This document shows positions 1-54,558 of a DNA stretch of 54,558 nt, one piece after another. The position numbers and the translations under genes were made by a program. The DNA lies in assembly GCA_021846025.1 (NCBI GenBank), contig JAJZDV010000004.1:1-54558 (forward strand), in the 5' to 3' direction. The notes beneath the pieces were generated by a model. The model was not told the origin of the DNA and did no database searches. It saw only the letters and a list, made by a program, of their open reading frames with translations. Within the stretch, counting starts at the first letter, position 1, and each line of letters starts with the position of its first letter. Source of the stretch: Pseudomonadota bacterium (GTDB taxonomy: Bacteria > Pseudomonadota > Gammaproteobacteria > Burkholderiales > Burkholderiaceae_C).

Positions 1-246
1 GCCGAGCGCGCGCCGCCCCAGCACCGTGATGGTGGAGGGCAGCGAAACCGCCCCGGCTCCGTACGACACCCCCTGAACGTCCACACCCGGCAACCTGCGC
101 CTCAGACGGGTGTCCGCCGGGGACGCTTCGTCGGCAGGGGCCTTGGCGGTCACGCGAAGCCCGGCGCCTTCCAGCGACCGGGCTTGAACCCAGCCCGTTT
201 GCAGCAGGCCCAGAGCACAAAGAGACCAGGCGGGTAGCGAATGCAC
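1..246 (-). CDS. Partial secreted protein (N-terminus only; runs off the window)
   Basis: Minus strand is open from a GTG at 246 to base 1 (82 codons): (M)HSLPAWSLCALGLLQTGWVQARSLEGAGLRVTAKAPADEASPADTRLRRRLPGVDVQGVSYGAGAVSLPSTITVLGRRALG; signal-peptide-like N-terminus; 23 nt after the stop of the upstream gene. Confidence 0.45.
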   Translation of the reverse strand, partial: MHSLPAWSLCALGLLQTGWVQARSLEGAGLRVTAKAPADEASPADTRLRRRLPGVDVQGVSYGAGAVSLPSTITVLGRRALG

Positions 247-269
247 CAACCCTGATGCGCGCCAAATTG

Positions 270-1487
270 TCATTTCACGAAGGAGTTGAATGGCGATGGA
301 TCGTCCCCTGCAGTGGAAGGCGAAAGATTTTGACCGGACGGCCTGTAGCCATTTTCATGGAGCAAAAATGCCATGATCTTTGCATAATCCTTCGGCTTGA
401 GCTTTCCAGGTTTATCGGCGGGCATATTCGTCGTCATGTATTGGTAGATGCCGCCGACCGTCATCGTCGAGTTCGACGTCGGCGCAAACCCGGGACCGCG
501 CAGCGCAGGAGCCGTTCGGCCTTGAAGGGCATCGCCGTGGCATTGGGCGCATTCTGCCGCGTAGAGTTTCTTGCCGGGTATGACTTGCGAGGCTGCGAAA
601 TTCGCCTCATGCGGGGTTGATGACGTATCGGCTGCATCCACGACCCGGCCCGAAAGGGATCGCTCTGCGCCATCGGCAGTCGAGAGCGCATCCACGGCCG
701 GCACGAATTTCGCTGTGGCATCGCCAACGCTTTGTGCAGAAGTGGCGTGCATCGACCAGGGCTGGGTGAGCGATGCCATCTTGCCGGAAGCCGATAAATG
801 GCGGATGGAGGCAGAAATCTGCTGAATCAAGGTTCGATTTTTGTCATCGGCAACAAAACTCAATGTCCAGTCGGAGATTTTTGTCTGTGTCGGCTGGGCG
901 GCAAAATGCGCGGCCGGATGCTCGCGTTGATATTCAACCAGGCTGGGGTACCAGGTGATTCCGAATTGCGCATGGCCTCGCAGCACCGACTGGATGACGT
1001 CAGCGGTATTGTTTTCGACATCAAAGTCGGCATCGTTTTCTTCCGCGGCAATGAGCTGGGCAGGACTCTTGTAAGCAACGGCAACAACACCGGCCCCACT
1101 TTTTTTGAGAACTGCAGATGGTGCTGTGAACTTCACAAAATCTGCCCTCATGTAGGCTGTCGAAACAGCCATGCCGCCCTTGAATTGCAAATCTTCAGTG
1201 GAAATCGGGACCCCCATAAAGACATCGCACTTCGACTTGAGTAATTCTGCAATGGTGTATTCAGAGGTTGATTGGTCCCCAATTTCGTGATTCAAATCGA
1301 CCAACTGATAAGGCTTGTGAAGGTCTCGAAAGATGGCGCTGGACACCGCAAGATCGATCATTTTTGTGGGGCTTTCGGGAAATCCGCAAACCAGTATCGG
1401 GGCAGCGTATGAAAGCGGTGCTGCCAGGCCCGTCGCCGAAACGAGGGCACAACACGACAAAATACGAACGCTAGATTTTATTGACAT
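270..1487 (-). CDS. Periplasmic solute-binding (XoxJ-like) protein fused to C-terminal c-type cytochrome domain
   Basis: Signal peptide MSIKSSVRILSCCALVSATGLA; SBP-like body (CDVFMGVP...VSTAYMRADFVKF); C-terminal CAQCHGDALQGRTAPALRGPGF heme c motif; downstream of a PQQ-ADH. Confidence 0.8.
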   Translation of the reverse strand: MSIKSSVRILSCCALVSATGLAAPLSYAAPILVCGFPESPTKMIDLAVSSAIFRDLHKPYQLVDLNHEIGDQSTSEYTIAELLKSKCDVFMGVPISTEDLQFKGGMAVSTAYMRADFVKFTAPSAVLKKSGAGVVAVAYKSPAQLIAAEENDADFDVENNTADVIQSVLRGHAQFGITWYPSLVEYQREHPAAHFAAQPTQTKISDWTLSFVADDKNRTLIQQISASIRHLSASGKMASLTQPWSMHATSAQSVGDATAKFVPAVDALSTADGAERSLSGRVVDAADTSSTPHEANFAASQVIPGKKLYAAECAQCHGDALQGRTAPALRGPGFAPTSNSTMTVGGIYQYMTTNMPADKPGKLKPKDYAKIMAFLLHENGYRPSGQNLSPSTAGDDPSPFNSFVK

Positions 1488-1499
1488 GGAGAAATCCTC

Positions 1500-1532
1500 A
1501 AAAAAAAAGGAGGCACGCCAATGGCACCCTCC
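1500..1532 (-). terminator. Hairpin plus T9 tract between PQQ-ADH and xoxJ/cytochrome genes
   Basis: Minus strand GGAGGGTGCCATTGGCGTGCCTCC (stem with internal loop) followed by TTTTTTTTT. Confidence 0.5.
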
Positions 1533-1546
1533 CGCGATGAACATTC

Positions 1547-3265
1547 TCATGGATTCAGGCTGAAGACATAAAGCGTGCCGCCACGTGGGATGTCTTTGGT
1601 CATCGTCGCCATCGGTCCACCCCAAATCGGGTTGGCGCCGCCATATCCAGCAAGTATGGCGACATATTCCTTCCCGTCGACCTCGTAGACCGATGGTTGC
1701 GCAACAATGCCGCTGGCCAGCTTGGGGCTTTTCCAGAGGACTTTGCCGTTTTGGGTATCAAAGGCGTAGAGATGACCCTCCAATGACCCGGTAAAGGCAA
1801 TTCCGCTCGCCGTCGTGGTGACGCCGCCGTTCCAGGGCATCTTGCTCCAGTGGCCCCAGACCTTTTTGCCGGTATTCACATCAATACCCTGAACTTCGCC
1901 ATATCCTTTGCTTCCCGGTTCAGGGTAAATCGAGAATCCCTCGCCCAGATAAGGCAGGCCCTGCATGTAACTGACCTTCGAACCTGTGTAGGTGCCGCAA
2001 GCATGGAGTGACGGTACGATAACGATTTGTGTTGCTGGATCGTAAGCCATCGACCACCAGTTTTTCCCACCGAGAAATTGAGGGCAGGTCTTAATGGTCT
2101 GGCCAACCTTCGGATAGGATTTTGGATTGTTGATGGACTCGCCATCCTTGTTGTAACCAAGGACGGACGTTGTCTTGACGAACGGTCTGGCATAAATCAG
2201 CTTGCCGGTCTTCTGATCGAGTGCAATGAAATAGCCATTTCGATCGGCATGGATCAGCGCGTCATAATGTTTGCCTTTGTAATTGATTTTCGCTCGCAAC
2301 GCTGTATTGACGCCATCGTAATCCCACGAGTCGTGCTGCGTGTACTGGAAATGCCATTTAATATCGCCGTTGTTCGCGTCGAGCGCCAAAAGCGAGTCCG
2401 AATAGAGATTCTTTCCAGGGCGTAATTCCGCCAGCCAAGGACCGGGGTTTCCGACGCCCCAATACAGCGTTTTCAGCTCCGGATCGTAGGTTCCGGTCAG
2501 CCATGCCGGTGACCCTGAATGGGTATACATGCCCTTGGGCCAAGTGTCGCCGTATTGTTCTTCAGGCGAAGGCACGGTGTATTTTTTCCAGACGGTAGCA
2601 CCGGTTTTGGCGTCGAGCGCAGCGATGAAGCCGCGCGCTCCATACTCGCCGCCCGCGCTGCCCACATAAATATTTCCATTGGCGGCAAGTGGCGCCAGGG
2701 AGAACGCGTAGCCGATACCCGGGTCAAAGAGCTGTTTTTTCCAGTTGATCTGTCCGCTTTGGGCGTCAAATGACGCCACTTCGCCACTGAGCATGGCAAC
2801 GAACAGATGATCACCATAAAGCGCGACACCGCGGTTCACAACATCGCAGCAGACGGTTTTGTAGGCTATTTGTGGTAATTGTGGATCGTAGCTCCACAAT
2901 TTCTTGCCGGTCGTTGCTTCAAATGCATACACATGATCTTTCGGCGTCGTCACGAACATGTAATTGCCATTGACGATCGGCGTAGCCTCGAAACCTTGTG
3001 TAAGGTCGGCTGGAAATTTGTGCGACCAGACCATTCGTAAATTCTTGACATTCGCCGGATCGATCTGCTTGGCTGGCGAGTAGCTTTCGCCGCCGTAGGA
3101 ATGATAATAGGTCAGCCAGTCGGTGCTCTGGTGCGCATTGTCGAGGCGTTCCTGCGTGACACTTGGGTAATCAGCCAGGGCCCATGAAGCGCAGGCGAGC
3201 GTGACCCCGAGAGCTGATAATGTCACGAGCCAGCGTTTTTGAGTCTGCAATAACTTTCGTTGCAT
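1547..3265 (-). CDS. PQQ-dependent methanol/ethanol-family alcohol dehydrogenase, lanthanide-type signature
   Basis: Signal peptide; PQQ beta-propeller repeats; adjacent Cys pair (TVCCDVVNRG); metal-site motif QHDSWDYDGVN (Asp-x-Asp). Confidence 0.92.
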   Translation of the reverse strand: MQRKLLQTQKRWLVTLSALGVTLACASWALADYPSVTQERLDNAHQSTDWLTYYHSYGGESYSPAKQIDPANVKNLRMVWSHKFPADLTQGFEATPIVNGNYMFVTTPKDHVYAFEATTGKKLWSYDPQLPQIAYKTVCCDVVNRGVALYGDHLFVAMLSGEVASFDAQSGQINWKKQLFDPGIGYAFSLAPLAANGNIYVGSAGGEYGARGFIAALDAKTGATVWKKYTVPSPEEQYGDTWPKGMYTHSGSPAWLTGTYDPELKTLYWGVGNPGPWLAELRPGKNLYSDSLLALDANNGDIKWHFQYTQHDSWDYDGVNTALRAKINYKGKHYDALIHADRNGYFIALDQKTGKLIYARPFVKTTSVLGYNKDGESINNPKSYPKVGQTIKTCPQFLGGKNWWSMAYDPATQIVIVPSLHACGTYTGSKVSYMQGLPYLGEGFSIYPEPGSKGYGEVQGIDVNTGKKVWGHWSKMPWNGGVTTTASGIAFTGSLEGHLYAFDTQNGKVLWKSPKLASGIVAQPSVYEVDGKEYVAILAGYGGANPIWGGPMATMTKDIPRGGTLYVFSLNP

Positions 3266-3381
3266 CATGATCTCCATTTTGTATGTCGCAAAGTAAAATC
3301 GAACATTCATCAACTGCCCGAGAGCCTTGAATCCGTGAATCCTGATGGATGGCCGTCATTCCTTGATCGCTGCATGTTGGG

Positions 3382-3804
3382 TCAGACACGTCCCTCCGTT
3401 TCCAGTGCGCTCCATTCAGCGTCGTCAAACAGTCTTGAGCGCGTGAGAAAGCGCTGTCCAGTTGAGCCTTCCAGCGAAAACATGCCGCCTCGGCCTGGAA
3501 CCACGTCGATGATGAGTTGGGTGTGTTTCCAGTACTCGAACTGCGCAAGTCCGATGTAAAACGGCACGCCGCCGATCGAGCCCAGCAGCCGATCGGCATT
3601 TCCAACCAGAAACTCGCCGGCCGCAAAGCACATGGGTGCGCTGCCGTCACAGCAGCCGCCGGATTGATGAAACATCAAATCCCCGTAGGTTGCCTTGAGC
3701 TTGGCGATCAGATCGAGCGCCGCAGGAGTGGCCATGACTTGGGGAACGTGACCGGCGTCCGGTGACGTCGTGGAGTCTTCTCGCGGGGTTGGTTCGGTGT
3801 GCAT
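3382..3804 (-). CDS. DUF779 domain-containing protein
   Basis: HQSGGCCDGSAPMCFAAGEF...GGVPFYIGLAQFEYWKHTQLIIDVVPGRGGMFSLEG; family commonly sits beside acetaldehyde dehydrogenase. Confidence 0.85.
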   Translation of the reverse strand: MHTEPTPREDSTTSPDAGHVPQVMATPAALDLIAKLKATYGDLMFHQSGGCCDGSAPMCFAAGEFLVGNADRLLGSIGGVPFYIGLAQFEYWKHTQLIIDVVPGRGGMFSLEGSTGQRFLTRSRLFDDAEWSALETEGRV

Positions 3805-3921
3805 GGCAGGGTCGTTCGTCGGCGTGGGTCACGCTGCGAGATGGCAGGCGGCAATGGGCATGGGGTTTCGGTCCATCTGGCGACACGGTCTGCGTGCTTG
3901 GGTCGCGTCGCCAGCACGCAT

Positions 3922-5442
<1,521 letters not shown>

Positions 5443-5503
5443 GAAGGTCTCCTGGGAGGGTCTGAAGGGGAACTGCGCAACGGGTGCAGTGCGCTCTTGG
5501 TTA

Positions 5504-5519
5504 TCAGGAATCGTGCCAA
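5504..5519 (-). promoter_or_regulatory. Candidate sigma54 (-24/-12) promoter of aldehyde/alcohol dehydrogenase operon
   Basis: Minus strand TTGGCACG-ATTC-CTGAT: -24 element matches TTGGCACG exactly, -12 imperfect (CTGAT vs TTGCW); ~60-75 nt upstream of the ATG at 5442. Confidence 0.45.
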
Positions 5520-5639
5520 TCTCGGGGCTTACATCTGCATACAGTGCAGCCGTTGATGAACAACGACTTAGACGCGCGAATCCGTTTTTACCCAGGGGGT
5601 GAGGGCCAACCTGTTTTCTCGATTTGCATCACGCGATGC

Positions 5640-5683
5640 GTCGCAACTTGCGACAGGTGACACCGCGGTGCTGGAGTGCGACA
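5640..5683. promoter_or_regulatory. Candidate activator (UAS) site: palindrome GTCGCAA-C-TTGCGAC plus second TGCGACA half-site
   Basis: Perfect 7-1-7 inverted repeat at 5640-5654; TGCGACA at 5649-5655 and 5677-5683; ~120-165 bp upstream of the putative -24/-12 element. Confidence 0.4.
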
Positions 5684-5742
5684 CTGCAGCGCAGAAGATG
5701 GGCCGCCGAGGTCTTGATGGCACGCCGATCCAGGAGACAACC

Positions 5743-7713
5743 ATGCCTCAGACCAAGCCGCCGGACAGCGCGGGTATGACCACGTTGACCGCCACTTTGC
5801 AGTTGGCGCGGCAGCGTTTTTTCGAAGACGGCAGTGATCCGCAAGGCGCAGTACCGGAGCTGATCGCAAGGTCGTGGCGGCGGTGCTCGGCACTGCCCGC
5901 CACGCTCAGCGAGATTCCCGAACCCCTGGCGCATGACGCGTTATTTGCCCGGCGCGATGCGCAGGGGCGACTGCGGCGGCACGCGCTGCCGGAACTGGAG
6001 GCTCTGGCCGAGGCGCTGTCGCCATCCCGCGTGGTCGTTTTGCTGGCCGACCCACAGGGCATGATTCTCGATGCCGCCGGCTCGGACGTCTTCATGAACA
6101 AGGCCCAGCGCGTGGCGCTGATGCCCGGCGTTGAATGGTCCGAAGACCAGCGGGGGACCAATGCCATTGGCACGGCGCTGACGGAGCTCTCCCCGATCAC
6201 GGTCCTCGGGCACCAACATTATCTCGAGCAAAACGGCGCCTTGGGCTGCACGGCAGCACCCCTTCTGGGCTCGGAAGGCCAGGTGTTGGGTGTGCTGGAC
6301 GTCTCGGGCGATCCGCGATGCATTCAGGCCCAGACCGTGGGTCTGGTGCGCATGGCGGCGCAGATGATCGAATACCGCATGGCCATGGACAACCGGCCCG
6401 CGCAGACCGAGATCCTGCGCTTTGCCCATGACCCAGCCTTGATCGGTTCGCACCGCGAAGCCCTGCTGTGGATTCGCAATGCCACGATTGTGGGTGCCAA
6501 TCGCGCGGCCATGCGCGTTCTGGGCATGACGTTCGACCAACTGCGCGGCCGCTTCGTCGACGATCTGTTCAGCTCCCTGCCCACGACCGACCGGGACGCG
6601 TTCGAGCTGTGCCTCCACCCCTGGCTGGCGCGGCCGGGACGGTCGGCGACCTGGGCCTCGGGCTGGGTCGGGCTCAAGCAAGCCTCGCGTCCTTTGGGCT
6701 CGACCACGCTGACGGAGCACACCCCACAGATTGGCCAAGTGCCCGTTTCGAGGCCACCCATCGTTGCCGACCCGCAGCGCGAGGCGCAACTGGAGCGTGC
6801 CGTGCGTGTCCTGGACTGGGGCATCCCGGTCTTGATCCTGGGGGAATCCGGGGTCGGCAAGGAAGTGTTCGCCCGGCAGGTCCATCAGTCCAGCCAGCGC
6901 TGCGTTGGGCCATTCGTCGCCGTCAATTGCGCGGCAGTCCCGGAAGGGCTGATCGAGGCCGAGCTCTTCGGCTACGAGGAGGGCGCGTTCACAGGCGCTC
7001 GGCGCAAGGGTCAGCCGGGGCAGATTCGGGAGGCTCACGGGGGCGTCTTGTTCCTGGATGAAATCGGGGACATGCCGCTGTCCATGCAGGCCAGGCTGCT
7101 GCGGGTCTTGCAGGACCATGAAGTCAAGGCGCTTGGCGGCGGGCGCCAGCAGGCCGTGGATTTCGCGTTGGTGTGCGCCACCCATCGCGACCTCAAGGCG
7201 ATGGCGGCCGAGGGGCGTTTCCGCACCGACCTGTACTACCGCTTGCAGCATTTCGTGGTCGCCATGCCCGCCCTGCGTGAACAGGCCGACTCCATGGCGC
7301 GCATCGATGAACTCCTGAAAGCCATGTTGCCGTCGCGTGGGATACGGCTCAGTCCGCAAGCCCGTGATGCCCTGCTGACCTTCGCATGGCCCGGAAACTG
7401 GCGGCAACTCGTCGCCGTCACGCAGACGCTGCTGGCGTTGGCCGAGCCCGGGAGTTGCATCGAGCTTGCCGATCTTCCCGAGGACATTCGACGCGATTGG
7501 CAAGGCAATCCACAACAGCGTTGCGCCACGTCCGTGCTGTCGGTGCGCTCAGCCCCTGCGCAGGATGGCGCCGCCCCGCCCCCCGCGCCATTGCGTGCCA
7601 TGACCGACTCGGCCATCGAGGCCGCCATTGCGTCCTGCAGTGGCAACGTCAGCCGCGCTGCCCGGCTCCTGGGAGTTCATCGCAGCACGCTGTACCGGCA
7701 CGTTCGCAGGTGA
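5743..7713 (+). CDS. Sigma54-dependent Fis-family transcriptional activator (AcoR-like)
   Basis: GAF-type N-terminus; AAA+ motifs GESGVGKE and EAELFGYEEGAFTGA; C-terminal Fis HTH (AARLLGVHRSTLYRHVRR); divergent from the dehydrogenase operon. Confidence 0.9.
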   Translation: MPQTKPPDSAGMTTLTATLQLARQRFFEDGSDPQGAVPELIARSWRRCSALPATLSEIPEPLAHDALFARRDAQGRLRRHALPELEALAEALSPSRVVVLLADPQGMILDAAGSDVFMNKAQRVALMPGVEWSEDQRGTNAIGTALTELSPITVLGHQHYLEQNGALGCTAAPLLGSEGQVLGVLDVSGDPRCIQAQTVGLVRMAAQMIEYRMAMDNRPAQTEILRFAHDPALIGSHREALLWIRNATIVGANRAAMRVLGMTFDQLRGRFVDDLFSSLPTTDRDAFELCLHPWLARPGRSATWASGWVGLKQASRPLGSTTLTEHTPQIGQVPVSRPPIVADPQREAQLERAVRVLDWGIPVLILGESGVGKEVFARQVHQSSQRCVGPFVAVNCAAVPEGLIEAELFGYEEGAFTGARRKGQPGQIREAHGGVLFLDEIGDMPLSMQARLLRVLQDHEVKALGGGRQQAVDFALVCATHRDLKAMAAEGRFRTDLYYRLQHFVVAMPALREQADSMARIDELLKAMLPSRGIRLSPQARDALLTFAWPGNWRQLVAVTQTLLALAEPGSCIELADLPEDIRRDWQGNPQQRCATSVLSVRSAPAQDGAAPPPAPLRAMTDSAIEAAIASCSGNVSRAARLLGVHRSTLYRHVRR

Positions 7714-7717
7714 CCGA

Positions 7718-8662
7718 TCAAGCGCGGTCGCCCGGGGCGTCCAGCGCGCGGTGTTGCCATCGCTCCCATGGCGGCCTGTCGCCGATTGCGCTCACGATCT
7801 CGTCGATGAACACGCGCACCTTGCTCGAGAGGTGCCGACGACTGAGGTAGACCGCGAACAAATTCAGCTCCAGGGTTTGGTAATCCTCAAGAATGGGCAC
7901 AAGCGTGCCTTGCGCGAGTTCGGAGGCGACGATGAACGTTGGCTGCAGGATGATGCCCGTGCCGGCGACCGCAAGTTCGCGCAGCAGATCGCCGTTGGTG
8001 GCATGCACGCAGGGACTGACCTTGACCCGGGTCATGTTGCCCTGCGCGTCGCTGAAGGGCCACTCGTCACCCGCCCACAAATAGCGGAAGCTCAGCGTTG
8101 CATGCTCGACAAGATCGTCGGGCGCCGACGGTGTGCCGTGGCGCTTCAGGTAGGCAGGCGCTGCGCAGACCACCATGCTGACCGGGGCAAGTCGTCGGGC
8201 GATCAAATGGCCTTCGAGCTTGCTGGCGATGCGCAAGGCCACGTCGATCCTTTCGTCGGCCAGGTCGACCACACGGTCAGACAGATCGATGTCAAGCCGC
8301 AGTTGTGGATGTCTGGCGTGAAATTCGGCCAGAAAGGGCGCCAGTTGCATCACGCCGAACGACAGGGGAGCGGAAACACGCAGCAGACCCACGGGATGTG
8401 CCGAGCCCTGCGTCGCGATGGCTTGCGCGTCGGCGATCTCCTCCAGGATCGTCCGGCTGCGCGCACAAAACTCGGCGCCCGCGTCGGTGAGCGAGAGTCT
8501 GCGGGTCGTGCGATGCAGAAGTCGGGCGCCAAGATGGGCTTCCAGGGCAGCGATCTGGCGGGTCACCGCAGCGTTGGAGACGCCCAGCGCGTCGGCTGCG
8601 CGCACGAAGCTGCCCGAGTCGACCACTTGCACGAGTACACGCATCGCGTAGGAAAGGTCCAT
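7718..8662 (-). CDS. LysR-family transcriptional regulator
   Basis: N-terminal HTH MRVLVQVVDSGSFVRAADALGVSNAAVTRQIAALEAHLGARLLHRTTRRLSLTDAG. Confidence 0.93.
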   Translation of the reverse strand: MDLSYAMRVLVQVVDSGSFVRAADALGVSNAAVTRQIAALEAHLGARLLHRTTRRLSLTDAGAEFCARSRTILEEIADAQAIATQGSAHPVGLLRVSAPLSFGVMQLAPFLAEFHARHPQLRLDIDLSDRVVDLADERIDVALRIASKLEGHLIARRLAPVSMVVCAAPAYLKRHGTPSAPDDLVEHATLSFRYLWAGDEWPFSDAQGNMTRVKVSPCVHATNGDLLRELAVAGTGIILQPTFIVASELAQGTLVPILEDYQTLELNLFAVYLSRRHLSSKVRVFIDEIVSAIGDRPPWERWQHRALDAPGDRA

Positions 8663-8873
8663 TGCCGCGCTCCATTGTTGCGCCTATCGTAACGATCAAT
8701 TGCGCGCAGCCGTCTGGTTCTCCGTGGCATTGACCTCTACAGTTTGATCGTGGTGAACGCGGTCTCCTGGGCCTTGCCGCCATGCAGATCAAGGCCGCCT
8801 GTCCGAACGGGGTGAATGCCTGGCCGGCCTGCTCCACGCCCCATGTCACCACTGTCCTGAACCGGAGGTCATC

Positions 8874-9623
8874 ATGAACGACATCGTCAGTCCAATCGCC
8901 AGCAAACCGCTGCCGTTGAAGGTCAACCCCGCAGAAGCATCCCAAGCGGGTCGTGCCGGCTACGACAAGCCAACCCCGCAGAACACCATTTTTCTGTTCG
9001 TCGACCATCAAATCGGGTTGATGGCCGGAGTTCGCGACTTCAGTTCGCTTGCCGAATACAAAAACAACGTCGTCGCGCTGGCCAAAATGGCCCAGGCGCT
9101 CAACGCGCCTGTCTTGATCACCTCGAGCAACGCGCAATGGCAGAACGGCGATACCTTGCCTGAGCTCAAGGCGCTCTTCCCCGACCAACCCATCATTCGG
9201 CGTACAGGCATCATCAACGCGTACGAAGATCCGACCTTCCGCGCAGCGCTGGAGGATCTGGTGAGCCGCACCGGGCGCACGCATTTGGTCATTTCGGGCG
9301 TGACGCTGGGCACCTGTGTCGCGATGCCCACCTATTCACTGATCAACGATGGCTATCCGGTGTATCCCGTGGTGGACGCGTCGGGAGCGTGGAGCCACTA
9401 TGAGGCCGAGGCAGCCATGGCGCGCATGACGCGCTCCGGTGCCCATCCCGTCACCGTGTTCGCGTTCGGCTGTGAGCTGCAGGCCGACTGGAAAGAGCCG
9501 ACCGCGGATGCGATGTTCAAGCCCTTCATCGACCATCTTCCAGAATATGGTTTCGTCGTCCAGGGATTCTGGAACAACGCCAACACACGCGCAGTGCCGG
9601 ATCCGTTCGGAACCGTGAAATGA
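8874..9623 (+). CDS. Isochorismatase-family hydrolase
   Basis: FLFVDHQIGLMAGV...HLVISGVTLGTCVAMPTYSLINDGYPVYPVVDASGAWS. Confidence 0.88.
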   Translation: MNDIVSPIASKPLPLKVNPAEASQAGRAGYDKPTPQNTIFLFVDHQIGLMAGVRDFSSLAEYKNNVVALAKMAQALNAPVLITSSNAQWQNGDTLPELKALFPDQPIIRRTGIINAYEDPTFRAALEDLVSRTGRTHLVISGVTLGTCVAMPTYSLINDGYPVYPVVDASGAWSHYEAEAAMARMTRSGAHPVTVFAFGCELQADWKEPTADAMFKPFIDHLPEYGFVVQGFWNNANTRAVPDPFGTVK

Positions 9624-10447
9624 TGCAAACCCGGATGGGACCGGTCAACCAGGACAACACGATGTCGCCCATGCCTTCCCTGTTCGTCTCCCACGGCTCG
9701 CCCATGCTGCCGCTGGAGCCTGGAACCGCGGGCCCCATGCTCAAGGCCCTGGGCCGGGAGCTGCCACAACCGGCGGCCATCCTCACGTTCTCGCCGCACT
9801 GGATGTCGCGCGTTCCTGCCGTCGGCTCGAGTCCGAAGCCCGCGACCATCCACGATTTCGGCGGTTTCGATCCGGCCTTGCACGACCTGCGCTATCCGGC
9901 CGCCGGCAACCCCGAACTCGCCCGGCGTGCAGCCAGCTTGCTGCAAAGGGCCGGCCGGCCCGCCACGTTGGACCCGGACCGGGGGCTGGACCATGGCGTG
10001 TGGGTGCCGCTGCGCTTCCTGTTCCCGCAGGCGGAGGTTCCGGTGGTTCCGCTGGCCATGCCGTGGCCGCTGGACGCCGCCGGTGCCTACCAGCTCGGTC
10101 AGGCCCTGGCTCCCCTGGCGGACGAAGGTGTGTTGCTGTTCGGCACCGGCAGTCTGACCCACAACTTGCACGAATTTCATCCCGGCGCAGCGACCGACGC
10201 GCCGCCAGAGCCTTACGTGCTGGAATTCGTCGACTGGATGCGTGACGCCATCGACCGCGGCGCGATCGCCGCCTTGCTCGACTACCGCCGCCAGGCTCCG
10301 CATGCCATCCGCGCGCATCCGAGCGACGAACATCTGTTGCCGCTGTTCTGGGCGCTCGGAGCCGCCGGCGACCCGCTCAAGCCGCAGCACAAGAGCGGCG
10401 GCGTGCACTACGGCACGCTCAGCATGGATGCGTGGGTGCTTGGCTGA
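9620..10447 (+). CDS. Extradiol ring-cleavage dioxygenase, DODA/LigB family (start may be 9662)
   Basis: PSLFVSHGSPM...AILTFSPHWMS...GLDHGVWVPLRFLFP...SDEHLLPLFWALG; ATGA overlap with previous gene. Confidence 0.88.
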   Translation: MMQTRMGPVNQDNTMSPMPSLFVSHGSPMLPLEPGTAGPMLKALGRELPQPAAILTFSPHWMSRVPAVGSSPKPATIHDFGGFDPALHDLRYPAAGNPELARRAASLLQRAGRPATLDPDRGLDHGVWVPLRFLFPQAEVPVVPLAMPWPLDAAGAYQLGQALAPLADEGVLLFGTGSLTHNLHEFHPGAATDAPPEPYVLEFVDWMRDAIDRGAIAALLDYRRQAPHAIRAHPSDEHLLPLFWALGAAGDPLKPQHKSGGVHYGTLSMDAWVLG

Positions 10448-10493
10448 ACGCCATTGCCCAGCCCATTCCCGAGTCCTCGACGCGAGCCAAACC

Positions 10494-11216
10494 ATGTCCG
10501 CATCCATCATCGTTGCCCAGCCCGAAGGCCATGCCGAGCAACTCATGCTGCTGTTCCACGGCGTGGGCTCCGACGCCCGGGATCTGGTGCCGCTCGGCCA
10601 ACAGTTGGCTGCAGCGTTTCCCAGGGCCTGGATCGTCAGCGTGCAGGCTCCCGAACGCTCCGACTTCGGTCACGGCTACCAGTGGTTTTCCGTGAACGGC
10701 GTGACCGAAGCCAACCGCGCCGAACGCGTTGCGCTGGCCTTGCCGGCCTTCCTGGAGACCGTGCAGCACTGGCAAAGCCTCGCGCATGTCGGCGTCGGGC
10801 AGACGGCTCTCATCGGGTTCTCGCAAGGCGCCATCATGGCGCTGGAATCGACTCGCGACCGAACCCCCGTCGCGGGGCGCGTGGTGTCCATCGCCGGGCG
10901 CTTTGCCCAGTTGCCCCATGCAGCGGCCACGGGCACGACACTGCACTTCCTGCACGGCAAAAGCGACGCGGTGATGCCCTACGGTCTCACGGTGGCAGCC
11001 GCTGAACACCTGGTTGCCCTGGGCGGGGACGTGACCGCAGACGTGTTGCCGTTCCTCGGCCATGGCATCAATGCGGAACTGGTCGAGTTGCTGATCGCGC
11101 GGCTCCAAGGCTACGTGCCGCGCAGCCTGTGGCGAGCCGCTCTTGCCGCAGACCCTGGAAGCAAGAGCAGCCAGGATCGAACCCTGTTGCAGGGGCCTGA
11201 CGATTCAGGACCCTAG
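10494..11216 (+). CDS. Alpha/beta hydrolase, carboxylesterase YpfH-like
   Basis: LMLLFHGVGSDARDLVPLGQQLAAAFPRAWIVSVQAP...IGFSQGAIMALE. Confidence 0.82.
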   Translation: MSASIIVAQPEGHAEQLMLLFHGVGSDARDLVPLGQQLAAAFPRAWIVSVQAPERSDFGHGYQWFSVNGVTEANRAERVALALPAFLETVQHWQSLAHVGVGQTALIGFSQGAIMALESTRDRTPVAGRVVSIAGRFAQLPHAAATGTTLHFLHGKSDAVMPYGLTVAAAEHLVALGGDVTADVLPFLGHGINAELVELLIARLQGYVPRSLWRAALAADPGSKSSQDRTLLQGPDDSGP

Positions 11217-11277
11217 CCCCCAACTCGTGCTCGCGCGAGGATCCCCCAACCCTAACGATCGTCCATCGGAGTTCATC

Positions 11278-11688
11278 ATGATCAAACAATCCACCGCACC
11301 CTATGCCGCGCTGCTCTTGCGCGTGAGCCTGGGCATCCTGTTCCTGGCCCATGTCGGGCTCAAGATCTTCGTCTTCACCGTTCCCGGTTTCGTGGGGTAT
11401 TTCGCCTCGCTCGGACTGCCCGCGATTCTGGCTTACGCCGTCATCGCGCTGGAGTTGCTCGGCGGCATGGCCCTCATCCTGGGCATCTACGCACCTTGGG
11501 TCGCCATCCCGCTGGCGCTGGAGATGCTCGGCACGATTGTGCTCGTGCATGGTGCCAACGGCTGGCTGTTCACCAACAAGGGCGGGGGCTGGGAATACCC
11601 CGCGTTCTGGACGGTGGGCCTGATTGCGCTGTTCCTGCTGGGCGATGGCGCCATGGCGCTCAAACCGGTCCAGCGCAGCGCAGCATGA
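11278..11688 (+). CDS. DoxX family membrane protein
   Basis: PYAALLLRVSLGILFLAHVGLKIF...LELLGGMALILGIY; four hydrophobic segments. Confidence 0.85.
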   Translation: MIKQSTAPYAALLLRVSLGILFLAHVGLKIFVFTVPGFVGYFASLGLPAILAYAVIALELLGGMALILGIYAPWVAIPLALEMLGTIVLVHGANGWLFTNKGGGWEYPAFWTVGLIALFLLGDGAMALKPVQRSAA

Positions 11689-11778
11689 GTGCGTGACCGC
11701 TTGAGGACGGGGCCACGCGGCGAACCCTGGAAAGGCTCCGGGATCCAGACAGGCCCCGGTCGCCAGGGCGGCGTCGTG

Positions 11779-12591
11779 TCATGAGCCGCCGAACATGAAA
11801 TTGGACACGCTGATGCCCCCGAAGAAATGATCTTCGTGATAAACCCGTGCAGCGGGTTCGGCGTACGCAGCACCCACAGCCACCATCAGCGGCAAGAGAT
11901 GTTCCTCGCGCGGGTGAGCCTGCCGCGCGGCCGGGGCTTGTTCCCACGCGATCAGGGACGCGGCGCGCTGGGCGGGTTCGCTGAACACGAGCGTGTCCTG
12001 CAGCCAGGCGTCGAATGCTGCCGATGGTGCTTGCGCCGCCGGCCCGAACATGCGTAAGTTGTGGTAGCTCAAGCCGCTGCCGATCAGCAGCACCCCGAGG
12101 TCTCGCAAGGGGGCCAGCGCACGGCCGGCGGCGAGATGCATGCGCGGATCGAGCCCACGCTTGAGCGAGAGTTGCAGCACCGGAACCTTGGCGTCGGGGT
12201 AGATCACAGCCATCGGCGCGTACAGGCCATGGTCAAACCCCCGCTCCGGCTCCAGGCGAGCGGCAATGCCGGCCTGGCCGAGCAGGTCCAGAACCTGCTC
12301 GGCCAGATGCGGCGAACCTGGCGCTGCATACTGGATGCGGTAGGTGAAGTCGGGGAAGCCACCGTAGTCGTAGATCATTGGCGGGTTCGGGCTGGACATG
12401 ACCGCGAACTCCGGCTCCTCCCAATGGGCGGAGACCATCAACACCGCCTTGGGCGTTGCGCCGACCCGTTGCGGCATCTGCCGTAATGCAGCGGCGAGCT
12501 GGTCGTAGCGGCCACCCATTTGATCCATCATCCAGGGCCATGGGCCGCCGCCGTGAGAGATGAAAAAGGTCGGGAGTGTCTGCATGGCCAT
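11779..12591 (-). CDS. Second DODA/LigB-family extradiol dioxygenase
   Basis: PTFFISHGGGPWPW...KAVLMVSAHWEE...GFDHGLYAPMAVIYPDAKVPVLQLSL...REEHLLPLMVAVGAA. Confidence 0.87.
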   Translation of the reverse strand: MAMQTLPTFFISHGGGPWPWMMDQMGGRYDQLAAALRQMPQRVGATPKAVLMVSAHWEEPEFAVMSSPNPPMIYDYGGFPDFTYRIQYAAPGSPHLAEQVLDLLGQAGIAARLEPERGFDHGLYAPMAVIYPDAKVPVLQLSLKRGLDPRMHLAAGRALAPLRDLGVLLIGSGLSYHNLRMFGPAAQAPSAAFDAWLQDTLVFSEPAQRAASLIAWEQAPAARQAHPREEHLLPLMVAVGAAYAEPAARVYHEDHFFGGISVSNFMFGGS

Positions 12592-12819
12592 GGGGAGGAA
12601 GGTCAATGTTCGAGCGTGTTTCGGCCGTACCGTTGTACGCCATGGCGATACCGAGGTCAAACTTCACCTAGGGTTGAGGCGGCGGCAAGTCGGGTGCAGG
12701 GCGCATGCGATCGGTTTCCGGCTCTCGGTCATCTCACCACCGCCATGCGCCCTCCTCGCGCACCAACAGGCCTGCAAAGCGACGCGGTGCGCCGCATGCC
12801 GATCGGCCCAGCGCGGTGT

Positions 12820-13440
12820 TCACGCCGGAGGTGGAGCCGTGTCATGAAACGAGGCACGCTGGGTGAGCTTGTCGAAGAGCTTGGCCAACTTGGGTTCATC
12901 GGGCTTCCAACGGACCTCGGTGCAGCGGAAATCGACATAAGCCAGGGCGGAGCCGATGGCGATGTCGGCCAGCGTCAGGTGATTGCCGCACATCCAGGGC
13001 GAGTCGCCCAGACCGGCGGACATGGCCTTGATGGCGGCACGCACCTTGCCGAGCTGACGATCGACCCACGCCGGGCTGCGCTGGGCATCGGTGCGGCCGG
13101 GCCAGGTCTGCTCCAGCCGGGCGGCGGAGGCCGCATCCATCACGCCATCGGCCAGGGCTTCCCAGGTGCGCACCTCGGCGCGCTCGCGCCCGGTGCCCGG
13201 AATGAGTTTGCCCACGGGCGAGAGGGTGTCGAGGTATTCGACGATGACGCGCGAGTCGTAGATGCTGCTGCCGTCTTCCAGCACCAGACAGGGCACCTTG
13301 CCCAGCGGGTTGCTGTCCTGGATACGCGTGGCGGCATCCCAGACGTTTTCCTCGACGAACTTGTATTCGAGTTTTTTTTCCGCGAGCACGATGCGGACTT
13401 TGCGCACATAGGGGCTGGTACGCGAGCCGATGATTTTCAT
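12820..13440 (-). CDS. Glutathione S-transferase family protein
   Basis: MKIIGSRTSPYVRKVRIVLAEKKLEYKFVEENVW...NPLGKVPCLVLEDGSSIYDSRVIVEYLD. Confidence 0.9.
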   Translation of the reverse strand: MKIIGSRTSPYVRKVRIVLAEKKLEYKFVEENVWDAATRIQDSNPLGKVPCLVLEDGSSIYDSRVIVEYLDTLSPVGKLIPGTGRERAEVRTWEALADGVMDAASAARLEQTWPGRTDAQRSPAWVDRQLGKVRAAIKAMSAGLGDSPWMCGNHLTLADIAIGSALAYVDFRCTEVRWKPDEPKLAKLFDKLTQRASFHDTAPPPA

Positions 13441-13476
13441 GACCATGGTGACCTTGGATTCAAGGCCGCAGTATAA

Positions 13477-14979
<1,503 letters not shown>

Positions 14980-15108
14980 GCTGGGGCCGCCGCGGCGCAG
15001 CGGAGTCGAGGCCAGGCCCGTCGCGCCCAGGTCGAGTTGCCTGCGAGTCTTTTTCCACCGCCCAGCGCCGAGCGCACACGACTTTCCCCCTTCGCCAGGA
15101 CCCTTCCC

Positions 15109-15468
15109 ATGCTCAAGCTCATCGTCAAATGGCTGCTCTCGGCCACGGCCCTGCTGGCCGTGGCGTATCTCGACAGCGGTGTGCAGATCGCGGGTTTTGC
15201 CGCGGCCATGTGGGCGGCGCTCCTCATCGGCCTGCTCAACACGCTGGTGCGCCCGGTGCTGTTCATCCTGACCCTGCCCATCACGGTGCTCACGCTCGGG
15301 CTGTTCTTCTTCGTCATCAATGCGCTGATGTTTTATGCCGCCTCCGGACTGATCGATGGTTTCGTCGTGCGCAGCTTTGGCGCCGCCATCGTCGGTTCGT
15401 TGCTGTACAGCGTCGCCGGGCTCATCATCGACAGCGCGCTGGAAGGCGTGTTCGTGGCCCGACGCTGA
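15109..15468 (+). CDS. Phage holin family 4-like small membrane protein
   Basis: MLKLIVKWLLSATALLAVAYLDSGVQIAGFAAAMWAALLIGLLNTLVRPVLFILTLPITVLTLGLFFFVINALMF. Confidence 0.8.
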   Translation: MLKLIVKWLLSATALLAVAYLDSGVQIAGFAAAMWAALLIGLLNTLVRPVLFILTLPITVLTLGLFFFVINALMFYAASGLIDGFVVRSFGAAIVGSLLYSVAGLIIDSALEGVFVARR

Positions 15469-15488
15469 GCCACGCCGGGCTTCGACCG

Positions 15489-15516
15489 AAAAAAAAGCGA
15501 CCCGAGTGGGTCGCTT
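15489..15516 (-). terminator. Rho-independent terminator downstream of htpX
   Basis: Minus strand GCGACCC-ACTC-GGGTCGC followed by TTTTTTTT. Confidence 0.8.
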
Positions 15517-15539
15517 CCGGGTGGACGTGATGGGCTGGG

Positions 15540-16418
15540 TCACGGACGAGCGCGCTGGTCCTGGCCGGTGCGCATCGTGTGCGCGATCTGCATCAGCGCA
15601 GCGACGCGCTCCTCGGTCGGCGGGTGGGTGGAGAACAGTCTGCCGAGACCGCCCGCATGCAGCGGATTCAAAATCATCATCTGTGCGGTTGCCGGATGCG
15701 ACTCGGCGGCCTGGAACGGAACCCCGCGTGCCACGGCCTCGATTTTTTGCAGCGCCGATGCCAGGGCTTCGGGATCGCCCGAGATTTCGGCGCCACCGCG
15801 GTCGGCCTCGAATTCGCGGGCGCGCGAGATCGCCATCTGGATCAAGCTGGCCGCCAGCGGCGCCAGGATCGCCAGGGCGATGCCCGCGATCGGGTTCGCC
15901 GGCCGGCCGTTTGCATCACGCCCACCGAAGAACAGGGCGAAATTGGCGAGCGCGGAAATGGCGCCAGCCATGGTCGCGCTGATGGTCGAAATGAGAATGT
16001 CGCGATGCTTCACATGCGTGAGTTCGTGCGCCATCACACCGCGCAGTTCGCGCTCGCTGAGCACGCGCATGATGCCGGTTGTGGCGGCCACCGCGGCGTG
16101 TTCCGGGTTGCGCCCGGTGGCGAAAGCGTTGGGTGCGTCTTCGTTGATGACATAGACGCGCGGCATGGGCAGTTGTGCCCGCTGCGCCAGATCCTGCACC
16201 ATGCGGTAGAACTGCGGCGCACTGTGCTCGTCGACTTCCTGCGCGTTGTACATGCGCAGCACCATCTTGTCGGAAAACCAGTAGCTGAAAACGTTCATAC
16301 CCAGGGCGAACAGCAGGGCCAGCATCATGCCTTGTTGCCCGCCGATGGACGAACCGATCACCATGAACAGCGCCGTGATGGCGGCCATCAGCACGGCGGT
16401 CTTGAGCAGATTGAACAT
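15540..16418 (-). CDS. htpX: Membrane zinc metalloprotease HtpX
   Basis: [22 protein letters not shown]...[18 protein letters not shown] (HExxH)...[28 protein letters not shown]. Confidence 0.95.
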
Positions 16419-16493
16419 CGCATTCACCCCGTTTACGTTTGGAAACAATGACGTAGATTGTGCCGCAGGCGGAAAGTTCAAGCCCGCCGGGGT

Positions 16494-17576
16494 TCAGGCT
16501 GTCGGGTGTGGCGGGGTCGACGTCGCTCGAGCGTCGGCCTCCGGCGGTGGGCCGGAAGCGAACACCTGGCCAACTTGCACCATGACGCTCTGCAGGACCA
16601 GGCTTGCATCCTGCGGCTTGCCACCGGGCTTTTGCAACCGGGTCAGGCGCAGACAGCCGGTGCCGCAGGCCACGTCGACTCCCCCCTGGGACGGCACGGC
16701 GAGCACGGTGCCGGGCCGATGCCCTGCAGCCGTCGTGGGCAACACCTTGGCGGCCAGGATTTTCAAGGTCGTCGCACCGCAACGCGTTTGGGTTCCCGGG
16801 GCGGGCTGGAAGGCGCGGATGCGCCGCTCCAGCACGTCGGCCGGCAGTGACCAGTCCAGCCAAGCTTCACGCTTGCCGATCTTGGCGGCGTAGGTCGCGT
16901 CCTCGACGGGCTGGGCCGTGGGTTCGGCCACTCCGGCTTGCAGGTCCGCCAGGGTTTGCAGCAGCAGGCGCCCGCCCAATGCCGCCAGCTTGTCGTGCAA
17001 GCTGGCGGTGGTGTCGTCGGGGGCGATCGGCATGTCTTGCATGCGGTAGACCGGACCGGTATCCAGCCCCGCGTCCATGCGCATGATGCTGATGCCGGTC
17101 TCACGGTCACCGGCTTCGATGGCGCGGTGAATGGGCGCGGCCCCCCGCCAGCGCGGCAGCAGCGATGCGTGGATGTTGATGCAGCCCAGGGACGGCAGGT
17201 CCAGCAGCCATTGCGGCAGGATCAATCCGTAGGCGGCAACCACCAGCACGTGAGGCCCGGCTTGCCGCAGCGCCTCGAGCGCCGCTGCGGCATCGGCCGG
17301 CCAGCGACCGTCGAGCCGCAAGCCTCGCGGCTGCGCCAGCGGCAGGCCATGCGCCAAGGCCACTTGCTTGACGGCGCTGGATTGCAGTTGCAGGCCGCGC
17401 CCGGCCGGGCGATCCGGCTGGGTCAGCACCAGCGGCAACGCAAAGCCCGCCGCAATCAGATCGCGCAGTGCGGTTGCTGCGAATTCCGGCGTGCCGGCAA
17501 AAGCCACGCGCAGCTTGGTGGCGCAGGTGGGGGTTGCGTTCGCGTCGAGCCCCGATGCGGTGGATGCGGACTTCAA
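16494..17576 (-). CDS. fmt: Methionyl-tRNA formyltransferase
   Basis: [23 protein letters not shown]...[49 protein letters not shown]; no in-frame ATG nearby, TTG at 17576 overlaps the def stop. Confidence 0.93.
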
Positions 17577-18079
17577 GCCGCTTCGCGCTGGCGCTTGAGC
17601 ATGCGTGACTTGATGCGGCGGCGCTTGAGCGGCGAGAGGTAGTCGACGAACACCTTGCCGTCGAGGTGGTCCATTTCGTGCTGGATGCAGACCGAGAGCA
17701 GCCCATCGGCCTCCAACTCGAATCGTTCGCCGTGGGCATCGAGCGCGCGCACGCGGATGCGGTCGGGGCGGGTCACCTTGTCGTAGATGCCCGGCACCGA
17801 TAGACAACCTTCTTCCCACTCCTTCAGGTCGGCGCTGCGCGTGACGATTTCCGGGTTGATCAGCACCAGCGGCTGGTCGCGCTCCTCGGAGGTATCCGAA
17901 ACGATGATGCGCTCGTGGATGTCGGCCTGCGTTGCGGCCAGGCCCACGCCCTTGGCCGCATACATCGTTTCGAACAGATCGGCCAGCAGTGCGCGCACGC
18001 GGTCGTCCACCACGGCGACAGGTTTGGCCACCTTGTACAAGCGAGGGTCGGGATACTGGAGAATGGAGAGTCGGGACAT
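17573..18079 (-). CDS. def: Peptide deformylase
   Basis: [21 protein letters not shown]...[17 protein letters not shown]...EEGCLSVPG...[19 protein letters not shown]. Confidence 0.96.
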
Positions 18080-18376
18080 GATGAACTCGGGGCCGAAGGC
18101 AGCCACGGTCGGGTCGAGAAAACACCTGGCGCGGCATTCATGCAACTGCAATGCGCCGCAAACAGCGCTTTTCATTGCAGCAACAGGGCCTTGTGGAGAC
18201 AATGTAACAAGTCTTTGAGGTTTGGCGCCGCGCCAAGACAGTGCAGTTTCAGCCGATTCGCCTCGGCCCCCGAACTGCGAAACTGCGGGTGGCAGCTTGA
18301 CGCCATGGTTGGAACTGCACGTCGTTTTGCTGGCCGCTGTTGCGGATATCGATATTTTCTTCCTGGGGGCGGATTC

Positions 18377-19561
18377 ATGCAATGCAAGCTCATCAACCAT
18401 GTTGCCGCAGCAGGACTCTTGCTGTGGTCCGCCGCTGCACTCGCCCAGACGGGGGTCGTCACGCCCTCGGCGACCGCACCCGGCATCGGGAGCTTGCCGA
18501 ACGAGCCCGTGGCGCCGTCGCAACTGGCGCAAGCCCGGGCCGCGGCGCAACAAGGCATTCCCGTGTCCGAACTGGCGCCCAATGCGCCGCAGCGCTACAC
18601 CATCAAACGCGGTGACACGCTGTGGGCCATTTCCGGCCGCTATCTGAAAAAACCCTGGAACTGGCCCACGCTGTGGGGCATGAACCTGGCGCAGATCCGC
18701 AACCCGCACTGGATTTTCCCCGGCCAGGTGCTCGTGCTCACCATTGCCAACGGGCGCGCAACCCTGGCTCTGGAGAACGGCCAGAGCATCCAAGGCGAGG
18801 CCGGCATCCCCACCGTGACGCTGGAGCCGCATGCCATCGGCGAGGCGCTGCCGCCGTCCGGCATCCCCACGCTCGACCCGGCGTTGATCGACCCGTTCCT
18901 CACGCGCCCGCTCATCGTCGAGCCCGATGAACTCGCCCAGTCGCCGCGCATCGTGGCGCTCACGCCCGAGCATGCGATGCTCGCGCCGGGTGACCGTGCC
19001 TATGTGCGTGGTCCGTTGGGGGCCACCACCCGCTTCGACGTCTATCGGCCGGGGCGGCCATTGTTCGACCCCACGACGAAAAAGATCATTGCCTACGAGT
19101 CCGAATATCTTGGAGCGGTGGAATTGATCCGTCCGCCCCAGGGCAAGGACCAGGTGGCCACGGTCAAGGTCCTGTCCACCGTGCGCGAAATGGGTGTCGG
19201 CGACCGGCTCATCGCCCAGCCGCCACGCCAATTCCTCAACTTCACGCCGCACGCGCCAGACAGGCCCGTGGACGGGCAAATCGTCTCCATCTACGGTGAC
19301 CTGCAGATGGCCGGCAAGAACAGCGTGGTCGCCCTCAACCGCGGCGCCGAGGAGGGCCTGGAGCGTGGCGACGTGCTCACCATCCTGCAAGGCCCACGCG
19401 AAGTGACCGACACCACGCTGGAAGACAGGCCGGTGATCGAAATTCCGGCGCGTCGCATCGGCCTGCTGATGGTGTTTCGCACCTTCCACCATGTCGCCTA
19501 CGGCCTGGTGCTGGAGTCCGACCAGCCGGTCTTGGTGGCCGATCACGTCCAGCAGCCCTGA
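18377..19561 (+). CDS. LysM peptidoglycan-binding domain protein
   Basis: Signal peptide [23 protein letters not shown]; Lys[32 protein letters not shown]. Confidence 0.9.
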
Positions 19562-19583
19562 CCCGCACCCAGCCAGCCTCACC

Positions 19584-20741
19584 ATGATGGGCGAGGCTGA
19601 ACTCGCGTCCTGGCTGCGGCTGCTGGAGACGCCGGGCGTCGGCACCGAAACCGCGCGCCGTCTGCTGGCCGCCTTCGGCTTGCCCGAGCAGGTGTTCGCG
19701 CAAAGCGCAGCGTTGCTCGAGCGTGTGGTGCCCGCAGCCGTCGCCCGTGCCCTGCGCAGCCCGCCCGAGGCGCCTCTGCTGGAACGTATCGCCCGTACCC
19801 GTGAGTGGTTGAACGAGCCCCGGCACCATCTGCTGACCCTGGCGGACGCCGCTTACCCGCCGTTGCTGCTGCAGACCGCCGATCCCCCGCCTCTGCTCTA
19901 TGCCCGGGGCCGGCTGGACCTGCTCCACCGCCCGCAAACCCTCGCCATCGTCGGCAGCCGCCATCCTTCCGCGCAAGGCGGACGCGACGCGCATGACTTT
20001 GCCCGCGACCTCAGCGCCGCAGGCATGACCATCGTCTCGGGCATGGCACGCGGGGTCGATGCCCAGGCGCACCTGGGAGCCCTGCTGGCCGCGCAGGACA
20101 ACCCCGACGGCGCCGGCTCCACCATAGCCGTGCTCGGCACCGGCTGCGACCGCGTCTATCCCGCAGCGCATCGCGAACTGGCGCATCGCATCGCTGAGCA
20201 TGGCCTCCTGCTCTCCGAATTCCCGCTAGGAACCGCTCCGGCCCGCGGCAATTTTCCGCGCCGCAACCGCATCATCAGCGGGCTGTCCCGTGGTGTGCTG
20301 GTCAGCGAGGCTGCGGTGCAGTCCGGCTCGCTCATCACAGCCCGCCTGGCCGCCGAGCAGGGCCGCGAGGTGTTCGCCATTCCCGGCTCCATCCACAATC
20401 CCATGTCGCGCGGCTGCCATCGCCTGCTGCGCGACGGCGCCAAGCTGGTGGAGTGCGTCGACGATGTCTTGAGCGAGCTGCAAGGGACCGTGCCGCAGGG
20501 CCGGCCGGAACCGACCGGAGCGGACGCAGCGCCGGCGGCGCATGCGGATCTCGACGCGGCAGCCCCCGCCGCACGCGAACTCCTCGATGCGCTCGGCTAC
20601 GCCATCCTGAGTTTCGACGAACTCGCCGCACGCACCGGCCGCAGTGCCCAGTGGCTGGGGGAGCATCTGATCGAACTCGAACTGCAAGGCCGCGTTGCCC
20701 GCCTGCCCGGGGCACGTTACCAGCGCATCGAGCGCGCCTGA
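19584..20741 (+). CDS. dprA: DNA-processing protein DprA
   Basis: [49 protein letters not shown]...[47 protein letters not shown]. Confidence 0.95.
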
Positions 20742-20874
20742 AACCACCGCCCGGGCATTCGGGCCAGCCCGGTTTCGTGGTGGCCTTTGCCCGCCGGAGC
20801 CGGACTTTTCAGCGGCGTGGGCCCGGCACGTCCTTGCGCCACGACCCTCGCGGCCTTGTGCATAAAATGGCCGC

Positions 20875-21333
20875 ATGTTCGACATCCTGATGTACGTCTA
20901 CGAAACCTACTGGCACCCTGAGGCTTGCCCGGAACTCGGGCAGTTGTCGCGCAAGTTGAGCGCCGCCGGTTTCGAGAACGAAGAAATCAACGATGCCCTC
21001 GACTGGCTGCGAGGGCTGGAGCAGGCCGTCGCCGGCAGTCGCACCCTGGGCGCGCCCAGCGACCGATCCATCCGGCTGTATGCCCAGCGGGAACTCGACT
21101 GCCTGGGTGTGGACGCCGTGGGCTACCTGAATTTTCTCGAATCCGCCGGGACGCTGCAGGCCCATCTGCGCGAAATCGTGGTGGAACGGGCTTTGGCCAC
21201 CGGCATCAAACAACTGCCGCTGGAGCAACTCAAGACCATCGTCCTGATGGTGTTCTGGCGCCTCGACGAAGAACCCGACGCCCTCATCCTCGACGAGCTG
21301 TTCGTCGAAGCCGACGATCGGGTCGTGCATTGA
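20875..21333 (+). CDS. smg: DUF494 / Smg family protein
   Basis: MFDILMYVYETYW...LSRKLSAAGFENEEINDALDWLRGLE; downstream of dprA. Confidence 0.88.
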   Translation: MFDILMYVYETYWHPEACPELGQLSRKLSAAGFENEEINDALDWLRGLEQAVAGSRTLGAPSDRSIRLYAQRELDCLGVDAVGYLNFLESAGTLQAHLREIVVERALATGIKQLPLEQLKTIVLMVFWRLDEEPDALILDELFVEADDRVVH

Positions 21334-21416
21334 GCCCCTCGTCGCGTCCGCGACGGCCGGCACGCCGTTGCGCACGCGCACGCACACACCCTACGCAATC
21401 CCCTGGAGAAACATCC

Positions 21417-22208
21417 ATGTCCTGGAATCACAGCCGCGCCGCCCTGGGTGCCGTGCTCCCCTTGACCCTGCTGCTCGCTGCATGCGGCGGAGGCGCCAAT
21501 ACCCAGTATCAGGGGTCCACCCTCAACGGCACGGTGTTGATGGGCGCAGGGCAGCCTGTCAGCAGCAACGGTGCGGGTGTTGTCTGCTTGTATGCGGTGA
21601 CCAACGGCCAAGGCAATCCGGTCAACACCGGGGTTTCCCCTCCTGCAAACACGGGGACCAACCTGACCTCGTTCAATACATGCAACATTCCCATCGCGGC
21701 CAACGGCACGTTTTCGGTCAACCTGACGAGCTATTACGGTCCGGTCCTGATCCAGGTCGCAGGTGGCAGCTACACCAATGTGGCGACCGGGGCCGCGGCA
21801 TCCCTGACGAGCCTTGCCAGCACCAACGCCAGCCTCCAGGCCTTGGTGCAAATTGGCGGCGGCGGCACGGTGAATGCCGTGGTGACCCCGCTGACCACCG
21901 TGGCCACGGCCATGATCACCCCCAACAGCGGTCTGACGATAGCCAACTACGCCGCGGCCTCGGCCAAGGTGGCCAGCGAGTTTCAACTGGGTGGCCTGAA
22001 CATCAATGCCATGCCGGCATCCGGTGATGCCTACGACCTGGCGCTCAAGGGTGTGCAGGATTACCTGGTGGTCCCGCCGGCTTCAACCGACGACCCGAAT
22101 GCCAACAACCTGCTGACCTGGAACCTCACGGCTTCGCCTGTTGCCGGCGACTACACCTCGGCCTACAACGCCATCAACGGCACGGCTCTGACCTTCACAT
22201 TCAACTGA
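21417..22208 (+). CDS. Hypothetical lipoprotein
   Basis: Lipobox LTLLLAAC; Gly/Asn/Thr-rich body; plausible RBS. Confidence 0.7.
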   Translation: MSWNHSRAALGAVLPLTLLLAACGGGANTQYQGSTLNGTVLMGAGQPVSSNGAGVVCLYAVTNGQGNPVNTGVSPPANTGTNLTSFNTCNIPIAANGTFSVNLTSYYGPVLIQVAGGSYTNVATGAAASLTSLASTNASLQALVQIGGGGTVNAVVTPLTTVATAMITPNSGLTIANYAAASAKVASEFQLGGLNINAMPASGDAYDLALKGVQDYLVVPPASTDDPNANNLLTWNLTASPVAGDYTSAYNAINGTALTFTFN

Positions 22209-22238
22209 AACCCGGCTGCAACTTGGTTCCCCGCGATG

Positions 22239-22264
22239 AAAAAGCCGCCTGAAGGCGGCTTTTT
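22239..22264. terminator. Bidirectional rho-independent terminator between lipoprotein (+) and secF (-)
   Basis: AAAAAGCCGCC-TGAA-GGCGGCTTTTT. Confidence 0.9.
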
Positions 22265-22290
22265 CATGCAGGTCATGGTTCCGGGTTGGT

Positions 22291-23244
22291 CTAGACCGCG
22301 GCGCCAGCATTCGGATCGTTCGGGTTTTTGGGACGGCCGGGGCCGGACTTGAGCATGTCGTCGCGCTTGACGCCCAGCCACATGGCGATGGCGGCAGCGA
22401 CGAACACCGAACTGTAGATGCTCATCGAAATGCCGATGATCAGCGCCAGGGCGAAGAAGTGCAGCGCCGGGCCGCCGAAGAAGAACATGGAGAACGCCAT
22501 CGCCAGCGTCGAACCGTGGGTGATGATGGTGCGGCTGGTGGTGTTGGTGATGGCGCTGTCGATCACCTGCACCGTGGTGTATTTGCGGTACTTGCGGAAA
22601 TTCTCGCGCACCCGGTCGAAGATCACCACCGACTCGTTGACCGAATAGCCGAGCACGGCCAGCACCGCCGCCAGCACCGGCAGCGAAAATTCCCACTGGA
22701 ACAACGCGAAAAAGCCGAGCACGATGATGACGTCGTGCAGATTGGCGACGATCGCGGCGATGGAGAATTTCCACTCGAAGCGGAACGCCAGGTACAGCAT
22801 GATGCCGACGATGACGAAGGCCAGTGCCTTCAAGCCGTCGGTGGCGAGTTCGGATCCCACCTGCGGGCCGACGAATTCGGTGCGCCGCATTTGCACCTGC
22901 GGGTCGGCGGTCTTCAGCGCAGCCAGCACCTTGTCGCTTTGCTGCGCGCTGGACTCGCCTTCGCGCAGGGGTAGGCGGATGACCACGTCCTGCGCGCTGC
23001 CGAAGGTCTGGACCTGCACGTCGCCATAGCCCATCTTGGAGACCGTGCCGCGAATCGAGTCGAGATTGGCGGCCTGCGGGTAACCCACTTCCATCACCGT
23101 GCCGCCGGTGAACTCGATGGACAGGTGCAGGCCGCGCGAGACCAGGAAGAACACGGCTGCGGCGAACATCAGCGCCGAGACGATGTTGAACACCGGCGCA
23201 TAGCGCATGAAGGGGATGTCGCGCCGGATGCGGAAAAATTCCAT
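22291..23244 (-). CDS. secF: Protein translocase subunit SecF
   Basis: MEFFRIRRDIPFMRYAPVFNIVSALMF...GIDMSIYSS-like region (GISMSIYSSVFVAAAIAMWLG). Confidence 0.96.
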   Translation of the reverse strand: MEFFRIRRDIPFMRYAPVFNIVSALMFAAAVFFLVSRGLHLSIEFTGGTVMEVGYPQAANLDSIRGTVSKMGYGDVQVQTFGSAQDVVIRLPLREGESSAQQSDKVLAALKTADPQVQMRRTEFVGPQVGSELATDGLKALAFVIVGIMLYLAFRFEWKFSIAAIVANLHDVIIVLGFFALFQWEFSLPVLAAVLAVLGYSVNESVVIFDRVRENFRKYRKYTTVQVIDSAITNTTSRTIITHGSTLAMAFSMFFFGGPALHFFALALIIGISMSIYSSVFVAAAIAMWLGVKRDDMLKSGPGRPKNPNDPNAGAAV

Positions 23245-23277
23245 CTGGGTCTCCGATTGGGGGTGGCGTTCGGGCGC

Positions 23278-25218
23278 TCAGCGCTTGGCCGCTTGCTTGC
23301 CGCCGGATCCGGCCGCGGGCTTGGCCGGGCGAGCGCTGGCGGCGACAGCCGTGGTGGAGGCCTCCGGTTTCCAGATCTGGCCGATGGACAGCGACTGCAG
23401 GCGGCGTTTGCGTCCGTACCAGAAGTTCACCAGGCCGCGCGAGAAGAACACCGCCGAGAACATGGAGGTCAGAATGCCCAGCACATGCACCACGGCGAAG
23501 CCGCGCACCGCGCCCGAGCCGAAAATGAGCAGGGCGAGGCCGGCGATCAGGGTGGTGACGTTGGAGTCGAGAATCGTCGCCCAGGCTCGCTCGTAGCCAG
23601 TGGCGATGGCGGCCTGCGGGCTGGCTCCATTGCGCAGCTCTTCGCGAATGCGCTCGTTGATCAGCACGTTGGAGTCGATGGCCATGCCCAGCGCCAGGGC
23701 CATGGCGGCAATGCCGGGCAGCGTGAGTGTGGCCTGCAGCATGGACAGCAGCGCGATCAGCAGCATGAGGTTGACCGCCAGGCCGATGGACGAGATCACG
23801 CCGAACAGCATGTAGTAGACGCACATGAAGACGACGATGGCGACGAAACCCCAGGTGACCGAGTGAAAGCCTTGCAGGATGTTCTGTTGGCCGAGGCTCG
23901 GGCCGATGGTGCGCTCCTCGATGATCTGCATCGGTGCCGCCAGGGCGCCCGCGCGCAGCAGCAGGGCGATGTCGTTGGCTTCGGGCACGGTCATGCTGCC
24001 CGAGATCTGCACCCGGCCGCCGGCAATCTCGCCGCGCACCACCGGCGCGGTGACGACCTGGGCGCTGTGGCGGTCGATCAGCACCATGGCGATGCGCTTG
24101 CCGACGTTGGCGCGGGTGACATCGCGGAAGATGCGCGAGCCGCGTGAGTCCAGCGTGAGGAACACCGCCGGTTCGTTGTTCTGCGGGTCGAAACCGGTTT
24201 GCGCGTCGGTCAGGTTTTCCCCCGTCAGCAACACGTCCTTGTTCACCATCAGCGCATTGCCGGAACGGTCATAGAGCTTCTGATCGCCCGGCGGCGGGGG
24301 GCCGTTGCTCGTCAACGCGGCCTGTGCCACGGGGCTGTCGTCGACCATGCGCACCTCCAGCGAAGCGGTGCGCCCGAGGATGTCCTTCGCGCGGGCCGTG
24401 TCCTGAATGCCGGGAAGCTCCACCACCACGCGGTCGGTGCCCTGCTGCTGAATCACCGGTTCGGCCACGCCCAGTTCGTTGATGCGGTTGTGCAGCGTCT
24501 GGATGTTCTGCTTGATCGCGTAATCCTCGGTCTGCTGGACCGTCTGCGGACTGAGCTTGATGCCGATGCTGCCGCCCGTTGCCGCCGGGATGCTGGTGAC
24601 GAGCGCGTCACCGACGATGTCCTTGAGCACCGGCTGGGCGGCGGTGAACATCTCCGGGTCGCGGAAATCGAGCTGCACGGTGTCGCCCACGCGCTTGAGT
24701 TCGCTGTAGCGCACATCCTTGTGGCGCAGTGCGGTTTTGAGCTCGCCGGCAATGGAATCCAGCTTTTTCTGGATGGCGGCCTGCATGTCCACCTGGAGCA
24801 GAAAATGCACCCCGCCGCGCAAGTCCAAGCCCAGATACATGGGGTTGGCATGCAGCGCGCTGAGCCAGGCCGGCGACAGACTGAGCAGGTTGACGGCGAC
24901 GATGTAGCTCGGGTTGTCGCGGTTCGGGTTGAGCGCATGCGCCAGGATGTCGCGTGCCCGCAGTTGCACTTCGGTTTTGGCGAAGCTGTAATTCAGCGTC
25001 GAGCCGCTGATGAAGCTGCGCAGCGGCGCGATGCTGGCGGCCTTCAGGGCCAGCTCGCCCTGCTTCAGCAGGGCGGCGTTCGGCAGGTCGCGCCCGGCGT
25101 GCGCCGAGGTGATTTGCACGGCCGGCGCTTCACCGTAGAAATTGGGCAGGGCATAGACGAACCCCACCACCAGCACGGCGGCCATGATGAAATACTTCCA
25201 CAGCGGATAACGGTTCAT
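23278..25218 (-). CDS. secD: Protein translocase subunit SecD
   Basis: MNRYPLWKYFIMAAVLVVGFVYALPNFYGE...YLGLDLRGGVHFLLQVD...VLTLPGIAAMALALGMAIDSNVLINERIREE. Confidence 0.97.
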   Translation of the reverse strand: MNRYPLWKYFIMAAVLVVGFVYALPNFYGEAPAVQITSAHAGRDLPNAALLKQGELALKAASIAPLRSFISGSTLNYSFAKTEVQLRARDILAHALNPNRDNPSYIVAVNLLSLSPAWLSALHANPMYLGLDLRGGVHFLLQVDMQAAIQKKLDSIAGELKTALRHKDVRYSELKRVGDTVQLDFRDPEMFTAAQPVLKDIVGDALVTSIPAATGGSIGIKLSPQTVQQTEDYAIKQNIQTLHNRINELGVAEPVIQQQGTDRVVVELPGIQDTARAKDILGRTASLEVRMVDDSPVAQAALTSNGPPPPGDQKLYDRSGNALMVNKDVLLTGENLTDAQTGFDPQNNEPAVFLTLDSRGSRIFRDVTRANVGKRIAMVLIDRHSAQVVTAPVVRGEIAGGRVQISGSMTVPEANDIALLLRAGALAAPMQIIEERTIGPSLGQQNILQGFHSVTWGFVAIVVFMCVYYMLFGVISSIGLAVNLMLLIALLSMLQATLTLPGIAAMALALGMAIDSNVLINERIREELRNGASPQAAIATGYERAWATILDSNVTTLIAGLALLIFGSGAVRGFAVVHVLGILTSMFSAVFFSRGLVNFWYGRKRRLQSLSIGQIWKPEASTTAVAASARPAKPAAGSGGKQAAKR

Positions 25219-25310
25219 GGTGGGCTCGGACGGCAGGGCTCAGGCGTGGCGACCCTGCGTGGGCTTGCAGCGCGGGGGCGCAGGCGGTGCAAATGTGCGT
25301 GGCCGCGGCT

Positions 25311-25643
25311 TCAGCCGGCCTTGATCGTGCCCTTGGGCAGCACCATGCTCACGGCGGAGCGTTGCAGCTGCACTTCGAGCTTGTCGGCCACTTCGAGCTG
25401 GATGTAGTTGTCGCCCACCTTGGTGACGCGGCCGACCAGGCCGCCGGTGGTCACGACTTCGTCGCCCTTGGTCAGCGCGCTGATCATGGCCCGGGTTTCT
25501 TTCTGGCGCTTCATCTGCGGACGGATCATGATGAAGTAGAGGATGACGAACATCACCACGATGGGCAGCAGGCTCACCAGCGTGGATTCGGCACCAGCTT
25601 GCGGCGCGGCGCTTTGGGCATGCGCGATGGAAATCAGATTCAT
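25311..25643 (-). CDS. yajC: Preprotein translocase subunit YajC
   Basis: VMFVILYFIMIRPQMKRQKETRAMISALTKGDEVVTTGGLVGRVTKVGDNYIQLEV. Confidence 0.95.
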   Translation of the reverse strand: MNLISIAHAQSAAPQAGAESTLVSLLPIVVMFVILYFIMIRPQMKRQKETRAMISALTKGDEVVTTGGLVGRVTKVGDNYIQLEVADKLEVQLQRSAVSMVLPKGTIKAG

Positions 25644-25718
25644 GGGGCTATCCGTTCAAGAACAGGCGTTGAAAGGGTTTGCGTACAACTCGTGCGCAAA
25701 CCCGCATTGTCGCAAATC

Positions 25719-26108
25719 TCAACCCTGGTCCGGCCCGACCGGGGCCGCGCGCCCGAGGCGGCGTGCGAGCATGGCGTAGACGAGCCCGTTGAGCACGAAC
25801 AGGCCGGTTCCCAGCGCCCACTGGATCGGCCGCGTCAGCCCGTCGGGATAGAGCGCCGCCAGCAACACATGGGTGATGAATCCGCCCGAGTAGCCGGCCT
25901 GATGCGCCCGATGCAGCAAGGCATTCTGGAGAAGGGTCAGCGGGCACATCAGCCCGGCCCATTCCACCAGCACGCCCCAGGCCAGCGCCGGCAGGTGCAG
26001 CCAGGCCAGCCGCGGCCGGCGCAGCACCAGCAACCCGCCCAGCACGACCCAGAGCACGAACAGTGCGTGGACCAAAACCACCAGATCGGCAAGGAATTGT
26101 GCAAGCAT
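25719..26108 (-). CDS. DUF2784 family membrane protein
   Basis: MLAQFLADLVVLVHALFVLWVVLGGLLVLRRPRLAWLHLPALAWGVLVEWAGLMCPLT. Confidence 0.8.
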   Translation of the reverse strand: MLAQFLADLVVLVHALFVLWVVLGGLLVLRRPRLAWLHLPALAWGVLVEWAGLMCPLTLLQNALLHRAHQAGYSGGFITHVLLAALYPDGLTRPIQWALGTGLFVLNGLVYAMLARRLGRAAPVGPDQG

Positions 26109-26341
26109 GACCGGCTCTCCCGCGTGGGCGTGCATGGATACCCGGCTCGGCCGGGCATTGTTCAGTCTTCATCCCGTAGACATCCCGTAGACTCGTCGCA
26201 GACCGTCAAGTTGCTGCAGCCCATGCCTGCCCGCTGCCGGCCGCAACGAGGCCCGGCGATGACCTTGACCGCGTGCATGCGTGCATGCCGCGGCCAACGC
26301 GGTGGCGATGGTCAGGCCAGTTCAACTCCGGAGCTTCCCGC

Positions 26342-27523
26342 ATGCCCTCCTCCAAACCTGTTTTCCACTGGGACGACCCGCTGCAACTCGACGCCCAGCT
26401 CAGCACCGACGAGCGCGCCGTGCGCGACGCGGCACAAGCCTACTGCCAGGGCCAGCTCGCGCCGCGGGTGCAAGACGCGTTCCGCCACGAGACCACCGAT
26501 CCGGCCATCTTCCGCGAGATGGGCGCGCTCGGCCTGCTCGGCCCCACCATTCCCGAGGCGTATGGCGGCGCTGGCCTGAACCAGGTCGCCTACGGACTGA
26601 TTGCCCGCGAAGTCGAGCGGGTGGATTCCGGCTACCGCTCCATGATGAGCGTGCAAAGCTCGCTGGTGATGCTGCCCATCCACACCTTCGGCACCGAAGC
26701 GCAGAAACAGAAGTACCTGCCCGGACTCGCCACCGGTGCATGGATCGGCTGTTTCGGCCTGACCGAGCCCAACCACGGCTCCGATCCCGGCGGCATGACC
26801 ACGCGGGCGCGCAAGGTGCCCGGCGGCTATGCGCTGAGCGGCAGCAAGATGTGGATCAGCAACAGCCCGATCGCCGACGTGTTCGTGGTCTGGGCGAAAG
26901 ACGACGCCGGCGAAATTCGCGGCTTCATCCTCGACAAGGGCGCCAAGGGCCTCTCGGCCCCGGCCATTCACGGCAAGGTGGGGCTGCGCACCTCGATCAC
27001 CGGCGAGATCGTGATGGACGCGGTGTTCTGCCCCGAGGAGAACGCCTTCCCCCAGGTGCGCGGCCTCAAAGGCCCGTTCACCGCCCTCAACAGCGCACGC
27101 TTCGGCATCGCCTGGGGGGCGCTGGGTGCCGCCGAAGACTGCTACCGCCGCGCACGTCAGTACGTGCTCGACCGCCAGCAGTTCGGTCGTCCGCTGGCGG
27201 CCAACCAGCTCATCCAGAAAAAGCTGGCCGACATGCTGAGCGAAATCTGTCTCGGCCTGCAGGGCTGCCTGCGGCTGGGGCGGATGAAGGACGACGGCAG
27301 CGCCGCGGTGGAACTCACCTCCATCCTGAAGCGCAACAGTTGCGGCAAGGCGCTCGACATCGCCCGCACCGCGCGCGACATGCTGGGCGGCAACGGCATC
27401 TCCGACGAGTTCGGCGTGGCCCGCCATCTGGTCAACCTGGAAGTGGTGAACACGTACGAAGGGACCCACGACGTGCACGCGCTCATCCTGGGAAGAGCCA
27501 TCACCGGGATTGCGGCGTTTTGA
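26342..27523 (+). CDS. gcdH: Acyl-CoA dehydrogenase, glutaryl-CoA dehydrogenase type
   Basis: [49 protein letters not shown]...[44 protein letters not shown]. Confidence 0.92.
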
Positions 27524-27734
27524 TGCGGCGTCGCGCTCCGAGGCTAGGGCTTATCCAGGTACGACCGACGCATCCCAAATCCTGATCCCGCAGTCGTTCA
27601 TCGCGCTTGATCCGGGGCCGAACCGCAGCAAGCCCAGCGCGATGCGCGAGCGGATCAGCCAGCACGACGCGTTTTGCGAAGACCTGGAGAGGTTGCTGAA
27701 CTGGCCGGTGACGCTCGCAACGCGTGATCCGTGA
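27510..27734 (+). pseudogene. Possible truncated remnant of a small conserved Burkholderiales protein
   Basis: DASQILIPQSFIALDPGPNRSKPSAMRERISQHDAFCEDLERLL has a family-like pattern (QI.IP.SFIAL..., CEDL..LL); overlaps the gcdH 3' end and lacks a convincing start. Confidence 0.3.
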
Positions 27735-27859
27735 CCCTGCCTGCGCGCAGCGCCTCATAACGCCCAGCACAAGCGGATCAAGCCCGGGAGCGCAACGCAT
27801 CTCGTCTCCAGTGCTCCTTATGTGCGCAAACGCACGGAGTTGCGCCGGGGTTCGGTCTA

Positions 27860-27875
27860 TGTTGGGAGCCCAACA
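27860..27875. promoter_or_regulatory. Inverted repeat TGTTGGG-AG-CCCAACA upstream of slipin gene
   Basis: Perfect 7-bp arms, 110 bp upstream of the ATG at 27986. Confidence 0.35.
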
Positions 27876-27985
27876 CAACTCGGGTGCGTGCGCGGCACGT
27901 CCGGCCGCGTCATTGCCGGCGTTCGTGCAGGGCCGTGGTGCATCGCGCCCGCGAGTTGCGCGCCTAGCCGAGCCTCATCGAACCC

Positions 27986-28765
27986 ATGCCCGACCTGCAT
28001 ATTTTTTCCCCGATTTTTCTCGCCCTTGTCGTGATTGGCCTGTTTTTGGCCTCATCCCTCAAGATCATCTACGAGTACCAGCGGGCAGTCGTTTTCCAGT
28101 TGGGCCGTTTCCTGAAGGTCAAGGGGCCCGGGCTCATCATCGTGATTCCCTTGCTCCAGCGCATGGCCCGCATGGATTTGCGCACCGTGGTGCACGAGGT
28201 GCCGTCGCAGGATGTGATCTCGCGTGACAACGTCTCCGTCAAGGTCGATGCGGTGCTGTATTTCCGGATCGTCGATCCGGAAAAGGCCTTCATCCAGGTG
28301 GCAGATTTTTTCTCCGCGACCAGCAAGCTCGCGCAGACCACCTTGCGTGCAGTTTTGGGCAAACACGATCTGGATGAAATGCTGTCCGAGCGCAGCAAGA
28401 TCAACGCTGACATCCAGGCCATCCTGGAAGCCCAGACCGAGGCCTGGGGAATCAAGGTCAGTGTCGTTGAAATCCGCAACATCGAACTCACGGAAGACAT
28501 GGTGCGTGCCATTGCCAAGCAGGCCGAGGCCGAACGTGACCGCCGTGCCAAGGTGATTCATGCCGATGCCGAATTCCAGGCGGCGCAAACCCTGGTCAAC
28601 GCGGCCACCATCCTGGCCTCCGCGCCCGGAGGCATGCAGTTGCGCTATCTGCAGACACTGTCGGAGATCGGCACGGAAAAAAATTCCACCGTCATCTTCC
28701 CCATGCCCATCGATTTGATCAAACCGATTTTGCAGATCATCGAAAAAGTGGCTGACACCCATTGA
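27986..28765 (+). CDS. Slipin / stomatin-like SPFH family protein
   Basis: [75 protein letters not shown]. Confidence 0.93.
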
Positions 28766-28853
28766 GCCCCAACGCCAGGTCCGGGTCCGTGCGTTGCGCA
28801 TGGACGCTCCCAACCCCTGAGTCGCCCGTCACGACCGAGCAGGAGAACCAACT

Positions 28854-31800
28854 TTGAAGCGCACTGGCGCCGCCCGTCGTCGCTGGGATGAGGAGCGGAG
28901 ACGGTGGTTTCGCCGCGATGCTCTGCGCCCCGCCCCGGCGGCCGAGCCCGCGCTGCGCTCGGAATTGCTGAGCGCCGACCAGATGGAGCAATACGGCGTG
29001 GTGCTGGCCAGCAGGCACCGTGCGTCGGAGCGAGCGCTCGCCAATCCCCTGCTGGCGCGCCTGGCGGATAACGAGGCCGTGCTGGCGCAGGCCAGCGAGA
29101 GACTGACGCAGGCGGTCAGTGCGGGCCAGCGCATCACGCCGGCGGCTGAATGGCTGCTCGACAACGATTACCTGATCGAAGAGCAGATCCGCACGTCGCA
29201 GCGCGACTTGCCCAAGGGCTACAGCCGTGAATTGCCGCGCCTGCTCGACGGCCCGTCGGCCAAGTTGCCGCGGGTCTATGACATCGCGCTGGAAACCATC
29301 ACCCACGGCGATGCCCGTGTGGACGGCGAGAGTCTGAGGCGTTTCGTGGCGGCGTACCAGACGGTCACGCCGCTCAAACTTGGCGAGCTGTGGGCGATTC
29401 CGATCATGTTGCGGCTGGGCTTGATCGAGAACCTGCGCCGTGTCGCCATGCGTGTCATGGAGGAATGGAACGATCGCAACCTCGCGGGACTGTGGGCCGA
29501 CCGCATGGCCGTGATTGCCGAGCGCGATCCCAAGAGCGTGGTACTCGTGGTGGCCGACATGGCGCGCTCGAATCCGCCGATGACCAGCTCATTCGTGGCC
29601 GAGATGACGCGGCTGCTGCAAGGCCAAGGCCCGGCGCTGGCGCTGGCGCTGACCTGGATCGAGCAGACCCTGTCGGAATCCGGCCTCGGCATCGAGCGGC
29701 TGGTGCAGCTGGAGGCACAGCAGCAGGCCGCCGACCAGGTGACGATCGGCAACAGCATCGGCAGTCTGCGCATGCTCACCAGCATGGACTGGCGCACGTT
29801 CGTCGAGTCCATGAGTCACGTTGAGCAGGCGCTGCGGCAGGATCCGGCCGGGGTCTACGCGGCGATGGATTTCGTCACGCGCGACCACTACCGCCATGTG
29901 GTGGAGCATCTGGCGCGGCGTAGCGCCCGCAGTGAATGGGACGTGGCACGCACGGCCATCGACCTGGCCAGCGGCAGCGTGCGCGTTGCCGGCACGACCA
30001 ATGATCTCGTCCATGACCCAGCACGCGAGTCTCCCCATGACGCCGAGCAGCAGGTGGTGCGAAGCCATGTGGGCTACTACCTCGTCGATCAGGGTCTGGC
30101 GGCCCTGGAGCAGCGCGTCGCCGCGCGCGACACGGCAGTCACGGCCCTCAAGCGGCTGGCGCACCGTGCTCCACTGACCCTGTACCTGGGCTCGATCGTG
30201 GTGCTGCTGGCCCTGCTGGCTCAGCCGCTGCTGCAGGCTGTTCCACGCCAAGGCTGGCAGGGCTGGCAAGACTGGGTGTGGGCGCTGATGGCCGCGCCGG
30301 TGATCGTGATCAGCAGCCAGTTGGCCATCAGTCTGGTGAACTGGCTGGTGTCCATCGTGGTGCTGCCGCACATGCTGCCGCGGCTGGATTTTTCCAAGGG
30401 CCTGCCGCCCCAGGTTCGCACACTGGTGGTGATTCCGGCCATGCTGACCCGTTCGCAGGACGTGGACGCCTTGGCGGATGCGCTGGAAGTGCGGTTCCTC
30501 GCCAACCGCGATGCCCACCTGCACTTTGCCCTGCTCACCGACTTCGCCGATGCGCCCAGCGAAGTGATGGAGTCGGATGCGGCGCTGCTGCTGCAGGCCG
30601 GGCAACGTATCGACGCCCTCAATGCCAGCCACCCCGATGACCAGGCCGATCGCTTTTTCCTACTGCACCGTCCACGCCGCTGGAATGCGGCCGACAAGAC
30701 CTGGATGGGTTACGAGCGCAAGCGCGGCAAGCTGTCCGAGCTCAACGCCTTGTTGCGCGGTGCCGCCGGGTCGCGCTTTGCGTTGATCGTCGGCCGCACC
30801 GAGGTGCTATCCGAGGTCAAGTACGTCATCACGCTCGATACCGACACACAGTTGCCGCGCGATGCCGCGCGCCAGTTCATCGGCGCCATGGCGCATCCGC
30901 TCAATCGCCCGGTGCTCGACGCCGCCACGCAGTGCGTCATCGCGGGATATGCCATTCTCCAGCCCCGCGTGGGCATCAGCCTGCCCAGCGCGGGGCGTTC
31001 GGTTTATGCGCAACTGTTCGGCAGCGACGCCGGCATCGACCCCTACACGCGCGCCGTGTCGGACCTGTACCAGGATCTGTTTGGCGAAGGCTCGTTCATC
31101 GGCAAGGGCATTTACGACGTCGATGCCTTCGAGCAGGCCATCGATCACCGCTTCGCCGAGAACAGCATCCTCAGCCACGATCTGGTGGAGGGCTGCTTCG
31201 CACGCTCGGGCCTGATCAGCGACGTGCAGTTGTACGAGGACTATCCGTCACGCTACAGCGCCGATGTCAGCCGGCGCCACCGCTGGATTCGCGGCGACTG
31301 GCAACTGCTGCCGTGGCTGTTGCCGTGGGTGCGCACGCCTGGCCGCAGGCGCGCGCGCAATCCGCTGTCGGCGCTGTCACGCTGGAAAATCTTGGACAAC
31401 CTGCGTCGCAGCCTGGTGCCCGCCGCGCTGCTGGCCTTGCTGCTGCTCGGCTGGTTCGCCATGGCGCAAGTGGCGGCATGGACCATGGCGGTGCTGGCCG
31501 TGGTGTTCGTGCCGCCGCTGCTGGCCGTGCAGCTTGACCTGTTCCAGAAGCCCAGCGACGTGCTGCTCGGCCAGCATTTGCGCGCCGCGCTGCGCAGCAG
31601 TGGGGCGCAGGCCGCGCAAGTACTGCTGAAGCTGGCGTGGCTGCCGCACGAGGCGCTCGACAACTTGGACGCGGTGCTGCGCACACTGGGGCGCATGGCG
31701 GTGACGCGGCGCAGGCTGCTGCAGTGGAACCCGTCCCAGGAGGTCGAGCGCGACAGCGGCGAGACCTTGGCCGGACTGTTCAAGTCGATGGCGGTGGGTC

Positions 31801-34800
31801 CGGCCCTGGCGTTGCTGATCACACTGGCGCTGGCGTTGCAGCGGCCGGGCACGCTGCTCGATGCCGCGCCCTTGCTGTTGCTGTGGCTGGCGTCGCCGGC
31901 CATGGCCTGGCGCATCAGCCAGCCCTTGACCGCGGCGGCGTTCGTGCCGACACCGCAAGCACTGCGCTTTCTGCGCCGGTTGGCGCGCAAGACATGGGCC
32001 TTTTTCGAGGTCCATGTCGTCGCGCAGGATCACTGGCTGCCGCCCGACAATTTCCAGGAGCAGCCCGCGCCCGTCATCGCGCACCGCACCTCGCCCACCA
32101 ACATGGGGCTGGCGTTGCTGGCGAATCTGGCGGCCCATGACTTCGGCTACCTCGGCATCGGAAGGCTGCTGCAGCGCACCGATCAAGCCCTGCAAACCAT
32201 GCAGGGCCTGCCGCGCTACCGCGGTCATTTCTACAACTGGTACGACACGCTCAACCTGCAGCCGCTGGCACCGCGCTACGTCTCCACCGTGGACAGCGGC
32301 AATCTGGCCGGTCACCTGCTCACCTTGCGGCCGGGGCTGCTGGCGCTGATCGAGACGCCGCTGTTCGACCCAGGACTGCTGCACGGCCTGGACGATACCC
32401 TGGCCATGCTGCGCGAGGCCGCATGCTCCAGCCATGGCGATGCCGCCGCGCTCGATGCGTTTCGCAGTGCACTGGACAAGGCGCGCGCCGAGCCGCCGCA
32501 AACCCTGGCCGCTGCCGCTGTCTGCCTCCAGCGCCTGCTCGGCGAGATCGAGGTCGTCGCGCTCGACCCCGCATCGCCTGCGCCATCACGTCCGATAGCG
32601 CGACCGACCTCGCCCGACGCCCAAGGGGCCGGCGAGACGGCCTTCTGGCTGCAGGCGCTGCGCGAGCAATGCCGCGATGTCCACGCCACGCTGCAGCCGT
32701 TCGCGGCGTGGGCCCCGTCGTCGGACCACTCCGAGCTGCAGGCATGTCCCACGCTGCGCCAGTTGGCGAGCCCCGGCGCGCCGTTCGCGCCGGGGGACAA
32801 TATCGACGCTGTCGGGGGCAATGGCGCCGGCAATGTGTCAGGCCCAGCCAACGCCATGCGGGGGCATGCCGCCGCGCTGATCCAGACCATCGAGCGGCTG
32901 GCGCAGCAGGCCGGGGCGCTGGCGCAGATGGACTACGGCTTTCTCTACGACGCCGAACGCGACCTGCTGCGCATCGGCTACAGCGTCGACGAGCGCCGGC
33001 TCGACACCGGCTTCTACGACCTGCTGGCTTCGGAGGCGCGGCTCACCAACTTCGTTGCCATCGCGCAGGAACAGTTGCCGCAGGACAGCTGGTTCGCGCT
33101 CGGCCGTTTGCTCACCACCAGCGGCGGCGAGCCGGTGCTGCTGTCGTGGTCCGGCTCGATGTTCGAGTACCTCATGCCCATGCTGGTGATGCCGAATTAC
33201 GCCGGCACGCTGCTCGACCAGACCTGCCGCGCGGCAGTGGCGCGTCAGATCGAATACGGCGAGCAACTGGGCTTGCCCTGGGGTGTTTCCGAGTCCGGCT
33301 ACAACACCCAGGACACACATTTCAATTACCAGTACCGCGCCTTTGGCGTGCCCGGGCTGGGGCTCAAGCGCGGGTTGAGCGAAGAACGGGTGGTGGCGCC
33401 CTATGCCTGTGCGCTGGCGTTGATGGTGGCGCCCGCCGCCGCTTGCGCCAACCTGCAGCGCCTGGCCGCCGCTGGCGTGGAAGGACGCTATGGGCTGTAC
33501 GAGGCGGTGGACTTCACGCCGGCGCGCCTGCCGCGCGGGCAGAGCGCGGTGGTCGTGCGCTCGTTCATGGCGCATCACCAGGGCATGAGTCTGCTGGCGC
33601 TCGACCATCTGCTGCAGCAGCGGCCGATGCAGCGGCGTTTTGAGTCAGACCCCAGTCTGCGCGCCACCCTGCTGCTGTTGCAGGAGCGGGTGCCCAAGAC
33701 CGCTGCCGAGTACCGCCATGCCTCCGCCGCGCTGGAGCCGCAGGCGCTGGCCCGCGCAGCCGAAACCAGCCTGCGCATCCTCACCGACCCCGACCGCGCG
33801 CGGCCCTCCGTGCAACTGCTGTCGAACGGCCGCTACCACGTCATGGTGAGCAGCGCGGGCGGGGGCTACAGCCGCCACCGCGACATGGCGGTGACGCGCT
33901 GGCGCGAGGACATCAGCAGCGACAACTGGGGCACGTTCTGCTATTTGCGCGACGCCGACAGCGGCGAATTTTGGTCCGGCGCGCATCAGCCCACACCGCA
34001 GGCCACGCCGTCGAAACCGATGGCCTTCGAGGCGATTTTTTCCGATGCACGGGCCGAGTTCCGCGTGCGCGCGCACGACTTCGACACACACACCGAAATC
34101 GTGGTGTCGCCGGAAGACGATATCGAGCTGCGGCGCATGCGCGTGACCAACCGCAGCCGTAACCGGCGCACCATCGAGATCACCAGCTACGCCGAGGTGG
34201 TGCTGGCCCCGGCGCTGGCCGATGCGCTGCATCCGGCGTTCAGCAAACTGTTCGTGCAGACCGAGCTGGTGCGCCCGCTGCAGGCCATCGTCTGCTCGCG
34301 GCGCCCGCGCTCCAGCACCGAGCCGGTGCCGTGGATGTGCCACCTGCTGGCGGTGCACGATGCCCACATCGACGAAATCTCGTACGAGACCGACCGTGCC
34401 CGTTTCATCGGCCGCGGTCGCAGCGTGGCCGACCCCTTGGCCATGGGGAGCTTCAGCCAACGCCAGCGCAGCCTGTCCAACAGTGAAGGCTCGGTGCTCG
34501 ACCCGATCGTCGCCATTCGCTGCCGCATCACCCTCGACCCCGAGCAATCGGCGTTGGTGGATCTGGTCACCGGTGTGGGCGACAGCCGCGAGGCCTGCCT
34601 GCACCTGATCGGGAAATACCGCGACCGGCACCTTGCCGACCGCGTGTTCGACCTGGCCTGGACCCACAGCCAGGTGATGCTGCGGCAGCTCAACGCCAGC
34701 CAGGCGGACGCGCAGCTCTACGAGGAGCTGGCCACGTGCCTGCTTTACGCCCACGCCTCGCTGCGCGCCGACGCCGCCATCCTGCGCGCCAACCGGCGTG

Positions 34801-37691
34801 GGCAGTCCGGGCTGTGGGGGCAGGCCATCTCGGGCGACCTGCCCATCGTGCTGCTGCATATCGCCGACCTGGCCAATATCGAGCTGGTGCGGCAACTGGT
34901 GCAAGCCCATGCCTACTGGCGCCTCAAGGGCCTGGCGGTCGATCTGGTGATCTGGAACGAAGACCGCGCCGGCTACCGCCAGCAGTTGCAGGATCTGATC
35001 ATGGGGCTGATCGCGTCCGGTATCGAAGCCAGCCTGATCGACCGTCCCGGCGGCATTTTCGTGCGGCCGGCGCAGCAGATTTCCAACGAAGACCGCATCC
35101 TGGTGCAGTCCGCCGCGCGCGTGGTGCTGACCGACGCCCGCGGCACGCTGGCCGAGCAGGTCGGGCGCCGGCGGCTGCAGAAGCTGCCCGAAGCTTTCGT
35201 CGCGACCCGCACGCGGCCGGCGGAGCCGAAGCGCCCGGGCGACGCGCCCGTGGACGCACCCGCCGAAACCCTGCTGCTGGGCAACCCCTACGGTGGCTTC
35301 AGCGCCGATGGCCGCGAATATGTGATCACCCTGGCCGCCGGGCAGACCACGCCGGCGCCGTGGGCGAATGTGCTGGCCAATGCGCAGTTCGGCACGGTGG
35401 TCTCCGAGAGCGGCAGCGCCTACACCTGGGCCGAGAACGCGCACGAATTTCGCCTCACGCCCTGGCACAACGACCCGGTCACCGACGCCAGCGGCGAAGC
35501 CCTGTACCTGCGCGACGAAGAGACCGGCCACTGCTGGTCGCCAACGCCCTGGCCGCGGCGCGGCGAAGGCGCTTATCGCACCCGCCACGGCTTTGGCTAC
35601 AGCGTGTTCGAGCACAGCGAAGACGGCATCGGCACCGAGCTGTGGGTGTATGTGGCGCTGGACGCGGCGGTCAAGTTCTCGGTACTCAAGGTGCGCAATG
35701 CCTCCGGCCGGGCGCGCCGCTTGTCGGCCACCGGTTACGTCGAATGGGTGCTTGGCGACCTGCGCGAGAAGACCACCATGCACGTGGTGTCGGAGTCCGA
35801 TCCGGTCACCGGCGCGCTGTTCGCGCGCAATGCCTACAACACGGAATTCGCCGGTCGCGTGGCGTTTTTCGATGTCGACAACCCGGCGCGCAGCGTCAGT
35901 GGTGACCGCAGCGAATTCCTCGGCCGCAACGGCAGCCTGCGCGCCCCGGCGGCGATGGCGAACGCGCGCCTGTCGGGCCAGGTCGGCGCCGGGCTGGACC
36001 CGTGCGCGGCGATGCAAATCCCCTTCGACCTGGGCGCTGGCGACGCACGCGAGATCATCTTTCGCCTGGGCGTGGCTGGCAGCGCCCAGGCGGCGAGCGA
36101 GCTGGTGCAGCGCTGCCGCGGCCTGGGCACCGCGGCCACCACGCTCGACGCCGTGCGCAAGCACTGGCGCACCGCGCTGGGCGCGGTGCAGGTGCGCACC
36201 CCCGATCCGGCCGTCGACGTGCTGGTCAACGGCTGGCTGCTGTACCAGGTGATCGCCTGCCGCTTTCTGGCGCGCAGCGGCTATTACCAGTCGGGCGGCG
36301 CCATCGGCTTCCGTGACCAACTGCAGGACGCCATGGCCATGATCCACGCCCAGCCCGATGCCGTGCGCCAACACCTGCTGCTGTGTGCCGCGCACCAGTT
36401 CAGCGAGGGCGATGTGCAGCACTGGTGGCATCCACCGCTGGACCGTGGCGTGCGCACGCGTTGCTCCGACGATTACCTGTGGCTGCCGCTGGCCGTCAGC
36501 CGCTATGTGCAGATCACTGGCGACCACGGCGTGCTCGGCGAATCGGCGCATTACCTGGAAGGCCGCGCCGTGAGTCCCGATGAAGAAGCCTATTACGACC
36601 GGCCCACGCGCTCGGAACGGCGCGAAACCCTGTACCTGCATTGCGTGCGCGCCATCGAGCACAGCCTGCCACGCGGCGCGCACGGACTGCCGTTGATGGG
36701 CACGGGCGACTGGAACGACGGCATGAACCGCGTTGGCGACGCTGGCCTTGGGGAAAGCGTCTGGCTCGGCTTCTTTCTGCACGAGGTGCTGCTGCGCTTC
36801 GTCCCGCTGGCGCATGGGCACGGCGACCCGGCATTCGCCATGCGCTGCGAAACAACGGCCGCCGCGCTGCGTGCCAGCCTCGACCAACACGGCTGGGACG
36901 GCGCCTGGTACCGCCGCGCCTATTTCGACGACGGCACGCCGCTGGGCTCGGCCAGCGGCGCGGAATGCCGGATCGACTCGATCGCGCAGAGCTGGTCGGT
37001 GCTGTCCGGCGCCGCCGACGCAGACCGCCAGCACCAGGCGATGCAGGCGCTCGATCAACGCCTGGTGCGGCGCGACGCCGGGTTGGTGCAATTGCTCGCC
37101 CCGCCGTTCGACCACTCCGCGCTCGACCCTGGCTACATCAAGGGCTATGTGCCCGGCGTGCGCGAGAACGGCGGCCAGTACACGCATGCCGCGGTATGGG
37201 CGGCAATGGCCTTCGCCAAACTGGGCGACAGTTCCCGTGCCTGGGAACTGCTGGGCATGATCAACCCGGTCAATCATGCCCGCAGCGCCGCCGACATTGC
37301 CATCTACAAGGTCGAGCCCTACGTCATGGCGGCGGATGTGTACGCCGCCCCGCCGCATCTGGGCCGTGGCGGCTGGAGCTGGTACACCGGCTCGGCCGGC
37401 TGGATGTACCGGCTGATCGTGGAGTCGCTGCTCGGTCTGCGCCGCGAGGGCGAGCGCCTGCACGTCGCTCCGCTCATGCCCGATGGCTGGCGTTCCTTCG
37501 AACTGGATTACCGCCGTGGTAACGCGCTCTATCGCATCCGCGTCACACGGGCCGAGGCCACGACGGAGGCGTTGCAAATTGCGGCACAGATCGTGCTCGA
37601 TGGCGCGTTGCAGATCGAGCCTGGCATTGCCCTGCTCGATGATGGCCGGGAACACCGCGTCGAGATCCGGCTGCCTACCCGTGCAGGCTGA
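28854..37691 (+). CDS. ndvB: Cyclic beta-1,2-glucan synthetase, NdvB/ChvB-like (GT84 + GH94), 2945 aa
   Basis: TTG start; GT region YVITLDTDTQLPRDAARQFIGAMAHPLNRP; GH94 signatures YQVIACRFLARSGYYQSGGAIGFRDQLQDAMA and LPLMGTGDWNDGMNRVG; several TM segments. Confidence 0.92.
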   Translation: MKRTGAARRRWDEERRRWFRRDALRPAPAAEPALRSELLSADQMEQYGVVLASRHRASERALANPLLARLADNEAVLAQASERLTQAVSAGQRITPAAEWLLDNDYLIEEQIRTSQRDLPKGYSRELPRLLDGPSAKLPRVYDIALETITHGDARVDGESLRRFVAAYQTVTPLKLGELWAIPIMLRLGLIENLRRVAMRVMEEWNDRNLAGLWADRMAVIAERDPKSVVLVVADMARSNPPMTSSFVAEMTRLLQGQGPALALALTWIEQTLSESGLGIERLVQLEAQQQAADQVTIGNSIGSLRMLTSMDWRTFVESMSHVEQALRQDPAGVYAAMDFVTRDHYRHVVEHLARRSARSEWDVARTAIDLASGSVRVAGTTNDLVHDPARESPHDAEQQVVRSHVGYYLVDQGLAALEQRVAARDTAVTALKRLAHRAPLTLYLGSIVVLLALLAQPLLQAVPRQGWQGWQDWVWALMAAPVIVISSQLAISLVNWLVSIVVLPHMLPRLDFSKGLPPQVRTLVVIPAMLTRSQDVDALADALEVRFLANRDAHLHFALLTDFADAPSEVMESDAALLLQAGQRIDALNASHPDDQADRFFLLHRPRRWNAADKTWMGYERKRGKLSELNALLRGAAGSRFALIVGRTEVLSEVKYVITLDTDTQLPRDAARQFIGAMAHPLNRPVLDAATQCVIAGYAILQPRVGISLPSAGRSVYAQLFGSDAGIDPYTRAVSDLYQDLFGEGSFIGKGIYDVDAFEQAIDHRFAENSILSHDLVEGCFARSGLISDVQLYEDYPSRYSADVSRRHRWIRGDWQLLPWLLPWVRTPGRRRARNPLSALSRWKILDNLRRSLVPAALLALLLLGWFAMAQVAAWTMAVLAVVFVPPLLAVQLDLFQKPSDVLLGQHLRAALRSSGAQAAQVLLKLAWLPHEALDNLDAVLRTLGRMAVTRRRLLQWNPSQEVERDSGETLAGLFKSMAVGPALALLITLALALQRPGTLLDAAPLLLLWLASPAMAWRISQPLTAAAFVPTPQALRFLRRLARKTWAFFEVHVVAQDHWLPPDNFQEQPAPVIAHRTSPTNMGLALLANLAAHDFGYLGIGRLLQRTDQALQTMQGLPRYRGHFYNWYDTLNLQPLAPRYVSTVDSGNLAGHLLTLRPGLLALIETPLFDPGLLHGLDDTLAMLREAACSSHGDAAALDAFRSALDKARAEPPQTLAAAAVCLQRLLGEIEVVALDPASPAPSRPIARPTSPDAQGAGETAFWLQALREQCRDVHATLQPFAAWAPSSDHSELQACPTLRQLASPGAPFAPGDNIDAVGGNGAGNVSGPANAMRGHAAALIQTIERLAQQAGALAQMDYGFLYDAERDLLRIGYSVDERRLDTGFYDLLASEARLTNFVAIAQEQLPQDSWFALGRLLTTSGGEPVLLSWSGSMFEYLMPMLVMPNYAGTLLDQTCRAAVARQIEYGEQLGLPWGVSESGYNTQDTHFNYQYRAFGVPGLGLKRGLSEERVVAPYACALALMVAPAAACANLQRLAAAGVEGRYGLYEAVDFTPARLPRGQSAVVVRSFMAHHQGMSLLALDHLLQQRPMQRRFESDPSLRATLLLLQERVPKTAAEYRHASAALEPQALARAAETSLRILTDPDRARPSVQLLSNGRYHVMVSSAGGGYSRHRDMAVTRWREDISSDNWGTFCYLRDADSGEFWSGAHQPTPQATPSKPMAFEAIFSDARAEFRVRAHDFDTHTEIVVSPEDDIELRRMRVTNRSRNRRTIEITSYAEVVLAPALADALHPAFSKLFVQTELVRPLQAIVCSRRPRSSTEPVPWMCHLLAVHDAHIDEISYETDRARFIGRGRSVADPLAMGSFSQRQRSLSNSEGSVLDPIVAIRCRITLDPEQSALVDLVTGVGDSREACLHLIGKYRDRHLADRVFDLAWTHSQVMLRQLNASQADAQLYEELATCLLYAHASLRADAAILRANRRGQSGLWGQAISGDLPIVLLHIADLANIELVRQLVQAHAYWRLKGLAVDLVIWNEDRAGYRQQLQDLIMGLIASGIEASLIDRPGGIFVRPAQQISNEDRILVQSAARVVLTDARGTLAEQVGRRRLQKLPEAFVATRTRPAEPKRPGDAPVDAPAETLLLGNPYGGFSADGREYVITLAAGQTTPAPWANVLANAQFGTVVSESGSAYTWAENAHEFRLTPWHNDPVTDASGEALYLRDEETGHCWSPTPWPRRGEGAYRTRHGFGYSVFEHSEDGIGTELWVYVALDAAVKFSVLKVRNASGRARRLSATGYVEWVLGDLREKTTMHVVSESDPVTGALFARNAYNTEFAGRVAFFDVDNPARSVSGDRSEFLGRNGSLRAPAAMANARLSGQVGAGLDPCAAMQIPFDLGAGDAREIIFRLGVAGSAQAASELVQRCRGLGTAATTLDAVRKHWRTALGAVQVRTPDPAVDVLVNGWLLYQVIACRFLARSGYYQSGGAIGFRDQLQDAMAMIHAQPDAVRQHLLLCAAHQFSEGDVQHWWHPPLDRGVRTRCSDDYLWLPLAVSRYVQITGDHGVLGESAHYLEGRAVSPDEEAYYDRPTRSERRETLYLHCVRAIEHSLPRGAHGLPLMGTGDWNDGMNRVGDAGLGESVWLGFFLHEVLLRFVPLAHGHGDPAFAMRCETTAAALRASLDQHGWDGAWYRRAYFDDGTPLGSASGAECRIDSIAQSWSVLSGAADADRQHQAMQALDQRLVRRDAGLVQLLAPPFDHSALDPGYIKGYVPGVRENGGQYTHAAVWAAMAFAKLGDSSRAWELLGMINPVNHARSAADIAIYKVEPYVMAADVYAAPPHLGRGGWSWYTGSAGWMYRLIVESLLGLRREGERLHVAPLMPDGWRSFELDYRRGNALYRIRVTRAEATTEALQIAAQIVLDGALQIEPGIALLDDGREHRVEIRLPTRAG

Positions 37692-37755
37692 GTGCAGGAA
37701 CACTGCCCAGGGACGTGGTCCGCCGGAGAGGCAACGGGGGTTTGGACCTCGATGT

Positions 37756-37911
37756 TCAATGCAGCGACAAGCCGCTGGCGCCCAAAATGCCGATGAGCCC
37801 GATGACGATCAGGTAGATGGCCACGATGTAGTTCAGCAACCGTGGAATGGCGAGAATCAGGACGCCGGCAATCAGGGAGACGACCGGGCCAATGCTGAGA
37901 TGAAGGTTCAT
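37756..37911 (-). CDS. DUF3096-like small membrane protein (51 aa)
   Basis: MNLHLSIGPVVSLIAGVLILAIPRLLNYIVAIYLIVIGLIGILGASGLSLH. Confidence 0.8.
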   Translation of the reverse strand: MNLHLSIGPVVSLIAGVLILAIPRLLNYIVAIYLIVIGLIGILGASGLSLH

Positions 37912-38082
37912 GATGAGTCCTTGCCGCTGTGGCGAAATGCACTGACGTGCAGAAATGGCGTTGGCAGCCCCGAGCGCGCCGTGCGGCCGTGGTCTGTGCG
38001 CTGGTGAACGTGGTTCGGTGGGCCCGTTACCGGTCTGGTGTGTGCCGGTGTTGGGCGGACCCGGCAAGCGCCAGAGTTGGAT

Positions 38083-39192
38083 TCATGGCTTTCTCGGATA
38101 GAGCCGCTGCATGTCCTGAAAGCTTTCGAGCAAACGGCTTGCATGGTCAACGCACTGCTCGAGGATGGTGCGAATCTGCGCCAGATCCGGCAGTTTGGAC
38201 TGTGGCTGGAGCACCGACTGCGGCTGGACCGAAGGCAACATCGCGGCAGCCGCTCGGATGCGCGCCAGCGATTCGCCGAGCTGCTGTGTCAGGGCCGTGA
38301 GGAATTCCGTTTGGTGCCGCTGCGCCCGATCCGAGGCGATGCGCAACGCGCTGGCGCTGGATGCGGCTGACTCCAATTGCAGGTTGGCCAGGCGCAACTG
38401 CTTGTGGTGCAATTCGTGACCCGAGTACTCCCAAGGCGCGTGGCTGTGATGCACTTGCGGGGAGGGTGGCGCATCCGCATCTGCCTCTGGCTTTGTGCCC
38501 CCGAGAACCGGCTCGGCATGAAAGACGAAATGGCCTCGCATCTGCTTTTTGATGCGATACATCGCCATGTCGGCGTGGTGGATGAGGGTCTCGGGGTCCT
38601 CACCGTCGTCGGGATAGATGCTGATGCCGATGCTGGCCGTCAGATTTGGCAGGCCGTCACCGAGAAAGGCGGTCTGGGCCAGTGCAGTCATGATTTTGCT
38701 GGCCGCCACGGCGGCGTCGGACGCCTGGGTGATGTCGGTCAGCAGGATGAGGAATTCATCGCCGCCGTGACGACTCACCGTGTCGGCCTCGCGAACCGCC
38801 GAGAGTAGGCAACTCGCGGTTCGCTTCAGAACCCTGTCGCCCACGAGATGACCATGGGTGTCGTTGATCATCTTGAAATGATCCAGATCCAGGAATAACA
38901 GCGCGATGTGGCCGCCGTTGCGGTGGGCGTGGGTGATGGCCTGCATGCACCGGCCGAGAAACAGCGTGCGGTTGGGCAGTTCCGTGAGGGTATCGCGCTC
39001 GGCGGTGCCCGATACCAGCTTCAGCGCCTTGACGGCCAGCGCCAGCTCGCCCTGGGCGCGCAGCATCGCCAGGACCAATTGCTGGTTGGCCTCGATCAGT
39101 GGGTTGGCATGGCCGTTGTTGAACAAGTCTCCGTGAGCGGCCGTCATGGTGTGTTCACCTCGGCGAACGGTTTGGCGCAGGAGCGCGGCCAT
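38083..39192 (-). CDS. GGDEF diguanylate cyclase with C-terminal degenerate HisKA-like region
   Basis: RDTLTELPNRTLF...SRHGGDEFLILLTD...IGISIYPDDGEDPETLIHHADMAMYRIKK; C-term HQTEFLTALTQQLGESLARIRAAAAML; TGATG coupling to upstream ORF. Confidence 0.9.
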   Translation of the reverse strand: MAALLRQTVRRGEHTMTAAHGDLFNNGHANPLIEANQQLVLAMLRAQGELALAVKALKLVSGTAERDTLTELPNRTLFLGRCMQAITHAHRNGGHIALLFLDLDHFKMINDTHGHLVGDRVLKRTASCLLSAVREADTVSRHGGDEFLILLTDITQASDAAVAASKIMTALAQTAFLGDGLPNLTASIGISIYPDDGEDPETLIHHADMAMYRIKKQMRGHFVFHAEPVLGGTKPEADADAPPSPQVHHSHAPWEYSGHELHHKQLRLANLQLESAASSASALRIASDRAQRHQTEFLTALTQQLGESLARIRAAAAMLPSVQPQSVLQPQSKLPDLAQIRTILEQCVDHASRLLESFQDMQRLYPRKP

Positions 39193-39638
39193 CAGTGGGC
39201 CTGGGCGAGCACAGTGCCCAGCAGGCGCTCGGTGAGAGCCGGCCCGAGCAGGCTGTCCAGCAATTCGAAATACGTGTGCAACAGCGCTCCTCCTCCGGCG
39301 ACTGCGCTGTCGCGGCTTTGCCCCTGGAGCACGGTCTGCAGCAAGGTCAGATCCGGGTGCGTCAGCGTGTCAGGCGTGCTGCACGCAGTCAACCAGGGGT
39401 ATTCGGTGCTGGTGAGGAGCAAGCTGCGTGCGAGCAGGGCAGCGGCGCCCTGCTCGCCCAAGATCGGGCTCAGCGCGGCGTTGATGTCTTCCCAGGTCGC
39501 CATGACGGACTGGGCGGCCGATGCGGCATCGCCCATCACAGAAGAGGAGTAAGCCACTGCGGGCTGGCTTGGCACAAAATTGTCCATGGAATGTCGGGCT
39601 GATGGGTGCTGTGCGATGCTGGAACGGGTTGTTGTCAT
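39192..39638 (-). CDS. Conserved hypothetical protein paired with diguanylate cyclase
   Basis: TWEDINAALSPILGEQGAAALLARSLLLTSTEYPWL...ALLHTYFELLDSLLGPALTERLLGTVL; stop overlaps the next start. Confidence 0.75.
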   Translation of the reverse strand: MTTTRSSIAQHPSARHSMDNFVPSQPAVAYSSSVMGDAASAAQSVMATWEDINAALSPILGEQGAAALLARSLLLTSTEYPWLTACSTPDTLTHPDLTLLQTVLQGQSRDSAVAGGGALLHTYFELLDSLLGPALTERLLGTVLAQAH

Positions 39639-40096
39639 GACGCCCCCGGCTTGAGCACGTCGCCCCGGCGCTGCAGGCCTGCACAAGGGGGTGGTCGCCA
39701 TGCGATCGGGCCTGCGGTTGACGCACCGCCACGAGGTCAGCAACGCCGTAAATTGGAACACCGGATGCTTGCAGCCTAGTGGGCCGGGGGCAAGCTGTCC
39801 GTGCGTTGGCGAACATTGGCCAGCGCGCTTCGGCGTCGGTGCCGATGGGGGCATGCGCCACCGATCACGCCACTCCAGCGCATGCCCAGGCACTGTGCGC
39901 TGGCGTACAGACATCAGCACCTTGGAGGCCTAGTCTGCAGGGGTGGAGACGACTGCGGTGAGCGCTTCGCCAGGCTGGTGTCAGACGCAGGCTTGGATGG
40001 AAGCCTGCCGGCAGGGCGCATGCATCGCGCACCGCCACGGTGTGTTCGTGCCGTGCACCGTCGTCCGCCATCCATGCCTTCGAAAGGAAAGTCCCG

Positions 40097-40843
40097 ATGA
40101 GCAGCAAGACCCCAAGCACCAAGTCGAAGCTCGCAAGGAAACACAGGGCCGCCGCAAGTGACCTTGACCCCCACGGGGAGCGGGCCGGCGAGCCGACGCT
40201 GGGGGCGCTCTCAAGGAAACACAGGGCCGCCGCAAGTGACCTTGACCCCCACGGGGGGCGGGTCGGCGAGCCGACCCTGGGGGCACCCAAAAGCAAAGCC
40301 AAGCCGGAAACCGCGGCCAGCAACACCCGTCTGAAGTTGAACGCCGCGGCCATCGATGCGGCGAGGAGCAGCCTGAGCCAGGGCGCCATGACGCCGCACT
40401 ACGGCCCGTGGAGCCAAGACATCATCCAGTTGCTCAACGACGCGCTCGCCACCGAGCTGGTTTGCGTGCTGCGCTACAGGCGCCACCACTTCACCGCGCA
40501 GGGGTTGGCTTCGCCCAAGATTGCCGAAGAGTTCCTGGTCCATGCCCAGGAAGAACAGGGCCACGCCGACCGCCTGGCCGGGCGCATCGTGCAGTTGGGC
40601 GGCCAGCCCGACTTCTCACCGGATTCGCTCACCGCGCGCAGCCATGCGGCCTACAACGACGCGCTCGACCTCAAGGCCATGATCCGCGCGAATCTCGTGG
40701 CCGAGCGCGTGGCCATCGAAACCTACAGCCAGATCATCACGCTCATCGGCGACAAGGACTCGACCACCAGGCGCCTGGTCGAAGACATCCTGAGCAACGA
40801 GCAAGAGCACGCCGAGGAACTCAAGGACTGGCTGACCGACTGA
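40097..40843 (+). CDS. Bacterioferritin/ferritin-like protein with repeat-containing N-terminal tail
   Basis: DIIQLLNDALATELVCVLRYRRHHFTAQGL...EEFLVHAQEEQGHADRLAGRIVQLGG...NEQEHAEELKDWLTD. Confidence 0.9.
   Translation: MSSKTPSTKSKLARKHRAAASDLDPHGERAGEPTLGALSRKHRAAASDLDPHGGRVGEPTLGAPKSKAKPETAASNTRLKLNAAAIDAARSSLSQGAMTPHYGPWSQDIIQLLNDALATELVCVLRYRRHHFTAQGLASPKIAEEFLVHAQEEQGHADRLAGRIVQLGGQPDFSPDSLTARSHAAYNDALDLKAMIRANLVAERVAIETYSQIITLIGDKDSTTRRLVEDILSNEQEHAEELKDWLTD
40134..40285 (+). repeat. Two tandem 78-bp repeats translated in frame (26 aa: (A/S)RKHRAAASDLDPHG(E/G)R(A/V)GEPTLGA(L/P))
   Basis: CAAGGAAACACAGGGCCGCCGCAAGTGACCTTGACCCCCACGGGG... begins at 40134 and again at 40212; three mismatches in the first ~72 nt. 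Confidence 0.95.
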
Positions 40844-40926
40844 AGCGTGCGATCAGAAAACTGCGCGACGCGTACCCAATCTCTTTGCTTTTTCATTCCC
40901 GCATTTCGACACGATCGAGGTCCATC

Positions 40927-41373
40927 ATGATGCATCGACAAATTTCAGTCACGGCTTCCATTCGGCGCATCAAGCCGTTGCCGCAGACGGCCGACCAACC
41001 CCTCACGACCGAGCAATTGGCGTTTTTCAAGTCCTTGCTGCTGCGTGAACGCGAGGCCTTGTTGCAGTCGGCGCACGAGACCGCCAGCCATCTGCAGGAG
41101 TTCGAGCCGACGCCCGACCCGTCTGACCGCGCCTCGCTGGAAGAGGACCATGCGCTCGAACTGCGGGTGCGTGACCGTGAGCGCAGGCATCTGCACGCCA
41201 TCGACCAGGCGCTGGCGCGGATTCAAGATGGCCGTTATGGCCTGTGCGAGGAGTCGGGCGAACCCATCGGTTTCGCCCGACTGATGGCACGTCCCACCGC
41301 GACACTCTCCCTGGACGAGCAGACCCTGCGCGAATCGACCCGCAACCGCCGTCCCCTGCGCGGCCATGCATGA
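40927..41373 (+). CDS. DksA/TraR-family protein lacking the canonical zinc-finger cysteines
   Basis: DPSDRASLEEDHALELRVRDRERRHLHAIDQALARIQDGRYGLCEESGEPIGFARLMARPTATLSLDEQT. Confidence 0.9.
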   Translation: MMHRQISVTASIRRIKPLPQTADQPLTTEQLAFFKSLLLREREALLQSAHETASHLQEFEPTPDPSDRASLEEDHALELRVRDRERRHLHAIDQALARIQDGRYGLCEESGEPIGFARLMARPTATLSLDEQTLRESTRNRRPLRGHA

Positions 41374-41430
41374 GCCTGCAAGGCCCGTGCACGTCACGCC
41401 AAAGCCGCGCCCAGTCTGGAGCCTTCCATC

Positions 41431-41859
41431 ATGCTCAAACCCCATGCCGTCGTCGCGCGCAAAGCCCTCCTGGCGCTGGCTTTCATCGGCGCCAGCGCGC
41501 CAGGGCTCATGGGTGTGGCCCAAGCCCAGGAGCAGAAGCAGAACCCGGCTGAGCCGCACCCAGCCATCAGCCACCTGTGCGGTGGCGTGGGCGACACAAG
41601 CCTGCGGCAGCTGAAAACCCAGGCCGGGAATTTCAATGCCGGTTTCTGGATGGTGGGCGGACCGGATGGCGCCTATCTGGCCGACGTGCCGATCCAGATC
41701 CAGTCCCACGGTCAGACCGTGGCCAGCTTCACGGCCGGTGGACCGCTGTGCTATGTCGAGTTGCCGGCGGGCACCTACACCGTGACGGGCACGCACCATG
41801 GGCAGGCGCGGAGCATTCCGCTGCATGCCGGCAGCATGAACCAGTACTTGCGCTGGTAG
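41431..41859 (+). CDS. Secreted hypothetical protein
   Basis: Signal peptide ending GVAQAQ; GPLCYVELPAGTYTVTGTHHGQARSIPL (carboxypeptidase-regulatory-like beta motif). Confidence 0.7.
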   Translation: MLKPHAVVARKALLALAFIGASAPGLMGVAQAQEQKQNPAEPHPAISHLCGGVGDTSLRQLKTQAGNFNAGFWMVGGPDGAYLADVPIQIQSHGQTVASFTAGGPLCYVELPAGTYTVTGTHHGQARSIPLHAGSMNQYLRW

Positions 41860-41985
41860 GCCGCGCGCAGGTTGGGGTTCGGCGCGGGTGCGGGCTGATG
41901 CGCAAGCCGGCACGCTCCGGGCTCAGAATTCAACGACGCACAGACTCGACACAGACGCGACACCGGCGCGCAGCGCCCACCCACC

Positions 41986-42432
41986 ATGACCACCAAAATC
42001 CTCATTCCCCTCGACGCCAGCGACACGGCGCAGGCCGCCGCGGCGCATGCCATCGGCCTGGCGCGCGAGCAGGGCGCTGCCGTGCGTTTTCTGGTCGTCA
42101 TCGACTTCAACAGTTTCATGGGTTCCGTCCCCAACATGATCGAGGTGATCAGCAACGATGCCCGGCTGATGCTCGACGGCTGGATGCAACGCGCCACGGA
42201 TGCCGGCCTGCGGGCCAGCACTGCCATTGCCGAGACCAGCCCCGAGGCCACCGACATTGCCGCCGCCATCACGGCCGACGCGCAGGCCTGGGACGCCGAC
42301 CTGATCGTGTTCGGCAGCCATGGGCACAGCGGCCTCCACCACCTGCTGCAGCCCAGCGTGGCGGCTGGCGTGGAGCGCTTGTGCGCCATTCCCGTGCTCA
42401 ACGTGCAACCGGGTGAAGCGCCAGCGGCCTGA
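41986..42432 (+). CDS. Universal stress protein (UspA family)
   Basis: TKILIPLDASDTAQAAAAHAIGLAREQGAAVRFLVVID...ADLIVFGSHGHSGLHHLLQPSVAAGVERLCAIPVLNV. Confidence 0.92.
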   Translation: MTTKILIPLDASDTAQAAAAHAIGLAREQGAAVRFLVVIDFNSFMGSVPNMIEVISNDARLMLDGWMQRATDAGLRASTAIAETSPEATDIAAAITADAQAWDADLIVFGSHGHSGLHHLLQPSVAAGVERLCAIPVLNVQPGEAPAA

Positions 42433-42503
42433 AACGGGTGGCCTGGCCGTCAACGCCCCATTCCCCAACCCGAACACCAACCGCGCGTCGAGCGTGAATC
42501 CCC

Positions 42504-43367
42504 ATGATCCGCATGCGTCTGACCCTGGAGTTGAACTACGAGGTCTTCGAGCCCGGTTGCGACTTCATTTTCACGATCCACGCGGCCCACACCGAGCAGC
42601 AGCATGTGCTGGATGAAGCCCTGACGCTGAGCCAGGACATCCACTTCAAGGTCGAAACCAGCCCCGTTTCCGGCAACCGCGTCATGCGCCTGCGGGCGGC
42701 CGCGGGCCCGTTCCAGGTGCGCTATGGCGCCACGGTGGACCTGCAGCACCATGTGGCCCAACCCGGGCAGATCGAGGAAGTCGCGGTGGCACAGCTACCG
42801 GCGCGCGTGCTGGGCTATATCTACCCCAGTCGTTATTGCCAGTCGGACCGGCTGTACAAGCTGGCGTTACGCGAGTTTGGCCAACTCAAGCCTGGCTACG
42901 GCCGCGTCATGGCGATTCGTGACTGGGTGGAGCAGCACACGACCTTCGTGATGAACACCTCGAACTCGAACACCTCGGCGATCGACACGCTGGTCGCGAC
43001 CGAGGGGGTGTGCCGCGATTTCGCGCATCTGATGATCGCGCTGTGCCGGGCCAGCAATATCCCGGCGCGCTTCACCACCGGCATCGACTACGGCGCCGAC
43101 CCTGGCCTCGGTCCCAGCGACTTCCACGCCTATGTCGAGGTCTACCTGGGCGGGCGCTGGTACATCTTTGACCCTTCGGGCACGGCCATTCCCATGGGTT
43201 TCGTGCGCTTCGGCTCCGGACGTGACGCGGCCGACGTGGCGTTCGCCACCATCTTCGGCCCGGTGCACTCGCGGGCACCCATCATCGCCATCGAAGTCAT
43301 GGCCGGCGCGGACGGCCAGATCATCCTGCCGCACCACAGAACCGATGCGCTTTCAACGGATGATTGA
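42504..43367 (+). CDS. Transglutaminase-like cysteine protease-fold protein
   Basis: ATEGVCRDFAHLMIALCRASNIPARFTTGIDYG...DFHAYVEVYLGGRWYIFDPSG (Cys-His-Asp). Confidence 0.9.
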   Translation: MIRMRLTLELNYEVFEPGCDFIFTIHAAHTEQQHVLDEALTLSQDIHFKVETSPVSGNRVMRLRAAAGPFQVRYGATVDLQHHVAQPGQIEEVAVAQLPARVLGYIYPSRYCQSDRLYKLALREFGQLKPGYGRVMAIRDWVEQHTTFVMNTSNSNTSAIDTLVATEGVCRDFAHLMIALCRASNIPARFTTGIDYGADPGLGPSDFHAYVEVYLGGRWYIFDPSGTAIPMGFVRFGSGRDAADVAFATIFGPVHSRAPIIAIEVMAGADGQIILPHHRTDALSTDD

Positions 43368-43513
43368 CCCGCGGCGCGCCGGCCGGACCTGGCGAGCGGA
43401 CATGCCGCTCACGCGCACCGTCAACCAGTGCCGCCCAGGGCTGATCGGCGCATACCGCGAGGCGAGGCGTCGAGGCGCCGGTGCTTGGCCGGTCATTGCC
43501 ACAGCGGCGTGTG

Positions 43514-43708
43514 CTACGGGTTGCCCTTGGCCGTGTTTTGAACGCTGTTGCCGGCGTTTTGAAGCGCCTGACCAGCCTTCGCCGCGCCCTGGTCGATGGC
43601 CTTGCCGGCCTGCTGCGCCGGCCCCTCGGGCTTCTGGCAGCCGACCAGCGAGGCCGTCACGGCACCGATGGCGAACGCGGTGGCAAGACGTTTGAAGTGT
43701 GGAGTCAT
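43514..43708 (-). CDS. Small lipoprotein (64 aa)
   Basis: MTPHFKRLATAFAIGAVTASLVGCQKPEGPAQQAGKAIDQGAAKAGQALQNAGNSVQNTAKGNP. Confidence 0.7.
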   Translation of the reverse strand: MTPHFKRLATAFAIGAVTASLVGCQKPEGPAQQAGKAIDQGAAKAGQALQNAGNSVQNTAKGNP

Positions 43709-43806
43709 GGGGGTTCCTGGGTATGTTGCGCCGCACCCGTCCCAACACTGCAACACTGCAGCGCTTGGACGGGCGTCTCGCGCAAGAATCTCATCGATTT
43801 GTCGAT

Positions 43807-44022
43807 TTACTTGCCGACTTGGTTGCCGATGATGCCGCCGACGGCCGCGCCACCGACCGTGCCAATGCCGCTGCCGCCTGACAACACGGCGCCACCCACG
43901 GCGCCGACGCCGGCGCCGATGGCCGTGTCCTGATTCCGCCTCGACATGCCGGCGCAGCCTCCAAGGGCGAGCAGCATGGCGGCGACGATGATGCAGGGTA
44001 GGACTCTGTGCTTGGTTCTCAT
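43807..44022 (-). CDS. Glycine-zipper lipoprotein (OsmB-like)
   Basis: Lipobox LALGGCAG; AIGAGVGAVGGAVLSGGSGIGTVGGAAVGGIIGNQVGK. Confidence 0.8.
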   Translation of the reverse strand: MRTKHRVLPCIIVAAMLLALGGCAGMSRRNQDTAIGAGVGAVGGAVLSGGSGIGTVGGAAVGGIIGNQVGK

Positions 44023-44227
44023 GCTGTGACCTCTCGAATCAGGTTGACTTGAAAAGGCGTGGCTGGCGTTGAGGCGCAACCGGCCGACTGAAGCCCATGG
44101 GGGGCGTTGCCTGATGCGGGCATCGATCCATGGCCTATCCCGCGAACGTCCTGCAGGGCTTGTTTCGAGATCGCACGCGGCAGCCGTCGTGCTGCACGGC
44201 AAGACCCGGAGTCTCGATGCCGAAGCC

Positions 44228-44539
44228 TTACTTCACGCTCATGTTGTTTTGCACCGCCTTCACGCCGCTCACATGCCGGGCCAGGTCCACCGCCTTGAGT
44301 TCCTCTTCGCGCGAGCCGACGAATCCGCTCAACTGCACCACGCCCTTGAACGTCACGACCTTGATCTCGAAAAGCTTGAGGTTGGGGTCGGCGAAGATGG
44401 CGGCTTTCACCTTGGCGGTGATCGCGGTGTCGTCGAGATACTGGCCGGTGCTGTCCTGTTTCGGTGTCGCCGCGCAACCCGTGATGCTGGCGACAGACGC
44501 CGCCAGCATGAATGCATACAGAAACTTGTTGAATCGCAT
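44228..44539 (-). CDS. BON domain lipoprotein
   Basis: SITGCAATPKQD...DDTAITAKVKAAIFADPNLKLFEIKVVTFKGVVQLSGFVGSREEELKAVDLARHVSGVKAVQNNM. Confidence 0.9.
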   Translation of the reverse strand: MRFNKFLYAFMLAASVASITGCAATPKQDSTGQYLDDTAITAKVKAAIFADPNLKLFEIKVVTFKGVVQLSGFVGSREEELKAVDLARHVSGVKAVQNNMSVK

Positions 44540-44643
44540 GATGAACTCCTGGTGAACGGGTGAGCGGATGGACGTGGCCCGTCCATGATTCGGTTCTGCC
44601 GGTTCCATGCCTGAATCATCACGACATGGATGCGAATGGATCT

Positions 44644-44802
44644 TTACATCCGGCCCGTCAGAAACAGAATCAGGACGATGATCAAAATGAATCCGAGAAT
44701 TCCGCTTGGAAAATAGCCCCAACTGCGGCTATGGGGCCAACTTGGAAGAACGCCGATCAACATCAAAACGAGAATGATCAGCAGGATCGTGCCCAATGAC
44801 AT
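44644..44802 (-). CDS. DUF3309 small membrane protein
   Basis: MSLGTILLIILVLMLIGVLPSWPHSRSWGYFPSGILGFILIIVLILFLTGRM. Confidence 0.85.
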   Translation of the reverse strand: MSLGTILLIILVLMLIGVLPSWPHSRSWGYFPSGILGFILIIVLILFLTGRM

Positions 44803-44919
44803 GGTGAACTCCTGGTCAGGACCAAGACCCATCGGGACCTGGTCACATCAAGACATGGCGTCAACGCTGTTCGACCTTGCGCATCCTGGAGTCAGGTCGA
44901 CATGGCATCGATCGCCCGC

Positions 44920-45126
44920 TTACTCGAATGTGCGGCTTTTCTGCCAGGTGTCGAGCTGCTTGTCGGCCTCCTCCTTGGTGATTCCGTACGACTCCTGAAT
45001 CTTGCCGGCGAGCTGGTCGCGTTTGCCGGCAATCACATCCAACTGGTCGTCCGTGAGTTTTCCCCACTGCTCCTTGGCCTGGCCCTTGAGCTGCTTCCAG
45101 TTTCCTTCAATACGTGCCCAGTTCAT
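44920..45126 (-). CDS. CsbD family stress protein
   Basis: MNWARIEGNWKQLKGQAKEQWGKLTDDQLDVIAGKRDQLAGKIQESYGITKEEADKQLDTW. Confidence 0.93.
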   Translation of the reverse strand: MNWARIEGNWKQLKGQAKEQWGKLTDDQLDVIAGKRDQLAGKIQESYGITKEEADKQLDTWQKSRTFE

Positions 45127-45293
45127 GCTCGCTCCTTGTCATGGCGGAGCGTGACGCTCCGCGTGAACCCAGCCCGACCGCCGTTGTGCATGGCGGCGCC
45201 CGGTCCGAGCAGGAGCCAAACGTATCGCGTTGCAAGTTTGATGTCTGTGCGTTAGCGCACATGACCGGCCCTGGCGGGCCGTGCTTGGCCTTC

Positions 45294-46544
45294 TCAGGCC
45301 TTGCGGGCACCGTGCGCTGCCGCGCGCAGCGCGAGCACGGCATTGGTGCCGCCGAAGGCGAACGAGTTCGACAGCAGGGTGCGCGCCGCAACGCCCGCGC
45401 GTGCGGCGTTGGGCACATAGTCCAGATCGCACTCCGGGTCCGGGTGCTGCAGGTGCATGGTCGGCAAGGCGGTGCCGTGCTGCAGGGCCAGCAGCGACAA
45501 CACACATTCCACGGCGCCCGCGGCACCGAGCAGGTGGCCATGCATGGCCTTGGTCGCGCTGATGGGAATGTGCGGGGCGCGGGCGCCGAACACCGCCTTG
45601 ATCGCAGCCGTCTCCACCGCGTCGTTGGCCTGCGTGCCGGTGCCGTGCGCGTTGATCATGCCGATGTCCAGCGGGTCGAGCGCGGCCGATTGCAGCGCCG
45701 CGCGCATCGCCGCCGCCTGGCCCGCGACGCTCGGCCGGGTGAGGTGGCCGGCATCGGTACTGAGCCCGTAGCCCAGAATTTCACCCTGTATCGCAGCCCC
45801 CCGGGCGATGGCCTGCTCCCAGGGCTCCAGCACCAGCATGGCCGCGCCTTCGCCCAGCACCATGCCACTGCGGTTTTGCGAGAACGGCTTGCACGAGGCC
45901 GAGGGCTCGGCCGCGTCGATGCTGGCCAGTGTGCGCAGCGCCTCCCAGGCCTTCAGGGAGCCCAAGGCCAGCGGGGCTTCCGCGCCACCGGCCAGGGCCA
46001 GATCCAGGCTGCCGCCGGCGATGCGCAACCAGGCTTCGCCGATGGCCACTGCCGACGAGGCGCAGGCGCTCGAGTACGTCAGGTTGGGGCCGAGCAAGCC
46101 GTACTCCAGGCCGACCCATCCGGCGGGCGCGTTGGGCATGCCCAGCAGCACCGTGTAGGGTTTGATGCGGTCGGACGCCTCGCCGTAAAGCGTCTGGTAA
46201 CCCGCGTCGTTGCTCAGGCACCCGCCCATGCCCGTGCCGACGAAAACACCGGCGCGGTCACGGTTGCAGGCGTCGAGCCCGCCAGCGGCAGCGACAGCCT
46301 GGCGCGCGGCCACCACGGCGAACTGGCTGACGCGGTCGAGCATGCGCAGCTTGGGCGGATCGAAATGCCGCGCGCCATCGAACCCCGGCACCGTGGCGGC
46401 AAGCGGCGCGATCAAGCGATGGGCAAACGGCGCCTCGAGGCGGTGAACGCCGGAGCGCCCGGCATGGGCGTTGGCGTCAACCTCCGCCAGACTCTTGCCC
46501 AGCGGGCACAGCACGCCGATGCCGGTGACCGCGACCCGTCTCAT
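45294..46544 (-). CDS. Beta-ketoacyl-ACP synthase (FabF/type II PKS-like KS)
   Basis: MRRVAVTGIGVLCPLG...TYSSACASSAVAIGEAW (Cys)...NAHGTGTQAND (His)...SATKAMHGHLLGAAGAVE (His). Confidence 0.93.
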   Translation of the reverse strand: MRRVAVTGIGVLCPLGKSLAEVDANAHAGRSGVHRLEAPFAHRLIAPLAATVPGFDGARHFDPPKLRMLDRVSQFAVVAARQAVAAAGGLDACNRDRAGVFVGTGMGGCLSNDAGYQTLYGEASDRIKPYTVLLGMPNAPAGWVGLEYGLLGPNLTYSSACASSAVAIGEAWLRIAGGSLDLALAGGAEAPLALGSLKAWEALRTLASIDAAEPSASCKPFSQNRSGMVLGEGAAMLVLEPWEQAIARGAAIQGEILGYGLSTDAGHLTRPSVAGQAAAMRAALQSAALDPLDIGMINAHGTGTQANDAVETAAIKAVFGARAPHIPISATKAMHGHLLGAAGAVECVLSLLALQHGTALPTMHLQHPDPECDLDYVPNAARAGVAARTLLSNSFAFGGTNAVLALRAAAHGARKA

Positions 46545-46575
46545 GCACACAACCCGCCCAGCAACCACCCGCATC

Positions 46576-46856
46576 CCCACCCAGCGTGACCGGCCCCCAC
46601 CCGCGCACCGGTGGGAACGGCAGCCAGGGGTCGACGGGCCGCTCCCGAGACACCTGGCCCCCCTCGGGGGGCGCCCGCTTGCGGGCGGGTGGGGGCGGTC
46701 GCCAGGAAACGCCGGGCCGATCCCAAGTTTTCTGGCCCCCCTCGGGGGGCGCCCGCTTGCGGGCGGGTGGGGGCGGTCGCCAGGAAACGCCGGGCCGATC
46801 CCAAGTTTTCTGGCCCCCCTCGGGGGGCGCCCGCTTGCGGGCGGGTGGGGGCGGTC
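46576..46856. repeat. Tandem array of 78-bp hairpin repeats: diverged copy, two identical full copies, partial copy
   Basis: CTGGCCCCCCTCGGGGGGCGCCCGCTTGCGGGCGGGTGGGGGCGGTCGCCAGGAAACGCCGGGCCGATCCCAAGTTTT at 46654 and 46732, partial at 46810-46856; diverged unit ~46576-46653. Confidence 0.93.
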
Positions 46857-47145
46857 ATCGCACCGCCTGCACCGCAGGTTCGGTGGGTGTCGCTTCGGGG
46901 TGTCCGCCCGGTTGTTGCGCAAGCAGCGTGTCGATGTAGCGCACCACATCGCCGAGCGAGAGCAGCGGCACCTGCTCGGGTGGGAAGGTGATCCCGAACG
47001 CATCCTCCGCGCTGAAAAACAGTTCGGCGGCGCCGAGCGAATCGAGGCCCAGGCTCTCCAGCGTGGCATCCGGGGTCAGCGCTTGCGGTTCGAGTTTGTA
47101 ATCTTTCACCAGAATGGAACACAGGCGCTCGAAGGTCGTTGTCAT
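46855..47145 (-). CDS. Acyl carrier protein
   Basis: MTTTFERLCSILVKDYKLEPQALTPDATLESLGLDSLGAAELFFSAEDAFGITFPPEQ (phosphopantetheine DSL motif). Confidence 0.92.
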   Translation of the reverse strand: MTTTFERLCSILVKDYKLEPQALTPDATLESLGLDSLGAAELFFSAEDAFGITFPPEQVPLLSLGDVVRYIDTLLAQQPGGHPEATPTEPAVQAVR

Positions 47146-48569
47146 GGCAGTTCCTTGCATGGGTTGGACGTGGCCTGCTCTCGGCTGGACGGGCGAGCCG
47201 GCGTTGGCATGGCCGTGGCGCGCGCCTGGCGTGGCAAGGCCAGTGCCGTCGGGCTCGCAATGCCGCGGGTCTTGCCGCTCCAGCTGGCGCCTTGCGTCAG
47301 CAGGCCGGGCCATGCGCGCGCCAGGGAGAGGAGCGGTGCCGACGCCGCCGGGCGCATGGCCGCGTGGGCGAAGGCCGCGGCCAGCCACAGCCGCGGCGCG
47401 AACTGGCGCCTCCAGGCCGTGGCATAGCGCTGGGCCATGGCGCGCTGCCAGGCCTGGCTGCGGATGGTGGCGTGCGGCACGGCCGTGGCCGCGGCGAAAA
47501 ACGGGGTGCTGGCGCCAGCGGCATCGGCGGTCTGTGGCCCAAGCAGATGGGCGCACAGCAGCCAGGCCGATTGCAGCGCCATGCTCATGCCTTCGCCCAC
47601 GATCGGATGCGCCTCGCCGGCGGCATTGCCGATGCGGAACATGGCGTCGCCAGCGCTGAGCCGGATGCCGGGGTCGAGCGGCCCGACGGCGAGCCACGGC
47701 CCATCGCGCTGCGCCGTGGCCAGTGCCTTGCGCACGCCGGTGCAGGTTCGCATCAGCCAGGCCTCGACGGCATCGCCCGCGCGCAGCGCGGGTTCGTCGC
47801 GTCTGCAGGCCGCGAGCCGGTCGCGCCGCACGCAGCAGGCCACGGTGGTGATGCCGCGGTCGGCCAGCACCATGCCGCCGTAGCCGCCGTCGAGCGCGAG
47901 CACCGAGAGCAGGCTCTCGGCCTGCGCGGCGTGGCGGAAGTTGGCCTTGAAGGCGAACAGGTCGGCGGCGCGATGCGCTCGTCGTGGCAGACCCTGTGCT
48001 GACGTGCGGCCGTCGGGCGTTTCCTCAACCTCGCACGGCCGGTCTTGGAGGCGTTCCCAGGGCAGCACCTCCCAGGAGCCCTGCGCGGCAACCGCCACCG
48101 GCGCGCGCAGCGTCAGCCGGGCGCCGGTGTCCATCTCGCGCAACTCCAGGGCCCAGTCGCCCCGGCCGCCGCGTACCGTCTGCACCGACCAGGGTTGCAG
48201 CACCTGCGCGCCTGCCGCGCGGGCCTGGTCGAGCAGCAGGGTGTCCAGGGTTTCGCGTCCGAGCGCGCGGCCCCAGCGCTGGCCCGCCTGCGCCGCGCCC
48301 GGCAGTTCCGCCACGACTTGCTGCTGTCCACGCAGCAGCGCGACCTGGCGCAGATCGGGTCCGGCCGCGGCCTGAAACGCGGGCCCGATGCCGAGCTGGT
48401 CGAGCAGGGGCAGATTGCTGGCGGCGAGGCATTCGCCGCACACCTTGCGGCGCGGAAAACGCTGCCTCTCGACCAGCGCGACCGACCATCCGGCGCGCGC
48501 CAGGAGGATGGCGGCCGCCGAGCCCGCTGGCCCGGCGCCGATGATGATGGCGTCGAGAGGCGCTTGCAT
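47142..48569 (-). CDS. FAD-dependent oxidoreductase (geranylgeranyl-reductase-like)
   Basis: DAIIIGAGPAGSAAAILLARAGWSVALVERQRFPRRKVCGECLAASNLPLLDQLG...GDAMFRIGNAAGEAHPIVGEGMSMALQSAWLL; ATGA overlap with ACP. Confidence 0.9.
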   Translation of the reverse strand: MQAPLDAIIIGAGPAGSAAAILLARAGWSVALVERQRFPRRKVCGECLAASNLPLLDQLGIGPAFQAAAGPDLRQVALLRGQQQVVAELPGAAQAGQRWGRALGRETLDTLLLDQARAAGAQVLQPWSVQTVRGGRGDWALELREMDTGARLTLRAPVAVAAQGSWEVLPWERLQDRPCEVEETPDGRTSAQGLPRRAHRAADLFAFKANFRHAAQAESLLSVLALDGGYGGMVLADRGITTVACCVRRDRLAACRRDEPALRAGDAVEAWLMRTCTGVRKALATAQRDGPWLAVGPLDPGIRLSAGDAMFRIGNAAGEAHPIVGEGMSMALQSAWLLCAHLLGPQTADAAGASTPFFAAATAVPHATIRSQAWQRAMAQRYATAWRRQFAPRLWLAAAFAHAAMRPAASAPLLSLARAWPGLLTQGASWSGKTRGIASPTALALPRQARATAMPTPARPSSREQATSNPCKELP

Positions 48570-49315
48570 CAGCCCGCTCCGGAGCGCTCGGCGAGCAGGC
48601 AGTGGCTGAACAGCCCGGCGGAATGTTCCTGCAGCTTCCAGCTTCCGTCCCACGTCGGCCACTGCGACGAGAGTTCGGCGCCTTGAAAGCCGGCGTGCAC
48701 GCTCAGGACCGCGTCCTGCCGCGTGACGGCATTGGCGCCGATGGCGCCGATGAGATGGCTGCCCGCGAGTGCGAACCAGGCGCGACGCGGCTCGCAGGCG
48801 AAGAAGTGGTCGCTGCGCGCCGCGATGGCGCGCAGCAGCGTGGCCAGTTGCCGCCCCTCGAAATGGTGCAGGAAGAGGTTGGCGATGATCACGTCCCAGT
48901 GCTCGGCCTGGCTGCCGATCGGCAAGGGCTCCGCCGGCTCGGCGGCCCAGTCCAGCACATCGACGGTCCGGCTCGTCGCGCTCCAGCCGGCCTGGGCATA
49001 CTGCTCGAGGGTCGCCGGGGTGATCAGCGCCTGGCGGTCCAGCAGCGTGAGCTCGACGCGCGGCCAGTCAGGCGCCAGGACGCGGGCCACGCCCAGCATC
49101 AGGCTGCCGTCGCCGGCGCCGAGTTCGAGCACGCGCAAGGGCTTGGCCGCGTCGCGCGGCATGGGCCAGCCGCGCAGGGCGCGCAGCACGATGGAGCGCG
49201 TGCCCATGAAGCGGTGCACCCGCTGCAGATCGCGGCGCGAGCGCATGGCGACGGGGTCGTCCTCAAGCAGGCCGTCGAGGGTTTCAGCACGGACGATGCG
49301 CGGCAGCGGGGTCAT
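48569..49315 (-). CDS. Class I SAM-dependent methyltransferase
   Basis: RVLELGAGDGSLMLGVARVL...HWDVIIANLFLHHFEGRQLATLLRAIAARS. Confidence 0.88.
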   Translation of the reverse strand: MTPLPRIVRAETLDGLLEDDPVAMRSRRDLQRVHRFMGTRSIVLRALRGWPMPRDAAKPLRVLELGAGDGSLMLGVARVLAPDWPRVELTLLDRQALITPATLEQYAQAGWSATSRTVDVLDWAAEPAEPLPIGSQAEHWDVIIANLFLHHFEGRQLATLLRAIAARSDHFFACEPRRAWFALAGSHLIGAIGANAVTRQDAVLSVHAGFQGAELSSQWPTWDGSWKLQEHSAGLFSHCLLAERSGAG

Positions 49316-49407
49316 GGTTTGGCCTTTGGTCGTTGAGTCTCATGGCGTCGAGGCCGGACGGGCCCACGCCAGGTGCCCGGGCACGCATCCGGCACGAACA
49401 GCGCGCT

Positions 49408-50469
49408 TCATGCCGCCACCTCCAGCAGCGCGCCGTGGCAGCTGAAGCCGGCGCCGAAGGACGAGAGCCACCACCAGCCCGGCGGCGCCGCGTCGGCCAG
49501 GGCTGCTTCCAGCACGAAGTAGACGAAGGCGCTCGACAGATTGCCGTACTGACGCAGCATCGAGGCGCTGTAGCGCAGGTTTTCGGCCGGCAGGCCGAAC
49601 GCGCGTTCCAGGGCAAGCAGCACATCGCGCCCACCGGCATGCAGGATCCAGGTGCCGATGTCGCCCCTGCCCAGCCCGGCGCGCGTCAGCACGGTGTCCA
49701 GCACGCGGCGCGCATGCTCGGCGGCCAGGGACGGCACGGCGCGGGTCAGGATGTTGCGCAGCATGCCGTCGCGGCTCTCGAACATCAGCGCCTTGCGCTC
49801 GGTCGGATCGATCAGCGACATGCTGTCCTTCCAGGCGATGCGCGGCCCGCCGGCCTGTGGCGTGTTCGACAACACCGCCGCGCCGGCACCGTCGCCGAAC
49901 AGGCAGGCGCTGATCAGCACCCCGGGGTCGTTGTCGAGATACATCGCCGCGCTGCAGATTTCGACGCAAACCGAGAGCACATGCTCGGCCGCACCCGCCG
50001 CAAGCAGCGCGCGGCCGAGTTGCATGTTGGGGAGCGCCGCGGCACAGCCCTGGCCCACGAGGTCGAAGGCCTGCACATCGGCACGCAGCCCCAGGCGCTC
50101 GACCACGTAGCCCGACAGCCCCGGGCAGAGGTAACCGGTGCAGGTGCTGACGACGACCGCACCGATGTCGCCCGGCTCCATGCCGGCCTTGGCCAGTGCG
50201 CGCCGCGCCGCCAGTGTCGCCAGCACCGGGGCGTTGGCGAGAAAACGCCGGGCCAGGGTGTTCGGGTCGATGGTGAAGACGTCGTCGAGCGTATCGACCG
50301 CGAGCTGGCGCGCCTCCATGCCGTTGTCGCGCTGCAGGACGGTGCTGGCAATGAAGTGCGAGCGTGCATCCAGCCGCGCAAACCAGTCGGATTGCTGGAA
50401 CGCGTCGAGGCACTCGGCCTTGGTGTAGCGGGCGGGTGGCGTCGCGGTACCGATTCCACGAAAGTACAT
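49408..50469 (-). CDS. Type III polyketide synthase (chalcone/stilbene synthase family)
   Basis: GDIGAVVVSTCTGYLCPGLSGYVVERLGL...FDLVGQGCAAALPNMQLG (Cys)...WILHAGGRDVLLALE (His)...RQYGNLSSAFVYFVLE (Asn). Confidence 0.92.
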   Translation of the reverse strand: MYFRGIGTATPPARYTKAECLDAFQQSDWFARLDARSHFIASTVLQRDNGMEARQLAVDTLDDVFTIDPNTLARRFLANAPVLATLAARRALAKAGMEPGDIGAVVVSTCTGYLCPGLSGYVVERLGLRADVQAFDLVGQGCAAALPNMQLGRALLAAGAAEHVLSVCVEICSAAMYLDNDPGVLISACLFGDGAGAAVLSNTPQAGGPRIAWKDSMSLIDPTERKALMFESRDGMLRNILTRAVPSLAAEHARRVLDTVLTRAGLGRGDIGTWILHAGGRDVLLALERAFGLPAENLRYSASMLRQYGNLSSAFVYFVLEAALADAAPPGWWWLSSFGAGFSCHGALLEVAA

Positions 50470-50967
50470 GGGTGCTGGGTGCAGGGTGCGTTAGGGCCGA
50501 AAAATGCAGCAGTACAGATGTTGGCGGGCAAGCTGAAGCCAGGTGCCCCGCCACGCGATCAAGACAGCGTGGGATTTCTCCGAACGCAATGTAGGGACGC
50601 AGCTTGCAAGAGGTCTGTGCGCGGGCGAACGCAGGTCAAACGAAGAGACAGGCGAACGCCGCGTGGGCTTGGAACGAGCTGCAATGTGCGGTTTGTCATC
50701 GGCAGCCAGGCATGCAAGCCTTTGGATGCATTGTGCACAACACAAAAAGCCCTTCCAAACCCTACGTTACCTTCCGCACAGACCACAGGTGCTGAAGCCA
50801 GGTAACTTGCGGATGTTCCCGCCTGTCTGGATGCCGCTCGAAACAGGGTTTGAACGCCAGGCCCTTGGCCCAGGATGGTTGCCGGCACCTGAACAAGGGC
50901 CAGAATCGAGCCCAAGGACACCCATGAACGCATCCATGACGGCAAGCACGGATGCCATCGGCAAGCC

Positions 50968-52281
50968 ATGCATGCATCCCTGCAGAATCTGATTCGCGAG
51001 GCGACGAGGCTGACCCAGGCCGGCCGTTTGGACGAGGCCACCGCGGCCATTCAGCGGGCGCTGGACGTGATGCGTGCAGACAAGGCCGACGCTGCCAGCG
51101 CCGACCGGCCTGCCGATGGCAGATTTGAACTGCCGGCGCCGGCAGCCGCGGCTCGCGGGGAAACGCACGGCCGCCCGGAGCGTGCTCTTTCCCCCGCAGG
51201 GGCTGCCGCGGTGGCGCAGCAGCTTGGGGATGGTCTCGAAATCGATCGACAGAAGAACATCGAGGATGCGCACGGCGACAGCCAACCCGGCTTCACCGCC
51301 TTGGGGCGCAGGCTGGTGCCGCGCGGCGCTGCCGGAGTCGTTCGGGAGCCAAGCGGCCGGAGCGCCTTCGTCGACGGCGTGTTCGAGCATGCGGGCACGA
51401 CGCGCCGCTACAAGCTCTACATCCCAGCGGGGCACGACGCGCGGGCGCTGCCACTCGTGGTCATGCTGCATGGCTGCAATCAGAGCCCTGAGGATTTCGC
51501 CGCCGGCACGGGCATGAATGCGAGGGCTGGCGAGCAGGGATTCTTCGTGCTCTACCCCGAGCAAGCGCAGGAGGCCAATCCCGCCCGCTGCTGGAACTGG
51601 TTTCAGCAGGACCACCAGTTGCGCGGCCTGGGAGAGCCGGCCTTGATCGCCGCGATGGCGCAGGCGATGGTGCTGCGGCATGGCATGGATGGCCGCCGCG
51701 TTTACATCGCGGGGCTGTCGGCCGGTGGCGCGATGGCGGCCATCGTTGCGGCGGCTTATCCCGACGTTTTCGCGGCGGTCGGGGTGCATTCCGGTCTCGC
51801 TCCCGGCGCGGCAGACAACCTGCCGGACGCCCTCGCGGCCATGCGCGGCGGTGCGGCGGGGCCGCGCCCACAGGGCCAGGGCAAAGGTAAAAGCCCGGTC
51901 CCGATCTCGGGCCCGCTCATCAGGCCGCGGATTCTGGTGCCGACCATCGTGTTCCACGGCGATCAGGACCGCACGGTTCATCCGCGCAATGGCGAGCAGG
52001 TCATCGCCGCAGCCATGGAACGCCTCGGCACCCTGCCGGCCACGTCCGCACAGCAGCTCCGCACGGAACGAGGTGTTTCTGCGGGCGGGCGAAGCTACAC
52101 CCGCAGCCACCACGGGGCACAAGGCCAGGCCATGAGCGAGCACTGGACCTTGCATGGTGCGGGGCATGCCTGGTCCGGCGGGCGCGCCAAGGGTTCGTAC
52201 ACCGACCCCAGCGGACCCGATGCCACCGGCGAGATGCTGCGCTTCTTTTTTGCCCAGCCGTATGGCCCTGCCGGGCATTGA
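50968..52281 (+). CDS. PHB depolymerase family esterase
   Basis: RRYKLYIPAGHDARALPLVVMLHGCNQSPEDFAAGTGMN...VYIAGLSAGGAMAAIVAAAYPDVFAAVGVHSGL. Confidence 0.9.
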   Translation: MHASLQNLIREATRLTQAGRLDEATAAIQRALDVMRADKADAASADRPADGRFELPAPAAAARGETHGRPERALSPAGAAAVAQQLGDGLEIDRQKNIEDAHGDSQPGFTALGRRLVPRGAAGVVREPSGRSAFVDGVFEHAGTTRRYKLYIPAGHDARALPLVVMLHGCNQSPEDFAAGTGMNARAGEQGFFVLYPEQAQEANPARCWNWFQQDHQLRGLGEPALIAAMAQAMVLRHGMDGRRVYIAGLSAGGAMAAIVAAAYPDVFAAVGVHSGLAPGAADNLPDALAAMRGGAAGPRPQGQGKGKSPVPISGPLIRPRILVPTIVFHGDQDRTVHPRNGEQVIAAAMERLGTLPATSAQQLRTERGVSAGGRSYTRSHHGAQGQAMSEHWTLHGAGHAWSGGRAKGSYTDPSGPDATGEMLRFFFAQPYGPAGH

Positions 52282-52418
52282 ATCCAGGGGCGGTGCGTGC
52301 AGCGTTCGCTGCCGAACAGACATGGCACGCCCCGCCGCCTACCTTGTGTTCAAGCGTTCTCCGGCACAGGCCAATGCGAGCGCTTGGGTCAATTCTCAAC
52401 ACACATTCTTGAAGCGAG

Positions 52419-52865
52419 ATGAACATGAACGACGAAGAGCGGGATACCTATGGCATGTACAAAGGCCGGACGAATGGCGGGAACGTGGGCGCCCTGCATG
52501 AGGGCAGCCGCACCGGCCTGATGGGCGCTGACACGCTGATCGGCACCGATGTGCACAACGAGCAGGCGGACAACCTGGGCGAGATCAAGGAAATCATGCT
52601 GGACATGCGCAGCGGCCGCATTGACTATGCGGTGCTGTCGTTCGGCGGCTTTCTTGGCATGGGCGAGAAGTTGTTTGCCGTGCCGTGGGGTGCTCTGAAG
52701 CTTGACGCCGACCACAAATATTTCGTGCTGAATGTGGACAAGGAGCGCCTCAAAAGCGCACCGGGTTTCGACAAGGACAACTGGCCCAATAGGGTGGATC
52801 CAACCTGGGCCACGAGCATCCACAGCTACTACGGCACCAAGTACTACACGGCCCGCGCTGTATAA
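52419..52865 (+). CDS. PRC-barrel domain protein
   Basis: GADTLIGTDVHNEQADNLGEIKEIMLDMRSGRIDYAVLSFGGFLGMGEKLFAVPWGALKLD. Confidence 0.92.
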   Translation: MNMNDEERDTYGMYKGRTNGGNVGALHEGSRTGLMGADTLIGTDVHNEQADNLGEIKEIMLDMRSGRIDYAVLSFGGFLGMGEKLFAVPWGALKLDADHKYFVLNVDKERLKSAPGFDKDNWPNRVDPTWATSIHSYYGTKYYTARAV

Positions 52866-53011
52866 GGCCGCCAGGCGCACGGGGGTCCCGTGCGCCACAC
52901 AGGCTGATGGCGAATGCTCGCCATCAGCCCACAACCGCATCGACTCTGAACCTGGATCTGGACCGGCCGCCTCGGCTCTAACCTACGAGTGCGGCGGGCT
53001 GAGCACGATGC

Positions 53012-53755
53012 TCAGTGCATCGACGTCCGGTAGATCTCCTTGTCCCTGCCGTAGCAACTGCAGGCGGCCGCTTCGAGGCCGCTGCGATCGAGCACCTTGA
53101 GTTCGCCGCGGTGGTACTCGATCAGGCCGTTGCGCTGCAAATTCCCCGCAGCCACGGTCACGCCGACGCGGCGGACGCCGAGCATGTGGGCGAGAAATTC
53201 GTGGGTCACATGGAACGCGTCGGAGTGCGCGCGGTCCTGGCTCATCAAAAGCCAACGCGCCAGGCGCGCATCGATCAGATGAAAGCGCAGACACGACGCC
53301 GAGGAGGCCAACTGCGCCATCAGCACATAGATATAGCGGTTCAGGCTTTGCTGCAAGGCCGGACTCTGCCGCAATTCGTGCTGAAAGGCGCTTTGCTCGA
53401 CACGCCATGCACTGCCCGCGCCTTGCACCACGGCCAGCAACGGTGACGTTGCCACCCCCAGTGCCAACTGCACACCCAGCATGCCTTCACGTCCGACCAT
53501 ACCCACTTCCAGCGGAAGATGGGCTTCGATCTGCTGCAGCAGGGAAATGAACCCGTCAACGGGAAAGTAGGCGTACAAGGACGGCGTCCCCTGCACCAAC
53601 AGCACTTCGGACAAAACCAGATGCACAGGCTCGCAAAGGCTCAGGAGTCGCTGGCGTTCGGCGTGGGGCAGGTGCGCAACAAGGGAATTCTGGGCGGTGG
53701 TCAAGGTCGCTTTCGTTCGGTTGCAACCCCCAAGCCTGGGGGACGCGTCAGCCAT
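53012..53755 (-). CDS. Crp/Fnr family transcriptional regulator (paralog 1)
   Basis: HLVLSEVLLVQGTPSLYAYFPVDGFISLLQQIEAHLPLEVGMVGREGMLGVQLALG...HEFLAHMLGVRRVGVTVAAGNLQRNGLIEYHRGELKVLDRSGLEAAACSCY. Confidence 0.9.
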   Translation of the reverse strand: MADASPRLGGCNRTKATLTTAQNSLVAHLPHAERQRLLSLCEPVHLVLSEVLLVQGTPSLYAYFPVDGFISLLQQIEAHLPLEVGMVGREGMLGVQLALGVATSPLLAVVQGAGSAWRVEQSAFQHELRQSPALQQSLNRYIYVLMAQLASSASCLRFHLIDARLARWLLMSQDRAHSDAFHVTHEFLAHMLGVRRVGVTVAAGNLQRNGLIEYHRGELKVLDRSGLEAAACSCYGRDKEIYRTSMH

Positions 53756-53871
53756 GCATGGCCTTTGAATGCCGCTGGACTGACCGTTGCACAATGCACG
53801 AAAACCACCGCCTTGACTGTCTGCTGCCGCACACAGCGGTCCATCAAGGTCGTTGCCGGCGGGCTGCAGGC

Positions 53872-54558
53872 TCAAATCGCCACCGTATGCGGCAACAGGC
53901 GGTCGTATTCGGTTTTCACCACGGCGTAGCACTCGCAACTGCGATGCTCCAGTCCCGCACGGTCGAGCACTTTGATGTGCCCGCGCGCGTACTCGATCAG
54001 CCCTGCGCGCTGCAGCTTGAGCGCCGCCTCGGTGACGCCCTCTCGGCGCACCCCCAGCATGTTCGAGATCAACTCCTGTGTCATGACCAGGTTGTAGCCC
54101 TGCAGTCGGTCCAGGCTCAGCAGCAGCCAGCGGCAGAGTTGCTGGTCCAGCGAGTGGTGGCGATTGCAAACCGCCGTTTGCGTCATCTGCGTGATCAGCG
54201 CCTGGGTGTAGCGCAGCAGCAGGTGCAGCACCGGGCCGCCGCGGTTGAACTCGGTTTGCATCCCCGAGGCCCGCAGCCGGTAGCACTCGCCAGCGCTTTG
54301 CACCACGGCACGGCTGGGAGTGGACTCGCCGCCCATGAAGAGCGACACCCCAACCAGCCCTTCACGCCCAACGACCGCGATTTCCGCGGAGGAGCCGTCT
54401 TCCAGTACATAGAGCAAGGAGACGATGGCCGTGGTGGGGAAATACACATGGGTCTGCGGCTTGCCCGACTCGTACAACACCTCGCCGAGTTCGAGGTTCA
54501 CCCATTCGAGCTGCGGCTGCCAGCGCAACCACTCCGGCTCGGGCATGGAGGCCAGCAG
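53872..54558 (-). CDS. Crp/Fnr family transcriptional regulator (paralog 2), probably truncated at window edge
   Basis: LELGEVLYESGKPQTHVYFPTTAIVSLLYVLEDGSSAEIAVVGREGLVGVSLFMGG...QELISNMLGVRREGVTEAALKLQRAGLIEYARGHIKVLDRAGLEHRSCECY; reading frame open to the window end. Confidence 0.88.
   Translation of the reverse strand: MLASMPEPEWLRWQPQLEWVNLELGEVLYESGKPQTHVYFPTTAIVSLLYVLEDGSSAEIAVVGREGLVGVSLFMGGESTPSRAVVQSAGECYRLRASGMQTEFNRGGPVLHLLLRYTQALITQMTQTAVCNRHHSLDQQLCRWLLLSLDRLQGYNLVMTQELISNMLGVRREGVTEAALKLQRAGLIEYARGHIKVLDRAGLEHRSCECYAVVKTEYDRLLPHTVAI

Follow-up and report, generated by a model that had tools for sequence, protein, structure and literature searches.

Two arrays and their neighboring genes

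The stretch of DNA analysed here, referred to as the window (54,558 nucleotides), belongs to a 2.9-Mb genome of the genus Thiomonas and harbors two short tandem arrays, the parts of which are given in Table 1. Array A, as delimited by TRF (40129-40284, 78-bp period, 2.0 copies, 94% match), lies within the gene for a ferritin-like protein. Array B (46654-46856, 78-bp period, 2.6 copies, 100% match) is found between the genes for an acyl carrier protein (ACP) and a ketosynthase, and covers 46592-46856 once its diverged first unit is counted in. TRF thus finds both arrays, they align to one common scaffold, and a covariance model built from nine units, R1, matches both, which upholds the original prediction that they form a single 78-bp family. 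Within array A, unit A2 is 95% identical to A1, a higher value than with the orthologous units of genome G001. The ACP-ketosynthase spacer holds three units in G000, about 1.5 in G001 and G014, and none in G011. The window also contains, beyond what had been predicted, a further degenerate copy in the gene for a PHB-depolymerase-type esterase (Pfam PF10503), and a partial, inverted piece at the edge of array B.

Table 1. Repeat units in the window and the genes in or beside which they lie
Feature	Position	Strand	Remarks
Host gene, ferritin-like protein	40097-40843	+	Domain from residue 110; Pfam PF00210, E 1.4e-25
Element unit A1	40129-40206	+	In frame in ferritin N-terminal extension; TRF; R1 74.8 bits
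Element unit A2	40207-40284	+	Same frame as A1; R1 89.3 bits
Flanking gene, ketosynthase	45294-46544	-	ORF list; orthologues 76-93% identity
Partial inverted piece, element 3' end	46593-46615	-	Inverted repeat I13-I15, 78% complementary
Element unit B1, 5' half diverged	46622-46696	+	R1 60.7 bits
Element unit B2	46700-46774	+	R1 76.8 bits; TRF 100%
Element unit B3	46778-46852	+	R1 76.8 bits; ends at stop codon of opposite-strand ACP gene
Flanking gene, acyl carrier protein	46855-47145	-	Stop codon at array B edge; translation, orthologues
Degenerate single copy	51154-51233	+	Core pattern, alignment; in N-terminal region of esterase gene 50968-52281

Structure and distribution of the element

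The element is 75-84 nt long and has three stems: TCAAGGAAAC/GTTTCCTTGA with an inner GGG/CCC, CCCCC/GGGGG, and a variable hairpin. Matches to R1 are 72-81 nt in length with tandem periods of 78-84, and the GC content per copy is 0.67-0.83 among strong matches. The pattern GGCCCCCNCGGGGGGCG, which is one C short, misses even the copies in the window. Compensatory change is strong in all three stems. In alignments fitted to the R1 model, and so with some bias in its favor, the 39 distinct rows from the Thiomonas genome contain 127 two-sided changed cells against 36.9 after shuffling, and give a covariation score of 0.381 against 0.152, with slid partners reaching at most 0.10; the 75 distinct rows from relatives, fitted in the same way, form an independent set and score 0.243 against 0.094, and 96.7% of their cells are paired. 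It is this covariation that carries the argument for a structure, as the folding of a lone unit shows no significant gain over dinucleotide shuffles of the same unit (z -0.4 to -1.4). Covarying stems, as originally predicted, are supported, but these are three in number rather than one.

Dispersed copies, which had also been anticipated, are plentiful. Besides the two arrays, R1 recovers about 30 copies elsewhere in the genome, and the element is present in 25 of 28 congeneric genomes and matched in 123 of 401 genomes of the family. The carriers include named isolates of the Comamonadaceae and Rhodocyclales, such as Xenophilus, Zoogloea, and Aromatoleum; Bordetella is not among the identified carriers. 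The coexistence of genic and intergenic copies in one 7-kb stretch had been regarded as unusual, but the same mixture recurs across this genome and its relatives. Many of the intergenic copies lie 3-35 nt from a gene end. In genome G019, lexA is found a gene away from an element.

The closest published counterpart is the Beta-proteobacterial Repeat Element (BRE) reported by Hot et al. 2011 (PMC3110155), which measures 75-91 bp with a mean GC of 69% (64-79%) and forms head-to-tail tandems with few nucleotides between the units and in numbers that vary between genomes. BREs are mostly intergenic, with some copies in coding sequences, and are hosted by Alcaligenaceae, Comamonadaceae, and one Rhodocyclaceae genome, with a maximum of 29 copies per genome; one copy lies at 3605317-3605401 in B. 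pertussis, and Thiomonas does not appear in the table (PMC3110155). The Thiomonas element agrees with this description in unit length, GC-richness, variable tandems, betaproteobacterial distribution, and the occasional copy within a gene, and by these features the two are probably repeats of one kind. The resemblance to Burkholderiales intergenic repeats suggested in the original prediction thereby finds a fitting published case. The BRE paper (PMC3110155) described neither a structure nor a target or empty sites, and did not analyse reading frames.

The covarying stems and the intergenic copies close to gene ends, together with an 80-nt Bordetella transcript that overlaps a BRE (PMC3110155), speak for a functional cis-acting RNA, such as a terminator or a processing or stability element, kept under selection between, for example, ACP and ketosynthase. 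However, the number of units in that very spacer ranges from 0 (G011) to 3 (G000), in-gene copies are found on both strands, and Rfam returns no match at the element. We regard this explanation as unlikely; single copies may have a local function.

Insertion into genes in frame

Comparison with orthologues reveals in-frame insertions in the genes for ferritin, urease alpha (UreC), UvrA, MetE (two sites), acyl-CoA dehydrogenase (ACAD), a carboxylesterase, and a DUF1989 protein, among others. These comparisons are between species and not strains, so that some apparent gains could instead stem from loss, conversion, or gene transfer. The ferritin has 52 additional amino acids compared to none in its orthologue in G014, and orthologues with and without an insert measure 74 amino acids against 46-50 in 20 genomes for UreC, 83 against 28 for MetE, and 60 against 34 for ACAD over the region concerned. 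UvrA orthologues contain two, one, or no units. The DUF1989 orthologues carry 162 nt, 51 nt, or nothing extra, with the insert at one site common to G000 and G011 and missing in the nearer G001.

Tandem amplification, another part of the original prediction, is evident at orthologous sites, where species differ in having 0 to 3 units and the MdcG of one relative has 20; other MdcG orthologues hold about three, about two, or none. Units are homogenized within arrays, and the 20-unit MdcG array displays a 156-bp dimer pattern. A 965-amino-acid ORF that spans it was rejected as a gene, being the antisense of the real mdcG. Arrays fully inside genes have spacings of 78, 81, or 84, and those between genes or at gene ends also have spacings of 79, 82, or 83, a qualitative link between spacing and frame only, since the arrays of odd spacing were chosen deliberately. 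The stop-free nature of the unit is not the special property it had been taken for, with 4.48 open frames observed in comparison to 5.18 in dinucleotide shuffles; openness in several frames is accounted for by GC content.

The presence of ACAD and UreC inserts in frame in three species, and of 20 tandem units in MdcG, could be read as exaptation of the peptide, selected as a useful module of 26-27 residues. Yet the element is read in several frames and from both strands, so that the resulting peptides are unrelated; the ACAD inserts hold their length but lose their sequence; most orthologues have no insert; and the 51-nt remnant in DUF1989 has shrunken. Exaptation is, in our estimation, the least probable of the explanations considered. 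In-frame residence, as originally described, stands, but its interpretation as exaptation is not supported, since the peptide is variable, undergoes decay, and is missing from orthologues, and nothing shows selection for it. The encoded peptide is presumably without function.

Ends, insertion target, and mode of spread

The ends are sharp and common to all of 39 single copies. The cleanest filled and empty pair lies in the carboxylesterase, GAACGCCTC[TCAAGG...GTGCTC]AAAGGC versus GAACGTCTCAAAGGC, two sites that differ by exactly 78 nt and place the insertion point between CTC and AAAGG. CTC flanks the insert on both sides whereas the empty site has a single CTC, an arrangement that fits duplication of a 3-bp target and a retained target equally well. 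The element has a CTCA-type end, with a few subfamilies ending in CCGTCA, which contains CGTC. Terminal inverted repeats are absent (left end CTCTCAAGGAAACG; right end, reverse-complemented, TGAGCGCCCCCAGG), which separates the element from MITEs, even though it is likewise short, non-autonomous, dispersed, and without a gene.

Tandem variation and homogenization are consistent with a repeat that duplicates locally in tandem and otherwise spreads solely by homologous exchange and gene transfer. Against this stand the exact empty site and the near-identical single copies of G026, which occupy many unrelated sites with flanks that are unrelated past the sharp ends. Spread without any transposition thus appears very unlikely, and movement by transposition is the process to which these patterns point.

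Mobilization as a REP or REPIN by a genome-encoded RAYT (a Y1 tyrosine transposase), a link raised in the original prediction, is just as doubtful. With its hairpins, its lack of inverted repeats, and its short fixed target, the element does recall Y1/HUH substrates, and G000, G001, and G014 each contain one divergent Y1-like ORF. However, no Y1 match is found in the copy-rich genomes G005, G026, G027, G013, and G019, the element-free G022 has nine, and none of 22 Y1 loci has an element copy within about 1.5 kb. GTAG/CGTC-tagged REPs are stem-loops of 20-40 bp, of which the GTAG type is linked to RAYTs, and they interrupt uvrA in Opitutus terrae and Thioalkalivibrio (Di Nocera et al. 2013, PMC3733652). 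The Thiomonas element is similarly small, palindromic, often clustered, and sometimes genic, and uvrA is hit in both cases, but it is about 80 nt long, has three stems rather than one and CTCA-type ends, and lacks both the GTAG tag and a RAYT link. An IS91-type Y2 transposase was also considered as the mover and rejected, as it is present in 8 of 28 genomes with no correlation with the element.

The element is likely to be a small, non-autonomous mobile repeat of the BRE kind, which has no gene and forms three consecutive hairpins. Its mobility is read from patterns, no transposase being linked to it. It would be copied by host or trans-acting machinery, possibly through recognition of the hairpins as single-stranded DNA, into short CTC(A)-type targets, leaving CTC on both sides. 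As the net gains seen most often (78 and 81 nt) are divisible by three, genic insertion need not cause a frameshift. Survivors within genes would be those that meet no stop and land where the protein tolerates them, in a loop, linker, or terminus, and there add 26-27 codons. Slippage or unequal recombination could then expand a resident unit into a head-to-tail array or shrink it, with units homogenized within the array and later decaying while selection on the host gene preserves the frame.

In-gene palindromic repeats are already known from the Rickettsia palindromic elements (RPEs) and from some REPs, to which the Thiomonas case adds a new and well-documented example. RPEs are repeats of about 150 bp that reside in frame in protein genes of intracellular Rickettsia (PMC10969869, PMC3733652). 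Both elements are palindromic and in frame in unrelated genes, with the host protein tolerating them; by description, the present element differs in its length of about 80 nt, three stems, GC-richness, tandem arrangement, mostly intergenic position in some species, and occurrence in Thiomonas and its relatives. A palindromic repeat is thus seen to invade conserved enzymes in frame in a group of bacteria other than Rickettsia that includes cultured members. The repeat fits an element for which neither function nor mechanism was given in 2011, and it now has a structure model, precisely defined ends, a target for insertion, and empty sites as evidence. For annotation, stretches of the RKxRAAxSxxDPxGG type and comparable tandem peptides in proteins of Burkholderiales should be treated with caution, as they represent repeat DNA and not domains. 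With the usual suspect, RAYT, absent, a concrete question is which enzyme moves the element. More tentatively, this free-living lineage may harbor an active, RAYT-independent hairpin repeat that repeatedly inserts 26-27 codons into core enzymes and then amplifies in frame, to about 520 residues at most in MdcG, such that a selfish repeat, moved by machinery not yet described, would make enzyme lengths differ among sister species.

One repeat family with covarying stems and sharp ends

The two tandem arrays in the window are real and belong to a single family: TRF reports a 78-bp period at each, and both were recovered with R1, a covariance model of the element built from an alignment of nine units, all from the window's own genome (G000). 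The genome-wide covariance search that the original prediction called for found about 30 further copies in this 2.93-Mb, 203-contig assembly. The consensus, taken from relatives, is CTCAAGGAAACGCAGGGCCGCCCCAAGTTTCCTTGACCCCCACGGGGGGCGGGTCGGCGAGCCGACCCTGGGGGCGCT. In stem 1, TCAAGGAAAC pairs with GTTTCCTTGA and encloses an inner GGG/CCC stem; stem 2 pairs CCCCC with GGGGG, and stem 3 is a variable hairpin. Stem 1 changes pairwise among copies (TCAAGGAATC/GATTCCTTGA, TCGAGAAAAC/GTTTTCTCGA and TCAAGGAACC/GGTTCCTTGA), and pair counts lie far above shuffles and slid controls both in the own-genome set and in 117 copies of relatives, as expected of dispersed copies with covarying stems. The structural case rests on this covariation, because a single unit folds no better than its own dinucleotide shuffles.

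The ends are sharp and common to 39 single copies from Thiomonas genomes: the left end is CT/CTCAAGG, the right end GGGGGC/GCTCA, and the sequences outside them are unrelated. Some subfamilies have other ends (CCGTCA, TGTCA or GGTCA), and terminal inverted repeats are absent from the element ends. The cleanest filled and empty orthologous sites are found in a carboxylesterase gene, where G014 reads GAACGCCTC[TCAAGG...GGGGGTGCTC]AAAGGCTATGTG and G011 reads GAACGTCTCAAAGGCTATGTG; G014 is 78 nt longer, and CTC flanks the insert on both sides.

Residence and amplification within genes

Coordinates of arrays, inserts and neighboring features
Feature	Source	Position
Ferritin array, 78-bp period	Window	40129-40284
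ACP-ketosynthase array, 78-bp period	Window	46654-46856
Degenerate copy in esterase gene	Window	51154-51233
PHB-depolymerase-type esterase gene	Window	50968-52281
ACP-ketosynthase gene group	Window	45294-50469
DUF1989 insert	G000	L062:5744-5902
DUF1989 remnant	G011	L337
MdcG	G014, contig C3	L377:2432-4711

The proposed in-frame placement of the ferritin units is supported by comparison with G014, which has KLKVKAKPETAA; the corresponding stretch of G000 is 52 residues longer and contains both units. G001 also carries two units, in a ferritin gene 97.5% identical to that of G000, but the units are 88% and 94% identical between the genomes and 95% and 97% inside each array, so the ferritin arrays have been homogenized. 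The other array is intergenic, as predicted, starting at the ACP stop codon; this spacer holds three units and a fragment in G000, one unit and a fragment in G001 and G014, and no element in G011. The surrounding genes, as read from their ORFs, also include FAD-dependent oxidoreductase-like, methyltransferase-like and type III polyketide synthase-like genes, and the group resembles a small cluster for a lipid or resorcinol-type pathway. The degenerate copy in the window's PHB-depolymerase-type esterase gene had been overlooked.

Further in-frame hosts in G000 include urease alpha, UvrA, a DUF1989 protein, a Methyltransf_28 protein and, by sequence reading without a Pfam match, a putative hotdog-like protein with four units; others are the N-terminus of a dynamin-like protein and the C-terminus of DUF2269. 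Between TWQT and NPA, UreC has 74 residues in G000, 73 in G001 and 64 in G014; the remaining 20 genomes have 46-50 there. The extra residues fall in the interval of chain positions 390-393 of Klebsiella urease, directly ahead of DNDNF. UvrA has two units in G000, a single one in G014 and none in G001, G011 and G026, and the dynamin-like protein has three in G001, two each in G000 and G014, and none in G011 and G022. The DUF1989 gene is 162 nt longer in G000 and keeps a 51-nt remnant at the identical site in G011, yet the site is empty in the closer G001, and in G022; a hotspot, loss and gene transfer are alternatives.

MetE of the relative G014 has one antisense unit close to the N-terminus and two more units in its linker, which is 83 residues long where three relatives have 28; comparable lengths are 60 versus 34 residues in ACAD and 78 versus 52 in the tail of the carboxylesterase, and ChaN has two units where G001 has one. 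Among the intragenic cases seen, MdcG of G014, encoded in a malonate decarboxylase operon, is the most extreme: 20 tandem 78-bp units (roughly 1560 bp, about 520 residues) lie in frame between RPHDLLLVS and LAALAFD, and near-identical 156-bp dimers make up much of this array. The orthologous site holds about three decayed units in G000, about two in G001 and none in G011 and G022.

Such filled and empty orthologues, UvrA and MdcG among them, uphold the proposed in-frame residence and tandem amplification. Genic copies are read on both strands and in several frames; their peptides therefore differ, and selection does not act on any one peptide. That the frame is kept is in part a tautology, because only intact genes are recognized; the informative evidence for genic insertion is the insert lengths and empty orthologues.

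Precedents, distribution and candidate movers

The anticipated resemblance to Burkholderiales repeats holds for the Beta-proteobacterial Repeat Element (BRE), which is 75-91 bp long, GC-rich, tandem and strain-variable, occurs in Bordetella, Polaromonas, Delftia and others with no function given, and in some copies lies wholly inside coding sequences (Hot et al. 2011, PMC3110155). Every feature tested concurs, the likeness being one of described features. In-frame palindromic insertion is shared with the Rickettsia palindromic elements (PMC10969869) and some short palindromic repeats (REPs), for which uvrA is likewise a host (PMC3733652). Given these precedents, elements of this kind were known before; what is new is the scale documented here, together with the exact sites and an array of 20 units inside a gene.

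Matches occur in 25 of 28 genomes of the genus Thiomonas (at least 77 each in G005 and G014, among candidates scored), in 123 of 401 genomes and 63 of 141 genera of the family, and in 6 of 399 genomes of an order-wide sample, four of these from other families. Full elements are present in named records of Zoogloea ramigera, Aromatoleum buckelii, Xenophilus azovorans, Piscinibacter caeni, Ideonella, Mitsuaria and Burkholderia, among others. One further genus of the family (g206: G472, G580, G656, G724 and G782) has small genomes of 2.7-3.8 Mb crowded with high-scoring copies, the copy numbers being lower bounds in four of the five. With gene calls from a home-made coding score, trusted only if Pfam or orthologues concur, sampled copies are mostly intergenic in copy-rich G026 and G005, many 3-35 nt from a gene end, and many are genic in G014 and G000.

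The suggested RAYT/Y1-type transposase does not follow the element and was rejected as its mover. Y1_Tnp was detected in 10 of 28 genomes, with nine matches in element-free G022 and none in G005, G026, G027, G013 or G019, and no copy lies at any of 22 Y1 loci. The occurrence of Y2_Tnp, of the IS91 type, does not follow the element either. Hairpins without inverted repeats may resemble single-strand HUH elements. Three congeneric genomes, G021, G022 (about 100% complete) and G006, have zero copies, and their gene content, set against that of G005, G014 and G026, could indicate the mobilizing factor.
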